Assembly (NCBI RefSeq): GCF_011761475.1
Contig: NZ_JAASRS010000001.1
Span: 1,550,001-1,614,000 of the forward strand
Origin: Saccharococcus thermophilus
Lineage (GTDB): Bacteria > Bacillota > Bacilli > Bacillales > Anoxybacillaceae
Direction: 5' to 3'
DNA: 64,000 nt
The position numbers and the translations under genes are program-made. Below the pieces are notes generated by a model. It had not been told where the DNA came from and ran no database searches. It saw only the letters and a program-made list of their open reading frames with translations. Below, one piece after another: positions 1 through 64,000 of this stretch (its first letter is position 1; each line of letters starts with the position of its first letter).

Positions 1-657
1 ACCCGGCTCCTCGGACGGTCTGGATATATTGCTCTTTATCTTCCGCATTTAATTTATTCCGTAAATGCCGAACATACACGTCCACTACGTTTGTCTCTAC
101 AACAGAATCGTATCCCCATACTTGATCTAATAAAACCTCACGAGTTAAAACACGATTAATGTTTTTCATAAAAACAGAAAGAAGCTCGAATTCTTTATTC
201 GTAAGTTCAATGAAATGCTCTCCACGTTTTAACATTCTAGATTCTAAGTCTAATTCAAGATCTTTAAACGTAAGAACGAGCGGTCTTGCTTCTTTTTTTC
301 TTCTCTACGAAGAATGACACGAATCCGCGCCAATAACTCTTCGATCGCAAACGGTTTGACAACGTAATCATCCGCTCCACTATCTAATCCCATTACCCGA
401 TCCATGACGCTGTCTCTTGCTGTTAGCATAATAATCGGCGTATCTTTGACCATTCTTAAACGCCGGCAAACTTCGATTCCATTGAGGCCAGGTAACATCA
501 AATCAAGCAAAATGACATGATAGTCTTGCTTCGTCGCAAGCTCAAGTCCTTGTCTCCCATCGTATGCTACATCCACTTCGTACCCTTCATATTGCAGTTC
601 AAGTTCCAAAAACTCCACTAATCCTTCTTCATCCTCAATGATTAAAATGCGATACAT
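1..657 (-). pseudogene. OmpR/PhoB-family response regulator, frameshifted and cut by the window edge
   Basis: The N-terminal receiver domain is intact: acidic pocket near residues 9-10, phospho-acceptor Asp about residue 52 in LLDLMLP, and the conserved [13 protein letters not shown] near the end. It reads from ATG 657, preceded by AGGGGTG, to an early stop at 250. The winged-helix DNA-binding half continues to base 1 in another frame (FKDLELDLESR, then [14 protein letters not shown] and the TVRGAG end). Adding one A to the 7-A tract (T run at 293-299 on the plus strand) restores one continuous frame, so a single-base homopolymer deletion explains the break. It closely resembles the intact regulator at 20591-21265. 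A partner kinase would lie left of the window. A sequencing error cannot be excluded. Confidence 0.85.
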
Positions 658-914
658 ACACACCCCTGCCTTACATCAATAAATGAATAACTAAATCTAA
701 CCAAACAATAGAGCCATTATTTGGTGAACTTTTTTATAACTTTTTATATTTTTTCCTTTGCCAAACATGCAATACGTATCCTGCAGCGATTGCTAGTATA
801 AAACTGAAAAACGCTCCTCGCTATACACTCTTTCCATTTTATCAACATGACTAATAAAAAATAGCTACCATGGCTAGTTACAAAAAAGTTTTTTTATGTT
901 TATCATACCGTCTC

Positions 915-922
915 CTCATGAA
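915..922. repeat. 8-bp target site duplication of IS256 copy A (left)
   Basis: CTCATGAA at 915-922 is repeated exactly at 2357-2364, directly outside the two IS ends. The core TCATGA is palindromic. Removing one duplicate and the IS rebuilds the uninterrupted ancestral sequence. Confidence 0.9.
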
Positions 923-1003
923 GGTACCGTCAAGAATTTTGTGTAATGTAAATGGGGTAGGGTTTCTCTGAAATGGATTTGAATTGATAGGGGACTGATT
1001 TTC

Positions 1004-1041
1004 TCCACACAGGAGACTGAATATTCAGTCTCTTGTGTGGA
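1004..1041. repeat. Long near-perfect palindrome inside IS256 copy A
   Basis: A 38-bp inverted repeat beginning TCCACACAGG and ending mirror-wise, with one G:T-type mismatch in this copy. It lies between the transposase stop codon and the nearer IS end. No long T run follows, so it is not a classical intrinsic terminator. The perfect version is at 6950-6987 in copy B. Confidence 0.85.
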
Positions 1042-1081
1042 AAGGGAGAATCCCCTTATTTTGTTTATTTACAATATTTGG

Positions 1082-2251
1082 TTAACAATAACGTTCTTCA
1101 AACATTCGTTGAAGGGCTTCCTGCGCTTCGGCAAATCCTCTTAACTTTCGCCCTGCCCATTTCTCATTAAAATCTTGGATGGTCAAATACACGACTTTTT
1201 CCGCGGCTTCTAAACTGCTCAAACTGTTCATCGGCTTTAGACGTTTCCGAATCTCTTTGATCGTTCGTTCGATGACATTCGTCGTGTAAATCACACTTCG
1301 AATACTGCTTGGATAATCCATAAATGTAAGGAGGACATCCAACTCATTGGCCCAAGATTGAACTTCTCTTGGATATTTGCTGGACCATTTCGACTCAAAC
1401 TGTTGAAACATTTGTAACGCCATCTCCTTATTCGGCGCGCGATAAATCAGCTTGAGATCCTCGGCCACTTCGAATTGGTCTTTTTTCCGAACACGGCTGA
1501 GGGTGTTGCGGACTTTGTGCACGACACAGCGCTGCACATCGGCTTTCGGATACACCGCCTTAAAGGCTTCCTCCAGCCCCGGAAGGCCATCGAAGACGCC
1601 AAGAAGCACTTCCTTGACGCCTCTTTGGTAGAGGTGTTGAAGAATTTCCTGCCATCCATAGGCGCTTTCTTGTCCTCCCACGAAGAAATCCAGAATTTCT
1701 CGATACCCTTCTTCATTCACTCCTAACACCACATAAATGACTTCTTTCTCTACCGTATCGCGGCGAAGTTTCACGTACAAGCCGTCCAAATATAAGACAG
1801 AATAACGTTTGGATAGTGGACGATGGTGCCATTTCTCGATGTCTTCTTTCACGACATCGGTAATACGGCTGATCGTCGCTGGAGAATAAGCATTTCCTAG
1901 AATTCGTTCGATAAACTTGCCAATTTCCCGTGTACTCATGCCACTTTGATACATCCTAATGATGGCTTCCTCCAGCCAGCCGGTGTGGCGTTGATAAGGG
2001 GCAAACAACTGTGTTTGAAATTCCCCGTTTCGGTCTCTTGGAACCAAAAGACCCTCAATCCGGCCATATTGCGTATCTAGATTTCGCTGATAGTAGCCGT
2101 TTCTCATATTCGGCGTTCCAGCCTGTTCGATTTCGAGGAAATGTTTGATTTCTTCCCGCATAATCAGCTCTAATTTTTCCTTCACAAACTGACGAATGAC
2201 ACTTTCCAGTTGATTTGCCCAGTCGACATTCGGTATACTTCTTTTAGACAT
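1082..2251 (-). CDS. IS256-family transposase (copy A)
   Basis: A 389-residue DDE transposase that catalyses cut-and-paste or copy-out movement of its own IS. The mutator-type catalytic core is visible: first Asp in SVLYLDGLYVK, second Asp in GVFDGLPG, and Glu in TTNVIERTIKEIRKR. The start is ATG 2251 (MSKRSIPNVDW), preceded by GAAAGGAG about 10 nt upstream. An open frame runs 25 codons further upstream but has no ribosome site and is not used in copy B. Full length with no internal stops, so it is probably active. It differs from copy B at roughly 18 residues plus one inserted Arg near the N-terminus. Confidence 0.93.
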   Translation of the reverse strand: MSKRSIPNVDWANQLESVIRQFVKEKLELIMREEIKHFLEIEQAGTPNMRNGYYQRNLDTQYGRIEGLLVPRDRNGEFQTQLFAPYQRHTGWLEEAIIRMYQSGMSTREIGKFIERILGNAYSPATISRITDVVKEDIEKWHHRPLSKRYSVLYLDGLYVKLRRDTVEKEVIYVVLGVNEEGYREILDFFVGGQESAYGWQEILQHLYQRGVKEVLLGVFDGLPGLEEAFKAVYPKADVQRCVVHKVRNTLSRVRKKDQFEVAEDLKLIYRAPNKEMALQMFQQFESKWSSKYPREVQSWANELDVLLTFMDYPSSIRSVIYTTNVIERTIKEIRKRLKPMNSLSSLEAAEKVVYLTIQDFNEKWAGRKLRGFAEAQEALQRMFEERYC

Positions 2252-2545
2252 AGGTAGGGTACTCCTTTCTCTAAGATTTTTGGTCCAATCAGAGAATACC
2301 CTACCTTTTTTCTTTTGTTCTAGCAAAATGCTTTACACAAACTTTTATACATCATCCTCATGAAGGAAGAAGGTAAAAAAAGATAAAAAATTTTTCATCT
2401 TTATTACACCAAAAAACAAGCTCCTACGATTATTGATGAAAAATTGTTCATTCCGGCATCAAGACGATTGAAGTTTTCTTCCCTTTTCCATATCGTTTAT
2501 AATGATATGCGTGCATGGAAGAGACCAGCAAAGGAGGATTGTTTC

Positions 2546-2827
2546 GTGAACACATTTGTTCAGCTGTTTGAGGCGTACCGGTCGTTATGGTCGAATCGTT
2601 CGTTCATAAAGGACGAGGAACTCACTGAGGAATGCTGTAAATCGCTCCTGTATGAGGCGATCGAAAAGGAATTGCGAGATGAAATGACCCATCCGCGCAC
2701 ACGCCAGTCTCCTGAAATAAAATTTTATTATGCAATCAAAAGAATTATAAACGCTGATCTATCTGAGCAAGAAAAGTTATCTTTAATTCATATTTACATA
2801 AGTGTAATGGAACAAATAAAAGAATAA
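2546..2827 (+). CDS. Hypothetical protein, 93 aa
   Basis: I do not recognise this family. The start chosen is GTG 2546, because AAAGGAGG ends 8 nt upstream; an open frame back to 2444 has no such site. The product is soluble-looking and helical, with many charged residues (EELTEECCKSLLYEAIEKEL) and a C-terminal segment SEQEKLSLIHIYISVMEQIKE-like in character. There is no signal peptide or membrane segment. It sits alone between IS256 copy A and the IS200/IS605 element, so context gives no function. The good ribosome site makes it likely to be a real gene. Confidence 0.6.
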   Translation: MNTFVQLFEAYRSLWSNRSFIKDEELTEECCKSLLYEAIEKELRDEMTHPRTRQSPEIKFYYAIKRIINADLSEQEKLSLIHIYISVMEQIKE

Positions 2828-3018
2828 CCTTTTTCTTCACTCCTTAGACATTATTCATCATCGCAGCGGTAACATAACGGTTAACAAGATGATTGTCGGC
2901 GGTTGCTTCTTCTCAACCAATGCCACTTATGAAAAAACTTGTATTGTTAGGATTTACCATTAATAAGCTTATCCAAACTGGCAGGATTGTTTCTTGATTT
3001 TCTTTTGAACAAAAAACG

Positions 3019-3063
3019 AGACTAACCCCTTCTAGAATGCGAAACATTTGGGAGGGGTTAGTC
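3019..3063 (-). terminator. Intrinsic terminator / end hairpin of tnpA
   Basis: A perfect 11-bp inverted repeat, GACTAACCCCT at 3020-3030 and AGGGGTTAGTC at 3053-3063, overlaps the tnpA stop codon. Read on the minus strand it is followed by TCGTTTTTTG, so it can act as a terminator for tnpA. It may also be the left-end structure of the IS200/IS605 element. Confidence 0.7.
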
Positions 3064-3387
3064 GCGAATTATCTATTTTCTTGGTTTTAGATGTATTTTT
3101 TATCACTTCTAAAGGTACTCCTCCGGTAGAAAAAATCATATAACTATTGCTCGAAAAATAAGGTTTCCAATAATGCTTCGATATTTCTTCTTTATATTCT
3201 TTACGAATATATCGAGAAGATATCGTTTTAAAATTGTTTATTAGCTTCAACAACTGAATTTGAGGAGGTGCGTCGAATAAAATATGTACGTGATCCTTTT
3301 CCCATTCATCTCGATTAACTCATATTGATCTTCCCTCTTTACGACTAAATAAATTCTTTAATACAATATTACCAATAAAACAAACAT
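3032..3387 (-). pseudogene. IS200/IS605 TnpA (Y1 HUH transposase) remnant
   Basis: Minus-strand fragments match TnpA: YELIEMNG, then in another frame EKDHVHILFDAPPQ with the HUH metal-binding motif HVH (about 3284-3292), then LLKLINNFKTISSRYIRKE and YWKPYFSSNSYMIFSTGG. Lesions seen: the N-terminal part is missing or scrambled, one G is lost near 3300 before the HUH motif, and one A is lost at 3096-3101 just before the catalytic Tyr. That loss puts the IKKYI Tyr codon out of frame, and an in-frame TAA follows when the frame is repaired. The 73-codon open frame at 3032-3253 is only the surviving middle of this gene. Confidence 0.82.
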
Positions 3388-3408
3388 TTGGAAAGGAGGG
3401 TTCGTTTG

Positions 3409-4785
3409 ATGGCAAAAGCTCCGAAAGCAGAAAAAATAAAAACCATTCAAAATAAAATCATCTCTCACGGAAAAAAGACATTCGAGAATACGCTTATTAT
3501 CTTTCGAGATGCGTTAACTTTTATTGTAGATGTTGTAGATCGAGAGTTCGATGCTTTGGAGCATCTTTCTACGAAAGAAGCAGTTCCTGCCGTAGAAAGA
3601 TTGATCCATCGGACCAAAACGAACCCTCATCCAAAGTATGATTTTAGTTTAAAGTTTTATAAGTTCCCGTCTTATTTTAGACGTTCAGCAATATCAAAAG
3701 CTTTAGGAATCGTAAAAAGCCATCGTTCTAACCTCAAAAATTGGGAAAAAGAACGTGATCAAGCACTTGCCGAGGGCAAGAGGTTTAAGAAAAAACCTCC
3801 GGCTTTAAGAATCGATCACAAAGCGTTTCCTGTTTTCTATAAAGGGAATATGTTTAAGCGTTTGTCCGAAAACCAGGCACAGATCAAAGTGTATAAAAAC
3901 GGTGACTGGGTTTGGGAGACGATTACGTTTCAAACGAAAAACTTGAAAAACCGGGGAATTACAGGTTGGAAAGAAAGCAACCCTACTATTGTAAAGAAGG
4001 GGAAAAAGTACTTCATTCATTTTTCTTTCTCGAAAAAAATAAAACTAAAAAATACAAAGTTAGAGAATCAAGTGATTGTTGCTGTTGACCTGGGGTTAAC
4101 GAATTCCGCCGTTTGTTCGGTGATGCTTTCGGATGGAACTGTCATCGGCCGGAAATTTATCAACCAGCCGATAGAAAAAGACCGGATGAAAAGCAAAATC
4201 AACAAACTGAAAAAGGCGCAGCAACAATCCGGATGGATTTCTGCGCCAAACTATTGGCGTAGAATCAATGGATTGCAAAAACATATCATTTTTAACACAG
4301 CAAGTGAAATTATTAAATTCGCTGAAAAACATAATGCAGATGTGATTGTATTCGAATACTTAGGCAAAATGAAAATGCCAAAAGACTATTATGGTGCCAA
4401 AAAGTTGCGTCACAAATTGCACCATTGGTGCAGAATCGGGATCCAAAATAAAGTAGAGCAAATGGCTCATTACCGTGGGATGCGTATTCGCCGGGTGAAT
4501 GCGAAAAACACTTCTGCACTTGCGTTTGACGGATCAGGAGAAGTGAAACGCAACAATAAAAAAGACTTGGCCACTTTTCCGAATGGTAAAGTCTATCACG
4601 CAGATCTAAATGCTTCTTACAATATAGGAGCACGATACTTTATACGAGAATTCCTTAAATCCTTTTCTGAAAAGAAAAGGTTGCAATGGGAGGCAAAAGT
4701 TCCTTCCATTGCAGCTAGAACTCGGCAAACGTTGTCTTCATTAATTAGCTTGCGTCAGGCATTAAACATCGAAAGTGTTACATAG
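3409..4785 (+). CDS. tnpB: TnpB, RNA-guided nuclease of IS200/IS605 family
   Basis: A 458-residue TnpB. The start is ATG 3409, with GGAAAGGAGG about 9 nt upstream; the frame is open to 3388 but lacks a site there. The RuvC catalytic triad is complete: Asp227 in VAVDLGLTN, Glu316 in VIVFEYLG and Asp399 in YHADLNASYNIG. The segment between Glu316 and Asp399, where most TnpB proteins carry a four-cysteine zinc finger, has no CxxC pair. TnpB proteins are nucleases guided by an omegaRNA made from the element's right end, and they cut donor sites to keep the element in the genome. The gene is uninterrupted although its tnpA partner is dead. Nuclease activity here is inferred from the family. Confidence 0.88.
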   Translation: MAKAPKAEKIKTIQNKIISHGKKTFENTLIIFRDALTFIVDVVDREFDALEHLSTKEAVPAVERLIHRTKTNPHPKYDFSLKFYKFPSYFRRSAISKALGIVKSHRSNLKNWEKERDQALAEGKRFKKKPPALRIDHKAFPVFYKGNMFKRLSENQAQIKVYKNGDWVWETITFQTKNLKNRGITGWKESNPTIVKKGKKYFIHFSFSKKIKLKNTKLENQVIVAVDLGLTNSAVCSVMLSDGTVIGRKFINQPIEKDRMKSKINKLKKAQQQSGWISAPNYWRRINGLQKHIIFNTASEIIKFAEKHNADVIVFEYLGKMKMPKDYYGAKKLRHKLHHWCRIGIQNKVEQMAHYRGMRIRRVNAKNTSALAFDGSGEVKRNNKKDLATFPNGKVYHADLNASYNIGARYFIREFLKSFSEKKRLQWEAKVPSIAARTRQTLSSLISLRQALNIESVT

Positions 4786-4789
4786 CGTG

Positions 4790-4855
4790 AGCATAGCTGT
4801 ACTTAAGACAACGGATGCTCCGACTAGAATCTTCGATTTAGTCGGGGAGGTTCAC
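4790..4855 (+). ncRNA. Putative omegaRNA 3-prime scaffold at the tnpB right end
   Basis: Just after the tnpB stop codon there is a stem CCGACTA (4820-4826) / TAGTCGG (4839-4845), extendable by two pairs, followed by GGGGAGGTTCAC. In IS605-type elements the omegaRNA covers the tnpB 3-prime end and right end, and the guide is read from flanking DNA past the element. The 5-prime limit is not visible and probably lies inside tnpB. A guide would begin near 4855 (ACTATAACAGTC). Confidence 0.5.
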
Positions 4856-4901
4856 ACTATAACAGTCATACCCCGTATTTTATAATGAGAAAAAATAGGG
4901 G

Positions 4902-5414
4902 GTGAAAAAAATCGAAATTCAAAACCGGCCAGTATTGAATGTAAAAAAGACACCATTAGAAATTGCTCTAAATATCATTTCATTACTACTTTTCATTGGA
5001 AGTGTCTTGTACTTATTGATGGAATGGCCTTCCTTGCCGAATCGAGTACCAATGCATTATAACTTTTTCGGAGAAGTAGATAAATGGGGAGGCAAAGGAA
5101 TAATTTTTTTACATCCGATTATAGGAGCTGTTTTATGGATTGGTCTTACTATTCTTGAAAAATTCCCTCACGTTTATAATTATATCGTCGGTTTAACGGA
5201 AGAAAATATAGAACAGCAATATAAAAATGGACGTATCATGATTAACGTTGTAAAAAATGAATTTCTAATTTATATATCTTACAGTATTTGGAAAGATATA
5301 GAAGTAGCATATGGACACGATATAGCTTTCGGGACTTGGGATTTAGCTCTATTTCTTATCGTCCTTTTCAGTTCGATAGGCTTTTTTATAGTAAGATCGT
5401 TTCGTTTAAGATAA
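4902..5414 (+). CDS. DUF1648-domain membrane protein, 170 aa
   Basis: The hallmark of DUF1648 is present near residues 45-65: SLPNRVPMHYNFFGEVDKWGG (split here as LPNRVPMHYNF and GEVDKWG). Hydrophobic segments lie at about residues 22-42, 70-88 and 145-163, so it is an integral membrane protein with about three spans. The start is GTG 4902 directly after a run AGGGGG, which leaves little room for a ribosome site, so the true start is uncertain. TATAAT at 4881-4886 could be its -10 box. DUF1648 occurs in SdpI-like immunity proteins and in regulators of unknown role; this protein lacks a recognised SdpI C-terminal half. It stands alone between the IS605 element and IS256 copy B. Confidence 0.7.
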   Translation: MKKIEIQNRPVLNVKKTPLEIALNIISLLLFIGSVLYLLMEWPSLPNRVPMHYNFFGEVDKWGGKGIIFLHPIIGAVLWIGLTILEKFPHVYNYIVGLTEENIEQQYKNGRIMINVVKNEFLIYISYSIWKDIEVAYGHDIAFGTWDLALFLIVLFSSIGFFIVRSFRLR

Positions 5415-5478
5415 ACAGGAACATTATTCCACTAGTCCTAATAGAACGAATAGGTGAGCTGGTTGTATAAGCAAGCAC

Positions 5479-5512
5479 AATGGGGCTTCCTATTTGGAGG
5501 TCCCATTCTTTA
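5479..5512 (+). terminator. Candidate terminator after the DUF1648 gene
   Basis: Stem AATGGGGCTTCC (5479-5490) and GGAGGTCCCATT (5496-5507) with two G:T pairs, followed by CTTTATG. The T run is short, so termination may be weak. Confidence 0.5.
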
Positions 5513-5628
5513 TGCAATAATCTTTAACAGAGATACACATGCCAATTTTTTGGAACAATGATGCATTAAAATAAGCTGTATTGCTTGTGCTATTAGGTCT
5601 GTTTACCGTTTATTTTCGGTGTATAAAA

Positions 5629-5636
5629 CAGCGCTG
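5629..5636. repeat. 8-bp target site duplication of IS256 copy B (left)
   Basis: CAGCGCTG at 5629-5636 is repeated exactly at 7070-7077, directly outside the IS ends. The site is a full palindrome. Confidence 0.92.
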
Positions 5637-5742
5637 GATGATGTATAAAATTTTGTGTAAAGCATTTTACTAGATCAAAATAAAAAAGGTAGGGTATTCT
5701 CTGATTGAACCCAAACATTCCAGAGAAAGGAGAACCCTACCT

Positions 5743-6909
5743 ATGTCTAAAAGTATACCGAATGTCGACTGGGCAAATCAACTGGAAAGTGTCATTCGTC
5801 AGTTTGTAAAGGAAAAATTAGAACTGATCATGCGGGAAGAAATCAAGAATTTCCTCGAAATAGAACAGGCCGGAACATCAAATATGAGAAACGGCTACTA
5901 TCAACGAAATCTAGATACGCAATATGGCCGGATTGAAGGTCTTTTGGTCCCTAGAGACCGAAACGGAGAATTTCAAACACAGTTGTTTGCCCCTTACCAA
6001 CGGCACACCGGCTGGCTGGAGGAAGCAATCATTAGGATGTACCAAAGTGGCATGAGTACACGGGAAATTGGCAAGTTTATCGAACGAATTCTAGGAAGCA
6101 CCTATTCTCCTGCGACGATCAGCCGTATTACCGATGTCGTGAAGGAAGACATCGAGAAATGGCACACTCGTCCACTGCACAAGCGTTATTCCGTCTTATA
6201 TTTGGATGGTTTATACGTAAAACTTCGTCGCGAAACCGTGGAGAAAGAAGTCATTTATGTGGTGTTAGGGGTGAACGAAGAAGGATATCGCGAAATTCTT
6301 GATTTCTTTGTGGGAGGACAAGAAAGCGCCTATGTATGGCAGGAAATTCTTCAACACCTCTACCAAAGAGGCGCCAAGGAAGTGCTTCTGGGCATATTCG
6401 ATGGACTACCAGGGTTGGAGGAAGCCTTTAAGGCGGTTTATCCGAAAGCCGATGTGCAGCGTTGTGTCGTTCACAAAGTCCGTAACACGCTCCATCGTGT
6501 TCGGAAAAAAGACCAATTTGAAGTGGCCGAGGATCTCAGGCTGATTTATCGCGCGCCGAATAAGGAGATGGCGTTACAGATGTTTCAACAGTTTGAGTCG
6601 AAATGGTCAAGCAAGTATCCGAGAGAAGTTCAATCTTGGGCCAATGAGTTGGATGTCCTCCTTACATTTATGGATTATCCAAGCAGTATTCGAAGTGTGA
6701 TTTACACGACGAATGCCATTGAACGAACGATCAAGGAGATTCGGAAACGTCTAAAGCCGATGAACAGTTTGAATAGTTTAGAAGCCGCTGAAAAAATCGT
6801 ATATTTGACCATTCAAGATTTTAATGAGAAATGGGCAGGGCGAAAGTTGCGAGGATTTGCCGAAGCACAGGAAGCCCTCGAGCGAATGTTTGAAGAACGT
6901 TATCATTAA
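5743..6909 (+). CDS. IS256-family transposase (copy B)
   Basis: A 388-residue transposase, full length. Catalytic residues lie in SVLYLDGLYVK (Asp), GIFDGLPG (Asp) and TTNAIERTIKEIRKR (Glu). The start ATG 5743 follows GAGAAAGGAG about 10 nt upstream. About 18 residues differ from copy A, including SGSTYS for GNAYS-type changes and a C-terminal His for Cys, and this copy lacks the Arg after MSK. Both copies look functional, so their divergence reflects separate lineages or arrivals and not decay. Confidence 0.94.
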   Translation: MSKSIPNVDWANQLESVIRQFVKEKLELIMREEIKNFLEIEQAGTSNMRNGYYQRNLDTQYGRIEGLLVPRDRNGEFQTQLFAPYQRHTGWLEEAIIRMYQSGMSTREIGKFIERILGSTYSPATISRITDVVKEDIEKWHTRPLHKRYSVLYLDGLYVKLRRETVEKEVIYVVLGVNEEGYREILDFFVGGQESAYVWQEILQHLYQRGAKEVLLGIFDGLPGLEEAFKAVYPKADVQRCVVHKVRNTLHRVRKKDQFEVAEDLRLIYRAPNKEMALQMFQQFESKWSSKYPREVQSWANELDVLLTFMDYPSSIRSVIYTTNAIERTIKEIRKRLKPMNSLNSLEAAEKIVYLTIQDFNEKWAGRKLRGFAEAQEALERMFEERYH

Positions 6910-6949
6910 CCAAATACTGTAAATAAACAAAATAGGGGGATTCTCCCTT

Positions 6950-6987
6950 TCCACACAGGAGACTGAATATTCAGTCTCCTGTGTGGA
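6950..6987. repeat. Perfect 38-bp palindrome inside IS256 copy B
   Basis: Begins TCCACACAGGAGACTG, is centred on AATATT, and is perfectly self-complementary over 38 bp. Outside it the arms AATAGGG (left) and CCCTATT (right) extend a weaker pairing. It lies about 40 bp after the transposase stop and about 80 bp before the IS right end, the same place as in copy A. No T run follows it. Confidence 0.9.
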
Positions 6988-7134
6988 GGAAACTAGTTCC
7001 CTATTCATTCCAAATCCATTTCAGAGAAACCCTACCCCCATTATATTACACAAAATTCTTGACGGTACCCAGCGCTGCCCAAAACAAACTATTTGATGAC
7101 AAATATATATAACAATCAAAGGAGGGCGCTGTTT

Positions 7135-7578
7135 ATGTCTTTAATTCCTTACGATCCATTTCGCCATTTAGAAACAATGCGCAGAGACATGAACCGATTT
7201 TTCTCAACCGATTTTCCTTCTCTCTTTACCCATATGGACGACCATATCGGGATGCCGCGCATGGACATGCATGAAACGGAAAATGAATATGTCGTATCGT
7301 GCGATCTTCCTGGTTTAGAGAAAAAAGAAGACGTGCACATCGATGTACACAACAATGTCTTAACGGTCAGCGGAACAATCCAGCGTGATCAAAATATTAA
7401 GGAAGAGCAGATGCACCGCCGCGAACGCTTCTTTGGACGTTTCCAACGTTCCATTACACTGCCATCGGATGCGGCGACTGACAATATTAGAGCAACCTAT
7501 AAAAACGGCGTGCTCGACATCCATATTCCAAAAACAACGTCTAGCCCGAAAAAACGCGTCGATATCGAATTTCATTGA
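7135..7578 (+). CDS. Hsp20 / alpha-crystallin small heat shock protein
   Basis: A 147-residue cytoplasmic holdase chaperone that binds unfolding proteins and passes them to ATP-dependent chaperones. The alpha-crystallin domain runs from about residue 40 (PRMDMHETENEYVV) to 130, with the typical strands NNVLTVSG and SITLPSD and the YKNGVLDIHIPK signature near the end. The start is ATG 7135 with AAAGGAGGG about 8 nt before it; the frame is open upstream but has no site. The IS256 insertion ends at 7069, so the native promoter is probably displaced and expression may now depend on the IS end. No CIRCE-like repeat is visible in the 65 bp that remain. Confidence 0.92.
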   Translation: MSLIPYDPFRHLETMRRDMNRFFSTDFPSLFTHMDDHIGMPRMDMHETENEYVVSCDLPGLEKKEDVHIDVHNNVLTVSGTIQRDQNIKEEQMHRRERFFGRFQRSITLPSDAATDNIRATYKNGVLDIHIPKTTSSPKKRVDIEFH

Positions 7579-7582
7579 TGCA

Positions 7583-8639
<1,057 letters not shown>

Positions 8640-8704
8640 TTATAATGTTTTCGCTCTTCATACTTACCCACATTAACGGACATCATTTCCATCTTGGCAA
8701 ACGG

Positions 8705-9637
8705 CTATCCCCCTATTTCCATATGAAACCACCATGTAAATACGTCCTTCGGCTCGACAAACGAAACTTTGCGGATAGCGTAAGCGACAGACAAGTTGTC
8801 GTACACCCCCGTGCATGGTTCGAGCGCCAAATTATAATCGCCGCGATAGCCGCCTTGCGTTTTCCAGACTCCTAAATATGGAACTTTTTCCTCTGGATAA
8901 TAATACATGAGTTTGCGTCCAGTATTTTCTTGAACGATTCCGCACATTCCCTTAGGGACGCGCTCGGTAAAATAAAATTTCTCACAATTGTTCGCGGACG
9001 GCGATTCCATTTTGGATAAATCCAACGGCTTCCCCGTTTTTTGCGACATAGTAATGGGGTACGGATGGATTGTTCCCCATTCGCCAAGATGTTCTGTCTG
9101 ATGCTCGACGGTCATCACACTATTTAAACCGTCGGGAACAACGATTTTCGTATATTCGTCACATCGCAAAAGCGCGTGGGGCGTCCAAATAAAGTAGAAC
9201 CGCGTGTCGCCATCATTGGCGACCGCATAATCAAAACAGAGCCGATTCTCTTCTAGCCAGACCCGTTTTGTCATCGTATACGGAAAAACAGGGCTTTTGA
9301 CCGTAAAAACAACTGTCTCCCCTTCCAAACGATATTCCCATGGAAGCGCCCATACTTCTCCGTGGTCAGGGATCGGCTTTCCCGTTATAGGGTCAAAACA
9401 AGCATCGATGCTCGGAAATACTTCATCAAATCCACTAGAATCATAGTCGCTAAAAGCGGCGCCGTAACTCGGTATGGTGAGCATATCGCTTTTTGCCTGA
9501 AACAGCCATTCTTCATTCGTTTCTTTATCGATGAACGAAGCGAGTTTACTGCCGTACTCAGGCAAAAAGGTTGCCTTTATGTAATGATTTTCTAAAATGA
9601 TACTTTTCAAACCTTTGAATTTTCCTTCCCGAATCAT
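8705..9637 (-). CDS. Aldose 1-epimerase (mutarotase)-family protein
   Basis: A 310-residue protein of the galactose mutarotase fold, which interconverts alpha and beta anomers of hexoses. Family marks are TFLPEYGSKLASF near residue 24, a catalytic-type His in FIWTPHALL (about 170), and a Glu in NLALEPCTG near residue 280. It starts at ATG 9637, whose ATGA overlaps the galT stop, so it is translationally coupled to galT. The position inside the gal operon points to galactose mutarotation (GalM role), but it belongs to a branch with low similarity to classical GalM, so substrate is inferred. Confidence 0.75.
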   Translation of the reverse strand: MIREGKFKGLKSIILENHYIKATFLPEYGSKLASFIDKETNEEWLFQAKSDMLTIPSYGAAFSDYDSSGFDEVFPSIDACFDPITGKPIPDHGEVWALPWEYRLEGETVVFTVKSPVFPYTMTKRVWLEENRLCFDYAVANDGDTRFYFIWTPHALLRCDEYTKIVVPDGLNSVMTVEHQTEHLGEWGTIHPYPITMSQKTGKPLDLSKMESPSANNCEKFYFTERVPKGMCGIVQENTGRKLMYYYPEEKVPYLGVWKTQGGYRGDYNLALEPCTGVYDNLSVAYAIRKVSFVEPKDVFTWWFHMEIGG

Positions 9638-11151
9638 GACAACTTCTCCTGCACTTTCCGTAAAAAGGTGCGAAATGCCTGTTTTCCTTTCTCATTGCGC
9701 TTAAACACGCCGGCATGTTCTAGGACGGTGATAAAGCACTGTCCTACTTCGTGCTGCAAAATGTCCGATACATTTTCTTCTGTAATATTCGGGTAAGCGG
9801 CACCGATTTGCTCGTACCAATTCCAATGTTTGAAAAGCGCTTCGTCCCACTCGTCTTTTTTCGTATTTCGAACAAGGTATGTTGCCAATGTATCTAATTC
9901 GCTGGCAAGTCGTCCCGGAAGCACGGCGAGCCCCATCACCTCGATTAACCCAATATTTTCTTTTTTAATATGGTGCAATTCTTCATGAGGATGAAAAATG
10001 CCATATGGATGCTCTTCCGATGTCCGGTTATTGCGCAAAACAATGTCCATTTCAAACAAATCGCCGCGGCGTCTCGCGATGGGGGTGACCGTATTATGCG
10101 GAACATCGCCGCTATTGGCATAGATGTCGACGCTCGGGTCGCTATACGTCTGCCACGTTTCATAAATGCAATTCGCCGCTTCGAGCACTTCTTCTTTTTT
10201 GCCGCAAAGGCGGATCACCGACATCGGCCAGCGTACGATCCCTGCTGTCAATGATGGAAAAGACGGAAACGAGATGTATTCTTCGATTTCCGCTTTTTCC
10301 ATCGCAAACGTATAGTTTCCGCCTTGAAAATGATCATGCGCCAAAATCGAACCGCCGACAATCGGCAAATCGGCGTTCGAGCCGATGAAATAGTGCGGAA
10401 ATTTTTCGATGAAATCGAGCAAACGCGCGAACGTTTTCCGTTCCATTTTCATTGGCACATGCTCGGCATGGAAGACAATGCAATGTTCGTTATAATACAC
10501 ATACGGGGAATATTGAAAATACCACGTCTCGTCCAATAGCGCAATCGGAATGACGCGGTGGTTGGAACGCGCTGGGTGATGCCACGTTCCTTCGTATCCT
10601 TCATTTTCTTTGCATAACAAGCACCGCGGATACGAAGATGTCGGTGCGTCTTTTAACTTGGCGATTTCTTTTGGATCCTTTTCCGGTTTGGATAAATTGA
10701 TGGTAATATCAAGCTCCCCATACGCCGTTTTTGCTTTCCATTGTTTATTTTTCGCAATTCGCGCCGTTTGAATGTAATTAGACGCTTTACTTAAGGAATA
10801 AAACCAGTCTGTTGCTTGTTTCGGAGCTTGATGATATTGGTTGTAAAATTCGCGGATCACTTCCGACGGGCGCGGCATTAAACAGTCCATCAGCTTGGCG
10901 CCCCATATGTCCCGCTCTGTCGTTGTATTCGTTTCCAAAAGACCGCGTTCATATGCCCAATCTAAAATCGTCTCTAAGATTGGAGAAGGAGAGGTAAAGG
11001 ACGTGTCCTTTACCTCTACTTGTTTCCACTCCGTCAACCGCAGCGCCGCCAGCAGGCGATTGCGCGCGTAAACAATATCTTCGCGTGGAAGCAGGCCGCT
11101 TTCAACCCCGTATTGGATCAGTTGTTCTACCGCCGTCAAAATGTCCGCCAC
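9634..11151 (-). CDS. galT: UDP-glucose--hexose-1-phosphate uridylyltransferase (class II GalT)
   Basis: Transfers UMP from UDP-glucose to galactose-1-phosphate in the Leloir pathway. At 505 residues it has the length of the Firmicute class II GalT family. The active-site motif is ILAHDHFQGG, with the catalytic His pair, and an upstream LCKENEGYEGTWHHPARSNH block is also typical. The start is uncertain. GTG 11151 sits 8 nt after GAGGT and is preferred; GTG 11157 overlaps the galE stop as GTGA; a frame open to 11199 has no support. The 3-prime end overlaps the mutarotase-like gene by 4 bp. Confidence 0.88.
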   Translation of the reverse strand: MADILTAVEQLIQYGVESGLLPREDIVYARNRLLAALRLTEWKQVEVKDTSFTSPSPILETILDWAYERGLLETNTTTERDIWGAKLMDCLMPRPSEVIREFYNQYHQAPKQATDWFYSLSKASNYIQTARIAKNKQWKAKTAYGELDITINLSKPEKDPKEIAKLKDAPTSSYPRCLLCKENEGYEGTWHHPARSNHRVIPIALLDETWYFQYSPYVYYNEHCIVFHAEHVPMKMERKTFARLLDFIEKFPHYFIGSNADLPIVGGSILAHDHFQGGNYTFAMEKAEIEEYISFPSFPSLTAGIVRWPMSVIRLCGKKEEVLEAANCIYETWQTYSDPSVDIYANSGDVPHNTVTPIARRRGDLFEMDIVLRNNRTSEEHPYGIFHPHEELHHIKKENIGLIEVMGLAVLPGRLASELDTLATYLVRNTKKDEWDEALFKHWNWYEQIGAAYPNITEENVSDILQHEVGQCFITVLEHAGVFKRNEKGKQAFRTFLRKVQEKLS

Positions 11152-11153
11152 TG

Positions 11154-12140
11154 TCACGCACCTCGATACCCGTTCGGTTTCGCCTGATGCCATTCCCATG
11201 CGGAAGCGACAATATCGATAATGGATGTGTATTTTGGTTCCCAGCCGAGCTCGCGTTTCGCTTTTTCCGCGGATGCGACAAGCTTCGCCGGATCGCCCGG
11301 TCGCCGCGCCATGACGCGCGCCGGAATCGGATGGCCGGTAACTTTCCGCGCCGCTTCGATCACTTCTTTAACGGTAAACCCGTTGCCGTTTCCTAAATTG
11401 TACACGTTGCTTTCCGCACCGTTCCGCAGCTTTTCTACCGCTAGAATGTGAGCATCAACTAAATCGAGCACGTGAATATAGTCGCGAATGCAAGTGCCGT
11501 CATGCGTATCGTAATCATCGCCAAAAATATGAATCGCTTCACGTTGGCCGAGCGGCACTTTTAAAATTAATGGAATAAGATGTGTTTCCGGGTCATGATC
11601 TTCGCCGATCAACGTGCCGTAAGCGCCGGCGACATTAAAATAACGCAGCGAAATATAGCGGATTCCATAAGCACGGTCGACCCATTTCATCATTTTTTCC
11701 ATCGCCAGCTTCGTTTCCCCGTACGTATTCGTCGGCATCGTCGGATCGGTTTCCACAATCGGAATTTGTTTCGGTTCTCCGTATACCGCGGCCGTCGAGG
11801 AAAACACGATTTGCTTGACGCCGGACTCGTTCATGATTTCTAGCAATACTTGCGTGCCGTACACGTTGTTATCGTAATATTTGAGCGGCTCCTGCATGCT
11901 TTCGCCGACAAGGGAATTGGCAGCGAAATGAATCACCGTATCGATCTCATGCTTACAAAATACATCGCGCAAAAACGCGCGGTCGCGAATATCGCCTTGA
12001 TAGAAGATCGCTTCCGGATGAACGGCCTCACGATGACCGGTTTGCAAATTATCAACAACGATAACTTTTTCTCCTTTTTCGATCAAGCGGTATACCGCAT
12101 GGCTGCCGATATAGCCTGCGCCGCCACAGACAAGAATCAT
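11154..12140 (-). CDS. galE: UDP-glucose 4-epimerase
   Basis: A 328-residue short-chain dehydrogenase/reductase that interconverts UDP-galactose and UDP-glucose using bound NAD. The Rossmann motif GGAGYIGSH is at residues 6-14, and the catalytic Tyr140 and Lys144 form YGETK (YxxxK), with SSTAAVYG before it. ATG 12140 overlaps the galK stop by 4 bp (ATGA), which shows translational coupling. It closes the Leloir set galK-galE-galT and also supplies UDP-galactose for surface polymers. Confidence 0.95.
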
Positions 12141-13321
12141 ACGCTCATCTCCTTTGTTTCTGTTATTTCTCTCGCTCCGTCACCGATTTTTACGACATAA
12201 AAGCTAGCCTTATAGCCGATTTTTTCGGCGTACTCTTTCCCGACCTGTTCAATAAAGTCAAGAATGTACGCATCTTTCACAATGTTCACCGTGCAGCCGC
12301 CAAATCCAGCCCCTGTCATGCGGGCGCCGATTGTTCCTTCATGCTTCCACGCCGCTTCAACAAGCGTATCTAGCTCCGTCCCTGTCACTTCATAGTCATC
12401 GCGCAACGAAATATGCGACTGTTTCATCAGCTCGCCAAAGCGGGCCAAATCTCCCTTTTCCAGCGCGGCCGCCGCCTCCATCGTCCGCTCGTTTTCCGTC
12501 ACGGCATGACGGGCACGCTTTTGTTCAAGTGGGGAAAGAAGGTGTTTATACTCTTCCAACTGCTCGCTTGTCAAATCACCGAGTGAGGCAATGTTTATAT
12601 GTTTCTGCAATTTCGCCAACGCTGCCTCGCATGCCGCCCTCCGTTCGTTGTACGCCGAATCGGCCAGACCGCGCTTTTTGTTCGTGTTGGCGATGACGAT
12701 CGAGCAATCGTTCATCGAAACGGGTATATAGCGGCACTTTAACGTTTGGCAGTTTAATAGCATTGCATGGTTTCGCTTCCCCATTCCGACGGCAAACTGA
12801 TCCATAATGCCGCAGTTGACGCCAACATATTCATTTTCTACTTTTTGACTCATTTTCACAAGTTCAAGCATATCGATATGCTGCGAGAATAGTTCATTGA
12901 GCATGACCGCCGTTACTAGCTCAATGGAAGCGGACGACGATAATCCGGCGCCGTTCGGGATCGTCCCGTAATACAAAATATCAAGTCCCGTCTCGATCGG
13001 GCAAAGCTGCTGAAACGCGGCGATAATCCCTTTCGGATAGTTCGCCCACCCATGTTGTTCTTGGTAGGACAAATCATCATAAGACACCGTAATAATCCCA
13101 GTTTCGGGAAAGTTTTTTGAGTAAAAGCGGATAAACGGATTGGCTGTTTTGCGCACGAGCGCATACGTGCCGATTTCTAACGCACACGGCAGCACATGCC
13201 CGCCGTTATAGTCGGTATGTTCGCCAATTAAATTGACGCGGCCGGGGGCGAAAAATACCCGAATCTCCTCGTTCCTCCCGCCAAATAGCTGAATAAACTC
13301 TTCTTTTAATTTCGCGATCAT
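12137..13321 (-). CDS. galK: Galactokinase
   Basis: A 394-residue GHMP-family kinase that phosphorylates galactose at C1. The galactokinase signature [15 protein letters not shown] is at about residues 27-41, the GHMP ATP-binding motif [11 protein letters not shown] near residue 120, and [12 protein letters not shown] near the C-terminus. First gene of the operon galK-galE-galT-mutarotase-galR. ATG 13321 follows AGGAGGC by about 6 nt. A promoter overlapped by three 12-bp repeats lies directly upstream (13348-13386). Confidence 0.95.
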
Positions 13322-13347
13322 CGTTATGCCTCCTAAAATAGCGTCTC

Positions 13348-13386
13348 TTTGGTAAATATTTTAGTAAAAATTTTAGTAAAGATCAA
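13348..13386 (-). promoter_or_regulatory. galK promoter overlapped by three tandem 12-bp repeats
   Basis: On the minus strand, TTGATC (13381-13386) and TAAAAT (13358-13363) are separated by exactly 17 bp, a good SigA-type promoter for galK. On the plus strand the same stretch is TTTGGTAAA (13348), TTTAGTAAA (13360) and TTTAGTAAA (13372), each starting 12 bp after the last. The repeats cover the -10 box and spacer, where a repressor would block RNA polymerase. GalR is the obvious candidate, by inference. The direct-repeat, non-palindromic form is unusual for a LacI-family operator. Confidence 0.65.
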
Positions 13387-13464
13387 TAAAAATGAAACAT
13401 TTCTTTTTGCCACACGTATAATCGATTGCCCGTTTATTCATTTTATATATAAGGAGGTTGACGA

Positions 13465-14247
13465 ATGGAAACGAAACAAGCGCTCGAACAAGAACTGCAA
13501 ACCATTAGCCGCTGGGAACAAAGCCAAAAAGATTTATGGTTTTGGGAAAAGCTCGGACGGCTGCCGTTTAAAGTGCTGGATAAGCTCACGCCAAACATCG
13601 TACATAAAAAACTGGGACAGCTGTTAGATGAGCTTGGTAGCTATATTCAAAGCGGCGGGCAATATCTCGTGAAAGAAGGAAAAATATTAGAAAAGCTCCA
13701 TGTCTCAACATTAGAACAAGTGGCACATCTGCCGCTTGCGACCATGGATCGCGTCTGTGATGAATTGATCGACGCGCGCGTGACGTTTGCTCAAATTCAA
13801 GGGGCAACGACAGGCGTCGGCGGCGCGTTGACGCTGGCAATCGATATTCCTGCCCTTCTCGGCCTCGCGTTAAAAACGCTGCAGGAAATCGCCATCGTCT
13901 ATGGTTACAATCCGAAGGAGAAAAAAGAGCGAATTTTTATTGTGAAATGTTTGCAATTCGCCTCCTCCGATATTGTCGGCAAAAAGGCGATTCTCGATCA
14001 GCTCGCATCGTTTTCCGACCATCATCAGCAAGTCTTTTCCCAGCTTCAAGGCTGGCGCGAAGTCATGATGACGTTTCGCGATCAATACGGGTGGAAAAAG
14101 CTGTTTCAATTCGTCCCGATCGTTGGCATTGTTTTTGGTGTAATGTTTAATAAAGCGTTTATTGAGGACATTGCCGAAACAGGAAAAATGCTCTATCGGA
14201 AACGGCGGATTTTGGAAAAACTCTCCAAACTAGAAACCGGTGCCTAG
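13465..14247 (+). CDS. EcsC-family protein
   Basis: A 260-residue protein of the EcsC family, named after a Bacillus ABC-transporter-linked protein; its biochemical role is not known. Visible features are a conserved N-terminal helix region LGRLPFKVLDKLTP, a glycine-rich hydrophobic stretch IQGATTGVGGALTLAIDIPALLGLALK near residues 112-138 (two short membrane-associated helices), and a C-terminal hydrophobic segment FVPIVGIVFGVMF. ATG 13465 follows AAGGAGGTTG. It lies alone and divergent from galK, between the gal operon and the alpha-galactosidase gene, with its own terminator. No link to galactose use is evident beyond position. Confidence 0.85.
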   Translation: METKQALEQELQTISRWEQSQKDLWFWEKLGRLPFKVLDKLTPNIVHKKLGQLLDELGSYIQSGGQYLVKEGKILEKLHVSTLEQVAHLPLATMDRVCDELIDARVTFAQIQGATTGVGGALTLAIDIPALLGLALKTLQEIAIVYGYNPKEKKERIFIVKCLQFASSDIVGKKAILDQLASFSDHHQQVFSQLQGWREVMMTFRDQYGWKKLFQFVPIVGIVFGVMFNKAFIEDIAETGKMLYRKRRILEKLSKLETGA

Positions 14248-14272
14248 CGGCATGCTGGACACCGGTTTTTTT
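14235..14272 (+). terminator. Intrinsic terminator after the EcsC-family gene
   Basis: Stem AACCGGTG / CACCGGTT followed by a run of seven T. The first arm overlaps the last codons of the gene. Confidence 0.88.
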
Positions 14273-14274
14273 CA

Positions 14275-16464
14275 TTAACGGGTTGCTTTTAACCGCCAAA
14301 TGACGCTAATGAAGTCGCCGCGGCGCTCCGGCACATTTAACCCTGCATGCATCAGCTCATCGCCGCCATACACTTCGCCGCTGCCAATGATTTCGTAATC
14401 TTGATTTGGATCCAGCCCTTTTAGCCGCAAGAATGCGGACGGGGCATTCGCTTCCGCCAGCACGCGGAAATAGGCGGCCAATGCTTCTGATCGGTCCTCG
14501 GATACGAACATCCATGCCGCCTCATTGCCTTCAAACGGGCTGAGTATTCGGTAAAACGTTCCGAATTGGACAAGACGGCGGATTTCTTTGTAAAATGCCA
14601 CTTGTTCTTTTACTTTTTGTTTTTCTTCCTCACTTAGTTTCGTTAAATCCAGCTCATAACCAAAGTTTCCCGACATCGCCACATGACCGCGCATTTCCAA
14701 CGATGTAACGCGGTGAACTTGATGGTTCGGCACCGCCGACACGTGCGCGCCTATCGCGCTGATTGGGTAAACAAGGCTGGTGCCGTATTGGATTTTTAAG
14801 CGGGAAACCGCGTCCGTATTGTCGCTCGTCCATGTTTGCGGCATGTAGTATAACATGCCTGGGTCAAACCGGCCTCCGCCGCCCGAGCAGCTCTCAAACA
14901 AAACATGCGGAAAACGGGACGTTATTTCTTCCATAACGCGATACAACCCCAGCATGTAGCGGTGAGCCGTTTCGCGCTGCCGTTCTGGCGGCAGGGCGGC
15001 AGAACCGATTTCCGTCATATGACGGTTCATATCCCATTTTACATAGGAAATCGGCGCGCTCGCTAACACGTCGGAAATCACTTGAATGATATAGTCGCAC
15101 ACTTCTTTGCGGGAATAGTCTAATACAAGCTGATTTCTCCCTTCTGAACGCGGACGGTCCGGCACATGAAGACACCAGTCCGGATGCTTCCGATACAGCT
15201 CGCTGTCGACGGAAACCATTTCCGGTTCCATCCATAGACCAAACTGCATGCCCATCTGGTTAATGTTTTTTGCTAGTCTCTCTAGTCCATTTGGCAGCTT
15301 CTGTTTATTGACAAACCAATCTCCTAATGAACTGCGATCATTATCGCGTTTGCCAAACCAACCGTCATCGAGCACAAATAGCTCAATCCCTAATTCCGCT
15401 GCCGTTTTCGCAAGGCGCAAAATTTTTTCTTCATTAAAATGAAAATATGTCGCTTCCCAATTGTTAATGAGAATCGGGCGCTCGCGGTCACGGAATGCCC
15501 CACGCGCTAAGCGGGTGCGGTACAGCTGGTGATAAGTTTGCGACATTCCATTTAATCCTTGATCGGAATACACCATCACCACTTCCGGCGTCTGGAACGA
15601 CTCGCCCGGCTCCAACAGCCACGTAAAATCAAATGGATTGATTCCCATGGATACACGCGTCGTCTGGAATTGGTCGACTTCGACGTGGGCGAGGAAATTG
15701 CCGCTGTATACAAGGCTAAAGCCGTATACTTCCCCCACATCTTCATTGGCATGTTTTCTCAGCAGGGCGATAAATGGATTTTGTTGGTGGCTGCTGGCAC
15801 CGCGGCAGCTTTCTACCGACTGTATGCCGGTGACAAGCGGGCGCCTTTCCACCGCCCGTTCCCGCGCCCACGCTCCCGGGAGATGCAGCCATTCATAGTC
15901 AGCATGCGGGAAATCCACACTCATGCTTAACGCTCGCAACAGCTTGATCCGTTCCGCACCATGGCTTTCAAAGCGAACAGAACGCGTCACCACATTCCAC
16001 CGCTCATATACCGTATAAAGCAGTGTGGCGTGCAATCCGATCACGCCATCTTCCAATACGATTTCTAACGTTTCCGCCTCGTTTTCGCTTTCTACATAGG
16101 TGGCCGGCAGCCCTTCTAACTTTGGCTTTCCTTTATAAATGCGATGCGTTTTGTAGCGCAAATCCGAGATCGTCGCCCCGTTTTCCAATTGCACTTGATA
16201 CGCCGGCGTGCGAAAATCTGTGTTGCCATATGCCGGGTATTCTTGCGGCAGCGTATCTAAAGAAAACCGGCGGTCGGATGGATCGGGATTAGGGGAAAAC
16301 GGGCGGGTGAGAAACCGCAGTTTTCGCGAACCATTCGCTTTTCGAATTCTTTTTCCCCAGTAAAAGTGGGCTAAATACCCGCGGCCGACAAGCTGCATCA
16401 TGTAACTCATATCGTTTGCTTGCAGGTGGAACATTTTCATGATTGGATCATAGGTAATCCCCAT
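14275..16464 (-). CDS. Alpha-galactosidase, glycoside hydrolase family 36
   Basis: A 729-residue enzyme that removes terminal alpha-1,6-galactose from melibiose, raffinose and stachyose. With the ATG at 16464 as residue 1, the nucleophile is Asp478 (VKWDMNRH) and the acid/base is Asp548 (TWTSDNTDA), the same numbers known for Geobacillus AgaA/AgaN-type enzymes. VLDDGWFG near residue 366 and CSGGGGRFD near 530 shape the active site. ATG 16464 follows AGGGGG by 6 nt; the frame is open 11 codons upstream without a site. There is no signal peptide, so it acts in the cytoplasm on imported oligosaccharides. It probably feeds galactose to the gal operon. agaN would be a suitable symbol. Confidence 0.93.
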   Translation of the reverse strand: MGITYDPIMKMFHLQANDMSYMMQLVGRGYLAHFYWGKRIRKANGSRKLRFLTRPFSPNPDPSDRRFSLDTLPQEYPAYGNTDFRTPAYQVQLENGATISDLRYKTHRIYKGKPKLEGLPATYVESENEAETLEIVLEDGVIGLHATLLYTVYERWNVVTRSVRFESHGAERIKLLRALSMSVDFPHADYEWLHLPGAWARERAVERRPLVTGIQSVESCRGASSHQQNPFIALLRKHANEDVGEVYGFSLVYSGNFLAHVEVDQFQTTRVSMGINPFDFTWLLEPGESFQTPEVVMVYSDQGLNGMSQTYHQLYRTRLARGAFRDRERPILINNWEATYFHFNEEKILRLAKTAAELGIELFVLDDGWFGKRDNDRSSLGDWFVNKQKLPNGLERLAKNINQMGMQFGLWMEPEMVSVDSELYRKHPDWCLHVPDRPRSEGRNQLVLDYSRKEVCDYIIQVISDVLASAPISYVKWDMNRHMTEIGSAALPPERQRETAHRYMLGLYRVMEEITSRFPHVLFESCSGGGGRFDPGMLYYMPQTWTSDNTDAVSRLKIQYGTSLVYPISAIGAHVSAVPNHQVHRVTSLEMRGHVAMSGNFGYELDLTKLSEEEKQKVKEQVAFYKEIRRLVQFGTFYRILSPFEGNEAAWMFVSEDRSEALAAYFRVLAEANAPSAFLRLKGLDPNQDYEIIGSGEVYGGDELMHAGLNVPERRGDFISVIWRLKATR

Positions 16465-16493
16465 CCTCATCCCCCTATTGATGCTATTTGGCG

Positions 16494-16538
16494 GCAAGTA
16501 CTTGCTATGTTTTTACCTATTTTAATCCGTTCTGTCAA
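16494..16538 (-). promoter_or_regulatory. Alpha-galactosidase promoter with palindromic candidate operator
   Basis: On the minus strand TTGACA (16533-16538) and TAAAAA (16510-16515) have a 17-bp spacer. Immediately downstream is a perfect 12-bp palindrome GCAAGTACTTGC (16494-16505), at about the transcription start, a typical repressor position. The palindrome does not match the repeats at galK, so a different regulator may be involved. Confidence 0.5.
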
Positions 16539-16568
16539 AAAAAATGACGCCCAATAAATGAGCGCCAT
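16537..16568 (-). terminator. Intrinsic terminator of glpD
   Basis: On the minus strand ATGGCGC pairs with GCGTCAT (one G:T) and is followed by TTTTTTTT. The T run merges into the -35 box of the alpha-galactosidase promoter. Confidence 0.78.
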
Positions 16569-16570
16569 GA

Positions 16571-18235
16571 TTATGATTGCACTTGCGATAACGTCGCCTC
16601 GCGCAGCGCTTTGTCCAGTTCTTTTGTATAAGCCGCCGTTTGCTCTTCCGTCCATTGCAAATAATCGGCCATAAAGGCGATGACGCGATCTTTCTGATGG
16701 CGGACGGAAGCGATGTCAAACAAGAGTGCTCCGGTACGGCGGATAAAGTAGTCAATCGGCTTTGCCGCCATTTCGTAATCAATGGCGTACACAAGGCGGA
16801 CAAACTGTTCGCGGGAAAGGCCGCATGAATGGTCATATTGCTTGCTTAGTTCAAATAATCGATCGACATTGGTGCCGTATATTTTCGCGAGCCGTTCTCC
16901 TTCTTCTTTCGTAAACCCGTAGCGCACCGCTTCTTCGGCTTTTTTCGCGATAAAAACCGGCAACTGCTGCGAGCCGCCGACATCCCCGCCGGAGATCGGC
17001 AAATGTTTCGTTTGGCATGGACGAAACGTTCTCCCCTCCTCTTTCTCCAATAGCTTTGCCACTAAGTCGACAACCGTTTCCGCCATTTTCCGGTATCCGG
17101 TCAGTTTTCCGCCGGCGATCGTAATTAATCCTGTCGGCGATTGCCAAATTTCATCCTTACGGGAAATTTCCGACGGATCTTTTCCTTCTTCATAGATGAG
17201 CGGCCGGACGCCCGCCCAGCTTGATTCCACATCAGCCGCCGTAATGTGGACGGACGGGAACATATAGTGAATCGCGCGCAGTAAATAGTCACGGTCTTCT
17301 TCCGTCATCGTCGGGTTGGCAATATCTTCATCGTAAAATGTATCAGTCGTGCCGACGTACGTTTTCCCATCGCGCGGAATCGCGAATACCATGCGGCCGT
17401 CTGGCGTATCAAAGTAAATCGCTTGCTTTAACGGAAACCGTTTTTGATCGATAACAATATGAACTCCTTTTGTCAGTTGCAGTCGTTTTCCTGTTTTCGA
17501 GCCGTCTTTTTCCCGCAACGTATCGACCCACGGTCCGGCGGCGTTGATCACTTTTTTCGCGCGAATGTCATACGTGCGGCCGCTGAGCTGGTCGCGGCAG
17601 CGGGCGCCGATGATTTTGCCGTTTTCATCGTACAGAAATTGTTCCACTTTCGTATAGTTGACGGCATCGGCCCCCAATTCCACCGCTTTTTTGATCACTT
17701 CCATCGTCAAACGGGCATCGTCGGTGCGGTATTCGACGTAATAGCCGCCGCCAAGCAATCCTTCCCGTTTCAATAGCGGCTCTTTTTGCAACGTCTCTTT
17801 GGCGCTTAACATCTTGCGCCGCTCGCTTCGCTTCACGGCGGCTAAATGGTCGTAAAGCCAAAGACCGATCGACGTGCTCCATTTGCCAAACGTCCCACCT
17901 TTGTGAATCGGCAAAAGCATCCACTCCGGTGTCGTCACGTGCGGCCCGTTTTCATAAACGATCGCCCGCTCTTTGCCGACTTCGGCGACCATTTTCACTT
18001 CCAATTGCTTTAAATACCGAAGCCCTCCGTGAACAAGCTTTGTCGAACGGCTCGACGTCCCCGCCGCAAAATCTTGCATCTCCACCAGTGCCGTTTTCAT
18101 GCCGCGCGTAACGGCATCTAGCGCAATGCCGCAGCCGGTGATGCCCCCGCCTACTACTAAAACATCGTAATACTGTTTGCTCATTTCTTCTAAACGTTCG
18201 CGCCGCTGTTTGCTCGAAAACCGTGTTGCTGTCAT
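16571..18235 (-). CDS. glpD: Aerobic glycerol-3-phosphate dehydrogenase
   Basis: A 554-residue FAD enzyme that oxidises glycerol-3-phosphate to dihydroxyacetone phosphate at the membrane and passes electrons to menaquinone. The FAD-binding motif [15 protein letters not shown] is at residues 27-41, followed by [15 protein letters not shown], the GlpD signature, and a C-terminal accessory domain. ATG 18235 follows GGGAGGAG by 5 nt; upstream open frame to 18310 covers the leader terminator and is not coding. The leader carries a terminator matching GlpP-controlled antitermination, and glpP lies just upstream. Confidence 0.95.
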
Positions 18236-18254
18236 AAAAACTCCTCCCTTTATG

Positions 18255-18321
18255 GTAAAAAGACAAAAAGAGACCATGGCAAACACGATAAGCTTTCGCC
18301 TACCATGCATGCATGGTCTCT
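18255..18321 (-). promoter_or_regulatory. glpD leader terminator, target of GlpP antitermination
   Basis: The minus-strand leader contains AGAGACCATG and CATGGTCTCT as a perfect 10-bp stem (18269-18278 with 18312-18321), followed by TTTTTGTCTTTTT, all 20-90 nt before the glpD start. In B. subtilis the glpD leader has such an inverted repeat, and GlpP with glycerol-3-phosphate allows read-through. The loop contains a second short self-complementary part (ATGCAT). Confidence 0.8.
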
Positions 18322-18354
18322 CCTTGTCTCCTGACTGATTATTAACTTACTTTC

Positions 18355-18383
18355 ATTATAGCGAAAAACAGCTTGGTTGGCTA
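18355..18383 (-). promoter_or_regulatory. glpD promoter
   Basis: On the minus strand TAGCCA (18378-18383) and a consensus TATAAT (18355-18360) are 17 bp apart. Transcription would start about 30 nt before the leader terminator. Confidence 0.6.
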
Positions 18384-18446
18384 GTGAAATGCGGAAAAGA
18401 AACTTTTCCCGCTGGCATGGCTTGTCCTTTCCTTTATGGAAAAACA

Positions 18447-19007
18447 TTAACGCCCCTCATAATATTTCCACAACTCTTTATTGGAAGTAGTCACCGCGAC
18501 CGCTCCCGCTTCGAGCGCACGCTCGACGTCGTCCACGGTGCGAATCAGCCCGCCGGCATAAATCGGCTTTCCCGTACGTTCCTTCACTTCGCCGATCATA
18601 TGGGGCATTGCTCCTGGAATTACTTCAATGCAGTCGGGCTGCGTTTTTTCAATCAACTGGTAGCTTTTTTCAAGCGCGTGCGAATCAAACAAAAAAACGC
18701 GCTGAATCGCCAGCACCTTTTTTTGCTTTGCCTTCATAATGACATTTCCTTTGGTGGAAATCAGCGCGTACGGACGAAACTCCTGGCATAAATATTCGGC
18801 CGCATGCTCGTCATGGCTTAATCCTTGAATCAAATCGGCGTGAACGATCAGTTTTTTTTCGTGCTGACGGGCGTAATGAAATACGCTTTTTAATTGGGAA
18901 ATATGTACCTCCAATAACACTCCGTACCTATAGGAGCTGGCTAAAAACTTTTCAAAATCTTTCATCGTTTTTATGGCAGGAATAATTTTTTGGCAATGAA
19001 CCTCCAT
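18447..19007 (-). CDS. glpP: GlpP, glycerol-3-phosphate-responsive antiterminator
   Basis: A 186-residue RNA-binding regulator that, when bound to glycerol-3-phosphate, prevents termination in glp leaders. It has a TIM-barrel-like phosphate-binding fold with HADLIQGLSHDEHAAEYL, PYALISTKGNVI, CIEVIPGAMPHMI and IYAGGLIRTVDDVERALEAGAVAVTTS-type segments (IYAGGLIRT, GAVAVTTS). The start is ATG 19007 with AAGGTGAG about 6 nt upstream; the open frame above it overlaps a different small ORF. Length fits B. subtilis GlpP (about 190). It is transcribed toward glpD, which it regulates. Confidence 0.92.
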   Translation of the reverse strand: MEVHCQKIIPAIKTMKDFEKFLASSYRYGVLLEVHISQLKSVFHYARQHEKKLIVHADLIQGLSHDEHAAEYLCQEFRPYALISTKGNVIMKAKQKKVLAIQRVFLFDSHALEKSYQLIEKTQPDCIEVIPGAMPHMIGEVKERTGKPIYAGGLIRTVDDVERALEAGAVAVTTSNKELWKYYEGR

Positions 19008-19021
19008 ATTGCTACTCACCT

Positions 19022-19180
19022 TTATCGGTTTTTTCCTGTCTCGATTTCTTCCAAACAAGATAATGACATCATTGTCCGCGGCTTGCAAGTAGCGATTTTC
19101 ACTCCGCGTTTGCGAAATTTTTCGACCACATGCTGAATATTTTTTTTCTGCATGATCGTTCCTTCGTGAAGATGTTCCAT
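19022..19180 (-). CDS. Small protein, 52 aa, between the sensor kinase and glpP
   Basis: An ORF too short for many callers: ATG 19180, with AAAGGTGAG about 5 nt upstream, to TAA at 19022. It sits 16 nt after the kinase gene and 14 nt before the glpP start, so all share a tight unit. The product is basic and hydrophilic, with VVEKFRKRGVKIATCKPRT and then MMSLSCLEEIETGKNR; two Cys residues (32 and 42) are present. There is no signal or membrane segment. I do not recognise the family. A close-packed position with its own ribosome site makes it likely to be translated. Confidence 0.55.
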   Translation of the reverse strand: MEHLHEGTIMQKKNIQHVVEKFRKRGVKIATCKPRTMMSLSCLEEIETGKNR

Positions 19181-19196
19181 CGCTTCTCACCTTTCT

Positions 19197-20594
19197 CTAC
19201 TTTGCTTTCGGAATCGCCAACTCGACCGTTGTCCCACGGCCAACTTCGCTATCTATCGTAATCTGTCCATCGTATTTGTCGATGATTTCCTTCGCGATGG
19301 CCAGGCCAAGGCCAACGCCGCCCTTTTCACGGCTTCGCGCTTTATCGACACGATAAAAGCGCAAAAATACTTTTTCCAATTCCTCTTTTGGAATTCCGAT
19401 GCCATAGTCTGTTACAGCAATCCTCACAAACCGTTCTTCTTCCTTTATCAAAATCGTCACCTGTTTGGCCTGTTGGGAATATTTTACCGCATTATCGAGC
19501 AAAATTAACAGCAATTGTTCAAAATGGTACTTTGTCATGCGAATTCGCGCCGTTTGTGTTGATGAATTGTCGATAGTAAACTGAAAATCTGGATGCAAAA
19601 CACGGAAGTTTTTCACTACTTGTTCAACCGCTTGTTGCGGATCAATCGGCACAATATTGTTTGGAACGGTAATCGTCTCTGCACGCGATAAATCTAAAAG
19701 CTCCAGCACCAGTTTTTTTAAGCGCCCCACTTCCTGTATGGCCGCCTGCAGGGATTCTTCCAAAATATCGGGATTATGTTTTCCCCACCGCCGCAATAAT
19801 GAAAGATGGCCTTCTAAAATGGCAATCGGTGTTCGCAGCTCATGAGAAGCATCTTCGACAAATTGTTTTTGCTGGTCAAACGAGCGTTCAATTTCATCCA
19901 TCATTTGATTAAACATCATCATTAATTCCGACATTTCATCACGTGAAGCTGGAACATCGATGCGCTTTTGGATGCCCTTGTTTTTAATATCCATCATCGT
20001 TTTCGTCAACGTTTTCAGACGTCCGACAAAATTTTGCGCGACCAGCTTGCCGATAAGAGCGCTCGCAACCATGGCCATGGCGCCGATGACCGTCATAACG
20101 AAAAAGAACATATTGGTCAGGTGCTGAAATTTTACAAGACGGCGCGCAATTTCGATCGTTCCGTGTACTGCCCCGACGTGCAAAGGTTCGCGCAGCATAA
20201 TAAAACGTTCGTTGTTGATAAAATGATAGTCCATTTGCGGCTTTTTTGGAACAGCGCTTGGCGACAATGAAACAGAAGCGCCGTTGGAAACCGAGACAAC
20301 GACGTTTCCTTTGCGGTCGAGCACGCGAATCAATTGATATTTTTCATTTAATTCTTCCAACAGCGGCTTGCTTTGGCGAACGTCCTTCCATGATATATTA
20401 CGGTTTTCAGCGTAATAAGTTTCAATTTCTTCAACCGTCTGTTTCATTGCTTTTTCTTCTTCGTTCAGCAGCCATTGTTTCACAATATGATATTGCAAAA
20501 AAGTGAAAACAAAATACGTAATAAAAATCGCCACCGCGGAAAGAAAAGTAAGCTTCCATTTTAATGAGACGTTTTCAAGCCGAAAAAGTTTCAT
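19197..20594 (-). CDS. Two-component sensor histidine kinase (ArlS/YkoH-like)
   Basis: A 465-residue membrane kinase. TM1 spans about residues 14-36, an external sensor region 37-158, and TM2 160-182. Then come a HAMP domain (about 183-236), the HisKA box with His251 in [13 protein letters not shown], and the catalytic domain with [13 protein letters not shown] (N box), [12 protein letters not shown] and [13 protein letters not shown] (G boxes). It partners the regulator at 20591, whose stop overlaps its ATG by 4 bp. The resemblance is to B. subtilis YkoH and staphylococcal ArlS. The signal is unknown. Confidence 0.9.
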
Positions 20595-21265
20595 GACCGC
20601 ATCACATATCCAGCGCCCCGCACCGTTTGGATATACCGCTCTTTATCGCTTTCATCGAGCTTATGCCGCAAATAACGGACATATACATCAACCACATTCG
20701 TTTCGACTTCCGTGTCAAATCCCCATACCCTATTAAGCAGTGTGTCGCGGGTGAGCACAATATTTATATTTTGCAAAAACGTTACTAATAAATCGTATTC
20801 GCGTTTCGTTAATTCAATGATGCGATCCCCCTTTTTCACCGTGCGTGCGTTCAAATCGACGGTTAAATCTTTAAACGTCAACACATGTTCTTCCGAGGTA
20901 GGGTGAACACGGCGAAACAGAGCGCGAATGCGGGCGAGTAGCTCCTCGATCGCAAACGGCTTCACAATATAGTCATCAGCACCGTTGTCCAATCCCATGA
21001 CACGATCAAAGACGCTGTCTCTTGCCGTAATCATAATAATTGGAGTCTGTTTGGCCGCACGGATGCGCCGACACACTTCCATGCCATTTAAACTTGGAAG
21101 CATGACGTCCAATAAAATTAAATCCCACTCTTCGGAAAGAGCGAGCTCCAATCCCTCTCTGCCGTCGTGGCTTACGTGCACTTCATATCCTTCATGAGAT
21201 AAATCAAGCTCAATAAATCGCGCCAAATTGGCTTCGTCTTCAATAATTAAAATGCGGTTATTCAT
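20591..21265 (-). CDS. Two-component response regulator, OmpR family (ArlR/YkoG-like)
   Basis: A 224-residue regulator. The receiver domain has Asp10/Glu11, the phospho-acceptor Asp53 in LLDVMLP and Lys102 in [10 protein letters not shown]. The winged-helix output domain covers about residues 125-224, ending in the typical TVRGAGYVM. It is translationally coupled to the kinase gene (ATGA). It is a close paralogue of the frameshifted regulator at 1-657; the receiver domains are alike along their length. The DNA target is not evident from the sequence. Confidence 0.92.
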
Positions 21266-21371
21266 CTTTTCCCCTCACTTTATCCTATGGTTGCATATAC
21301 TTATATTTATATCATATCAAAAGAAAAGCCAACCGCCGGATGCGATCAGCAATAAAAACAACTTGTTCACT

Positions 21372-21494
21372 TTACGAATGACGATCGACTAGAAAATCAA
21401 TAACCGCCTGCACGATTTCGACTGCCTGGTAAGAAAGAAGCGATACAGCTGTTCCCGAGAAAAAAAGGGTGACGAACCAATGAAAAATATGCAT
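21372..21494 (-). CDS. Candidate small membrane protein, 40 aa
   Basis: ATG 21494 follows AAGGGG by about 8 nt, ending at TAA 21372. The product starts MHIFHWFVTLFFSGTAVSLL, a single hydrophobic span of about 18 residues, and ends in a short acidic-basic tail (VIDFLVDRHS). Of the region 21266-21699, which otherwise has no gene, this is the only part with a ribosome site and a protein-like sequence. The family is unknown. Confidence 0.4.
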   Translation of the reverse strand: MHIFHWFVTLFFSGTAVSLLSYQAVEIVQAVIDFLVDRHS

Positions 21495-21699
21495 TGCATC
21501 TGCCCCTTAGTTCGCTGGCGTGCTTTTATGTTAAGCGCCAGCTAAACAGTTTGTGCACATGGTTCTCTATGGTGATGTAATTATATTCCATTGATGTTAA
21601 AAACACATTAAAAATTCTTAAAAAATAGCAGTGACTTTTTTCCATTTCGGTACATACACTTAAAACTAAGAAATGACTCGAAAGGAGAGCTGCAAGAAA

Positions 21700-22167
21700 A
21701 TGGGCGAACATTTTCAGCCGCCGATGAAACATGGAGAAAATAAGGAGCCGTTTGGGCAGTTGTGGAAAATGTTCGATCAATTTTTAGATGAACGGCCACT
21801 AAAAAAAATGATAGAAACACTGGATGAATACTTTCAACAAACGTTTTCCCACGCCTATATCCCGATCGATGTTCACGAAACAAAAGAGGAATATACGATT
21901 ATCGCTCATCTCCCAAACGTAAAGCGAAACCAAATCGAGCTGCAATTTATGGACGATTATTTGCAGCTGATCATCCATCATCATGAAACAATCGAATCAA
22001 TGGATGAACAGGGACATGTATACCAAAAGCGGAAAATGCAAAAGCATATTTCCCGCACGATTCCACTGCCTTACCCAGTGAGCGAAAAAGATGTAAAAGC
22101 GTCTTTCCAAAATGGGAAGCTCGTCATTCGCCTGCCACAAAAACGGAAATACATCGAGATTGAATGA
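21700..22167 (+). CDS. Hsp20-family protein (second copy, divergent)
   Basis: A 155-residue protein with a C-terminal alpha-crystallin domain (about residues 50-150): IPIDVHETKEEYTIIAHLP, RTIPLPYPV and FQNGKLVIRLPQK. It has a longer N-terminal arm than the Hsp20 at 7135 and is only distantly similar to it. It is closer to the Bacillus YocM/CotP-like group, so a stress or spore role is possible. ATG 21700 follows AAAGGAGAG; the frame opens at 21673 with no site before it. A strong terminator follows. Confidence 0.85.
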   Translation: MGEHFQPPMKHGENKEPFGQLWKMFDQFLDERPLKKMIETLDEYFQQTFSHAYIPIDVHETKEEYTIIAHLPNVKRNQIELQFMDDYLQLIIHHHETIESMDEQGHVYQKRKMQKHISRTIPLPYPVSEKDVKASFQNGKLVIRLPQKRKYIEIE

Positions 22168-22171
22168 AAGA

Positions 22172-22207
22172 AAGGGCTTGCCCGAAACAAATGGGCATCC
22201 CTTTTTT
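22172..22207 (+). terminator. Intrinsic terminator after the second Hsp20 gene
   Basis: Stem AAGGG-GCCC / GGGC-CCCTT with a two-base internal asymmetry, followed by TTTTTT. It also lies just beyond the end of the convergent small ORF 22214-22354. Confidence 0.82.
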
Positions 22208-22213
22208 CTATGC

Positions 22214-22354
22214 CTAATTTTTATGCGACTTGCTTCCGTATTTATTGTTGATTTCTGGTGTTGAATCCTTCTGGATATCCCATTCCTTTGCCATTTCTTC
22301 CCGGTTGTTTGGATATTTATTTTTCCGTTCGCGGTTGTCATTCCGGTTCGTCAC
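22214..22354 (-). CDS. Small hydrophilic protein, 46 aa
   Basis: GTG 22354 is preceded by AGGAGGTGAT, a full-consensus ribosome site 4-5 nt away, and the frame ends at TAG 22214. The product is polar and Asn/Lys/Glu-rich (RERKNKYPNNREEMAKEW, then PEINNKYGSKSHKN). The composition resembles small spore proteins of Bacillaceae, but I do not recognise the family. The strong site makes it a likely real gene that is easily missed. Confidence 0.6.
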   Translation of the reverse strand: MTNRNDNRERKNKYPNNREEMAKEWDIQKDSTPEINNKYGSKSHKN

Positions 22355-22468
22355 CGTAATCACCTCCTAAACGAATGATTCTTTGTTAGCTTATGCCGTT
22401 TACCGCTTCTTATGCTATACATACTTTTGTTTCGCTTAACCCACTCTACTTATAGGAGGTGCCGAATC

Positions 22469-22654
22469 ATGAAAAAACTGCCCGATTTTAAGCGATTAAC
22501 AAACAGACTTATTAATGAGCCGTCTAGCGAACCGATGTTAGTAGTGAAAACAAATTTGGATCCGAAACAAGTGACAGAAGAAAACCCTTATGCGCAAGGG
22601 AAGAAAAACGTCAGCAAAACGTTCGAAGCGTTTTTTAAAGGGGAGGAAACGTAA
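22469..22654 (+). CDS. YbxH-like small protein, 61 aa
   Basis: ATG 22469 follows TAGGAGGT by 8 nt; the product is MKKLPDFKRLTNRLINEP... ending FEAFFKGEET, soluble and without membrane segments. Its stop overlaps the start of the next gene as TAATG, so the two are translationally coupled. In B. subtilis csgA has the small gene ybxH as neighbour. The pairing with a CsgA-like protein here suggests YbxH, but the sequence match is from memory and not verified. Expression in the forespore would follow if the pair matches csgA. Confidence 0.55.
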   Translation: MKKLPDFKRLTNRLINEPSSEPMLVVKTNLDPKQVTEENPYAQGKKNVSKTFEAFFKGEET

Positions 22655-22908
22655 TGGAAAAGACGCTTGCCTATTTGCGGGAAATTTTATCCAACTATCT
22701 GGAATACCACGATGATACCCCTCGTCGCATTTATAAAAAGCTGATGAGCAAACCGTATAAAAGCGAAGAGGAATTTGTTCGTGCCCTGTCACAAGAAGAA
22801 ACCAGGTTTTTAGACCGCATTTTGCCCCATGAAATCCGCTACGCGATGGATGAGCGCGATTTTGAGCGGGTATATCAGCTAAATGAAGTGTATGAACTGT
22901 TAATTTAA
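22654..22908 (+). CDS. csgA: CsgA-like sigma-G-dependent sporulation protein, 84 aa
   Basis: An 84-residue, charged, helical protein starting MEKTLAYLREILSNYLEY and ending YQLNEVYELLI. The N- and C-terminal patterns (TLxYLRExLSNxLE and LNEVYELL) match my memory of B. subtilis CsgA, a sigma-G-controlled spore protein of about the same length. The exact function of CsgA is not known. It is coupled to the YbxH-like gene before it and followed by a terminator. The assignment needs a database comparison. Confidence 0.6.
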   Translation: MEKTLAYLREILSNYLEYHDDTPRRIYKKLMSKPYKSEEEFVRALSQEETRFLDRILPHEIRYAMDERDFERVYQLNEVYELLI

Positions 22909-22913
22909 AAAAC

Positions 22914-22941
22914 AAACTCCTCCGGACAGATGCGGAGGAGT
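22914..22941. terminator. Bidirectional terminator between csgA-like gene and yppG
   Basis: Perfect stem AACTCCTCCG / CGGAGGAGTT. On the plus strand it is followed by GACTATTTTTT; on the minus strand by TGTTTTTT. Confidence 0.82.
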
Positions 22942-22944
22942 TGA

Positions 22945-23298
22945 CTATTTTTTAAACGTGCTAATTAATCCTTTCAGCATTCCGTTTACTTGGTTGACGG
23001 TGTTAATCATCTGCCCCATCGTGCTCATCATTTTATTGATATCGTACGTGCCGTCTGAATTTTTAAACTGTGCCATTAATGATTGCATACCAGGCGCCGG
23101 CGCTGTCAACAACGGGCCAGGTTTTGGGTATGGCGTTGGATACGAAGCCGCAGCGGAATGTCCTTGGTGTGCACCGGGCCAATGGGTTGGCAGCGGCGGA
23201 GCATAAGAATATGGCTGATATGGATGCCATACATGGTGATACGGCATTTGTGCAGAAAATGGCGTGGAAAACGGACGCGGACGCGGATACCGATACAT
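22945..23298 (-). CDS. yppG: YppG-like protein, Pro/Tyr-rich
   Basis: A 117-residue protein. Residues 1-70 are rich in Pro, Tyr and His (PYHHVWHPYQPYSYAPP), like spore coat proteins. Residues 72-117 form the conserved YppG tail, LMAQFKNSDGTYDINKMM and QVNGMLKGLISTF. ATG 23298 follows GGAGGGGGAG. The yppE-yppF-yppG neighbourhood is the same as in B. subtilis, which supports the name. A coat or spore-surface role is inferred from composition only. Confidence 0.8.
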   Translation of the reverse strand: MYRYPRPRPFSTPFSAQMPYHHVWHPYQPYSYAPPLPTHWPGAHQGHSAAASYPTPYPKPGPLLTAPAPGMQSLMAQFKNSDGTYDINKMMSTMGQMINTVNQVNGMLKGLISTFKK

Positions 23299-23467
23299 AG
23301 TAATAGTACTCCCCCTCCATCCTCTAGGCTGCCATTAGTATATGTATAAAAGCGGAGAAACGTGAGAAAGGACATGTCAGCAATTGTCGGAAGTTTTAAT
23401 TTTCCGAATTTATAGTTCTTCTATACTTTCATGGTACTATTAATAAAAAGGGGAAGGGGGAAGAAGG

Positions 23468-23668
23468 ATGAACATGGCGGAATTAAAAAACAAATTTATC
23501 GCTGTAAAAAACTACGAACCAGTCGATGTCAATGAATTGCTCGATTTCGCCCGGCAAATGTATTTGCGCGGGGAAATCACGATTGCCGAATATCGCGACC
23601 TTTCCCGCGATCTCGAACTTGCCGGTGCCTATAAGCCGGACAATAAAAACGAATACATTGGTTTATAA
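23468..23668 (+). CDS. yppF: YppF family protein, 66 aa
   Basis: A 66-residue soluble protein with ELLDFARQMYLRGEITIAEY and RDLSRDLELAGA, the pattern of the YppF family, which is restricted to Bacillaceae and has no known function. It starts at ATG 23468 after GGGGGAAGAAGG; a second ATG two codons later is equally possible. It lies divergent from yppG, as in B. subtilis order. A terminator with a long T run follows. Confidence 0.82.
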   Translation: MNMAELKNKFIAVKNYEPVDVNELLDFARQMYLRGEITIAEYRDLSRDLELAGAYKPDNKNEYIGL

Positions 23669-23672
23669 CGAC

Positions 23673-23702
23673 AAAAGGGGGATTTTTCCCTTCTTTTTTT
23701 TT
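23673..23702 (+). terminator. Intrinsic terminator of yppF
   Basis: Short stem AAGGG / CCCTT with loop GGATTTTT, followed by CTTTTTTTTT. Confidence 0.72.
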
Positions 23703-23752
23703 GTATATTTCACCGTTGCCTCCCCCAAAGTAATACCAAGGGGGTGTTAGTC

Positions 23753-23923
23753 ATGGGTAGAGGCGTCCATTTCCAACATAAGCTAAAAGGGCGTGATCAT
23801 GAGAAGCCAAAGCACGGCAACAACGTCCCTCCGAAACATACGGAGCGGGTGGAATACGAAATTGGCACCGTGGCCACGGAAAACAGCGGTCCTGTTTCCG
23901 TTAAAGTGGAGAAAGATTTATAA
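23753..23923 (+). CDS. Small hydrophilic protein, 56 aa, abutting an IS at its stop codon
   Basis: ATG 23753 follows AAGGGGGTG by about 7 nt; the stop TAA is 23921-23923. The N-terminal half is basic and His-rich (GRGVHFQHKLKGRDHEKPK) and the C-terminal half is a strand-like VEYEIGTVATENSGPVSVKVEK. I do not recognise the family. The stop codon is part of the 7-bp target duplication of the IS that follows, so the insertion left the reading frame whole but moved its terminator 1.37 kb away (now 25299-25333). Confidence 0.6.
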   Translation: MGRGVHFQHKLKGRDHEKPKHGNNVPPKHTERVEYEIGTVATENSGPVSVKVEKDL

Positions 23924-23927
23924 ATAA
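23921..23927. repeat. 7-bp target site duplication of the DDE-type IS (left)
   Basis: TAAATAA at 23921-23927 is repeated exactly at 25291-25297, directly outside the IS ends. The left copy contains the TAA stop of the 56-aa ORF. Confidence 0.78.
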
Positions 23928-25290
23928 CTGTAGTTGAGCAATTTTCATTACAATAATTACCATGTAAAAAGAGACAAACGGAGTACCCCTTATGCCACAT
24001 GAAGCTGTTTTTTAACGACATCAATGGGAATATCTTGTTTGGCTGCATCGTAAATAAACTCCACGAGGCTATGTCCTTTCTTCTTTCGAAGGAAGTCAAG
24101 CCCGGTAGAGAAATCGCTGTTGGATTCGACCATACTGTACACATAAGCGAGTTGCACCAAGATCCAATACCGTTTCACCGCCCGACGTTGACGAACGCGG
24201 TACCCATCGAGCTTCAGCTGGTCTTTCGCTTGTCGAAAAAAGCATTCGATCGACCAACGCTGGGCATAGTAGCGCAAGATCTCTTCATCGCTTAGCTCCC
24301 GGTCGGTGCTCAAGACGCAGTGAAGATGTTCAGGTGTCATCGGCTGATCGGCTTTCCAAGCCAACAACACAACGGCATCATCGAGACCTTTCAGCGCTCC
24401 CTCGTAGCGATACACGCGATAACGCTCTTCTCCCACCGTGACGAGATGGGTGTCTTCCGGTTCGATGTAGCGTGCAAACTGCTTGGCTTGGATCGCAATG
24501 CCTTTTGGATAGAGAACCCGATTCGTCTTGAGCATCGCAATGACGTGGAATCCTTTTTTCAGGCAGGCTTCCACGAGTGTTTTCGATGGGTACCAAGAAT
24601 CCATCAGCACATAAACAGAACCGTGCACATCCAAAGAAGAAAGCATCTCGATGGCCCATTGACCCTTGCTTTTCCCATCCGCCTTGTCGTAGAGGCGAAA
24701 CGCAAAGGGAAAGGCTTGCGTCATCGTATGAACCATGAGCCAGACGAGAGAGTGTCCCCAAATCGACTTTTTGTCCGCGTGAGAATAATGCCAATTACAC
24801 CCTTCAATAGCGTGTTTCGCCTGTGACGAAGGCTTCGTTTTTCGGCAGATCGTATCATCGATCGAAACAAAAATGGGGTGATTCTCTCGCTTGGCCGTTC
24901 GTTCCACATGACGAAGCATCCACTGCTGGAGTTTGCGAAGCAAGATTTCTTCATCCCAAGGGCTTTTCGTGAAAAAATGGCTCAGTGTCGTTCGATGGTT
25001 GGGATGAAAGCTCTCGTGATGCAGATCGGTCAAGGTTCCCGCAAATCCTTTCGTTGTCAGCGCATCGATAATATGAATGAGATGCTTCATGACCGGCTTA
25101 GAGAAATAAAGGGCCAGCCCCAACATTGCGAAAAACTTGTCGATTCCTTGGTGATGTGGTAGTCTATTCATGAGACATGAACCTCCTTGAGAATGGTTTG
25201 GTGACACATCTATTCTAATCAAGGAATCGGGTTCATGTCTCCTTTTTTGTATGGATGTAAATTTATGTTAGTGAATTTGCTCATCTACAG
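23928..25290 (-). mobile_element. DDE-transposase insertion sequence (IS4/IS701-like), 1363 bp
   Basis: The ends are CTGTAGTTGAGCAATTTTC at the left and, read inward, CTGTAGATGAGCAAATTCAC at the right, an inverted repeat of about 19 bp with few mismatches. The flanking repeats are TAAATAA. One transposase gene fills the element. The family is not certain: the protein looks like the DDE group that includes IS4 and IS701, and the 7-bp duplication does not settle it. Confidence 0.85.
23990..25171 (-). CDS. DDE transposase (IS4/IS701-like)
   Basis: A 393-residue transposase, full length. Acidic catalytic candidates are in IFVSIDDTICRK (first Asp), VYVLMDSWYPSK (second Asp) and QRWSIECFFRQAKDQLKLDGY (Glu; an IS4-like Y-(2)-R-(3)-E-(6)-K arrangement is only loosely kept). 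ATG 25171 (MNRLPHHQGIDKFF) is preceded by AAGGAGGT about 9 nt away; the open frame to 25222 has no site. No stops or frameshifts, so the element may be active. Confidence 0.87.
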   Translation of the reverse strand: MNRLPHHQGIDKFFAMLGLALYFSKPVMKHLIHIIDALTTKGFAGTLTDLHHESFHPNHRTTLSHFFTKSPWDEEILLRKLQQWMLRHVERTAKRENHPIFVSIDDTICRKTKPSSQAKHAIEGCNWHYSHADKKSIWGHSLVWLMVHTMTQAFPFAFRLYDKADGKSKGQWAIEMLSSLDVHGSVYVLMDSWYPSKTLVEACLKKGFHVIAMLKTNRVLYPKGIAIQAKQFARYIEPEDTHLVTVGEERYRVYRYEGALKGLDDAVVLLAWKADQPMTPEHLHCVLSTDRELSDEEILRYYAQRWSIECFFRQAKDQLKLDGYRVRQRRAVKRYWILVQLAYVYSMVESNSDFSTGLDFLRKKKGHSLVEFIYDAAKQDIPIDVVKKQLHVA

Positions 25291-25298
25291 TAAATAAT

Positions 25299-25333
25299 AA
25301 AAGCTGTCTTCTCACGTGCAGGAGACAGCTTTT
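25299..25333. terminator. Bidirectional terminator of yppE, formerly also of the 56-aa ORF
   Basis: Stem AAAAGCTGTCT / AGACAGCTTTT, with T runs on both strands. It serves yppE on the minus strand. Before the IS insertion it lay directly after the 56-aa ORF on the plus strand. Confidence 0.82.
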
Positions 25334-25339
25334 CACCAA

Positions 25340-25714
25340 TTATCGTTCATTGCACTGTGCTTCTTCCAAACGCTCTAATACAAGCGACAACGTATACTCA
25401 ATCGACCGGCAAAATTGCTTCATGCGCCGCTCGGAAACAGATGGATAAAATGCTTCCACACTTATTTTTTCGATATTTTCTCCCGCCGTTTCGATTTGAA
25501 TCTCGTGAATATGTTTCGGCCGCTCTTTTTTTACCCATAAGATCGCCATCTCTCTCCATTGATCGACTACTTGTTTTACTTGATCGGCAAACGGCTTTAC
25601 TTCCGCAAAAAAGTCAGGTTCCTGTTTTTGCGCATGGGCTTGCTGGGAAATCGCCAATAATTTTTGATTATAGTCCAATAACTTCTCCGTCAGCGTTTTT
25701 AATTGTTTGTCCAT
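25340..25714 (-). CDS. yppE: YppE family protein (DUF1798)
   Basis: A 124-residue helical protein (MDKQLKTLTEKLLDYNQ... SIEYTLSLVLERLEEAQ), the length and position of B. subtilis YppE, whose family forms a four-helix bundle of unknown function. ATG 25714 follows GGGGG by 8 nt; the frame is open to 25930 but that part overlaps the next gene's end and has no site. Downstream is the shared terminator. Confidence 0.85.
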   Translation of the reverse strand: MDKQLKTLTEKLLDYNQKLLAISQQAHAQKQEPDFFAEVKPFADQVKQVVDQWREMAILWVKKERPKHIHEIQIETAGENIEKISVEAFYPSVSERRMKQFCRSIEYTLSLVLERLEEAQCNER

Positions 25715-25778
25715 CACCATTTCCCCCAAGCATACAATTTCATTATACACCATATCATTTTTGCGGACGGGAAACAAA

Positions 25779-26027
25779 TCACACAAAATATAATTTTGAT
25801 GGGAACGGAAGTTCTGTTTCATGCTCCGCATCGGCACGATGCAGCCGGCGTTCGACATTTGCCAACTGTTCCTGCAATTGGTCAAGCTGCATTTGGTTTT
25901 GCTCATAACGTTCTTCAATGACTTCGGCAATCACTTTTCCCATTTTCTCATCTACTTGCTCGATCAATTGAAAAATTTCGAGCAGCTGTTTTTCCACTTC
26001 CTCTTTTTTGACGAACCGCTTGCTCAT
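25779..26027 (-). CDS. yppD: YppD-like coiled-coil protein, 82 aa
   Basis: An 82-residue, highly charged helical protein. Residues 5-70 read as a continuous coiled coil (EEVEKQLLEIFQLIEQVDEK, then QMQLDQLQEQLANVERRL). ATG 26027 follows GGGGGGAG and AAGGA. The name rests on synteny: yppD lies between recU and yppE in B. subtilis and has the same size. The yppC gene normally between recU and yppD is absent here. Function unknown. Confidence 0.6.
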   Translation of the reverse strand: MSKRFVKKEEVEKQLLEIFQLIEQVDEKMGKVIAEVIEERYEQNQMQLDQLQEQLANVERRLHRADAEHETELPFPSKLYFV

Positions 26028-26272
26028 TCCTTGTTCTCCCCCCATTCTTCATTCATGATGATAATCAATTCGCGATGAAAACATGACTCCCTGCCTATAT
26101 GACAAAACTAGAATTATTTCGGCAAAGAAAGCGGCAGTCATCATTACTTCGAACAAATTCGACATATCTATTTCTGATGTACGGTCAAGAAAAAAGGAAA
26201 TGTGCGTAATCATTTATGTAGAAGGATCGTCCAAACCGTTTTCTCATACACCCTTTTCTCATCTTCCTGTGG

Positions 26273-26278
26273 TATAAT
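26273..26278 (+). promoter_or_regulatory. recU-ponA promoter, extended -10
   Basis: TGGTATAAT gives a perfect TATAAT with the TGn extension, 27 nt before the recU start codon at 26306. The matching -35 region is poor, as is common with extended -10 promoters. Confidence 0.55.
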
Positions 26279-26305
26279 AAAAAACATTCGAAGGAGATGA
26301 GGGTG

Positions 26306-26911
26306 ATGGTATTCAAATATCCCGGCGGAAGGACATATGAAACAAAACAAATGAACCAACCGATCCGCCCGTTCCAGCCAAATTACGGAAATCGAGGCAT
26401 GACGCTCGAAGAAGATTTGAACGCTACCAATGAGTATTATCGTGAACAAGGGATTGCTGTCGTCCATAAAAAGCCGACGCCAGTGCAAATCGTCCGCGTT
26501 GACTACCCGAAACGAAGCGCGGCTGTTATTAAAGAAGCGTATTTTAAACAAGCTTCCACGACCGACTACAACGGCGTATACCGCGGCAAATACATTGACT
26601 TTGAAGCAAAAGAAACGAAAAACAAAACATCGTTTCCGCTAAAAAATTTTCATGAGCATCAAATTCAGCATATGGAGCAAGTGCTGCAGCATGGAGGCAT
26701 TTGTTTCGTTATTTTGCGGTTTGCCACGCTCAATGAAGTGTATCTCTTAGATGCCAGCCATTTAATTGCCTACTGGAAAAAAAGGCAAGAAGGCGGGAGA
26801 AAATCGATTCCGAAACGGGACATCGAACAGTATGGCCATTACATTGCACTTGGCTACCAACCGAGAATTGATTATATTAGTGTAGTAGAAAAAGTTTACT
26901 TTGCTCATTAA
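26306..26911 (+). CDS. recU: Holliday junction resolvase RecU
   Basis: A 201-residue PD-(D/E)xK nuclease that cuts Holliday junctions and modulates RecA. Family marks: [11 protein letters not shown] start, [18 protein letters not shown], and the catalytic core [20 protein letters not shown] carrying Asp, Glu and Lys. The start is ATG 26306, 9 nt after AAGGAG; ATG 26297 overlaps that site. It forms an operon with ponA 36 bp downstream, as in B. subtilis. Confidence 0.94.
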
Positions 26912-26947
26912 CGATGCAAAATTTCCTAAGAAAGGCAGGATTTGCTT

Positions 26948-29713
26948 ATGTCTGGTGAATATCGTTCTCGCGTAGAACGTAAACAAGCGGCAAAGCAGGC
27001 AAAGCAGACAAAACAAAAGAAAGCGAAACAGAAAAAGGGACTTTCGCTTTTTAAAAAATTAGCCATTGCTGCTTTGCTGCTGATGGTGATAGGAATGGTA
27101 GGCGGAATTGCTACGTTCGCCTATTTTGTAAAAGATGCACCGCCGCTTGATGAAGCGAAAATTAAAGATCCGATGTCATCTACCGTTTATGACATGAAAG
27201 GGCATAAAGTGGCGGAGCTTGGCGGCATTAAGCGAACTTATATTTCTTATAAAGATGTACCAAAAGTGCTGGAAGATGCGGTGCTGGCAACGGAAGATGC
27301 GCGCTTTTACGAGCATCACGGCGTCGACTTTATCCGGCTTGCCGGCGCTGTTCTCGCCAACTTAAAAGAAGGGTTTGGTGCGGAAGGTGGAAGCACCATT
27401 ACGCAGCAGGTCGTAAAAATGACTTTTCTTTCACCAGAAAAAACGTTAAAACGGAAAGCGCAAGAACTATGGCTCGCGCTGCGTTTGGAACAAAAGTATT
27501 CGAAACACGAGATTTTAGAAATGTACTTCAACAAAATTTATTATTCAGATGGCATTTACGGTGTTGCGAGAGCAGCGGAATATTACTTTGGAAAAACAAA
27601 TTTAAAAGATTTGACGCTTCCGGAAGCGGCGCTGCTCGCCGGAATGCCGCAAAGCCCAAACAACTACAACCCGTATGACCATCCGGAAGCGGCGAAAAAA
27701 CGTCGGGATGTTGTGTTATCGCTAATGGCAAAACACGGTTTTATCACGAAAGAAGAAGCGGAAAAAGCAAAACAAGTACCGATTAAATCGATGCTCGTCG
27801 AACGGAAACAGCATCATAATTCCGTTCCGTACGATGCGTTTATCGATGAAGTAATCAAAGAAGTGACAGACCAAGCAAACGTCAACGTATTTGAAGACGG
27901 ATTGAAAATTTATACGACATTAGACCAAGATGCGCAAAAATATGTAGAAAATCTATTAAATTCAGATACGTTATTTACTGATAAAAAAGATTTACAGTCG
28001 GCGATCGCCTTAATCGATACAAAAACAGGAGAAATTCGTGCGCTTGGCGGCGGACGCCACCGGGAAAACGTGAAGTTTGGGTTTAACTATGCTATTCAAC
28101 CAGTCGGTCAGCCTGGATCGTCCATTAAGCCGATTTTGGATTACGGTCCAGCTATTGAATATTTAAAATGGTCGACCGCCCATCAAATTGTCGACGAACC
28201 ATACACTTACTCGAACGGAAAACCGATCCGCAACGCCGACAGAAGATACTTAGGACCGATTACAATGCGCCATGCGCTGGCGCTATCGCGCAACATTCCA
28301 GCGTTAAAAGCATTACAAGCTGTTGGAAAAGAACGCGCCAAAGAATTCGCCAACCGCCTTGGCATGGGCTTTGACCGAGTCGAGGAAGCGTATGCGATCG
28401 GCGGATTGGAAAATCGCGTTTCTCCATTGCAAATGGCCGGAGCGTACAGCGCATTTGGCAATAACGGGATTTACATTAAACCGCATGCCGTCACGAAAAT
28501 CGTCTTCCCAGACGGCACGGAAATGGACTTAAGACCGAAGCCTAAGCGGGTGATGAAAGATTATACAGCCTACATGATTACGGATATGCTAAAATCGGTA
28601 GTCGAATATGGAACAGGGGTGCTAGCCAACGTTCCAGGACACCATGTTGCCGGCAAAACGGGAACGACTAACTATCCGGAAGAGGTGGCAAGACAATACG
28701 GCCTGTCCGATCGCGCCGTTCAGGACAGCTGGTTTGTCGGCTACACGCCAAACTATACGGCCGCCGTATGGACCGGTTTCAGCAAACGAAGCAGCACCGC
28801 CGATTTATCACAATGGGAACAACGCATTCCGAAACTGCTGTTTAAACGCGTCATTTCCCATGTGGATGACGGCGGCAGCGATTTTGAAATGCCGAACAGC
28901 GTGGTAAAACTGCCAATTAAAAAAGGAACGAATCCGCCGAAACTGGCAAGCAAATACACGCCGGCAAGCGAAATTACGTACGAATGCTTCGTCCGTGGAA
29001 CAGAGCCGACCGAGACGGCGCCAGACGAACCAGAAACGCTGCCGTCAGTAACGGATTTGCAGGCGGCATACGACCAAGGAACAAACACCATTTCTGTTTC
29101 ATGGAAATATAGCGATATGCATGACAACACCATTTTTGAAGTACACATTAAAACCGATCAAGGCACAACCAATGTCGTAACGACGAAAGATGAAGCGATT
29201 GCGATCAGCAATCCAACCCCAGGCGCTGTGTATACGATTGCTGTCTATGCGAAAGAAGGGGACATTACAAGCAAGCCGGCTCTAACGAGCGTCCAGGTGC
29301 CAGGGGGAGAACAAAATCCTAACCAACCTTCGCCGTCAGACCAGCCAAATCAAAATCAAAACGACAACAATCAACAGCAGCCAAATTGGGATAATAACGG
29401 CACAAATAACGGCACAGATAATGGCACAAATAATGGCGGAAATAACGGTACAAATGAAAATCAAAACAATCAAGGCGGCAATAATGGCAACAACATCAAT
29501 AGTGGCAACAACGGCCAAGGTGGGAACAACAGCGGCAACAATGGCAATAATACTGCGCCAACTACGCCGCCATCGAATCCGACCACGCCGCCGCCGAATC
29601 CGACCACACCGCCGCCAAACAATCATAATGGCGCAAAAAATGGAAATAACCAAACAAAAAAAGGGTTTGGAACCTTTGGAACCAATACACAGCACTCCGG
29701 CACGGAAAATTAA
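26948..29713 (+). CDS. ponA: Class A penicillin-binding protein 1A/1B
   Basis: A 921-residue bifunctional peptidoglycan synthase. A short basic cytoplasmic tail (Lys/Gln-rich) and one membrane span (about residues 38-60) are followed by the GT51 transglycosylase domain (EDARFYEHHGVD, GGSTITQQVVKMTF). The transpeptidase domain has SxxK in PGSSIKP, SRN in ALSRNIPAL and KTGTT. A fibronectin-III-like domain lies near residues 690-785. The last 125 or so residues are a low-complexity Asn/Gly/Thr/Gln region with PTTPPPN repeats. The start is ATG 26948; TTG 26942 is an alternative. It is exported and acts outside the membrane. Confidence 0.95.
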   Translation: MSGEYRSRVERKQAAKQAKQTKQKKAKQKKGLSLFKKLAIAALLLMVIGMVGGIATFAYFVKDAPPLDEAKIKDPMSSTVYDMKGHKVAELGGIKRTYISYKDVPKVLEDAVLATEDARFYEHHGVDFIRLAGAVLANLKEGFGAEGGSTITQQVVKMTFLSPEKTLKRKAQELWLALRLEQKYSKHEILEMYFNKIYYSDGIYGVARAAEYYFGKTNLKDLTLPEAALLAGMPQSPNNYNPYDHPEAAKKRRDVVLSLMAKHGFITKEEAEKAKQVPIKSMLVERKQHHNSVPYDAFIDEVIKEVTDQANVNVFEDGLKIYTTLDQDAQKYVENLLNSDTLFTDKKDLQSAIALIDTKTGEIRALGGGRHRENVKFGFNYAIQPVGQPGSSIKPILDYGPAIEYLKWSTAHQIVDEPYTYSNGKPIRNADRRYLGPITMRHALALSRNIPALKALQAVGKERAKEFANRLGMGFDRVEEAYAIGGLENRVSPLQMAGAYSAFGNNGIYIKPHAVTKIVFPDGTEMDLRPKPKRVMKDYTAYMITDMLKSVVEYGTGVLANVPGHHVAGKTGTTNYPEEVARQYGLSDRAVQDSWFVGYTPNYTAAVWTGFSKRSSTADLSQWEQRIPKLLFKRVISHVDDGGSDFEMPNSVVKLPIKKGTNPPKLASKYTPASEITYECFVRGTEPTETAPDEPETLPSVTDLQAAYDQGTNTISVSWKYSDMHDNTIFEVHIKTDQGTTNVVTTKDEAIAISNPTPGAVYTIAVYAKEGDITSKPALTSVQVPGGEQNPNQPSPSDQPNQNQNDNNQQQPNWDNNGTNNGTDNGTNNGGNNGTNENQNNQGGNNGNNINSGNNGQGGNNSGNNGNNTAPTTPPSNPTTPPPNPTTPPPNNHNGAKNGNNQTKKGFGTFGTNTQHSGTEN

Positions 29714-29724
29714 TATCAAAAAAC

Positions 29725-29757
29725 AAAAGGATGGCTCGCTTAACGAGTCATCCTTTT
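29725..29757. terminator. Bidirectional terminator between ponA and ypoC
   Basis: Stem AAAAGGATG / CATCCTTTT with inner CTCG/CGAG pairing, followed on the plus strand by GTTTATCG and on the minus strand by GTTTTTTG. It overlaps the ypoC 3-prime end. Confidence 0.8.
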
Positions 29758-30252
29758 GTTTATCGCTATTTGCTTATATGCCAATTTCGCCGTTTCTTCA
29801 AACAGCTCGCACAGTTGAATAAATGAATGATACACATCGCAACGATCAAAAATAAACTGAAGCCGTTCTAAACAGTTTACCGGTTTAACCGGCAAGGTGC
29901 TGATTTCTTCTTGCCAGCGCCGCACATGATTGACTCTCTTTCCATTTAGCCAAAACAAACAAGAAAGCAAATAGGAAAGCCCGCGGATCATCGGCTGCCG
30001 GGCAGCGCGGCGGTCGCGTCTGGCAAAGCAGTGTTCCAATTGCGTTTTTTCTTCGTTCCATAATTGCAGCACCGCCGGAATCGATTGTTCGATATGATCC
30101 CATGGAAACGGCTCACGCGCCGTTATGTCATAATAAAAGGGCACGTTTTTCATCATCTGCGGAAAAGCCAGTTCTTCTTTAACTTCGATCACTTCTCCCT
30201 CACGGAAAAACAATGGGTGGGCAAACTCATTTGGCACCTGCACTGCTTTCAT
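29740..30252 (-). CDS. ypoC: YpoC family protein
   Basis: A 170-residue soluble protein with no recognised catalytic motif. FPWDHIEQSIPAVLQLWNEEK and RGLSYLLSCLFWLNG are typical of the Bacillaceae YpoC family. It occupies the place between nth and ponA, as in B. subtilis, where the operon is dnaD-nth-ypoC. Its ATG 30252 lies inside nth (26-bp overlap), and GTG 30243 is an alternative start. Function unknown. Confidence 0.83.
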   Translation of the reverse strand: MKAVQVPNEFAHPLFFREGEVIEVKEELAFPQMMKNVPFYYDITAREPFPWDHIEQSIPAVLQLWNEEKTQLEHCFARRDRRAARQPMIRGLSYLLSCLFWLNGKRVNHVRRWQEEISTLPVKPVNCLERLQFIFDRCDVYHSFIQLCELFEETAKLAYKQIAINKRMTR

Positions 30253-30898
30253 CCCTCTTTCGCATTCTCTTTTTCCCTTCCCGGCATAAATCGAGAAGCG
30301 GACAAACGTGACATTGCGGCGACTGTGCTTTGCAATGATAACGTCCGAAGAAAATCATGCGATGATGGGTAATGGACCATTCTTCTTTCGGAACTTTTTT
30401 CATTAACGTTTTTTCGACCTCTAAAACGGTATCATTCCACCGGCAAAAACCAAGGCGCTTGCTTACGCGCTCGACGTGCGTATCAACGGCGATGGCCGGG
30501 ATGCCGAAAGCGACCGAAACGACCACATTGGCCGTTTTTCTCCCAACCCCCGGCAGTTTCATCAGCTCATCGAGGTCTTTCGGTACCTCGCCGTTATATT
30601 TCTCGATTAACATGGCACATAACTTTTGAATATTTTTCGCTTTGTTGCGGTACAAACCGATCGAACGAATATCCTGCTGCAGCTCTTCAAGCGGCACTTT
30701 GATATAGTCTTCGGGAGTCTTATACTTCTCAAATAAACTTTTTGTCACTTTATTGACCAAGGCGTCGGTGCATTGGGCGGATAAAACAACGGCGATTAAC
30801 AGTTCAAACGGGTTGCGATGCACAAGCTCGCAATGCGCGTTCGGAAACATTTCTCCCATTTTATCTAAACAGTAGCGAATTTGCTCTTTCGTCAGCAC
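30227..30898 (-). CDS. nth: Endonuclease III
   Basis: A 223-residue DNA glycosylase/AP lyase that removes oxidised pyrimidines. The helix-hairpin-helix LPGVGRKTANVV carries the catalytic Lys, AVDTHVERV the catalytic Asp, and the C-terminal CKAQSPQCHVCPLLDLC holds the four Cys of the 4Fe-4S cluster (Cx6Cx2Cx5C). It is in an operon with dnaD (51 bp upstream) and overlaps ypoC. Confidence 0.96.
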   Translation of the reverse strand: MLTKEQIRYCLDKMGEMFPNAHCELVHRNPFELLIAVVLSAQCTDALVNKVTKSLFEKYKTPEDYIKVPLEELQQDIRSIGLYRNKAKNIQKLCAMLIEKYNGEVPKDLDELMKLPGVGRKTANVVVSVAFGIPAIAVDTHVERVSKRLGFCRWNDTVLEVEKTLMKKVPKEEWSITHHRMIFFGRYHCKAQSPQCHVCPLLDLCREGKKRMRKRDESSAGAK

Positions 30899-30949
30899 GG
30901 TCCATTCTCCTTTCTATTTGCAAAGAAAAACGAGAGACAATGCCTCTCG

Positions 30950-31657
30950 CTAAGATTCCAGCCAGTTAAAAAAAGGAATGGTTTGTTTGTATTCACTCGG
31001 CGCTGTCTTCGTTGATCGAGCGGATTGCTGATGTTTACGGAATTTTTTTCCATAATGTTGCGCCTGCTCGATCGTACGGATTCCATTCTTTTTCCATTCG
31101 AATAAAATACGGTCGATGTAGCGGAAATTCAATTTTCCCGACAGCACCGCTTCGCGAAGCGCCGCTTTAATAATCTGCGGGCTATGTCCGTCTTGGTCAA
31201 TCCACATCGATAACGTTTCACATTCAAACGGGGAAAGCGGCCGGCCAAACTCTTGTTCAAACACGGTATATAAGCTTTCCTCTTCTTCTTGCCGATCTTT
31301 CCTTTCTTCCTTCGCCCACTCGGTGTATAAATATTGAACAAGCTGTTCCCAAAGCGGCTGCAACGAATACTTTTCACTGCGGATCCCCCGCTCATCGGTA
31401 TGCTCCTCAATGGCAATAAATCCCTTTTGCAGCAATTTGCGGAGCATTTCCATGCATTCAGAAGGAGCAGCTGTCATTTTTTCGGCCAGCTCGGCGGGGG
31501 TCGGAAATAAAACACCATCTTCGATAAAGGAATGCATATGTAATAATAACACGAACTCCCCTTCCGACAAACCGAGATACTTATAATGATTCAACAATAA
31601 TTTTGGAATGGCGACGCTTCCTTGCGCCAGCCATTCGGCTATTTTCTTTTTATCCAT
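30950..31657 (-). CDS. dnaD: DNA replication initiation protein DnaD
   Basis: A 235-residue primosome protein that helps load the replicative helicase. The N-terminal winged-helix DDBH1 domain (about 1-110, with LPTPAELAEKM-like LFPTPAELAEKM) is followed by the DDBH2 domain with FGRPLSPFECETLSMWID and the RYIDRILFEWKKNGI signature. ATG 31657 follows GAGGTG by 8 nt; the frame runs 5 codons further up with no site. It is the first gene of dnaD-nth-ypoC. Confidence 0.94.
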   Translation of the reverse strand: MDKKKIAEWLAQGSVAIPKLLLNHYKYLGLSEGEFVLLLHMHSFIEDGVLFPTPAELAEKMTAAPSECMEMLRKLLQKGFIAIEEHTDERGIRSEKYSLQPLWEQLVQYLYTEWAKEERKDRQEEEESLYTVFEQEFGRPLSPFECETLSMWIDQDGHSPQIIKAALREAVLSGKLNFRYIDRILFEWKKNGIRTIEQAQHYGKKFRKHQQSARSTKTAPSEYKQTIPFFNWLES

Positions 31658-31694
31658 GCGGATGCACCTCAACTATAGTATAACATTAACCGGA

Positions 31695-31725
31695 TAAAAA
31701 AACCCCCTTTTTCTCGGGGGTTTTT
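31695..31725 (-). terminator. Intrinsic terminator of asnS
   Basis: On the minus strand AACCCCCGAG...GGGGG is followed by TTTTTTTATCC. It lies 1 bp after the asnS stop and separates it from dnaD. Confidence 0.88.
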
Positions 31726-31726
31726 C

Positions 31727-33025
31727 TTATGGATAAAGACGGTTAAGCAGACGTGGAAACGGAATCGTTTCGCGAACGTGGTCGACGCCGCAAATCCAGG
31801 CGACCGTGCGTTCAAGCCCAAGGCCAAATCCGGAATGCGGCACGGAACCGTATTGCCGCAACTCTAAATACCATTTGTACGCATCCAGCGGCAGATGGTG
31901 CTCTTCGAGGCGCTGTTTTAACAATTCATAATCATGAATCCGCTCAGAACCGCCGATAATTTCCCCGTATCCTTCCGGGGCGATTAAATCCGCGCATAAT
32001 ACCACTTTCGGACGGTTTGGATCCGGCTGCATATAAAATGGCTTTAGGCTCGTCGGATAATGGGTAATAAATACAGGCTTATCGAAACTTTCAGCAATTG
32101 CTGTTTCATGAGGCGCGCCAAAATCATCACCCCACTGAATGTCGTTAAACCCTTTTTCATGCAACAGCTGAATCGCTTCATCATACGTGATGCGCGGGAA
32201 CGGCGCCTGGATGAGCTCCAGTTTCGTTGTGTCACGCTCTAGCCGTTTTAATTCCAGCTCGCAATGTTTCAAAACAGATTGAACGATATATGATACGTAT
32301 TCCTCTTGCAGTTTGAGATTATCCTCAAATTCGTAAAACGCCATTTCCGGCTCAACCATCCAAAACTCAATTAAATGCCGGCGCGTTTTTGATTTTTCGG
32401 CGCGGAACGTCGGGCCGAATGAAAATACTTTGCCGAGCGCCATCGCCGCCGCTTCCATATACAGCTGACCGCTTTGCGACAAATATGCATCTTCATCAAA
32501 ATATTTCGTATGGAACAGTTCCGTCGTTCCTTCCGGCGCGCTACCGGTTAAAATCGGCGGATCGATTTTCACAAAGCCGCGATCATTAAAAAATTCATAT
32601 GTAGCGCGAATCACTTCATTGCGGATTTTCATAATCGCATGCTGGCGGCGCGAGCGCAACCAAAGATGGCGATGGTCCATTAAAAACTCAACGCCATGCT
32701 CTTTTGGGGTAATCGGATAATCAACAGCCTCATGAATAATTTGTAAATTCGTCACCGAAAGTTCATAACCAAACGGGGAACGTTCGTCGACACGCACCGT
32801 TCCTGTTACGTATAGCGATGTTTCTTGGGTGATCGATTTGGCGATTTGAAAAACCTCTTCCGTTACCTTTGATTTTTCGACAACGCCTTGGATAAAGCCT
32901 GTCCCATCGCGCAGCTGCAAAAAGGCGATTTTGCCGCTTGAACGCTTGTTGGCCAACCAGGCGCCGATCGTTACTTCTTGTCCAACGTAATTTTTTACTT
33001 CTGCAATCGTTGTTTTCACGTACAT
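31727..33025 (-). CDS. asnS: Asparaginyl-tRNA synthetase
   Basis: A 432-residue class IIb synthetase that charges tRNA-Asn. The N-terminal OB-fold anticodon-binding domain ([19 protein letters not shown]-type, here [15 protein letters not shown]) covers about residues 1-110. Class II motif 2 is [21 protein letters not shown] and motif 3 is [18 protein letters not shown] 33025 follows GGAGGGAAA; the frame is open to 33064 without a site. Length fits B. subtilis AsnRS (430). No T-box leader is visible upstream. Confidence 0.96.
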
Positions 33026-33125
33026 TTTCCCTCCAACATCTGTTCGAACGCAATGTATGTACAATCATTCAATATTATACATTTCGACAAAAACAGAGGC
33101 AATAGAAAAGCGTGCGTCCATTAGG

Positions 33126-33156
33126 AAAGCGGCCTTGCCGGAAGCAAAGCCGCTTT
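33126..33156 (-). terminator. Candidate terminator of aspB
   Basis: Stem AAAGCGGC / GCCGCTTT directly after the aspB stop. The minus-strand T run is poor (TTTCCTAATG), so it may be a weak terminator or a processing stem, with read-through into asnS. Confidence 0.5.
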
Positions 33157-33158
33157 GT

Positions 33159-34349
33159 TTATGCGCGTTGCAGTTTTTTCTCCATAAATTGTTTCATGCG
33201 CTCGACTGCTTTTTCCAATACATCGAGCGAAGTGGCATAGGACAAGCGGACATTGTCCGGAGCGCCGAATCCAGATCCTGGAACAATCGCCACGTTTGCC
33301 TCTTCTAGCAGCGCGGCAACAAATTGGTCTACCGTATCATAACCAGCCATTCGCGCCGCCTCGCGGACGTTCGGGAACAAATAAAACGCCCCTTGTGGTT
33401 TTACACAAGTAAACCCTGGAATTTGAATCAGTTTTTCGTAAATAATGTTTAACCGTTCTTCAAACGCTTTGCGCATTTCTTCGACCGGCTCTTGTGGGCC
33501 GCTGTACGCGGCAATGGCCGCATATTGCGCAATCGAGGTCGGGTTGGATGTACTATGGCTGGCAAGATTGGTCATCGCCTTGATAATTTCTTTGTTTCCC
33601 GCCGCATAGCCAATCCGCCATCCCGTCATCGAATGCGATTTGGACAAGCCATTAATGATGACCGTTTGCTCTTTTAACTCCGGCGACAATTGCGCGATCG
33701 ATACGTGTCTGGCGTTTCCGTACACCAATTTCTCATAAATTTCATCGGAAACGACCAAAATATCATGCTCCAAGCAAACTTCGCCAAGCGCTTTTAGCTC
33801 CTCTTCCGTATAAATCATTCCCGTCGGATTGCTTGGCGAGTTGATAATCACCGCTTTTGTCCGCTCCGTAATCGCCGCTTTTAACTGTTCTGGCGTGATT
33901 TTAAATTGATTTTCTTCCAGCCCCTCAACATAAACTGGCACACCGCCGGCAAGCTTCACTTGCTCTGGATAGCTAACCCAATATGGAGTCGGGATGATCA
34001 CTTCATCCCCTTCGTCTAAAATAGCTTGAAACAATGTATACAATGCGTATTTTGCTCCAACACAAACAATAATTTCTGACGGCTCATAACGAAGCTGCTG
34101 GTCTTTTTCGAATTTCTTAATAATTTCCTCCTTTAGAGCTGGCAGACCACCTGTTGGTGTATATTTCGTATACCCTTCATTCATCGCTTTTACCGCTGCG
34201 TCAATAATATGCTGCGGCGTGTTAAAATCCGGCTCACCCGCGCCTAATCCGATCACGTCATAGCCTGCTGCTTTTAGCTCTTTTGCTTTTGCCGTAATCG
34301 CTAATGTTGTTGATGGTGTGAGTGAAGCAACCCGCTTTGCCAATTTCAT
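33159..34349 (-). CDS. aspB: Aspartate aminotransferase (class I, subgroup Ib)
   Basis: A 396-residue PLP enzyme that makes aspartate from oxaloacetate and glutamate. The start MKLAKRVASLTPSTTLAITAKA and YTPTGGLPALKEEI are typical. NSPSNPTGMIY and the Schiff-base Lys in GLSKSHSMTGWRIGY are present, and the C-terminal NVRLSYATS carries the substrate-binding Arg. The ATG follows GGGGGAAAG. It lies in the order ypmA-ypmB-aspB-asnS, as in B. subtilis, and its product precedes asparagine formation. Confidence 0.95.
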   Translation of the reverse strand: MKLAKRVASLTPSTTLAITAKAKELKAAGYDVIGLGAGEPDFNTPQHIIDAAVKAMNEGYTKYTPTGGLPALKEEIIKKFEKDQQLRYEPSEIIVCVGAKYALYTLFQAILDEGDEVIIPTPYWVSYPEQVKLAGGVPVYVEGLEENQFKITPEQLKAAITERTKAVIINSPSNPTGMIYTEEELKALGEVCLEHDILVVSDEIYEKLVYGNARHVSIAQLSPELKEQTVIINGLSKSHSMTGWRIGYAAGNKEIIKAMTNLASHSTSNPTSIAQYAAIAAYSGPQEPVEEMRKAFEERLNIIYEKLIQIPGFTCVKPQGAFYLFPNVREAARMAGYDTVDQFVAALLEEANVAIVPGSGFGAPDNVRLSYATSLDVLEKAVERMKQFMEKKLQRA

Positions 34350-34370
34350 CGTTTCTTTCCCCCTAATACA

Positions 34371-34847
34371 TCATTGTTGAAAACTGTACCTCTTTAGAAA
34401 GGTTCCGTCCGTAAAACTTAAGTAGTAAAACGAGTAACGATTATATTGATCGATATATGTTAACTCCCAAAGAGGTACACCCTTTTCCATACCAAGCTTA
34501 GCGGAAATGATCTTCTTCGGATGACGATCGGCTTTTAATTTCGCGATCGCTTCTGTTTCCGTAATGCCGCTTCCCGCCCGTTTGACAACGATTTTTCCCT
34601 TTTTCTCCGGAACCCAGACGACATATCTTTTTCCTTGTTTCGTCCTGCCGACGAAAACGATATACGACTCGTTGCCATAGTATGTATACGTACGGTCAAT
34701 CTGTGCCAGCGCAATTTTTTCTTTGGCGCGCTCGAGCGCTTTTGCCTCCATGCACAGCTTTGGCTTAAGTGCGTCTTGATAAACGGAAATCGCCTGCCAA
34801 ACGGCAAGGCATAAAAAAATAAAGAGCAAAACCACCCATTTTCTCAT
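34371..34847 (-). CDS. ypmB: YpmB, PepSY-domain membrane-anchored protein
   Basis: A 158-residue protein with one N-terminal membrane anchor (VVLLFIFLCLAVWQAISVY, about residues 5-23), then two PepSY-like alpha/beta repeats outside the membrane, ending YYLSFTDGTFLKRYSFQ. PepSY domains are thought to bind or inhibit peptidases. ATG 34847 is preferred; GTG 34856 is possible, and neither has a strong site. It lies 15 bp after ypmA and 21 bp before aspB. Confidence 0.86.
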   Translation of the reverse strand: MRKWVVLLFIFLCLAVWQAISVYQDALKPKLCMEAKALERAKEKIALAQIDRTYTYYGNESYIVFVGRTKQGKRYVVWVPEKKGKIVVKRAGSGITETEAIAKLKADRHPKKIISAKLGMEKGVPLWELTYIDQYNRYSFYYLSFTDGTFLKRYSFQQ

Positions 34848-34862
34848 TGCCACCACATCTCA

Positions 34863-35033
34863 CTACGTTCGGTAAATAGTAAAAATTGCCTGGTTTTTAT
34901 CATTTTCATCTAAAGCAAGCCCAAACATGAGATTGTCGCGCTTTAACGTCCGGTTTAGGCAATCGACAATTTTGTACAAGTCATCGGAATGCTGGATTTT
35001 AACGGTAGCGAGCACTTCGATTTTACTTTCCAT
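34863..35033 (-). CDS. ypmA: YpmA, DUF4264 protein, 56 aa
   Basis: A 56-residue protein missed by the usual length cut-off: ATG 35033, 9 nt after AGGAGGAAACG, to TAG 34863. MESKIEVLATVKIQHSDDLY, LNRTLKRDNLMFGLALDEND and the end FTIYRT match the B. subtilis YpmA family, which is small, conserved and of unknown role. It is the first gene of ypmA-ypmB-aspB. A promoter is visible at 35071-35099. Confidence 0.9.
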   Translation of the reverse strand: MESKIEVLATVKIQHSDDLYKIVDCLNRTLKRDNLMFGLALDENDKNQAIFTIYRT

Positions 35034-35070
35034 TTACGTCGTTTCCTCCTGTGTGACACAAATTTTGTTA

Positions 35071-35099
35071 CTTATACAAAGCACGATTGACGGCAACAA
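35071..35099 (-). promoter_or_regulatory. ypmA promoter
   Basis: On the minus strand TTGTTG (35094-35099) and TATAAG (35071-35076) are 17 bp apart, about 38 nt before the ypmA start. Confidence 0.5.
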
Positions 35100-35209
35100 T
35101 ACAAATACAACAACAGAAAAACATGTTGTGCTTCTTCATTATTATAACAGGTTTGCCTGTTTGTTTCATAAAAAATTGCCCGCCTACACCGCCGAAATCC
35201 ATTTCGTAA

Positions 35210-35250
35210 GCGCCTTGCCGTCCTTATTGGCAGCAAGGCGCCTTTTATTG
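35210..35250 (+). terminator. Orphan terminator-like hairpin between ypmA and dinG
   Basis: Perfect 9-bp stem GCGCCTTGC (35210-35218) / GCAAGGCGC (35233-35241), followed on the plus strand by CTTTTATTGTTTTTC. On the minus strand, where the neighbouring dinG gene ends, no T run follows. The rest of 35034-35317 holds the ypmA promoter and nothing else I can identify. Confidence 0.5.
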
Positions 35251-35317
35251 TTTTTCTTTCACAAGCATGGTCGGCTGATTCATCTAGCTATAGATTACAC
35301 CATTTTTCGCTTATTTA

Positions 35318-38080
35318 TCAAAGCCATGCTTTGAGTTTTTGCAGCAGCCGATCGAGCGAATCTTCGCAAACATGTACGGACGGCAGCGAATTTAGAAAAT
35401 ATTTTCCGTATGAGGCGGTGGTGAGGCGGCGATCAAGGACAAAAAGCGCCCCTTTATCCTTTTCTGTCCGAATCAGCCTGCCGAATCCTTGTTTAAAGCG
35501 CAGAACCGCTTCAGGGAGGGATAGTTCATAAAAAGGATCCCCGCCTTTGGCGCGAACATGTTCGCTTTTTGCTTCCATCACTGGGTCATCCGGCGGTGCA
35601 AACGGCAAACGGACAATCACCACGATTGTCAGTTCATCTCCCGGCAAGTCAACACCTTCCCAGAAATTGCTTGTCCCAAACAAAATCGCATGATCGAACT
35701 GTTGAAACGTTCTTGTCAGCTTTGCCGCACTCCCGCTTTGCACCCCTTGGGCGATGAGAACAAAATCTTCATTTCGTTCTTCCATCTTCATCGCCGCTGC
35801 CGTTAATTTCAGCAATTCGTAAGAAGTAAAAAGCACGAGCATTTTTCCTTTTATTTGTCTTGCGATTTTCCCTACCCCATCCGCAACAGCTTCCGCATAT
35901 GTTTCCAAAGCGGTGGAAGAAATGGATGGCAAATCGGTCGGAATCATTACCATCGCCTGTTCTTTATACGAAAATGGCGACGGAATCGCGCGGCAAAGTG
36001 GATAAAAATCGCTTAAGCCAAGCCGCGATACGATATAAGAAAAACTATCGCCAATCGTTAAGGTGGCGGAAGTAAGTACAACGCTTTTTTTCACCATAAA
36101 CAGACGCTCGGCAAAAAATTCGTCCAACTGAATCGGCTGTGAGTACAGGGCCGTGGCGTTCGCCGCCCCTTTTTCTTCCGCTTCGATCCAGCGCACCACC
36201 ATCGGATCGTCGCTTTCAAGCAAGTCAGACAACGCCTCCATCCGTTGCTGCAAAGCAGAAATATCAGAAAAATATGAATAATCGCCAGCCTGTCTTGATT
36301 GTGTTTGCTCCTTGGTACATATCGACTGCAATCGTCTTGTTTCCTCCACCAATTTAGCCATATGGCCGCGAATGCGCCAGCATAATTCTTTCACCGCGCT
36401 CCACTGCCTTCCGCCTTCCTTTTCCGGAGCAAAACGGTAGCGGCAGCGGCCCGATCTCGACGCTTTTCTTTCTAGCGCATAGCGGCGCAGCAGGCGAAAC
36501 AATTCATCGCATTCAAATTGCAGTTCCTCCAAAAGGCGCTCGCAGTGCAAAAACGCATCTTCTGCATGCCAATTTTGTTCCGTAAACCGCTTTATTAATT
36601 TGGCCAATGAGCCATTTTCATTCATTTTGCCGATTTTGGTCAACAATAGCCGGATGGAGACATAGTCAACGTGCTCTCCGAAATAATGGGATGCTACTTC
36701 TTCTAAATGATGCGCTTCATCAATAATCATATGATCATAAGATGGCAAAAGCGGAGCGGAAGAAATGAGATCATGCAATAAAAACGCGTGATTGGTGATA
36801 ATAATATGCGATTCTTCCGCACGTTGTTTTGCCTGCATAAAGAAATTATATTTACTGCTACCATCTTCGTCATCCGCAGATAAAGACGACCAAAATAAAC
36901 GCGCGCCGGACGATATATTCAGTTCATCCATATCTCCGGTTTCCGTTTGCGTTAGCCAAACAAGCAGCTGGCATTTGAGCAGCACCACATCATAAGTTGG
37001 ATGGGGTTCGCGCAAAAAGGAGATAAACTTATCAACAGAAAGGTAATTGCGCTTTCCTTTTAGCACCGCGACGCGCAGCGAAAATGGAACAATCTTGTTT
37101 AAAAGCGGAATATCCCGTTCTAAAAGCTGTTGCTGCAGCTGCAGCGTATGCGTGCTAATGACGACCCGCTTTTGCTGCTCGTAAGCAAAAAAAGCACTCG
37201 GGATTAAATAGGCGAGCGATTTGCCAAGTCCCGTGCCCGCTTCAATTAAAGCGTGCTGCGATGTAGCCAGCGCCTCGTAGACAAGCTTCATCATCTCCCA
37301 CTGCCCATCCCGCTTTTCATAATGATCGAGCGGAAGAGTGTGCGGGCCGGCATAAAACGCGGAAAAAGACGCTGTTTGATCTCGATCTTTTTCCTTTTTC
37401 GACACAGATGACGGCTTTTTTAAAGCAATGCCACGATAAAATACATATGGCGGTTCATCCGCTAACGTCGCCATCTTTTCCATGATGATGCCATCGAGCA
37501 GCGAATATAAATCGCTTTTCAAATACGGTGACAAGCGTTTTAGCTGCTGCAACGTAATAAGCGGAAGCTGGCGCAGACGGTCGAGCAGCTTCATCAATAG
37601 CTTTGCTGTCACTTCGGCATCGCTGTCCGCTTGATGCGGTTGATCGTGGGTAATATGGAGCAGTTTGGCCAAATCGCCTAATTTATAGCTCTCCGCCGTC
37701 GGCAGCACAATGCGGGCTAATTCCACCGTATCAATAGTTGGACCGGTAAAGATCGGCAAGCCGGCCATCTGCAATTCTTCTTGTAAAAACGGCAAATCAA
37801 AAGAAACGTTATGGGCAACGAAATAAGACTGCTGCAACATATCAACTACTTTCGCCGCTTTTTCAGCAAAGCTCGGCGCGTTTTCCACCATTTGCTCGCT
37901 AATGTTCGTTAACTGTTGAACAAAAGGCGGGATCGTTCGGTCGGGATTAAAAAAGCTCGAGAAACGGTCAACAATTTTCCCATTCTCGACCACGACCATG
38001 CCGAGCTGAATAATGCGGTCTCCTTTTTTCGGAACATTCCCGGTTGTTTCTAAATCAATAACGACAAAACGTTCGTGCAT
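35318..38080 (-). CDS. dinG: DinG-family 3-prime-5-prime exonuclease/helicase fusion
   Basis: A 920-residue protein. Residues 1-170 are a DnaQ-like DEDD exonuclease (FVVIDLETTG with the first Asp/Glu, HNVSFDLPFL, HQADSDAEVTAKLL). Residues 240-920 are an XPD/DinG-type superfamily 2 helicase with Walker A AGTGLGKSLAYL, DEAH box in MIIDEAHHLEEV, and motif VI RFKQGFGRLIRTEKD. The Cys set for a 4Fe-4S cluster found in E. coli DinG is not evident. Firmicute DinG proteins of this form act as exonucleases. The ATG follows GAGGTGAC. Confidence 0.93.
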   Translation of the reverse strand: MHERFVVIDLETTGNVPKKGDRIIQLGMVVVENGKIVDRFSSFFNPDRTIPPFVQQLTNISEQMVENAPSFAEKAAKVVDMLQQSYFVAHNVSFDLPFLQEELQMAGLPIFTGPTIDTVELARIVLPTAESYKLGDLAKLLHITHDQPHQADSDAEVTAKLLMKLLDRLRQLPLITLQQLKRLSPYLKSDLYSLLDGIIMEKMATLADEPPYVFYRGIALKKPSSVSKKEKDRDQTASFSAFYAGPHTLPLDHYEKRDGQWEMMKLVYEALATSQHALIEAGTGLGKSLAYLIPSAFFAYEQQKRVVISTHTLQLQQQLLERDIPLLNKIVPFSLRVAVLKGKRNYLSVDKFISFLREPHPTYDVVLLKCQLLVWLTQTETGDMDELNISSGARLFWSSLSADDEDGSSKYNFFMQAKQRAEESHIIITNHAFLLHDLISSAPLLPSYDHMIIDEAHHLEEVASHYFGEHVDYVSIRLLLTKIGKMNENGSLAKLIKRFTEQNWHAEDAFLHCERLLEELQFECDELFRLLRRYALERKASRSGRCRYRFAPEKEGGRQWSAVKELCWRIRGHMAKLVEETRRLQSICTKEQTQSRQAGDYSYFSDISALQQRMEALSDLLESDDPMVVRWIEAEEKGAANATALYSQPIQLDEFFAERLFMVKKSVVLTSATLTIGDSFSYIVSRLGLSDFYPLCRAIPSPFSYKEQAMVMIPTDLPSISSTALETYAEAVADGVGKIARQIKGKMLVLFTSYELLKLTAAAMKMEERNEDFVLIAQGVQSGSAAKLTRTFQQFDHAILFGTSNFWEGVDLPGDELTIVVIVRLPFAPPDDPVMEAKSEHVRAKGGDPFYELSLPEAVLRFKQGFGRLIRTEKDKGALFVLDRRLTTASYGKYFLNSLPSVHVCEDSLDRLLQKLKAWL

Positions 38081-38117
38081 GTTGGATTGTCACCTCAAAA
38101 TTCAACAGCGTAATGAA

Positions 38118-38148
38118 AGGGGCTTTTCCGTATTTCGAAATAGCCCCT
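38118..38148. terminator. Candidate terminator between panD and dinG
   Basis: Stem AGGGGCT / AGCCCCT. The plus strand has CTCCTTTTTT after it; the minus strand only TTTCATT, so termination of the pan operon here may be partial. Confidence 0.5.
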
Positions 38149-38156
38149 CTCCTTTT

Positions 38157-38540
38157 TTATAAAACCGTATGCGCCGGCTCTTCGACAATGAGCTGCTGGA
38201 TGCGATTATTTTCATCCATAATGGCGATTTTCGGACGGTGCTCTGCAATTTTCTCTTCCGGAACCATCACATAAGAAATGACAATGATAATATCTCCCTT
38301 TTGCACAAGGCGCGCCGCCGCTCCATTTAGGCAAAATACGCCGCTGCCCCGTTCGCCGGGAATAATATACGTTTCAAAACGAGCTCCGTTATTATTGTTG
38401 ACAATTTGCACTTTTTCGTTCGCAACCATGCCGACGGCATCTAAAATATCGGCGTCGATCGTAATGCTGCCGACATAATTTAAATTTGCTTCCGTCACGC
38501 GTGCACGGTGAATTTTCGCGTTCATTAATGTACGAAACAA
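38157..38540 (-). CDS. panD: Aspartate 1-decarboxylase
   Basis: A 127-residue pyruvoyl enzyme that makes beta-alanine from aspartate for pantothenate. The self-cleavage site is Gly24-Ser25 in [15 protein letters not shown], where Ser25 becomes the pyruvoyl group. [20 protein letters not shown] and [13 protein letters not shown] are conserved. Third gene of panB-panC-panD; it follows panC by 34 bp. Confidence 0.96.
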
Positions 38541-38574
38541 GGCAATCCCTCCCTAGAAAGTAACTGGTATCGTC

Positions 38575-39423
38575 TTACACTATATCGAGGATAATGTTAT
38601 CAATCAGGCGCGCGTTCGCAAAGCGGACCGCCACCGCAATAATTACTTTTCCGGCAAGCGTTTCGAGCGGTTTCAATTCCGGATAAGAGTAAATTTCCAC
38701 ATAGTCGATTTCAGCGTGAGTATGAGTTTGAATATATTGTTCTACTAGTGCACAAACCGCCTCTGCGTTTCTTTCTCCGCTTTCGATGGCCGCTTTGGCC
38801 TGCTTCAGCGCTTCATATAAAGCGGGCGCTTCTTTTCGTTCTTCCGGCGATAAATAAACATTGCGGGAACTTTTGGCAAGACCGTCTTCTTCGCGAACGG
38901 TCGGCACCGCCACTAATTCAATCGGAAAATGAAAATCGCGGATCAACCCGTCTACCACCGCCACTTGTTGCGCATCCTTTAAGCCAAAATAAGCGCGGTG
39001 CGGCATCACAATATGAAACAGTTTAGTTAATACGGTAGCAACCCCATCAAAATGACCCGGCCGCGATTTGCCGCAAAGGACATCGACACGCTCTTTGACG
39101 ATCACTTGCACGCTTAACGGGTGCGGATACATCTCCTTGACATCGGGAGAAAAGAAAACATCGACGCCATTTTCTTTGGCAATGCGCTGATCGCGTTCGA
39201 GATCGCGCGGATAGCGCTCGAAATCTTCATTTGGTCCGAACTGAAGCGGATTGACAAACACGCTTAAAGCGACAATGTCGTTTTCCTCCCGTGCTTTTTG
39301 GATTAAAGCGATATGGCCTTCATGTAAATACCCCATCGTCGGGACAAAGCCGATCGTTTTTCCTTCGCGGCGGTACTGCTCCATCTTTGTTTGCATATCC
39401 TTTATTTTTGTGATTACAATCAT
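38575..39423 (-). CDS. panC: Pantothenate synthetase
   Basis: A 282-residue enzyme that joins pantoate and beta-alanine using ATP. The HIGH-type motif is in [15 protein letters not shown], and the KMSKS-like part in [13 protein letters not shown]. The start is ATG 39423, whose ATGA overlaps the panB stop and which has GGAGGAAAACAATC before it; the longer frame to 39453 lies inside panB. Translationally coupled to panB. Confidence 0.95.
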
Positions 39424-40262
39424 GATTGTTTTCCTCCATACAGCGCAATCCACTCTTCTTCTTTCATCGTAAACATATGGCTTAGCTCCGGAAACTGGCG
39501 CAGTTTGACATCGGCGACATAATTGGCAATCGCATGGGAAATCACTTCTTGAATATTGGCGTATTTTTTTACAAACTTCGGAACGCGATCGACTCCGTAG
39601 CCGAGAATATCATGATAGACGAGTACTTGACCGTCGACTTCATCGCCGGCGCCGATGCCAATAACCGGTATTTCCAACTGCTCCGTAATCGCTGCCGCAA
39701 TTTGCTTTGGCACACATTCCAATACCAACGCGATCGCGCCAGCCTGTTCGCAAAGCTTCGCATCTTCGATTAATTTTTTCGCGCTTTCCGCGTCTTTTCC
39801 TTGCACTTTATAGCCGCCGAGCACCCCGACAGACTGCGGCGTAAGGCCAAGGTGGGCGACGACCGGAACTCCCGCCTGTGTTAAGGCGCGAATGACGTGA
39901 ACGACTTCGTCCGCACCTTCGACCTTCACAGCGTTTGCCCCAGACTGCTGCATGATCCGCTGCGCATTGCGGAGCGCCTCTTCTCGTGATAAATGATAGG
40001 ACATAAACGGCATATCGGTGACAATAAACGTATTCGGCGCGCCGCGGCGAACCGCTTTCGTATGGTGAATCATGTCTTCGACGGTAACAGGAATCGTCGA
40101 ATCATATCCTAAAACGACCATGCCGAGTGAGTCGCCGACTAGAATCATATCGACCCCCGCTGCTTCCGCCAGTTTCGCCGACGGAAAATCATAGGCGGTC
40201 AGCATGACAATCGGCTCATTCGTTTTTTTCATTTTCAGAAAGTCCGTTTTCGTTTTCACCAC
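39420..40262 (-). CDS. panB: 3-methyl-2-oxobutanoate hydroxymethyltransferase
   Basis: A 280-residue TIM-barrel enzyme that makes ketopantoate from 2-oxoisovalerate and 5,10-methylene-THF, the first step of pantothenate synthesis. Metal-binding Asp is in [31 protein letters not shown] and [17 protein letters not shown] are conserved. The start is one of two consecutive GTG codons (40262 or 40259), after GGAGGGAATAA. The ribosome site is inside a hairpin (40270-40291), so initiation may be regulated. Confidence 0.94.
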
Positions 40263-40470
40263 TTATTCCCTCCTCTTTGTTTGCAGAGGAGATGAATCGA
40301 CCGAACAAAAAAGCCTTCTTTCCCTGCCTTGAGAAAGAAGGACATTCTTGACCGTCATCGGCTGAGTTCATCCCTCTGTCCAAGTCCTTTCTAAGGATCA
40401 AGGCAGATCGCGTTTTTTCTGTTTTCCTTGATGCGCGGTGCAGTTCTTTCACGAAAGATACTGCCCATTT
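40263..40470 (-). promoter_or_regulatory. panB leader with stacked hairpins, terminator and sequestered ribosome site (pan-motif candidate)
   Basis: The minus-strand stretch between birA and panB folds, in order, into GCAGT-A-TCTTTC / GAAAGA-ACTGC with a bulged A (40440-40464); ATCAAGG / CCTTGAT with an inner CAG/CTG (40397-40432); a terminator CCTTCTTTC / GAAAGAAGG with TTTTTT (40307-40341); and CTCCTCT / AGAGGAG (40270-40291), which pairs with the panB ribosome site. Pantothenate operons of Firmicutes are known to carry a pan RNA motif with bulged-A hairpins, and this fits in position. The match to the published consensus is not checked. The terminator could also simply end birA transcription. 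Confidence 0.5.
40307..40341 (-). terminator. Intrinsic terminator in the birA-panB interval
   Basis: Perfect 9-bp stem CCTTCTTTC / GAAAGAAGG followed on the minus strand by CTTTTTTG. It is about 45 nt before the panB start, so it is an attenuator for panB, the terminator of the cca-birA unit, or both. Confidence 0.82.
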
Positions 40471-40522
40471 CCTTATTCGTTTGTATTGTAACAGAATTGT
40501 CATAACTTTTCTAGACGGTATT

Positions 40523-41512
40523 TTATAGTTGAATATCCGCTGAATGAATGTAATGGATATGCTTGTCCTCATCCTCAAGCATCAACAGTCCCTCATCGGT
40601 AATGCCGAGAGCGGTTCCTTTTATGGAGCCGTTTAACGTGCGCGCCGTAATTTTTTTACCGATGCTGACAGCATATCCTTCCCATAATAGTTTAATCGGA
40701 CGAAATCCATGCTGCAAATATTGATGGTAAAGTTTCTCTAGCTGAAGCAAAATTTCCTGCACGAGCCGCGCGCGCTTGATCCGTTCTCCCTTTTCAATGG
40801 CAAGCGATGTGGCAATGGTGCGAATGTCTTCCGGAAACTGCTCGACTGTTTGGTTGACATTCACGCCGATGCCAATAATAACGGAATGAACGCGGTCCGG
40901 ATCAGCCTGCAGCTCGGTTAAAATGCCGACGCATTTTTTGCCATTCAATAAAATATCGTTCGGCCATTTAATATCGGGAACTATGCCGGTTACTTGCTGA
41001 ATCGCCTGGCAAATGGCAACCGCAGTTAACAACGTCAGCTGCGGCGCCTTTTGCGGCGGAATCGGCGGGCGCAAAATGAGGCTCATCCAAATGCCCGTTC
41101 CCTTTGGCGAAAACCATTTGCGGCCCATGCGGCCGCGACCTGCTGTCTGCAGCTCGGAAATAACAAGCGTCCCTTCTTTTGCCCCCTCATAGGCAAGCTT
41201 CAAAGCAATTTTTTGCGTCGAAGCCACTTCTTCCTCAAAATGAACGAAATGGCCAAATGTTTCCGTCTTGAGGCCAAGCTGAATTTCATTGGCAGTCACT
41301 TTATCAGGGGTGCTGACAATTCGGTAGCCGAGCCGGCGCACCGCCTCAAGTTCAAATCCTTCTTTTCGCAGCTCTTCAATATGTTTCCACACAGCGGCGC
41401 GCGAACATCCGAGTATTTCACTAATTTTTTGCCCGGAAATAAAATCGCCGTTTGCTTCCGCAAATAGCTCTAATAATTTTTTTCTTGTATCCGATTGCGA
41501 TCCATGAGCCAT
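40523..41512 (-). CDS. birA: Biotin operon repressor / biotin--[acetyl-CoA carboxylase] ligase
   Basis: A 329-residue bifunctional protein. The N-terminal winged helix (FISGQKISEILGCSRAAVWKHIEELR, here GQKISEILGCSRAAVWKHI) binds biotin operators. The ligase domain has SELQTAGRGRMGRKW, the biotinyl-AMP binding loop, and VGIKWPNDI-type PDIKWPNDILLNGKK. The C-terminal SH3-like domain follows. ATG 41512 lies inside cca (43-bp overlap); upstream is GGAGCGG. Order cca-birA-panB matches B. subtilis. Confidence 0.94.
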   Translation of the reverse strand: MAHGSQSDTRKKLLELFAEANGDFISGQKISEILGCSRAAVWKHIEELRKEGFELEAVRRLGYRIVSTPDKVTANEIQLGLKTETFGHFVHFEEEVASTQKIALKLAYEGAKEGTLVISELQTAGRGRMGRKWFSPKGTGIWMSLILRPPIPPQKAPQLTLLTAVAICQAIQQVTGIVPDIKWPNDILLNGKKCVGILTELQADPDRVHSVIIGIGVNVNQTVEQFPEDIRTIATSLAIEKGERIKRARLVQEILLQLEKLYHQYLQHGFRPIKLLWEGYAVSIGKKITARTLNGSIKGTALGITDEGLLMLEDEDKHIHYIHSADIQL

Positions 41513-42684
41513 TCGTAAATCCGCTCCTTATGATTATCTACTTCTCCATGAATCACCGCTCGTTCAACCACGGCAAGCATTTCTTTTATCCAAGGGCCGC
41601 CTGGTTTTTCAAACCATTCGATCAGATCTTTTCCGCTTACGGCCAGTTCGTTTTTTGTTTTAATCGGAAGAGCGGCAAACATCTCGTTTAACATTTGGAG
41701 ATGCTTTTCCACCGGCTCCCCCTGGATGACAGAACGGACCGTTTCCGCGGAAATGGCATGTTCTAATCCAAAGGCAAATAACCGTTCTTTCGTCCAGTCG
41801 CCAAACGAATGAACCTCCCGCAAAATGGATAGCACTGCCTCCACTTCTTTAATCAGCCGATTGGGCAATTTCCAGGCGCGCAAAAAGGAGTCCGCATCGG
41901 TAATGTGAAGGGTCTGGCACAAAAGCCCCCAACGCTGCCCGCGCGAATCAAGCAGACTCCAATCATAGCCGACCGCCGCCTTTAAGTCATGCCCTTTATC
42001 GCGAAGCAGCGGCAAATAGGAAAACAGCCCTGTTTCAACTAGTAAAGACAGGCCGCGGCTGGCAAACGGCCCCTCGAGCAGCTTTTCAAATTCCATCGTC
42101 ATCCGCTCTACCGAAATATGGGCAAGAAGCGGGGCGTTTTCTACAATCGCCTGCCTTGTTTCTTCGGCAAGGGAAAAGCCGAGCTGGCTGACAAAACGGA
42201 GCGCCCGCATCATGCGCAAAGCGTCTTCGGAAAAACGCTGCTTTGCTTCGCCGACGGTGCAGATAACCCGCTTTGCAATCGCATCTTGCCCACCAAACGG
42301 ATCGATCAGCTTTCCTTGTTCGTCCATGGCAACCGCATTCATTGTAAAATCGCGTCGCTTTAAATCTTCGTAAAGAGAACGGACGAACGTCACCGATTCC
42401 GGCCGGCGGTGGTCTTCATAGTCGCCGTCGGTACGGAACGTGGTTACTTCATACGGAATTCCGTCATCAATAACGACGACGGTGCCATGCTGCGAGCCAA
42501 TATCAATCGTTTTCGGAAACAATTTCATCACTTCATGCGGCAGTGCGCTTGTTGCGATATCGACATCGCCGATTTTCCGTCCCAATAAAAGATCTCGCAC
42601 CGCTCCGCCGACAAAATATGCCTCATATCCATGCTGTTTTAGCTGGCGAATGATGCCAAGCGCCTTTTGAAATGGTTCTTTCAT
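41470..42684 (-). CDS. cca: CCA tRNA nucleotidyltransferase
   Basis: A 404-residue class II enzyme that adds or repairs the tRNA 3-prime CCA. The nucleotidyltransferase motif is VGGAVRDLLLGRKIGDVDIAT, with the metal-binding Asp pair in DVD. RRDFTMNAVAMD and EDALRMMRALRF are conserved, followed by an RNA-binding helical domain. It is 4 bp after bshA and overlaps birA. Confidence 0.95.
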   Translation of the reverse strand: MKEPFQKALGIIRQLKQHGYEAYFVGGAVRDLLLGRKIGDVDIATSALPHEVMKLFPKTIDIGSQHGTVVVIDDGIPYEVTTFRTDGDYEDHRRPESVTFVRSLYEDLKRRDFTMNAVAMDEQGKLIDPFGGQDAIAKRVICTVGEAKQRFSEDALRMMRALRFVSQLGFSLAEETRQAIVENAPLLAHISVERMTMEFEKLLEGPFASRGLSLLVETGLFSYLPLLRDKGHDLKAAVGYDWSLLDSRGQRWGLLCQTLHITDADSFLRAWKLPNRLIKEVEAVLSILREVHSFGDWTKERLFAFGLEHAISAETVRSVIQGEPVEKHLQMLNEMFAALPIKTKNELAVSGKDLIEWFEKPGGPWIKEMLAVVERAVIHGEVDNHKERIYEWLMDRNRIQEKNY

Positions 42685-42688
42685 TGGC

Positions 42689-43816
42689 TCACCTCTTTAC
42701 TAGTGAAACATAAATATCTTCATATTGCTGGACAATTTCTCTCGAATGAAACTTTTGATATACGGTTTGCACCGCCTGTTTGGCCATATATGTATGAAGT
42801 TGTGGATCGGTTAAAATCCGCAGCGTTTTTTCTGCCACTTCCTCGACATCGCCGAGTCCGCATAAAAATCCTGTGTGTCCGTCTTCAATCACTTCTGGAA
42901 TGCCGCCAATCGTTGTGCCGACGCACGGCACGCCGCAGGCCATCGCTTCTAATAGCACAAGGCCAAAGCTTTCTTTTTCAGACAATAGCAGCTTCACATC
43001 GCTAATCGAATATAATTCATCCAGCCTATCTTGTTTTCCTAAAAAACGTACATCATCGTTAAGTCCAAGCTCTTCCACAAGGTGGGAGACGACCGTCATT
43101 TCCGGACCATCGCCGACAAGCAGAAGCTTCGCCGGCAACTGCTTGCGAATAAGCGAGAACGCCCGGACTACATCGGGAACCCGTTTCACTTTGCGAAAGT
43201 TGGATACGTGAATGATCACTTTTTCGTTTTCTTGAATTCCGTACTCCTTTTTTAAATAGCCGGCTTCTTTGCGGCGGTAAACCCGTTCATCAACAAAATT
43301 ATAAACGGTTTGAATCGGCTTTTGCACATCCAGCAGCTCATACGTCTGGCGAACGAGCGCGTTGGAAACGGCGGTAACGACATCAGATTGCTCAATACCG
43401 AATTTAATCATATCGCTTAGTGAAGGATCGTACCCTAAAACAGTAATATCCGTTCCATGCAATGTCGTAACAATATTTAATTTTCCCCCTACCATTTGCC
43501 TCGCTAATACAGCACAAACAGCATGTGGAACGGCATAGTGGGCATGTAACACATCAAGCTGCTCGCGTTTCGCCACTTCGGCAATTTTGTTAGCTAGCGC
43601 CAAATCGTATGGCGGATATTGAAAAACGGAATACTGGTTGACGCTTACTTCATGATAGTAAATATTGCCATATATTTTATTTAAGCGAAACGGCATGCTT
43701 GACGAAATAAAGTGGATTTCATGACCCTTTTCCGCCAGCAATTTTCCTAATTCCGTGGCAACAACTCCGGAACCTCCGACTGTCGGATAACAAACAATAC
43801 CTATTTTTAACCTCAT
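42689..43816 (-). CDS. bshA: N-acetyl-alpha-D-glucosaminyl L-malate synthase
   Basis: A 375-residue GT4 glycosyltransferase, the first step of bacillithiol synthesis (UDP-GlcNAc plus L-malate). It starts [21 protein letters not shown], with the family glycine loop. [12 protein letters not shown] and the GT4 donor-site block [19 protein letters not shown] are clear. ATG 43816 follows GGAG by 7 nt; GTG 43822 overlaps the bshB1 stop. Next to bshB1, which does the second step. Confidence 0.94.
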
Positions 43817-43818
43817 CG

Positions 43819-44523
43819 TCACACTCCTAGTAAATCATGGATAAGAATTGGCTTCTTCGTGAAAAAGCCTTCGGCAAACTTAACGCCAACTTCTTTTCCG
43901 AATAGCCGCTCGCGGCTTTCGACTGTTTCAATATAGCCATTGGTAAGCGGCGTATCGACCGAGCCTGCCGTCTTCGTAAATTGGCTTTCATAAGCGCGCA
44001 AACTAGCGATTTTTTTCTCGATCGTATCGCTAATATCGATAACAAAATGCGGGCGATCCCAAGTGTTAATCATATAATAATAGACGGATTCGACGCGATG
44101 TGCGGGCAAATCCGGCTCTGTTTTATAGCGGCGGATGCCGGCGGAAAAAACCGCTTCCTCGACAAGCCGGGCGCAATGCCCATGATCCGGATGGCGATCG
44201 ACCCAGTAAGGGGCAAACACCACACGCGGACGATACCGCCGGATGACAGCAACAATGCTTCTAACCGCTTCTTCTGTCAAATGTAGACCGCGATCAGGAA
44301 GGCCAAGGTTGATTCTCGCGGCAACGCCTAAAATACGCGCAGCATCGTTCGCTTCCTGTTGCCGCCGTTCGACCGTGCCGTTGGACGACAGTTCGGCAAA
44401 CGTTAAATCGCAAATACCGATGCAGTAACCTTTTTCGGCGTATTTGGCGATCGTTCCGCCCATGCCGATTTCGACATCATCCGGATGGGCGCCAAATGCT
44501 AATATATGCAGTTCATTATTCAT
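43819..44523 (-). CDS. bshB1: N-acetyl-alpha-D-glucosaminyl L-malate deacetylase 1
   Basis: A 234-residue LmbE-like zinc deacetylase, the second step of bacillithiol synthesis. The zinc motif [17 protein letters not shown] is at about residues 11-27, with [19 protein letters not shown] holding the third ligand. ATG 44523 overlaps the mgsA end by 8 bp and follows AAAGGTGAAG; the frame is open to 44565 inside mgsA. Length fits B. subtilis BshB1 (236). Confidence 0.94.
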
Positions 44524-44935
44524 CAGCTTCACCTTTTCTGCCGCGGACAATATTTCGCCACGCAAAATCGCCGCGCTCTAAACCTTTAATCAAAATTTCC
44601 GCCGTCCCCATATTTGTCGCCAGCGGCACGGAATATACGTCGCATAAACGAATTAATGCGCTCACATCCGGTTCGTGCGGCTGCGCCGTGAGCGGATCGC
44701 GAAGAAAGATAACCATATCCATTTCATTGCGGGCAATCATCGCGCCGATTTCTTGATCGCCACCGTACGGACCGGATTGAAAGCGATGGACGTTTAATCC
44801 GGTTGCTTCTTGAATGCGAAGGCCGGTTGTGCCGGTCGCATACAATTCATGTTGTTCTAAAATCGGCTGATAGGCGGTAACAAACGCAATCATGTCCGCT
44901 TTCTTTTTATCATGCGCGATTAACGCGATTTTCAC
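44516..44935 (-). CDS. mgsA: Methylglyoxal synthase
   Basis: A 139-residue enzyme that converts dihydroxyacetone phosphate to methylglyoxal, a bypass of lower glycolysis. [28 protein letters not shown] (phosphate site), [12 protein letters not shown] with the catalytic Asp, and [15 protein letters not shown] with His are conserved. It sits between dapB and bshB1; bacillithiol is a known cofactor for detoxifying methylglyoxal, so the adjacency is meaningful. Confidence 0.95.
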
Positions 44936-44990
44936 GATAGCACCCCCGCTTGTGTTCGTTATTTTCTCTCTCCAAACTTACCAAGCAACG

Positions 44991-45791
44991 CTATTCAATA
45001 ATATGTTCCAATCCATATACAAGCGTATGTAAATGCATTACCGTTTCGACGGACAACTTCACTCCCGACATAAATGAACCGCGGTGAAAAGAATCGTGGC
45101 GAATCGTTAACGATTGGCCGTTGCCGCCAAAAATGACTTCTTGATGAGCGACCAATCCCGGCAGACGGACACTGTGGATCGGAATGCCGTCATAGGTTGC
45201 CCCACGCGCCCCGGCAAGCGTTTCTTTCTCATCGGGATGCCCTTGTTTTTTCGATGGACGCACCGCCGAAATGAGTTGCGCTGTTTTCAGTGCCGTTCCT
45301 GATGGAGCGTCCAATTTTTGATCGTGATGCAATTCAATAATCTCGACATCTGGAAAATATTTCGCCGCCATTTGTGCAAACTTCATCATTAATACCGCGC
45401 CAACCGCAAAATTAGGAGCAATGATCGCGCCAATTTCTTTTTCTTCCGCCAATGCAGTAAGCCGTTTAATGTCTTCATCTGTAAAGCCGGTCGTGCCGAC
45501 TACCGGACGGACTCCGCAGTGAAGGGCGATTTCGGCATGTTTTTTTCCCGCTTCCGGTGTCGTTAAATCGATGAGCACATCCGGTTTGACTTCCTCAAAA
45601 CAACGGGCCGCATCCGTATAAATCGGGGCGTGGATGCCGGAAAACCCTTCGACATCTGCTAAATCTCCGCCGTCATTTTTCCGGTCAATAACCCCAACGA
45701 GTTGAAAATGATCGGTCTTTTGAACAAGTGAAACAGCTTCACGCCCCATACGGCCGCGCGGGCCGGCAATGACAATACGAATCGTTTTCAT
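44991..45791 (-). CDS. dapB: 4-hydroxy-tetrahydrodipicolinate reductase
   Basis: A 266-residue NAD(P)H enzyme of the lysine/diaminopimelate pathway. The Rossmann motif is [12 protein letters not shown], and the signature [17 protein letters not shown] has the catalytic Lys. ATG 45791 shares its A with the ypjD stop (TAATG) and follows GAGGAG; the upstream open frame lies inside ypjD. It also supports dipicolinate formation in spores. Confidence 0.95.
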
Positions 45792-46126
45792 TATTTCTCC
45801 TCCTCTTTTCGTGTCCAACGGTCTTTATCACGGGTGCGAAACTTTTCCATCACCATGTCATGCGCCTGCTGCAAATCGATGTGCAGGGAATTGGCAAAAC
45901 AAATAAGAACAAATAGCAAATCCCCTAGCTCTTCTTCAATGGTTTTTTCTTTTTCCGTCTGTTTTTTCGGCTTTTCTCCATAATAATGGTTTACTTCCCG
46001 CGCCAGTTCACCAAGTTCTTCCGTCAGCCTTGCCAGCATAGCGAGCGGGCTGAAATATCCTTCTTTAAACTGGCCAATATATTCATCGACTTCTTGTTGC
46101 AGTTGTTTCATCGTTTTTTCCTGCAT
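45791..46126 (-). CDS. ypjD: MazG-like nucleotide pyrophosphohydrolase
   Basis: A 111-residue all-helical NTP-PPase of the MazG type. Metal-binding acidic clusters are in [15 protein letters not shown] and [19 protein letters not shown] 46126 follows GAGGTG by 7 nt and gives the length of B. subtilis YpjD (111). Its stop is fused with the dapB start (TAATG). The substrate is probably a non-canonical or excess NTP; this is a family inference. Confidence 0.88.
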
Positions 46127-46202
46127 CCATGTCACCTCTCATGTCTTCATGTTAGCGAAAAGCGGCGTTTTTGACAAATATTTTCGCGCACCGTCCATCC
46201 GC

Positions 46203-46232
46203 GTTGCCTGAATGGGCAACTTCATCTATAAT
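46203..46232 (+). promoter_or_regulatory. ypjC promoter with an inverted repeat over the -35 box
   Basis: TTGCCT (46204-46209) and TATAAT (46227-46232) are 17 bp apart. The -35 box is within a perfect 6-bp inverted repeat GTTGCC / GGCAAC (46203-46220), which could be a binding site for a regulator. Confidence 0.6.
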
Positions 46233-46268
46233 TAAGGTCGCCGACTACTCTGAATACGGAGGGAATGT

Positions 46269-47141
46269 ATGATTCTCGGGCTAAAAATAAAAAACATCCT
46301 TTTCATTTTGTTTGGCGCCGCCATTTTTGCGTTCGGGCTTGTCCACTTTAACATGCAAAATAATTTGGCGGAAGGCGGCTTTACCGGAATTACGCTGTTG
46401 CTTTACTTTTTGTTTGGCATTGATCCTTCCATTACCAACTTGGCGCTAAATATTCCTCTCTTTTTTATTGGCTGGAAATTACTTGGCCGCCATACGTTTT
46501 TATACACGATTATCGGAACGGTTAGCGTTTCTCTCTTTCTTTGGATTTTTCAACGTTACACCATTCATATGCCGCTGAAACATGATATGACGTTGGCCGC
46601 ATTGTTTGCCGGCGTCTTTATCGGCGTTGGCCTTGGCATTATTTTCCGCTACGGCGGCACGACGGGTGGCGTCGATATTATTGCCAGACTCCTTTATAAA
46701 TATAAAGGAATCAGCATGGGAAAAACGATGTTTACGTTTGACGCGGTCGTCATCACCCTTTCTTTGCTGCTTTATCTTTCTTACCGCGAGGCAATGTATA
46801 CGCTCGTCGCGGTGTTTATCGCGGCTCGTGTCGTTGATTTTATGCAGGAAGGCGGCTATGCGGCAAAAGGAGCGACGATTATTTCGGAAAAGAGCGAGGA
46901 AATCGCCAATCGAATTTTGACGGAAATGGACCGCGGTGTAACGGTGTTAAAAGGGCGCGGCTCCTATACAAAACGCGACCGCGATGTACTGTACTGTGTG
47001 GTTGCGAAAAATGAACTGCCGCGGCTGAAAAACGTTATTATTTCCGTTGATCCGCATGCGTTCGTCGCGGTGACGGACGTTCACGATGTGCTTGGCGAAG
47101 GCTTTACGCTCGACGAACGAAAACAACCGATTGAACACTAA
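46269..47141 (+). CDS. ypjC: YitT/DUF161-family membrane protein
   Basis: A 290-residue protein with about five or six membrane spans in residues 8-185 (FILFGAAIFAFGLVHF, ALNIPLFFIGWKLLG, LAALFAGVFIGVGLGIIF) and a C-terminal cytoplasmic DUF2179 domain (about 215-285, GVTVLKGRGSYTKRDRDVLY). NMQNNLAEGGFTGI is the DUF161 signature. Transport is suspected for the family but the substrate is not known. ATG 46269 follows GGAGGGA. It is the only plus-strand gene in the 29.7-64 kb part. Confidence 0.9.
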   Translation: MILGLKIKNILFILFGAAIFAFGLVHFNMQNNLAEGGFTGITLLLYFLFGIDPSITNLALNIPLFFIGWKLLGRHTFLYTIIGTVSVSLFLWIFQRYTIHMPLKHDMTLAALFAGVFIGVGLGIIFRYGGTTGGVDIIARLLYKYKGISMGKTMFTFDAVVITLSLLLYLSYREAMYTLVAVFIAARVVDFMQEGGYAAKGATIISEKSEEIANRILTEMDRGVTVLKGRGSYTKRDRDVLYCVVAKNELPRLKNVIISVDPHAFVAVTDVHDVLGEGFTLDERKQPIEH

Positions 47142-47163
47142 AAAGGGGCGCTATGCCCCTTTT
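47141..47163. terminator. Bidirectional terminator between ypjC and ypjB
   Basis: Perfect 9-bp stem AAAAGGGGC / GCCCCTTTT with a five-base loop; it overlaps the ypjB stop codon. Confidence 0.82.
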
Positions 47164-47956
47164 ATTCCTCGTTTTTTTGGCGGGTGCGGCTTTTTTCCTT
47201 CTCTCCTTGATACTTTCTCCAGCCTACATAAGATAGCGTCAATACAATAATTCCCCCTGTCGAAATCATCACCCATATTAATGATGGGTCGGCTTCATCT
47301 TTTTTAGCCCCTTCAAAAAGCGACCGCAAATCTGCGCGCATCTGTTTTAAACGTTCATGCTTTTCCACAAGGCTTAGCTGCTGAAAGACCGGTGCTTGCA
47401 ACATTTCTATCTCGTTGTCTATTTTTTTCGCTTGCTCCGCCGGCACATCAATTTTGACGCTCGGCTCAATCAGCGCATAACGATCTAAAAAGTAGCGGAG
47501 GGAAGCGGCAAACGCCTCCTCACTCTGTTGATCGACCGCATTTTCAAGCTGATGAAATGCATTCATCACCGTTGCTTCCATCTCTGACCAAAGCGGTTGA
47601 TGGGCCGAGCGAATCGCATCGACAACAAGCCGAAACTGTGTAATTTTATCGATTTTTTCTTCCGCCGGCAATGAAGAGGCGGCAACCGCTTTCAGCGCAT
47701 TTTCATGAGTAATCGTGACAGCGCGTAGTTCGTCGGCAGATTTTAGCCGATCGCGCGCATTCGTCGCGAAAAATTGCTTGGAAAAATAGAGCAATACTTC
47801 TTTTGCTTCTTCAAATTGCCCGTTTTTCGCCAATTGCAATGCTTGATCAGAAATTTGGTCTAATTTTTTCCAGCCTCCATCCTGTTCGGCGGCATAGTTT
47901 AGCGATGGAAATAAACAGACGAGCGTAAGCAAAGCAAGCAGCCATATTCGCTTCAT
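47162..47956 (-). CDS. ypjB: Sporulation protein YpjB
   Basis: A 264-residue exported protein. A signal peptide or anchor (MKRIWLLALLTLVCLFPSL) ends near residue 22, a long helical external domain follows, and a C-terminal membrane span (IWVMISTGGIIVLTLSYVGW, about residues 225-244) ends in a basic tail. ATG 47956 follows GGAGGGACAAGG; the frame is open to 48004 without a site. The family is known in Bacillaceae as a sporulation protein whose mechanism is unknown. Confidence 0.87.
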   Translation of the reverse strand: MKRIWLLALLTLVCLFPSLNYAAEQDGGWKKLDQISDQALQLAKNGQFEEAKEVLLYFSKQFFATNARDRLKSADELRAVTITHENALKAVAASSLPAEEKIDKITQFRLVVDAIRSAHQPLWSEMEATVMNAFHQLENAVDQQSEEAFAASLRYFLDRYALIEPSVKIDVPAEQAKKIDNEIEMLQAPVFQQLSLVEKHERLKQMRADLRSLFEGAKKDEADPSLIWVMISTGGIIVLTLSYVGWRKYQGEKEKSRTRQKNEE

Positions 47957-48014
47957 CCTTGTCCCTCCTCCATTAACTACTACAATGTATGAAGGAGTGG
48001 ACAAGAGTAGACCA

Positions 48015-48608
48015 TTAATTTAACGGGAGAACAAAACGGTTTTTTCGTACACACAATAAATAGCCGATCGCAATCGAAACAATGCTAAGCCAAAACGTAA
48101 AATAACCAATAGCTGCTGTGTATTTCTCGAGCACGCTATAACGAGGCATCATTCCAAAGACGTAATCGATGATATCATTATGTAACGTCCAAACAGCGGC
48201 AATCGCTAAATGCGGCCAGCGGAAGCGATAAAACGGGGCATAGAGCATCCCTTCTACCGCCATCGCTCCATGGGAGATCATCAACATCCAACCAATCACA
48301 TCGAGCGTTCCTGTCACTTTCCACACTAATATGTTCATCACCACCGCCCAAACGCCGTACTTGACTAATGTGACAAGCGCTAATGCCTCCAATAAGGGAA
48401 AATGGCGGCGGCACAAAAACGCAAGCAAAACAAACACAAAAAATAGGCTTGCCGTCGGGCTATCAGGAACAAACGGCAAAAAAATGGGCGGCGTTTCCGC
48501 CAATTGATATCGGTACCATATATACCCGTAAATCGTCCCAGCTATGTTGACAACCAGCAAAAGCCATAAAAAGGGACGATATGCCAATATAGGATACAGC
48601 CATTTCAT
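48015..48608 (-). CDS. ypjA: YpjA, DUF1405 membrane protein
   Basis: A 197-residue protein with about six membrane spans (FLWLLLVVNIAGTIYGY, ASLFFVFVLLAFLC, AIGYFTFWLSIVSIAIGYLL). PFVPDSPTASLFF is the DUF1405 signature. It lies between ypjB and the qcr operon, as in B. subtilis. Function unknown. Confidence 0.87.
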   Translation of the reverse strand: MKWLYPILAYRPFLWLLLVVNIAGTIYGYIWYRYQLAETPPIFLPFVPDSPTASLFFVFVLLAFLCRRHFPLLEALALVTLVKYGVWAVVMNILVWKVTGTLDVIGWMLMISHGAMAVEGMLYAPFYRFRWPHLAIAAVWTLHNDIIDYVFGMMPRYSVLEKYTAAIGYFTFWLSIVSIAIGYLLCVRKNRFVLPLN

Positions 48609-48642
48609 TCCTATGCACCTGCTCTCTATGCTTGTCGTGAAA

Positions 48643-48676
48643 GAAAAAAGCTGACTAATCCTAGCCAGCTTTTTTC
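48643..48676 (-). terminator. Intrinsic terminator of the qcr operon
   Basis: Stem GAAAAAAGCTG / CAGCTTTTTTC with inner CTA/TAG pairs, directly after qcrC. T runs lie on both strands. Confidence 0.85.
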
Positions 48677-48688
48677 TCGATGGACCGT

Positions 48689-49456
48689 TTATTTCGCTTT
48701 TAACCCAGCAATGAATTCCGAAAGCTTTTTCAAATCAGCATCCGTGCCTTTGAAAACGCCTTTAGGCATGTTGCCTTTACCATTTCTCGCGATTTTCGCG
48801 ATTTCTTCCGGCTTTAAGCCCGTGCCGATGAGCGATGGCGCGGCCGCACCGCCGGATAAGTTTTCACCGTGGCAGGATGTACATGTATTCGCTTGAGCAA
48901 TTTTATAGCCTTCCGCATTTTTATCAATTTCCACTTGCGCACGGATTTTCCCTTGCTCAGCCGCTTTTTTCCAGTCATGTGTAACAACGGCTTCCCATGT
49001 TAAATAAGTCATAGCCGCCAGCGTTAACAGCATCATTCCGGTCGCAACCGGACGTTTCCATGGGCGGCGCTCCGGGCCGCGATCCAAAAACGGCGCCAAC
49101 AATAACGAAGCAAAGGCCAGCCCTGGTATTACAATTGCTCCGATGACGGTATAAGGACCGGATGCATACGAATATTTGAGCAATTGATACAAGAACAAGA
49201 AATACCAGTCTGGAAGCGGAATATATGCCGTATCCGTCGGGTCGGCAATACGCTCTAATGGAGATGGATGGGCAACCGTCAAACATAAAAAGCCGATTAA
49301 AAAGACAGAACCGACCATCCATTCTTTTAATAGGAAGTTCGGCCAAAACGCTTCCGTTTTCCCGGGATATTCCGAATAGTCTTTTGGAATATTCGGCTTT
49401 CTCACAGCGGGAACGCGGGAATCGCCGACGAATTTCATTCCCTTTCCGCGATGCAT
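48689..49456 (-). CDS. qcrC: Menaquinol:cytochrome c reductase, cytochrome b/c subunit
   Basis: A 255-residue fusion of subunit IV of a cytochrome b6f-type complex with a cytochrome c. Residues 40-155 hold three membrane spans (WMVGSVFLIGFLCL, PYTVIGAIVIPGLAF, VATGMMLLTLAAM) and PLPDWYFLFLYQLLKY, the PEWY-like quinol site. The C-terminal domain has the haem c motif CTSCH and Met ligand candidates in GNMPKGVF. ATG 49456 follows GGAGGGAAAC. Third gene of qcrA-qcrB-qcrC. Confidence 0.95.
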   Translation of the reverse strand: MHRGKGMKFVGDSRVPAVRKPNIPKDYSEYPGKTEAFWPNFLLKEWMVGSVFLIGFLCLTVAHPSPLERIADPTDTAYIPLPDWYFLFLYQLLKYSYASGPYTVIGAIVIPGLAFASLLLAPFLDRGPERRPWKRPVATGMMLLTLAAMTYLTWEAVVTHDWKKAAEQGKIRAQVEIDKNAEGYKIAQANTCTSCHGENLSGGAAAPSLIGTGLKPEEIAKIARNGKGNMPKGVFKGTDADLKKLSEFIAGLKAK

Positions 49457-49503
49457 TGCATGTTTCCCTCCTTTTTCTTATCAATCAACCACGTTCATTC
49501 GCA

Positions 49504-50178
49504 TCATAGTGGACCAGAAATACCTTGTCTGCGGATCATTAAAAAGTGCGCAGCCATTAAACCGAGCAGAATGCCAGGCAAGAAGAAAACGTGAATCGCA
49601 AAGAATCTTGTCAATGTTTGCGCACCGACAATTTCTGGATCCCCTGCGAGCAGCGTTTTAATTGCCGGACCGATCACCGGTGTTGCTTCCGCGATTTGCA
49701 AACCTACTTTTGTCGCAAATAGCGCTTTCATATCCCATGGCAATAAGTAGCCGGTAAAGCCAAGCCCCATCATGACCATGAAAATAAGCACACCAACGAT
49801 CCAGTTTAGCTCCCGCGGCTTTTTGTATGCACCTTGGAAAAAGACGCGCAATGTATGTAAAAACATCATGACAATAACAAGGCTTGCGCCCCAGTGATGC
49901 ATGCCGCGAACAATTTGGCCAAACGCCACTTCATTTTGCAAGTAATACACAGATTCCCAAGCGTTTTTAATATCTGGAACGTAATACATCGTTAAAAACA
50001 TTCCAGATAAAATTTGAATGACCGTAATAAAGAACGTTAATCCGCCAAAGCAGTAAACAAATGCGGAAAAGTGATGTGCCGGATTAACATGTTCCGGAAC
50101 TTCATGGTCAGCGATATCCCGCCACAAAGGCGTAATATCTAAACGTTCGTCAACCCAGTCATACAGTTTGTTTAACAC
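49504..50178 (-). CDS. qcrB: Menaquinol:cytochrome c reductase, cytochrome b subunit
   Basis: A 224-residue cytochrome b6. Four membrane spans hold two haem b groups through His pairs in GMHHWGASLVIVMMFLHTLRV and FFAIHVFFLPGILLGLMAAHF. GFTGYLLPWDMKA is the conserved quinol-binding loop, and there is a Cys at position 43 region equivalent only if aligned (not evident here). It follows qcrA by 3 bp. Confidence 0.95.
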   Translation of the reverse strand: MLNKLYDWVDERLDITPLWRDIADHEVPEHVNPAHHFSAFVYCFGGLTFFITVIQILSGMFLTMYYVPDIKNAWESVYYLQNEVAFGQIVRGMHHWGASLVIVMMFLHTLRVFFQGAYKKPRELNWIVGVLIFMVMMGLGFTGYLLPWDMKALFATKVGLQIAEATPVIGPAIKTLLAGDPEIVGAQTLTRFFAIHVFFLPGILLGLMAAHFLMIRRQGISGPL

Positions 50179-50181
50179 GTA

Positions 50182-50688
50182 TTACGCCCCCCCTCGTGGT
50201 TTCGCTTTTCCTAAGTATAACTTTCCGTCTTTCACTTTGTACTCGTAACGATCTAGTGGAGCTTGTGGCGGCGTTCCTGGAACGTTCGTGCCATCTTTCG
50301 TGTAGCGCCCGTAATGGCACGGACAGAAAAATTGGTTCGGATGTGCTTTATCCGTATTCCAGTTCACTGTACAACCAAGGTGTTTACAAATTGGAGAAAG
50401 CGCTACGATTTCTCCTTTTTCGTCTTTGTACACCCATGCCGATCTTGGCTCTTCCGACTCATACCAAGCGTCTTTTACTTTTACTTTGAAGTCAAAACGC
50501 TTTGGCTCAGTCGTAATGTCTTTTACATCCGCTACCGCTACCATCTCCGTGCCTGCTTCACGCTTTAGAATCGGATCAAAGGCAAAGCGGAGCATCGGCA
50601 TTAAAGTTCCAGCAGCCATAAAGCCGCCGACGCCAGTTAACGTGTAGTTTAAAAATTGGCGTCTTGTTACGCGATGTTTGTCACTCAT
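50182..50688 (-). CDS. qcrA: Menaquinol:cytochrome c reductase, Rieske iron-sulfur subunit
   Basis: A 168-residue Rieske protein. The twin-Arg-like start MSDKHRVTRRQFLNYTLTGV leads into the membrane anchor. The 2Fe-2S ligands are in CKHLGC and CPCHYGRY, with TPPQAPLDRYEYKV after them. ATG 50688 follows GGGGGGAAG; the frame is open to 50742 without a site. First gene of qcrABC. Confidence 0.96.
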   Translation of the reverse strand: MSDKHRVTRRQFLNYTLTGVGGFMAAGTLMPMLRFAFDPILKREAGTEMVAVADVKDITTEPKRFDFKVKVKDAWYESEEPRSAWVYKDEKGEIVALSPICKHLGCTVNWNTDKAHPNQFFCPCHYGRYTKDGTNVPGTPPQAPLDRYEYKVKDGKLYLGKAKPRGGA

Positions 50689-50835
50689 CGTCTTCCCCCC
50701 TCTATCCAAAATAAAGTCCATCCGAACGATATTGTATAACACAACAGAAAACTAGGACATTCTAATGATAGCTCAATCGGCGGACAAGGTCAATATCGTC
50801 ATCGCTTTAACCTTTCAACTTTCTGCCAAGCCGGT

Positions 50836-51291
50836 TTAGGACCATTGCGCAATAAAAAAGCGGAGCAGCTGCGACGCTTGATCACGGACCAGTTCATGTT
50901 TATAGGATTCATCCATATTCTCGAACGGAACCGTCGGAACAGTCCACAGCCTGTCTGAAATTACTGTTTCTTGCTCTTTCCATGTACGATCGCATGTTAT
51001 ATAAAATACATATTTCATTCCTTGTTCCATTAGCAGGCTTGTCCAATCCGTGAGCCTTTCTACAAGCAATTTTCTCGATTCGCTTAGGAAATAGGAAAAC
51101 GGTGGAAATAAAAACACCCTGCCTTTTAATTGCCGCTCCAATTCCCCGGCAACAAGCTGCACAAACTCTCCCCCGGAAGCAGCCGCCTTGGCGCCGTCGT
51201 CCATCGTAATAGGAATAAGCGGAATAAGCGCCGTGTCAATATAATCTTTTTCTTTTTGATACAATTGTACATCCGCTGCTGTCCATTTCAT
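50836..51291 (-). CDS. ypiF: YpiF, DUF2487 protein
   Basis: A 151-residue soluble protein starting MKWTAADVQLYQKEKDYIDT. It has FLFPPFSYF and YVFYITCDRTWKE, as in the Bacillaceae YpiF family; no enzymatic motif is seen. ATG 51291 follows AAAGGAGAG by 8 nt. It lies between ypiB and qcrA, as in B. subtilis. Confidence 0.87.
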   Translation of the reverse strand: MKWTAADVQLYQKEKDYIDTALIPLIPITMDDGAKAAASGGEFVQLVAGELERQLKGRVFLFPPFSYFLSESRKLLVERLTDWTSLLMEQGMKYVFYITCDRTWKEQETVISDRLWTVPTVPFENMDESYKHELVRDQASQLLRFFIAQWS

Positions 51292-51355
51292 ATGTACTCT
51301 CCTTTTTTCCAAAGTTCATTTCCCCTATCACCATACCATATTTTTTAACAAAAAA

Positions 51356-51377
51356 AAACCTTGCGTACAGCAAGGTT

Positions 51378-51378
<1 letters not shown>
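51356..51378 (-). terminator. Intrinsic terminator of the ypiA-ypiB unit
   Basis: Perfect 9-bp stem AAACCTTGC / GCAAGGTTT, followed on the minus strand by TTTTTTTTG. It overlaps the ypiB stop codon. Confidence 0.86.
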
Positions 51379-51926
<548 letters not shown>

Positions 51927-51968
51927 CTATCATTTTCCAAGAAAGAGGTAATATGGACCGCGGATCTC

Positions 51969-53231
51969 CTACTCCTCTAACTGCAGCAGCATGTTGGCTG
52001 CCTCCATGTGCCCAGGGTCAAGACGTACGATTTGCTGAAATATTTCTTTGGCTCTCTCTCTGTCGCCTTCTTCGATGAGAAAATAGCCGTACTCTTCAAG
52101 GAAATCAACGTTATTCTTAAAGAAAGTATATGCCTCTTGGTAATGGTTTAATGCATCGGAATACATTTCGAGCTTATGTTTCGCGCGCGCTAAATCCCAT
52201 TCAAACTGCGGGTCATACTCTCCTTGCGCCAGCGCTCCTTCTAGGCAGGAAACAACGTCTTCATACCGCTCCTCGTGCAAGAGCAGCGCACATAACGTCG
52301 TCAGCGCTTCAATATAGCCTGGGTCGATTTCGATCGCTTTTTTCAGCCATGATTCCGCTTCATCCGGCTTTCCAAGCTTTAGCGCCATTTTCCCGGCGTA
52401 GAGCAGCAATTCTTTGTTCCATTCATCGACATGGATGCCTTCCTTGGCAATGTCATAGCTTTTTTTCAGCTTTCCTTCATGCTCATACGCTTTCGCCAAG
52501 TATAAGTAAAGCGGAACGTATTCCGGATCGAGTTCTTTTAGCTCGCTTAGCTTTTCAATGGCGGTTTGGTAATATTCCGCTTGAAATGCCGTAAACCCAT
52601 AGCCGAATAGCGTCCGGCTGTCGACTTTTGCTTTTAGCGCTTCGTCGTAATACGGCAGCGCCTGCTCAAATTCCCCGCAAAAGCTGAGCGCCTCTGCAAG
52701 CCGCTCAACAATGAGGGTGCCGGCCATTTCCTTTGTTTTTTCCCGCACTTTTTCGTAAAATGGAATGCTTTTTGTATATTGCCCCATCGAAAAATATAGC
52801 TCCGCTAAGGCAAATTGAATAATCGGTTCATCCGGCATTTTTTCATATGCCTGCTTTAACTTTCGTTCGCTGACTTCCTCCAGCCCCTGCATTTGATACA
52901 GATCGGCCGCAAGCAGACAGGCGCGCGCAAACAGCGGGTCGTCTTCCTTAATTTGCGCTAAAATCTCAAGCGCCCTGTCCTCTTCGTCGAGCTCTGTATA
53001 TACTTCCGCCAAAAACAAACGGATTTCCCCTTCGTCCGGATAGCGAAGCGACAACTCTTCGAGCAGTTCTTTCGCTTCCTCTAGCATTCCCCACGAATAT
53101 AAGTAATCAGCAAGCTCGTATTTTTCTTCATCGCTTCCGTTTTTCTTCACCTCAGGCACCAAAGATAACGCTTTATTCACTTCTCCATTTTCGACCAAAC
53201 GGACAATTTCTTCGACGCGTGTCATAGACAT
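51969..53231 (-). CDS. ypiA: YpiA, tetratricopeptide-repeat protein
   Basis: A 420-residue protein built almost only of TPR units (about ten), for example AESWLKKAIEIDPGYIEAL and AKEIFQQIVRLDPGHMEA. TPR arrays bind partner proteins. ATG 53231 (MSMTRVEEIVRLV) follows AAGGAAGGG; the frame is open further up but overlaps the preceding gene. In B. subtilis it follows aroE directly, while here an extra gene lies between. Confidence 0.9.
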   Translation of the reverse strand: MSMTRVEEIVRLVENGEVNKALSLVPEVKKNGSDEEKYELADYLYSWGMLEEAKELLEELSLRYPDEGEIRLFLAEVYTELDEEDRALEILAQIKEDDPLFARACLLAADLYQMQGLEEVSERKLKQAYEKMPDEPIIQFALAELYFSMGQYTKSIPFYEKVREKTKEMAGTLIVERLAEALSFCGEFEQALPYYDEALKAKVDSRTLFGYGFTAFQAEYYQTAIEKLSELKELDPEYVPLYLYLAKAYEHEGKLKKSYDIAKEGIHVDEWNKELLLYAGKMALKLGKPDEAESWLKKAIEIDPGYIEALTTLCALLLHEERYEDVVSCLEGALAQGEYDPQFEWDLARAKHKLEMYSDALNHYQEAYTFFKNNVDFLEEYGYFLIEEGDRERAKEIFQQIVRLDPGHMEAANMLLQLEE

Positions 53232-53241
53232 AAACCCTTCC

Positions 53242-54144
53242 TTACGAAAAATTAGCAGCAAACATCCCAGCTGCACGGATGATCCGCTCCGTGCCAAATC
53301 CGGGGTAAAAATAAAGTTGATTTTCCACCTTCAGCAATCTTCCTTTATGAACCGTAACAACCGGAACATGATTATCATAATCGACAATATGCGTTTCGGC
53401 AACTAAACGGCTCATCGCTTCCTTTCCATATAGATTATAATCTACTTCGCCGCCAATGCGCAGATCTCCTTTTTGTGGATAAATGCCGATTTGCTTTAAC
53501 ACATTCAGCCTTAGCGGCGTTCGCTCCCGCAGCGGAAACGGAATAAATGGGATGTGGTGCATAGCGAGCAAGTTTCGCCATGCTGCCTCCTGCTTTTTCA
53601 TTCTTTTTTCGTTCGGCCAATATGGCACAAAGGTAAGCGGGGCGGTTTTCATGATATCGGCAATCCAATACCATGGCACGGAATGCAAAACATCGCTTTC
53701 CTCTATTTCGACAAAAATGACTCGTATTTTCCATCTCCTGCAGGCAAGCACAAAGGACGGGGTCAGCATACGAGCGGGTACTTTTACGCCGATGAAATAA
53801 TCGATGGGGCTGTTTAACAAATGCTGTCGCAGCTTACGCAGTGCGGAAGCGAGCTCCCGTTCCGAAGGGACGTCACAAACAGCTAGCAGCGTGGTGCAGC
53901 CGTTCTTGATGAGAGATTGCTGAACATATTGTTTAAATTGGGCAAATGTCCGCGGTTGCTGAAAGGAAAAATCAACCATCACGTGCCCGGGTGTGACGAT
54001 CATTTCCCCTATTTCCATGCGCATCCATGTATAACGCTTCGCCTGCTCATCTATGTAGTCAATGCGATTATGATCCATCACGAGCGCACAGTGCTGCAGC
54101 CGTTCTTGACGAATGACATATGCGCTTTCAATAATATATGGCAT
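53242..54144 (-). CDS. Degenerate amidohydrolase-like protein, 300 aa
   Basis: Residues 1-60 look like the small beta domain of amidohydrolases: an initial IIESAYVIRQERLQHCALV, then MIVTPGHVMVDFSF, which lines up with the family TPGLIDxHxH strand. The two metal-binding His are not there, and no later HxxH or Asp metal site is obvious. The rest (YFIGVKVPARMLTPSFVLACR, VPWYWIADIMKTAPLTFVPYW) could be a TIM-barrel remnant. So a non-catalytic or altered relative is likely, if the fold reading is right. It is 10 bp before ypiA and after aroA, a place empty in B. subtilis. The precise family is unknown to me. Confidence 0.55.
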   Translation of the reverse strand: MPYIIESAYVIRQERLQHCALVMDHNRIDYIDEQAKRYTWMRMEIGEMIVTPGHVMVDFSFQQPRTFAQFKQYVQQSLIKNGCTTLLAVCDVPSERELASALRKLRQHLLNSPIDYFIGVKVPARMLTPSFVLACRRWKIRVIFVEIEESDVLHSVPWYWIADIMKTAPLTFVPYWPNEKRMKKQEAAWRNLLAMHHIPFIPFPLRERTPLRLNVLKQIGIYPQKGDLRIGGEVDYNLYGKEAMSRLVAETHIVDYDNHVPVVTVHKGRLLKVENQLYFYPGFGTERIIRAAGMFAANFS

Positions 54145-54246
54145 GTCTTCATTCCCCCTTTACGACAGAATATGAGGGAATGAAGCGACATATGATTGGC
54201 CTTCTTCCCACTTATTTTCGGTGAAAGTGGGACGCCTCGTTATGAT

Positions 54247-54283
54247 AAAAAGCAAGAAACCGGCATACCGTTTCTTGCTTTTT
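54247..54283 (-). terminator. Intrinsic terminator of aroA
   Basis: Perfect 14-bp stem AAAAAGCAAGAAAC / GTTTCTTGCTTTTT with loop CGGCATACC, 3 bp after aroA. It ends the aromatic supraoperon. Confidence 0.92.
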
Positions 54284-54286
54284 CGC

Positions 54287-55570
54287 TCACATTAAAGAAT
54301 GAAGATGGTTAAAAAACGCCGGATACGAAACAGCGACCGCTTCCGGGCGTTTTAAATGGACGGTTCCTTTCGTAATGCAGGCGGCAATCGCCAACATCAT
54401 GCCGAGGCGATGATCGCCATGGCTGTCGACCACAGCTTCCTCTGCTTTTAAAGCTGATTTGCCATGAATGATCATGCCATCTTCCGTCGCTTCAATCTCG
54501 GCACCGAGCTTTCTTAACTCGGTCACGACCGTATCAATTCGGTTCGTTTCCTTCACCTTTAGTTCGCTTGCATCTTTAATAACCGTCGTTCCTTCCGCCT
54601 GGGTGGCAAGGAGGGCAATAATCGGAATTTCATCGATTAACCGTGGAATGAGTTCGCCGCCAATTTCCGTTGCCGCTAACCGCGAAGTGCGGACGGTAAT
54701 ATCGCCAAGCGGCTCTGTCTGTTCATTGCGAACGTTCTCGATCGCTATTTCCGCGCCCATCTTTTGCAACACATCAATAATTCCAGTTCTTGTTGGATTC
54801 AATCCAACGTTTTTTAACGTGATTTCGCTGTTAGGGACAATGGCGCCCGCCACTAAGAAAAAGGCGGCCGAAGAGATGTCTCCAGGAACATATATACTGG
54901 TCCCTGTCAGCTGCTGCGGCCCTGTAACCGACACCGTGAGGCCATCTACCGCTACATCCCCACCAAACAGCCGGATCATGCGCTCCGTGTGATCGCGGGA
55001 ACGATGTGGCTCCGTTACTGCCGTCGTGCCATCCGTCGCTAAGCCCGCCAATAAAATGGCTGATTTTACTTGCGCGCTCGCCACAGGAGATTCATAATGA
55101 ATCGGCTGAAGTTCACCGCCGCGGATCGATATCGGCGTATAGTTTCCATATTCGCGCCCATCAATGCGCGCTCCCATCATTTTCAACGGCTTCGTCACTC
55201 TTCCCATCGGCCGTTTGGCGATCGATTCGTCGCCAATCAGGCAGGCGTGAAATGGACATCCGGCTAGAATGCCAAGCAACAGCCTCGCCGTTGTTCCCGA
55301 ATTGCCGACATGTAAAATATCAGACGGCTCTTGTAATCCGTCCCGTCCTTTTCCCTCGACAACGACATGGCTCCCATCCTGCCGGATCATTACTCCCATT
55401 TTCCGGAAACAATCAATCGTGCTTAAGCAATCTTCCCCCGTCAAAAAATTTTCAATCGTCGTCGTACCGCGCGCAATCGCTCCCAACATCACCGCGCGGT
55501 GGGAAACCGATTTGTCGCCGGGTACATGGATGATTCCTTGCAATGATGAAACGTTTGTCCGTAACTGCAC
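54287..55570 (-). CDS. aroA: 3-phosphoshikimate 1-carboxyvinyltransferase (EPSP synthase)
   Basis: A 427-residue shikimate-pathway enzyme joining PEP and shikimate-3-phosphate. [18 protein letters not shown] near residue 17, [17 protein letters not shown] (PEP loop), and [18 protein letters not shown] plus [13 protein letters not shown] are the known active-site blocks. B. subtilis calls it aroE. Last gene of the supraoperon, 15 bp after tyrA, followed by a strong terminator. Confidence 0.96.
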
Positions 55571-55585
55571 GTCATCCCCTCCATT

Positions 55586-56707
55586 TTATACTTCATATGT
55601 TTCATAATTCGTATGTTTTTGTATGCATGCTTTCGCCTTCGCTCGGTCTTCTTCGCTTTGAAAGCTAAGCCGCAATACCCCGTATATTTCTTCCCTTGTT
55701 TCAATAATGCGGATATTGGTGATGCTGATGTTCTCTTTGGCTAGATAGCCAGTGACTTCGGAAATAACTCCAGGGTAATCGGGCACATCGACATATAAAT
55801 CGTAAAACGATGGAATCGCTCCTTTCGTCCGTGTCGGCAGGCCGTCGCGAAATTGTTTTGCCTCTAGGAAATAATGATAAATCGCCGCGCTGTTTTCCTC
55901 TTCCACGATGGAACGAAGCTTTTTCATCTCGGCGATCCAGCGGTCAAACAACGTTAAAAGCTCACCCTTATTATGTATAAAAATATCGCGCCACATTTCC
56001 GGGTTGCTCGAGGCGATGCGCGTAATATCGCGAAAGCCTCCCGCGGCAAGACGACTGACAAGCGGGTTTTCTTTTTCATACTGTTGGGCTTGGTGAACAA
56101 GGCTTGCGGCGATAATGTGCGGAAAATGGCTGATCACTCCGGTAATACGGTCGTGTTCTTCCGGCGACAGCACGACAAACTGCGCTTTCGTCCCTTTCAG
56201 CCATTCTTTCAGGCGCTCGATTTTCTCGACTGCCACTCCATTTGTCGGCGTCAATACGTAAAAAGCGTTCTCAAACAAATGCGTCCGTGCTGCAGTAACG
56301 CCGCTTTTATGCGAACCCGCCATCGGGTGGCCGCCGATAAACGTGATTCCTTGCTTTCCTAACCGCTGCGCATGGTGGACAATCCGCTGCTTTGTGCTTC
56401 CTACATCGGTGACAATCACGTTTTCTTTTAGCAGATGGACGGGCATTTGCGCCAAAATTTTTTCCGTCTGCATGACAGGCGTCGCTAAAACAATCAAATC
56501 CGCATTCTCCATCCCCCGCTCCAGCGACGAAGCAACTTCATCAATCACTTTTAAGGAGCGGGCAAGCTTCAGCTCTTGTTCGTTGACGTCATATCCGATA
56601 ATGACAGCGTCTGGATGTGCTTTTTTCACCGCCAGCGCGATCGATCCACCAATTAAACCAAGGCCAACAACAAAGACGTTTCCTTCCAATTGCTTCACCT
56701 TCTTCAT
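55586..56707 (-). CDS. tyrA: Prephenate dehydrogenase
   Basis: A 373-residue enzyme that makes 4-hydroxyphenylpyruvate for tyrosine. The NAD motif VVGLGLIGGSIALA is near residue 15, GGHPMAGSHKSG is the prephenate site, and a C-terminal ACT domain (DLYVDVPDYPGVISEVTGYL) gives tyrosine feedback. The start is uncertain. ATG 56707 is listed; TTG 56689 has a better site (AGAAGGTGA). An open frame up to 56782 runs into IS-like debris. A 250-bp gap and a terminator-like hairpin separate it from hisC. Confidence 0.9.
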   Translation of the reverse strand: MKKVKQLEGNVFVVGLGLIGGSIALAVKKAHPDAVIIGYDVNEQELKLARSLKVIDEVASSLERGMENADLIVLATPVMQTEKILAQMPVHLLKENVIVTDVGSTKQRIVHHAQRLGKQGITFIGGHPMAGSHKSGVTAARTHLFENAFYVLTPTNGVAVEKIERLKEWLKGTKAQFVVLSPEEHDRITGVISHFPHIIAASLVHQAQQYEKENPLVSRLAAGGFRDITRIASSNPEMWRDIFIHNKGELLTLFDRWIAEMKKLRSIVEEENSAAIYHYFLEAKQFRDGLPTRTKGAIPSFYDLYVDVPDYPGVISEVTGYLAKENISITNIRIIETREEIYGVLRLSFQSEEDRAKAKACIQKHTNYETYEV

Positions 56708-56782
56708 CTGAACTTCTACACGACTAAGGTCGGCGGGTTCTGACGTACTAAAGAGTTTTCCTACACCTGCATGTGCAAACAC

Positions 56783-56872
56783 TTACTCTTGTTCCGCCAA
56801 ATTTTCATGGACAAACACCTCAATGGGGCTTAGCTCCCTGTCGGCTCTATTCAAAGCTGTTTTCCACTCCAT
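56783..56872 (-). other. Short ORF and hairpin resembling the end of an IS200/IS605-type element
   Basis: The hisC-tyrA gap has a 29-codon ORF (ATG 56872 to TAA 56783) ending VFVHENLAEQE and, just before it, an imperfect hairpin CCCGTGACTTAAGTCTTGGG at 56873-56892 preceded by GAAG. GAAGCCC plus a GACTT/AAGTC stem is common at the right end of TnpB-only IS elements. I read this as possible debris of such an insertion; the family reading is from memory and not certain. Confidence 0.35.
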
Positions 56873-56912
56873 CCCAAGACTTAAGTCACGGGCTTCGTGG
56901 TATATACATTTG

Positions 56913-56950
56913 TAAAAATGCGCCCGCTGCCTAAAAAAGCAACGGGGCGG
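56913..56950 (-). terminator. Terminator-like hairpin directly after hisC
   Basis: On the minus strand CGCCCCGTTGC pairs with GCAGCGGGCG (one bulge, one G:T), followed by CATTTTTAC. It lies 9 nt after the hisC stop, inside what is usually one continuous operon. Confidence 0.6.
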
Positions 56951-56958
56951 TTCATCCA

Positions 56959-58056
56959 CTATACAAGTTGTTTTTCCCGGATCATTTGCGCCAACGCGCT
57001 AATCACCCGTTCGTTCTGCTCTTTCGAACCAACGGTAATACGCACGGACGTCGGAAAGCCAAGCGCATTGCCGGAGCGGACGATAATGCCGCGCTCGAGC
57101 AAATATTGAAAGACTTCATTTCCCTCGATCGCAAAATCAATCAAAATGAAATTCGTCTGCGAAGGATAGTAGCGCAAGCCGTTTTCCTCGCAAAAACGGT
57201 AAAACATCTCAAGCCCTTCTCTGTTTTTGTCCAAGCAAACGCGGATAAACGCTTGGTCATCTAGCGCCGCAATCGCCGCTGCCTGCGCGATGCTGGATGT
57301 ATTAAATGGCTCGCGCGCCGGCTCCATCCCTTGAATAAGCGCTTCGCTGGCAATACCATATCCGACTCGGAGCGCCGCTAATCCGTATGCTTTGGAAAAC
57401 GTCCGCAAAATCATGACATTATCATATTGCGCAAGAAGCGAAACGGTTTGCGGATAATCATCCGCCGTCGCGTATTCATAATATGCCTCGTCTAGCACCA
57501 CAAGGACATGCTTAGGAACGCGCTTCAAAAACGATTGCAGCTCCTGTTCCGTGACATACGTCCCAGTTGGGTTATTCGGGTTGCAAATCCAAACAACACG
57601 CGTCTTTTCATCAATAGCCGCAAGCATCGCTTCTAAATCATGGCGTCCGTTAACAAGCGGAATCTCACGAATTTCCGCTCCTTCGATGACCGCATTATGG
57701 CGATATTGCGGAAATGTCGGCACAGCCATGACCGTGTTCGTACCGGCAGATAAAAACGCACGAGAAATAATTTGTATGACTTCATCGGACCCGTTGCCAA
57801 AAATAAGCTGCGTTTCTTTTACGCCTAAATGTGCCGCCACTTTTTCCCGCAATAGGCGCGCATACCCGTCTGGATAAACAGCAAGATGGTCTAATCTGTT
57901 GATGATCGCCTCTTTCACAGCAGGTGAACATCCATATGGATTTTCGTTGGATGCTAGTTTAATAATATCGGAAAGTCCGTACTGCCGCTTCACTTCTTCG
58001 ATCGATTTTCCCGGTTGATAAGGGGGCAAACCCCTTAACTGTGCTTTGATTTCCAT
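56959..58056 (-). CDS. hisC: Histidinol-phosphate aminotransferase
   Basis: A 365-residue class II-type PLP aminotransferase, used for histidine and, in Bacillus, aromatic amino acid synthesis. Family blocks: [22 protein letters not shown] and the PLP Lys in [17 protein letters not shown]. The ATG is 11 bp after trpA. Placement between trpA and tyrA matches the B. subtilis aromatic supraoperon and explains its dual role. Confidence 0.95.
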
Positions 58057-58067
58057 AACGACACTCC

Positions 58068-58889
58068 TTATTTCGAACTTTCATGCGATGAACACGCTTG
58101 TTTCAGCGGTGCTACTAGCGAACGGGCGTAACGTTGAAACTCGGCAAGCGCCTCTTCTTTGTTTGCCGGTGTTTGCAACCGCTCATTCAGCTGCTCTATT
58201 TTTTGCACGAGCGCACTGCCAATGACCACACCGTCGCAATAGTCTTTTAGCATTTTCACTTGTTCGCTAGTCGAGATGCCAAATCCGACAACAACAGGGA
58301 CGCGGCTGTGCCGTTTTACTTCCGTTAAAAAGCCGTTTAACGTTTCCGGCAACGTGTCGCGTACTCCGGTTACCCCGAGCGAAGAGACGCAGTATAAAAA
58401 ACCTTGCGCATGGGAAGCGATTGTTTCCATCCGCTTTTTCGATGTCGGCGCTACTAGCGAAATAAGCGGAATGCCTGTTTTTTCGCCAAGCTGGCGGATC
58501 GGGCCGCTTTCTTCAAACGGAAGATCAGGGATTAGCACCCCATCGACTCCGTTTTGTTGCGCTAAAGCAAAAAAGTGTTCTTTTCCTAATTGTAACACAG
58601 GATTGTAATACGTAAAGATAATAATCGGAATTTTTACGCCTTTTTTTCGCATTTCCGGAACTAATTCGACCGCTTTTTGCAGCGTCATCTGCCCGCGCAG
58701 CGCCCGGGCGGCCGCCCGCTGAATAATCGGGCCATCCGCAAGCGGATCGGAATACGGTACGCCAAGCTCTAACATATCGGCGCCTGCTTCTTGAAGCGCA
58801 AGCGCTAGTTCTACCGTAATGTCTGGGCTTGGATCCCCGGCGACAATGAACGGAATAAACATCGGTTTAGTTACGGTACATAGCGGCAA
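58068..58889 (-). CDS. trpA: Tryptophan synthase alpha subunit
   Basis: A 273-residue TIM barrel that cleaves indole-3-glycerol phosphate. The catalytic Glu is in [17 protein letters not shown] and Asp in [11 protein letters not shown]; the phosphate site is [13 protein letters not shown]. The start chosen is TTG 58889 ([11 protein letters not shown]), 9 nt after AAGGAGG; ATG 58898 would touch that site directly. It overlaps trpB by 23 bp. Confidence 0.94.
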
Positions 58890-60087
58890 CGTCGTCATCC
58901 TCCTTTACATGGACATAGCGCATCATCGTTTGCACGTCCTTATCCCCGCGACCTGAGAGGCAGACGAGCACCGTTTGGCTATCGTCCATCGTTTTCGCCA
59001 GCTCCACTGCTTTGGCCAATGCGTGTGCCGACTCGATCGCCGGAATAATCCCCTCTTCCCGCGATAACAATTGAAACGCGGCGATCGCTTCCTCGTCAGT
59101 CACGCTTTCGTAGCGAACGCGGCCGATGCTTGCCAAATACGCATGTTCCGGGCCGACGCCTGGATAGTCGAGGCCGGCGGAAATGGAATACGGTTCGATA
59201 ATTTGCCCATATTCATCCTGCAGCAAGTATGTTAAAGATCCGTGGATAACGCCTTTCGTGCCTTTGGTGATGGTTGCGGCGTGATACGGGGTATCGACTC
59301 CTTTCCCGGCCGCTTCAACGCCGACAAGCTGCACGTCATCCTCCAAAAACGGATAAAACATGCCGATCGCGTTGCTTCCGCCGCCCACACACGCGACAAT
59401 GACGTTCGGCAGCTTTCCTTCTCGCTCAAGAAACTGCCGCTTCGCTTCATCTCCGATGACACGCTGAAATTCACGCACCATTTTTGGATACGGATGCGGC
59501 CCGACGACAGAGCCGATCATATAAAAATGGTCATCGCAATGCTGCACCCAATAGCGAATCGCTTCGTTCGTCGCGTCTTTTAGAGTCCGGTTGCCGCTGT
59601 ATACCGGAACCACCTCGGCGCCTAGCAATTTCATGCGAAAGACGTTTAATTCCTGGCGCTTAATATCTTCCTCCCCCATAAAGACGATGCATTCCATGCC
59701 GAAATGCGCCGCTACGGTGGCGGCGGCGACCCCGTGCTGGCCCGCACCCGTTTCGGCAATAATTTTTTTCTTGCCCATCCGCTTCGCCAAAAGCGCCTGT
59801 CCGATGGCATTATTAATTTTATGGGCACCGGTATGGTTTAAATCTTCGCGTTTTAAATAAATTTTAGCGCCGTTTAGCAGTTTCGTTAAATTCGGCGCAA
59901 ACGTAAGCGGAGTCGGGCGCCCGGAATATTGCTGCAAAATGCGGATATACTCCGCTTTAAACGTCTCATCGGCCAGCGCCTTCGTTAGTTCTTCTTCTAT
60001 TTCCTCAAGCGGAAGCATTAACGTTTCCGGCACAAACTTTCCGCCGAAATCTCCAAATCTGCCATTCTCGTTTGGAACGTTATACAT
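58867..60087 (-). CDS. trpB: Tryptophan synthase beta subunit
   Basis: A 406-residue PLP enzyme joining indole and serine. The PLP Lys is in [15 protein letters not shown], with [10 protein letters not shown] and the phosphate-binding [26 protein letters not shown] near the start is the usual TrpB opening. It overlaps trpF by 8 bp. Confidence 0.96.
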
Positions 60088-60721
60088 AGTTCGCCACCTT
60101 CTTTTCGATTTCTTTCATTTTTTCCACGCTTTTTTCTCCGTTTTCCTCAATCCCGCTGCTAATGTCAATGCCGTACGGCCGATAGGCTAAAAGCCGCTCG
60201 ACATTTTCCGGCGTAATCCCCCCGGCAATAAAGCAAGGGACGGCTTGCCGGGCCGCTTCTTCTAAATAAAGCGGAACATTGCTCCAGTCAAAGGTAACTC
60301 CCGTTCCTCCCCATGCCCCGCTTACCCGGCTATCCACAACATAGCCGTCGGCTATGCCGGCGTATTGCTGCATCTTGCTAACGGCATCTTCATCATGATG
60401 AATCGCCTTCCAAACGACAAGGCCTGTCGCTTCTTTGATCGCTGCGACATGCGCCGCTGTTTCATGACCGTGGCATTGAATAACCGCGAGCGGCAGCTGC
60501 GATGCTACATTGGCAACTAACTCCGCCGGCGCGTTGACAAACACGCCGACGAGCTGCTTATTGCCAAGCTCGATCGTTCGCAGCCACTGTTTTACTTCTT
60601 CCGCTTCTACTTTCCGCTTGCTCTCGGCAAAAATCAGTCCAATGTAATCCGCTTTGCTCTGCAGCGATTTTTGCAAATCTGACGCGGAACGGTTGCCACA
60701 ATACTTAAGACGGACGGGCAA
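60080..60721 (-). CDS. trpF: Phosphoribosylanthranilate isomerase
   Basis: A 213-residue TIM barrel, fourth step of tryptophan synthesis. The start [14 protein letters not shown] has the catalytic Cys in KYCG, and [18 protein letters not shown] the Asp and phosphate loop. TTG 60721 is chosen, with GGGGAGG about 8 nt upstream; no ATG or GTG fits before KYCG. It overlaps trpC by 17 bp. Confidence 0.92.
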
Positions 60722-61484
60722 GCGAATCGACCTCCCCGAACAATTCATATACCGCCGCCTCCACATCGGCTTTTCGCATCAGCGATTCGCCGACAAGCAT
60801 GGCGTTGGCCCCGTACGTTTGCACTTTCTTGACATCAGCGAAAGTGGCAATGCCGCTTTCGCTGACGATGATGCTCGAAGGCGGGATCAACGGAGCCACT
60901 TTTTCGGTTGTTTCCAAATCCGTCACAAACGTATGCAAATCACGGTTATTAATCCCGATCATCTCTGGGGTAAACAAGTCAAGAATTCGCTCCAGCGTTT
61001 CGCTCGCATGCACCTCGACTAAACATTCCAGCCCTTTGTCATACGCCTCTTGATACAATTCGTACAACGCTTTTGGCGGCAGCGCTTCGCCGATTAATAA
61101 AATCGCATCGGCGCCGATGCGCACGCTCTCCTCGATCTGCAAGCGGTCGATAATAAAATCTTTGCGTAAAACCGGAACGCTTACCGCTTCTTTCACCTCA
61201 CGTAAATAACGGCGATGTCCCTGGAAATAATGTTCATCCGTCAATACGCTAATCGCATCGGCACCCGCTTTTTCATACGCCTTGGCAATGTCGACTGGAT
61301 GGAAATCGGGGCGGATGACCCCTTTGGACGGAGAAGCCTTTTTCACCTCAGCGATTAAACCAAGCGAGCGGTTAGGCCGCTCTAGCGCCGCCCGCAGCGA
61401 ACGCTGCGTTCTCACTGGCAGCGGCTCCGGTAAAGTGAGTGTTTTCATTTCTTCGCGTTTCGTGGCAATAATTTGCTCAAGCAT
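60705..61484 (-). CDS. trpC: Indole-3-glycerol phosphate synthase
   Basis: A 259-residue TIM barrel, fifth step of the pathway. Catalytic Lys and Glu residues are in LIAEVKKASPSKG, VLRKDFIID and CLVEVHASETLER. NNRDLHTF and VSESGIATFADV are conserved. The ATG overlaps trpD by 8 bp. Confidence 0.96.
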   Translation of the reverse strand: MLEQIIATKREEMKTLTLPEPLPVRTQRSLRAALERPNRSLGLIAEVKKASPSKGVIRPDFHPVDIAKAYEKAGADAISVLTDEHYFQGHRRYLREVKEAVSVPVLRKDFIIDRLQIEESVRIGADAILLIGEALPPKALYELYQEAYDKGLECLVEVHASETLERILDLFTPEMIGINNRDLHTFVTDLETTEKVAPLIPPSSIIVSESGIATFADVKKVQTYGANAMLVGESLMRKADVEAAVYELFGEVDSLARPS

Positions 61485-62496
61485 ATTGTTCCACCTCTTT
61501 CAAGCGCAGGCGCTCGAATTGTTCATACGCTTTCTTTGTCATCAGCGCTTCTTTCGCCATTTCCACCCCTTCGTGAATCGTGCCCGCTTTCCCGGCCGCA
61601 TATAAGGCGACGCCGGCATTGAAAATGACGATATTGGTCGCACTTTCATTGGCCTTTCCTTCCATCACCGCTTTTAACAGTTCGGCGCTCTGCTGCACGG
61701 TGTGCACTTGGATATGTTCCAATTTTCCGCGCGCAAGCCCGTATTGTTCGGGCGTGATGACAAAGCGGCGAATTTCTCCGTGTTTCAGTTCGACCACATC
61801 CGTTTCCGCGGCAATGCTGCATTCATCGATCCCATCTTTTCCCGTTACGAATAAAACATGTTCAGAGCCAAGGCGGCGCAGCGTTTCCGCAAGTTTTTCC
61901 GCATACTGCGTTGAATAAACGCCGATGACTTGCCGCTTGCAGCGCGCTGGATTGGCCAGCGGCCCAATGAGATTAAATACGGTGCGAAATCCGATCTCTT
62001 TCCGCGGCAGTGCGGCATGTTTCATCGCCGAATGATACAGCGGCGCAAATAAAAACGCTAATCCTTTCGTTTTTAACGCTTTTTTCGCTTCCTCTGGAGT
62101 TGTTTGAATGCCAATGCGAAGCGCTTCTAACACATCCGCGCTTCCGCTTTTGGAGGAAACGGCGCGATTGCCGTGCTTCGCCACTTTGACGCCGAGCGAG
62201 GAAACAACGATCGCTGCTGCCGTGGAAATGTTGAACGTCGATGCCCCGTCCCCTCCCGTTCCGCACGTATCGATGACTTCTTCTTCATAATCGAGGGCCA
62301 TCATGCGACTGCGCATCGCTCTCACGAATCCCGTCAATTCATCGACCGTTTCCCCGCGCAAGCGCAAAATCGATAAAAAGCTGGCAATTTGGCTCGCCGT
62401 CGCTTCCCCGGACATAATCGTCATCATCGCTTCATACGCTTCTTCCTCCGTCAGCACATATCCGTCAACACATTTATGAAGAAGTTGTTTCAACAT
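61477..62496 (-). CDS. trpD: Anthranilate phosphoribosyltransferase
   Basis: A 339-residue enzyme, second step of the pathway. The PRPP loop is VIDTCGTGGDGASTFNIST, KHGNRAVSSKSGSADVLEA binds the substrate, and FNLIGPLANP is conserved. The ATG follows GAGGGGAG and overlaps trpE by 23 bp. The glutamine amidotransferase partner of TrpE is not in this operon, as in B. subtilis, where PabA does this job. Confidence 0.95.
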   Translation of the reverse strand: MLKQLLHKCVDGYVLTEEEAYEAMMTIMSGEATASQIASFLSILRLRGETVDELTGFVRAMRSRMMALDYEEEVIDTCGTGGDGASTFNISTAAAIVVSSLGVKVAKHGNRAVSSKSGSADVLEALRIGIQTTPEEAKKALKTKGLAFLFAPLYHSAMKHAALPRKEIGFRTVFNLIGPLANPARCKRQVIGVYSTQYAEKLAETLRRLGSEHVLFVTGKDGIDECSIAAETDVVELKHGEIRRFVITPEQYGLARGKLEHIQVHTVQQSAELLKAVMEGKANESATNIVIFNAGVALYAAGKAGTIHEGVEMAKEALMTKKAYEQFERLRLKEVEQYA

Positions 62497-64000
62497 ATAG
62501 GCTCTCCCCTCTCATAAATAATTGTTCCGCACGCTCAATCGCCTTCATTAAGGCGCTCGCCTTATTGCGCGTTTCTTTCCATTCGAGTTCGGGAACCGAA
62601 TCGGCGACAATCCCCGCTCCGGCTTGCACATACGCGCAACCGTCTTTGACAATCGCCGTACGAATCGCAATACACGAATCAATATTGCCGTCAAAGCCGA
62701 TATAAGCAATCGTGCCGGCGTACAAACTGCGCGCCGTCGGCTCTAACTCCTGTAAAATTTGCATCGCTCTCACTTTCGGCGCGCCGCTTACCGTCCCGGC
62801 CGGAAACGCGGCAAGCAAGGCGTCAATCGGATGCACCTCTTCCTTTAGTTCGCCTGTTACTTTCGAAATTAAATGCATGACGTGCGAAAACTTGCCAATT
62901 TCCATTAACACAGGCGTCCGAACCGTTCCGTATTTGGCCACTTTCCCGATATCGTTGCGGGCTAAATCGACGAGCATATAATGTTCGGCTCGTTCTTTTG
63001 GGTCATGGTAAAGCTCGTCGGCAAGCCGCTCATCCTCTTCCGTCGACCGTCCCCGCCTTCTCGTTCCAGCGATCGGGTGAATTTCCATTTGACGGTTATA
63101 CACTTGAATGAGCTTTTCTGGAGAGCTGCCGACAATTTCAAGATCATCGAGGCGAAAATAAAACATATACGGCGATGGATTAATATGGCGCAGCATCCGG
63201 TATACTTGAAATCCGCTGACGCGAATCGGGACGGCAAACCGCTGCGATAAAACCGCTTGAAACACGTCCCCGCTGGAAATATAGCGTTTGATCGTCTCGA
63301 CATCTTGTAAAAATCTTGCTTTGTCATAATTGGAGATAACCCCTTGAAAGGAAACACCCGTTTCTTCGTCCGCGTGATCAAGCAATAACAAACGCTCTGC
63401 TCTTCCGCTTGCTGCTTTTTTCATTAAGGCGGCGATCCGTTTAAGCCCTTGTTCATACTTTTGCTTCTTTGTTTCTTCCGTATCTCGCTCCGTTAAACGG
63501 ACGTAATGAATAAAGACAAGTTCGCGTTTATAATGGTCCAATACGATCAAAGACTCGCAAAAAATGAAATAGCCGATCTTCATGGAAAGGTCTCGGTTGG
63601 GATGAATGGGAACTTTTTCGATGGCGGAAATAAAGTCATATCCCAAAAAACCAACCGCGCCGCCGGTAAACGGAACCGCTTCGTTCAGCCGCTTGACGCA
63701 AAGCTTCTGTTCGATAGAGCAAAACGCTTCCTTCAGCGAAGAAGTTTTTGCTATTTCTTCACCGTGCCCATCAATGACAGAAAACGTATGACCGGTTTCA
63801 CTTTCTAACGTCAAAAACGGCGACAAGCCGATGAAAGAATAGCGAGCCCACGGCGACTGGTCATCTTTACTTTCTAGCAAAAACACCGCATCCTCGCGCA
63901 AATTTTCAAAGATTTTAAGCGGCTCGAATACATCGGCTAAAAAGCGGCGCACAATCGGAATCGTGCGGAAATGGCGCGCATCCTCCAAAAATGCGGCAAG
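62474..64000 (-). CDS. trpE: Anthranilate synthase component I (5-prime end outside the window)
   Basis: At least 508 residues, converting chorismate to anthranilate. The feedback site LLESKDDQSPWARYSF is near the visible N-terminus. The catalytic half has RRRGRSTEEDERLADELYHDPKERAEHYMLV (within it GRSTEEDERLADEL), FPAGTVSGAPKVRAMQIL and AYVQAGAGIVADSVPELEW. The frame stays open to base 64000, and about four codons before the first listed start (FLEDARHF) are in frame, so the true start and any TRAP-controlled leader lie beyond the window. Confidence 0.95.
   Translation of the reverse strand, partial: LAAFLEDARHFRTIPIVRRFLADVFEPLKIFENLREDAVFLLESKDDQSPWARYSFIGLSPFLTLESETGHTFSVIDGHGEEIAKTSSLKEAFCSIEQKLCVKRLNEAVPFTGGAVGFLGYDFISAIEKVPIHPNRDLSMKIGYFIFCESLIVLDHYKRELVFIHYVRLTERDTEETKKQKYEQGLKRIAALMKKAASGRAERLLLLDHADEETGVSFQGVISNYDKARFLQDVETIKRYISSGDVFQAVLSQRFAVPIRVSGFQVYRMLRHINPSPYMFYFRLDDLEIVGSSPEKLIQVYNRQMEIHPIAGTRRRGRSTEEDERLADELYHDPKERAEHYMLVDLARNDIGKVAKYGTVRTPVLMEIGKFSHVMHLISKVTGELKEEVHPIDALLAAFPAGTVSGAPKVRAMQILQELEPTARSLYAGTIAYIGFDGNIDSCIAIRTAIVKDGCAYVQAGAGIVADSVPELEWKETRNKASALMKAIERAEQLFMRGESLYVETTSS

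What the first reader, a model, noticed from the sequence alone, without database searches (positions are those of the whole stretch)
3000..4855. Intact TnpB without zinc-finger cysteines beside a dead TnpA
Seen: the RuvC triad (Asp227, Glu316, Asp399) is complete and the gene is uninterrupted, but no CxxC pair exists between Glu316 and Asp399, where TnpB usually binds zinc. tnpA has several lesions. Known: TnpB is an omegaRNA-guided nuclease that maintains IS200/IS605 copies. Inference: this is an immobile tnpB that is either still selected or only recently stranded, and its guide would be read from the DNA after about 4855.
Basis: partly seen in the sequence, partly recalled or inferred. Interest (0 to 1): 0.6.

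Follow-up and report, generated by a model that had tools for sequence, protein, structure and literature searches.

The report
Zinc-finger-free TnpB in dead IS605 element
This is an IS605-type insertion sequence whose own transposase is broken but whose RNA-guided DNA-cutting protein (TnpB) and guide RNA look intact; the missing zinc finger is not damage but the normal state of a wide branch of TnpB proteins that I could not find described.

Summary
tnpB (3409-4785, 458 aa) is open, has the RuvC triad D227/E316/D399 and no CxxC pair; tnpA is truncated and frameshifted. But the two facts are unrelated. About 88 distinct homologues, many beside intact tnpA, also lack the cysteines; instead they share a conserved loop (DG[ST]G..R..F..GK.Y). 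In my tree they form one clade, apart from ~30%-identical TnpBs that keep both CxxC pairs. An empty site in a relative fixes the ends: TAM TTGAA (3005-3009), element 3010-4855, guide from 4856. An omegaRNA scaffold (~4660-4855) overlaps the end of the gene; 21 of 48 pairs show compensatory changes (0/500 shuffles) and synonymous sites there are nearly frozen. dN/dS against the nearest copy is 0.096, but the tnpA remnant also still looks constrained, so 'recently stranded' fits better than proven selection after immobilisation. No intact Y1 transposase was found in the host genome, and no intact guide target. Best reading: an ordinary stranded IS605 element with a probably active, zinc-free TnpB. 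Activity and zinc content are inferred, not measured. I found no description of this clade in the papers I could search.

The parts
3005..3009 (+). TAM / target motif TTGAA at the left junction
   Evidence: Left end of 45 of 46 related copies with a recognisable left end; empty site in a Domibacillus genome reads ATTGAA|GGAAAC where the filled site is ATTGAA|C...GGTTCAC|GGAAAC
3010..3066 (+). Left end; hairpin 3017-3066, here a nearly perfect palindrome that has lost the GCATT segment found in most relatives
   Evidence: Fold -29.3 kcal/mol; comparison of left ends
3048..3324 (-). tnpA (Y1 transposase) remnant: N-terminal ~47 codons missing, frameshifts near 3301 and 3095
   Evidence: PF01797 hit; alignment to intact tnpA of L066
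3409..4785 (+). tnpB, 458 aa, RuvC D227 (4087-4089), E316 (4354-4356), D399 (4603-4605)
   Evidence: Open frame; NF040570 guided_TnpB 111.3 bits over cut-off 100; triad invariant
4513..4599 (+). Zinc-free loop in place of the TNB zinc ribbon, residues 369-397 (D374, G375, R381, F390, K394, Y396 invariant)
   Evidence: mean pLDDT of the 10-residue blocks here 91-96
4660..4855 (+). Predicted omegaRNA scaffold, overlapping the last ~40 codons of tnpB; 5' limit not known
   Evidence: Fold z -7.95; 21/48 pairs with compensatory change, 0/500 shuffles; synonymous-site conservation peak
4820..4855 (+). Right-end hairpin and terminal GGTTCAC; last base of the element is 4855
   Evidence: Conserved end, then unrelated flanks in more than 25 copies
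4856..4875 (+). Predicted guide (first 20 nt of the right flank); length inferred from known TnpBs
   Evidence: Empty-site junction; no TTGAA+guide match with fewer than 3 mismatches in the own genome or 40 relatives except the element's own junction, which lacks the TAM

Best explanation
A single-copy IS605-type element (3010-4855) that inserted 3' of TTGAA in an intergenic region of a Parageobacillus-type genome. Its Y1 transposase has died, so it no longer moves. Its tnpB mRNA still carries an omegaRNA scaffold over its 3' end; TnpB would bind it, use the right flank from 4856 as guide, and cut TTGAA + flank, i.e. an allele from which the element has been lost. That would keep the element in place. 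TnpB belongs to a clade in which the zinc ribbon of the TNB domain has been replaced by a conserved zinc-free loop. Shown here: anatomy, ends, TAM motif, conserved RNA structure, clade-wide loop, purifying selection between copies. Inferred: nuclease activity, retention function, absence of bound zinc.
For: Triad intact and invariant. Guided-TnpB model over its cut-off. About 88 distinct homologues lack any CxxC pair, found in part by searches that do not use the loop, and form one branch in the tree. Loop predicted well ordered, with Cas12f/TnpB as nearest solved folds. Empty site fixes TAM and both ends. Covarying omegaRNA, fold z -7.95, found again in relatives with a covariance model. 4-fold synonymous identity 0.78 and 0.64 over residues 421-458 against about 0.35 in most of the gene. 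dN/dS 0.096. No intact Y1 gene found in the genome.
Against: No expression, RNA or cleavage data. The C-terminal residues 416-458 carry more amino-acid changes (dN/dS 0.34), though this part is shared with the RNA and has few sites. The exact empty site of this very insertion was not found; the orthologous intergenic region in G035 has diverged. dN/dS covers mostly time before tnpA died.
Confidence: 0.82

Rival explanations
1. The loop is a decayed zinc finger and the protein is a dead TnpB on its way out.
For: tnpA beside it is dead.
Against: The same loop motif is conserved in about 88 loci across Bacillota and beyond, with invariant D374, G375, R381, F390, K394, Y396, also in multi-copy families (Evansella with intact tnpA, Domibacillus) and under dN/dS near 0.1.
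Confidence: 0.05
2. The protein still binds zinc or another metal through other residues of the loop.
For: Not excluded by sequence alone; AlphaFold does not place metals.
Against: No conserved set of Cys/His ligands in the loop: conserved positions are D, G, S/T, R, F, K, Y; the residue after Y396 is H or N, and only one Cys recurs in part of the clade.
Confidence: 0.07
3. An immobile tnpB kept by the host for a new function (domestication).
For: dN/dS 0.096 although neither this copy nor the nearest copy (L003) has a working tnpA in the element; window-lineage amino-acid changes are no more numerous than on the other lineage (7 against 9).
Against: The tnpA remnant still has low dN (0.094 to L066, against 0.08-0.10 for intact tnpAs; 66 codons), so it died recently and the selection seen is mostly from mobile times. 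The insertion is not shared by relatives at this place. Guide has no other target in the genome.
Confidence: 0.12
4. A nuclease-dead TnpB-like repressor (TldR type) that uses its guide to regulate a gene.
For: Sits directly upstream of a DUF1648 membrane-protein gene.
Against: RuvC triad complete and invariant in the clade; the only own-genome match of the guide is the element's own junction, which lacks the TAM.
Confidence: 0.03

Closest known systems
TnpB of IS200/IS605 elements (e.g. ISDra2 TnpB, PDB 8EXA/8H1J; NCBIfam NF040570)
   Same: RuvC D-E-D triad, overall fold, omegaRNA at the right end, guide from the flank, TAM equal to the left target motif
   Different: No CCCC zinc finger in the TNB domain (ISDra2 has C331, C334, C351, C354; PMC10097598); only about 14% identity to the ISDra2 and ISFba1 structures
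'Derived' TnpBs of Nety et al. 2023 (PMC10278001)
   Same: RuvC-III motif of the [HN][AC]DL[NS] kind, close to NADxN; omegaRNA with two 5' stem-loops and a 3' stem-loop
   Different: The text I read does not mention loss of the zinc finger; whether a member of this clade was among their 59 orthologues could not be checked
Cas12f
   Same: Best solved-structure match by profile and fold
   Different: Cas12f keeps a CxxC...CxxC finger in the TNB domain (PMC10097598); here the guide RNA is part of a transposon end
B. subtilis plasmid IS605 element in L066 (NZ_CP032858)
   Same: 75% identical TnpB, same loop, same ends and TAM
   Different: Intact divergent tnpA

Membership tests
RNA-guided TnpB (IS200/IS605) | RuvC D-E-D triad | tested here: met
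   D227, E316, D399, invariant in 57
RNA-guided TnpB (IS200/IS605) | Score over curated family cut-off | tested here: met
   NF040570 111.3 bits, cut-off 100; matched at E<=0.001 by all 57 homologues
RNA-guided TnpB (IS200/IS605) | CxxC...CxxC zinc finger in the TNB domain (usual, not universal: 'many TnpBs', PMC10711439) | tested here: not met
   No CxxC pair here or in the clade; PF07282 TNB 24.2 bits, below cut-off 26.3
RNA-guided TnpB (IS200/IS605) | omegaRNA encoded at the right end, guide from the flank | tested here: met
   Covarying structure up to 4855; transcription not tested
RNA-guided TnpB (IS200/IS605) | TAM equals the target motif left of the element | tested here: inconclusive
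   The left target motif is TTGAA, from left ends and an empty site; that TnpB itself reads it is inferred
RNA-guided TnpB (IS200/IS605) | RNA-guided DNA cleavage | not testable with these tools
   Needs bench work
Autonomous IS605 element | Intact Y1 TnpA (HUH and catalytic Tyr in one frame) | tested here: not met
   no intact Y1 found elsewhere in the genome
TldR (nuclease-dead TnpB-like repressor) | Mutated RuvC triad | tested here: not met
   Triad intact
Cas12 effector | Association with a CRISPR array | not tested
   No array was searched for; the transposon ends and omegaRNA make it unlikely

The most novel reading that the evidence does not exclude
A whole branch of TnpB nucleases (mostly Bacillota, with members in Synergistota, a cyanobacterial plasmid and a gammaproteobacterial plasmid) is zinc-independent: the TNB zinc ribbon was replaced once by a conserved DG[ST]G..R..F..GK.Y loop that does a specific job in target loading or RuvC gating, and its members are active RNA-guided nucleases.
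Probability: 0.5. Interest if true: 0.55.

Novelty: new variant of a known kind. Interest (0 to 1): 0.4.

Why it matters
TnpBs are the ancestors of Cas12 and are compact editing tools. A natural, successful clade without the zinc finger would show that the finger is dispensable or replaceable, give a clean comparison for what the TNB domain does, and offer zinc-free TnpBs (this one probably from a thermophile) with a defined target motif (TTGAA) and a mapped guide RNA. The locus itself also illustrates tnpB outlasting tnpA, which is common.

Tried and rejected
Searched viral contigs with the single protein: no relatives. Tried to find the exact empty site of this insertion: the orthologous intergenic region in G035 is too diverged and the upstream flank in G036 reads N. 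Used a joined-flank query from 11 Domibacillus copies instead: one empty site found. Rfam has no matching family for this RNA. Literature searches found no description of a zinc-finger-free TnpB clade; the closest statement is that 'many' TnpBs contain the finger (PMC10711439), and the large TnpB/Cas12 survey that PMC10278001 cites did not turn up in these searches. Rejected: decayed-finger reading, TldR reading, alternative metal ligands. PADLOC Cas12 hits reflect the shared RuvC core.

Full report
What is there. tnpB runs 3409-4785 (+), 458 codons, with AAGGAGG at 3393-3399. No CxxC pair lies between E316 and D399. The tnpA remnant is on the - strand at 3048-3324; against the intact tnpA of the closest complete relative (L066, TnpB 75% identical) about 47 N-terminal codons are missing and there are 1-nt deletions near 3301 and 3095, the second just before the codon of the catalytic tyrosine.

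Ends, TAM and guide. In related multi-copy elements (Domibacillus, Evansella, Heyndrickxia) unrelated flanks meet a constant left end TTGAAC... and a constant right end ...GAGGTTCAC. Anchored on the left-end hairpin rather than on the motif, 45 of 46 left ends carry TTGAA. One Domibacillus copy (L079) has an empty counterpart in another Domibacillus genome (L185): ATTGAA|GGAAAC against ATTGAA|C...GGTTCAC|GGAAAC. So the target motif, and by the rule of the family the TAM, is TTGAA; the window element is 3010-4855 (1846 bp) and the guide starts at 4856. TTGAA followed by the first 17 guide bases occurs nowhere else in the own genome or in 40 relatives with fewer than 3 mismatches; the only own-genome hit is the right junction itself, which has TTCAC instead of the TAM, as expected for a cell that carries the element.

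The guide RNA. Window 4655-4855 folds far better than shuffles (z -7.95). An alignment of 22 homologous ends (A2) gives a common structure: two hairpins inside the gene, a long-range helix between tnpB codons (CGTTGTCTT) and the right end (AAGACAACG), a GAAC/GGTTC closing helix next to the guide, and the terminal hairpin. 21 of 48 pairs have changes on both sides; 0 of 500 shuffles reach any of the five measures, and sliding the partners destroys the signal. Related sequences inflate such counts, but the slid control keeps relatedness. The same stretch of tnpB is nearly frozen at synonymous sites: 4-fold identity 0.78 and 0.64 over residues 421-458 against about 0.35 in most of the gene. A covariance model finds the RNA again in relatives not used to build it. 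This matches the two 5' stem-loops plus 3' stem-loop reported for Derived TnpBs (PMC10278001).

The missing zinc finger. In searches that do not depend on the loop every full-length homologue at about 40% identity or more that I extracted lacks the cysteines, and so do two at 31-34% (L071, L072); the TnpBs at about 30% found that were read keep both CxxC pairs. With the collection scans (which partly use the loop as bait) there are about 88 distinct full-length loci without a CxxC pair. In 57 aligned members D374, G375, R381, F390, K394 and Y396 are invariant. In a tree the zinc-free proteins form one group (97/90 support) apart from all zinc-finger ones; the program's count of two changes comes from one own-genome finger protein (ownZF1) that my CxxC count put in the wrong group. 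Rooting and long branches limit this. AlphaFold gives mean pLDDT 90.7, with the loop blocks above 90; nearest solved folds are Cas12f and TnpB. No close relative has a solved structure.

Selection and mobility. Against the nearest copy (L003, Parageobacillus caldoxylosilyticus, no tnpA in the element) dS is 0.262, dN 0.025, ratio 0.096; 0.081 without the RNA-overlapping end. tnpA-less Domibacillus and Heyndrickxia copies give 0.055-0.154; Evansella copies with intact tnpA give 0.21-0.30 at very low dS. So the proposed comparison 'with versus without tnpA' shows no relaxation in tnpA-less copies, but these may be moved by a tnpA elsewhere in the cell. In the own genome that looks impossible at present: all five Y1 matches are broken or partial. 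The remnant of tnpA nevertheless has dN no higher than intact copies (0.094 against 0.08-0.10 to L066, 66 codons), so it died recently and the low dN/dS of tnpB cannot be credited to selection after immobilisation.

Left-end detail (inference). Most left ends have GCATT before the CCCC stem; the window and Domibacillus copies L080 and L088 have TAA instead, which turns the hairpin into a nearly perfect palindrome. If GCATT is the left guide sequence of the Y1 reaction, this copy would also be a poor substrate for a TnpA supplied in trans.

Verdict. Observation right, coordinates almost exact. Interpretation half right: an immobile, intact tnpB with a readable guide, but the loop is a clade trait unrelated to the dead tnpA. 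The locus is ordinary; the clade is the more interesting part, and I found no description of it in the papers I could search, which is not proof that none exists.

Noticed in passing
window 978-2240 and 5751-7013: Two IS256-type (Transposase_mut) copies, 92% complementary over 1263 nt in inverted orientation, flank the IS605 element and the DUF1648 gene: composite-transposon-like layout.
   Followed up: partly
L194 and L195 (own genome, C1 ~2.66 Mb and ~1.42 Mb): Two other IS605-type elements also have an open tnpB frame (392 and 391 aa, with zinc-finger cysteines) beside a broken tnpA.
   Followed up: partly
L210, L212, L214 (own genome); L205, L208, L211 (relatives): Short elements without tnpB that keep the right end, several (L205, L211, L212, L214) with a left end fused straight to it and preceded by TTGAA: MITE-like derivatives carrying part of the guide RNA.
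   Followed up: partly
L004 (P. caldoxylosilyticus), 1177-1861 (-): Internally deleted tnpB (residues 116-372 missing, in frame at the join) with a complete guide-RNA scaffold (186 bits), including a compensatory change in the long-range helix; could be an RNA donor for a TnpB in trans.
   Followed up: partly
window 4129-4188 (tnpB residues 241-260): Second peak of synonymous-site conservation in the clade (4-fold identity 0.64 against ~0.35), unexplained.
   Followed up: no
L078-L110 (Domibacillus indicus): About 15 tnpA-less copies of the element in one genome, each with a different guide: a good natural system for TnpB without cis tnpA.
   Followed up: partly
L076 (JAGGQZ010000014.1): Record titled Chryseobacterium carries a Bacillales-type element close to that of Bacillus sp. 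ISL-55; probably a mislabelled or contaminated assembly.
   Followed up: no
window 40372-40467 (-): pan motif RNA (RF01749, 53.1 bits).
   Followed up: no
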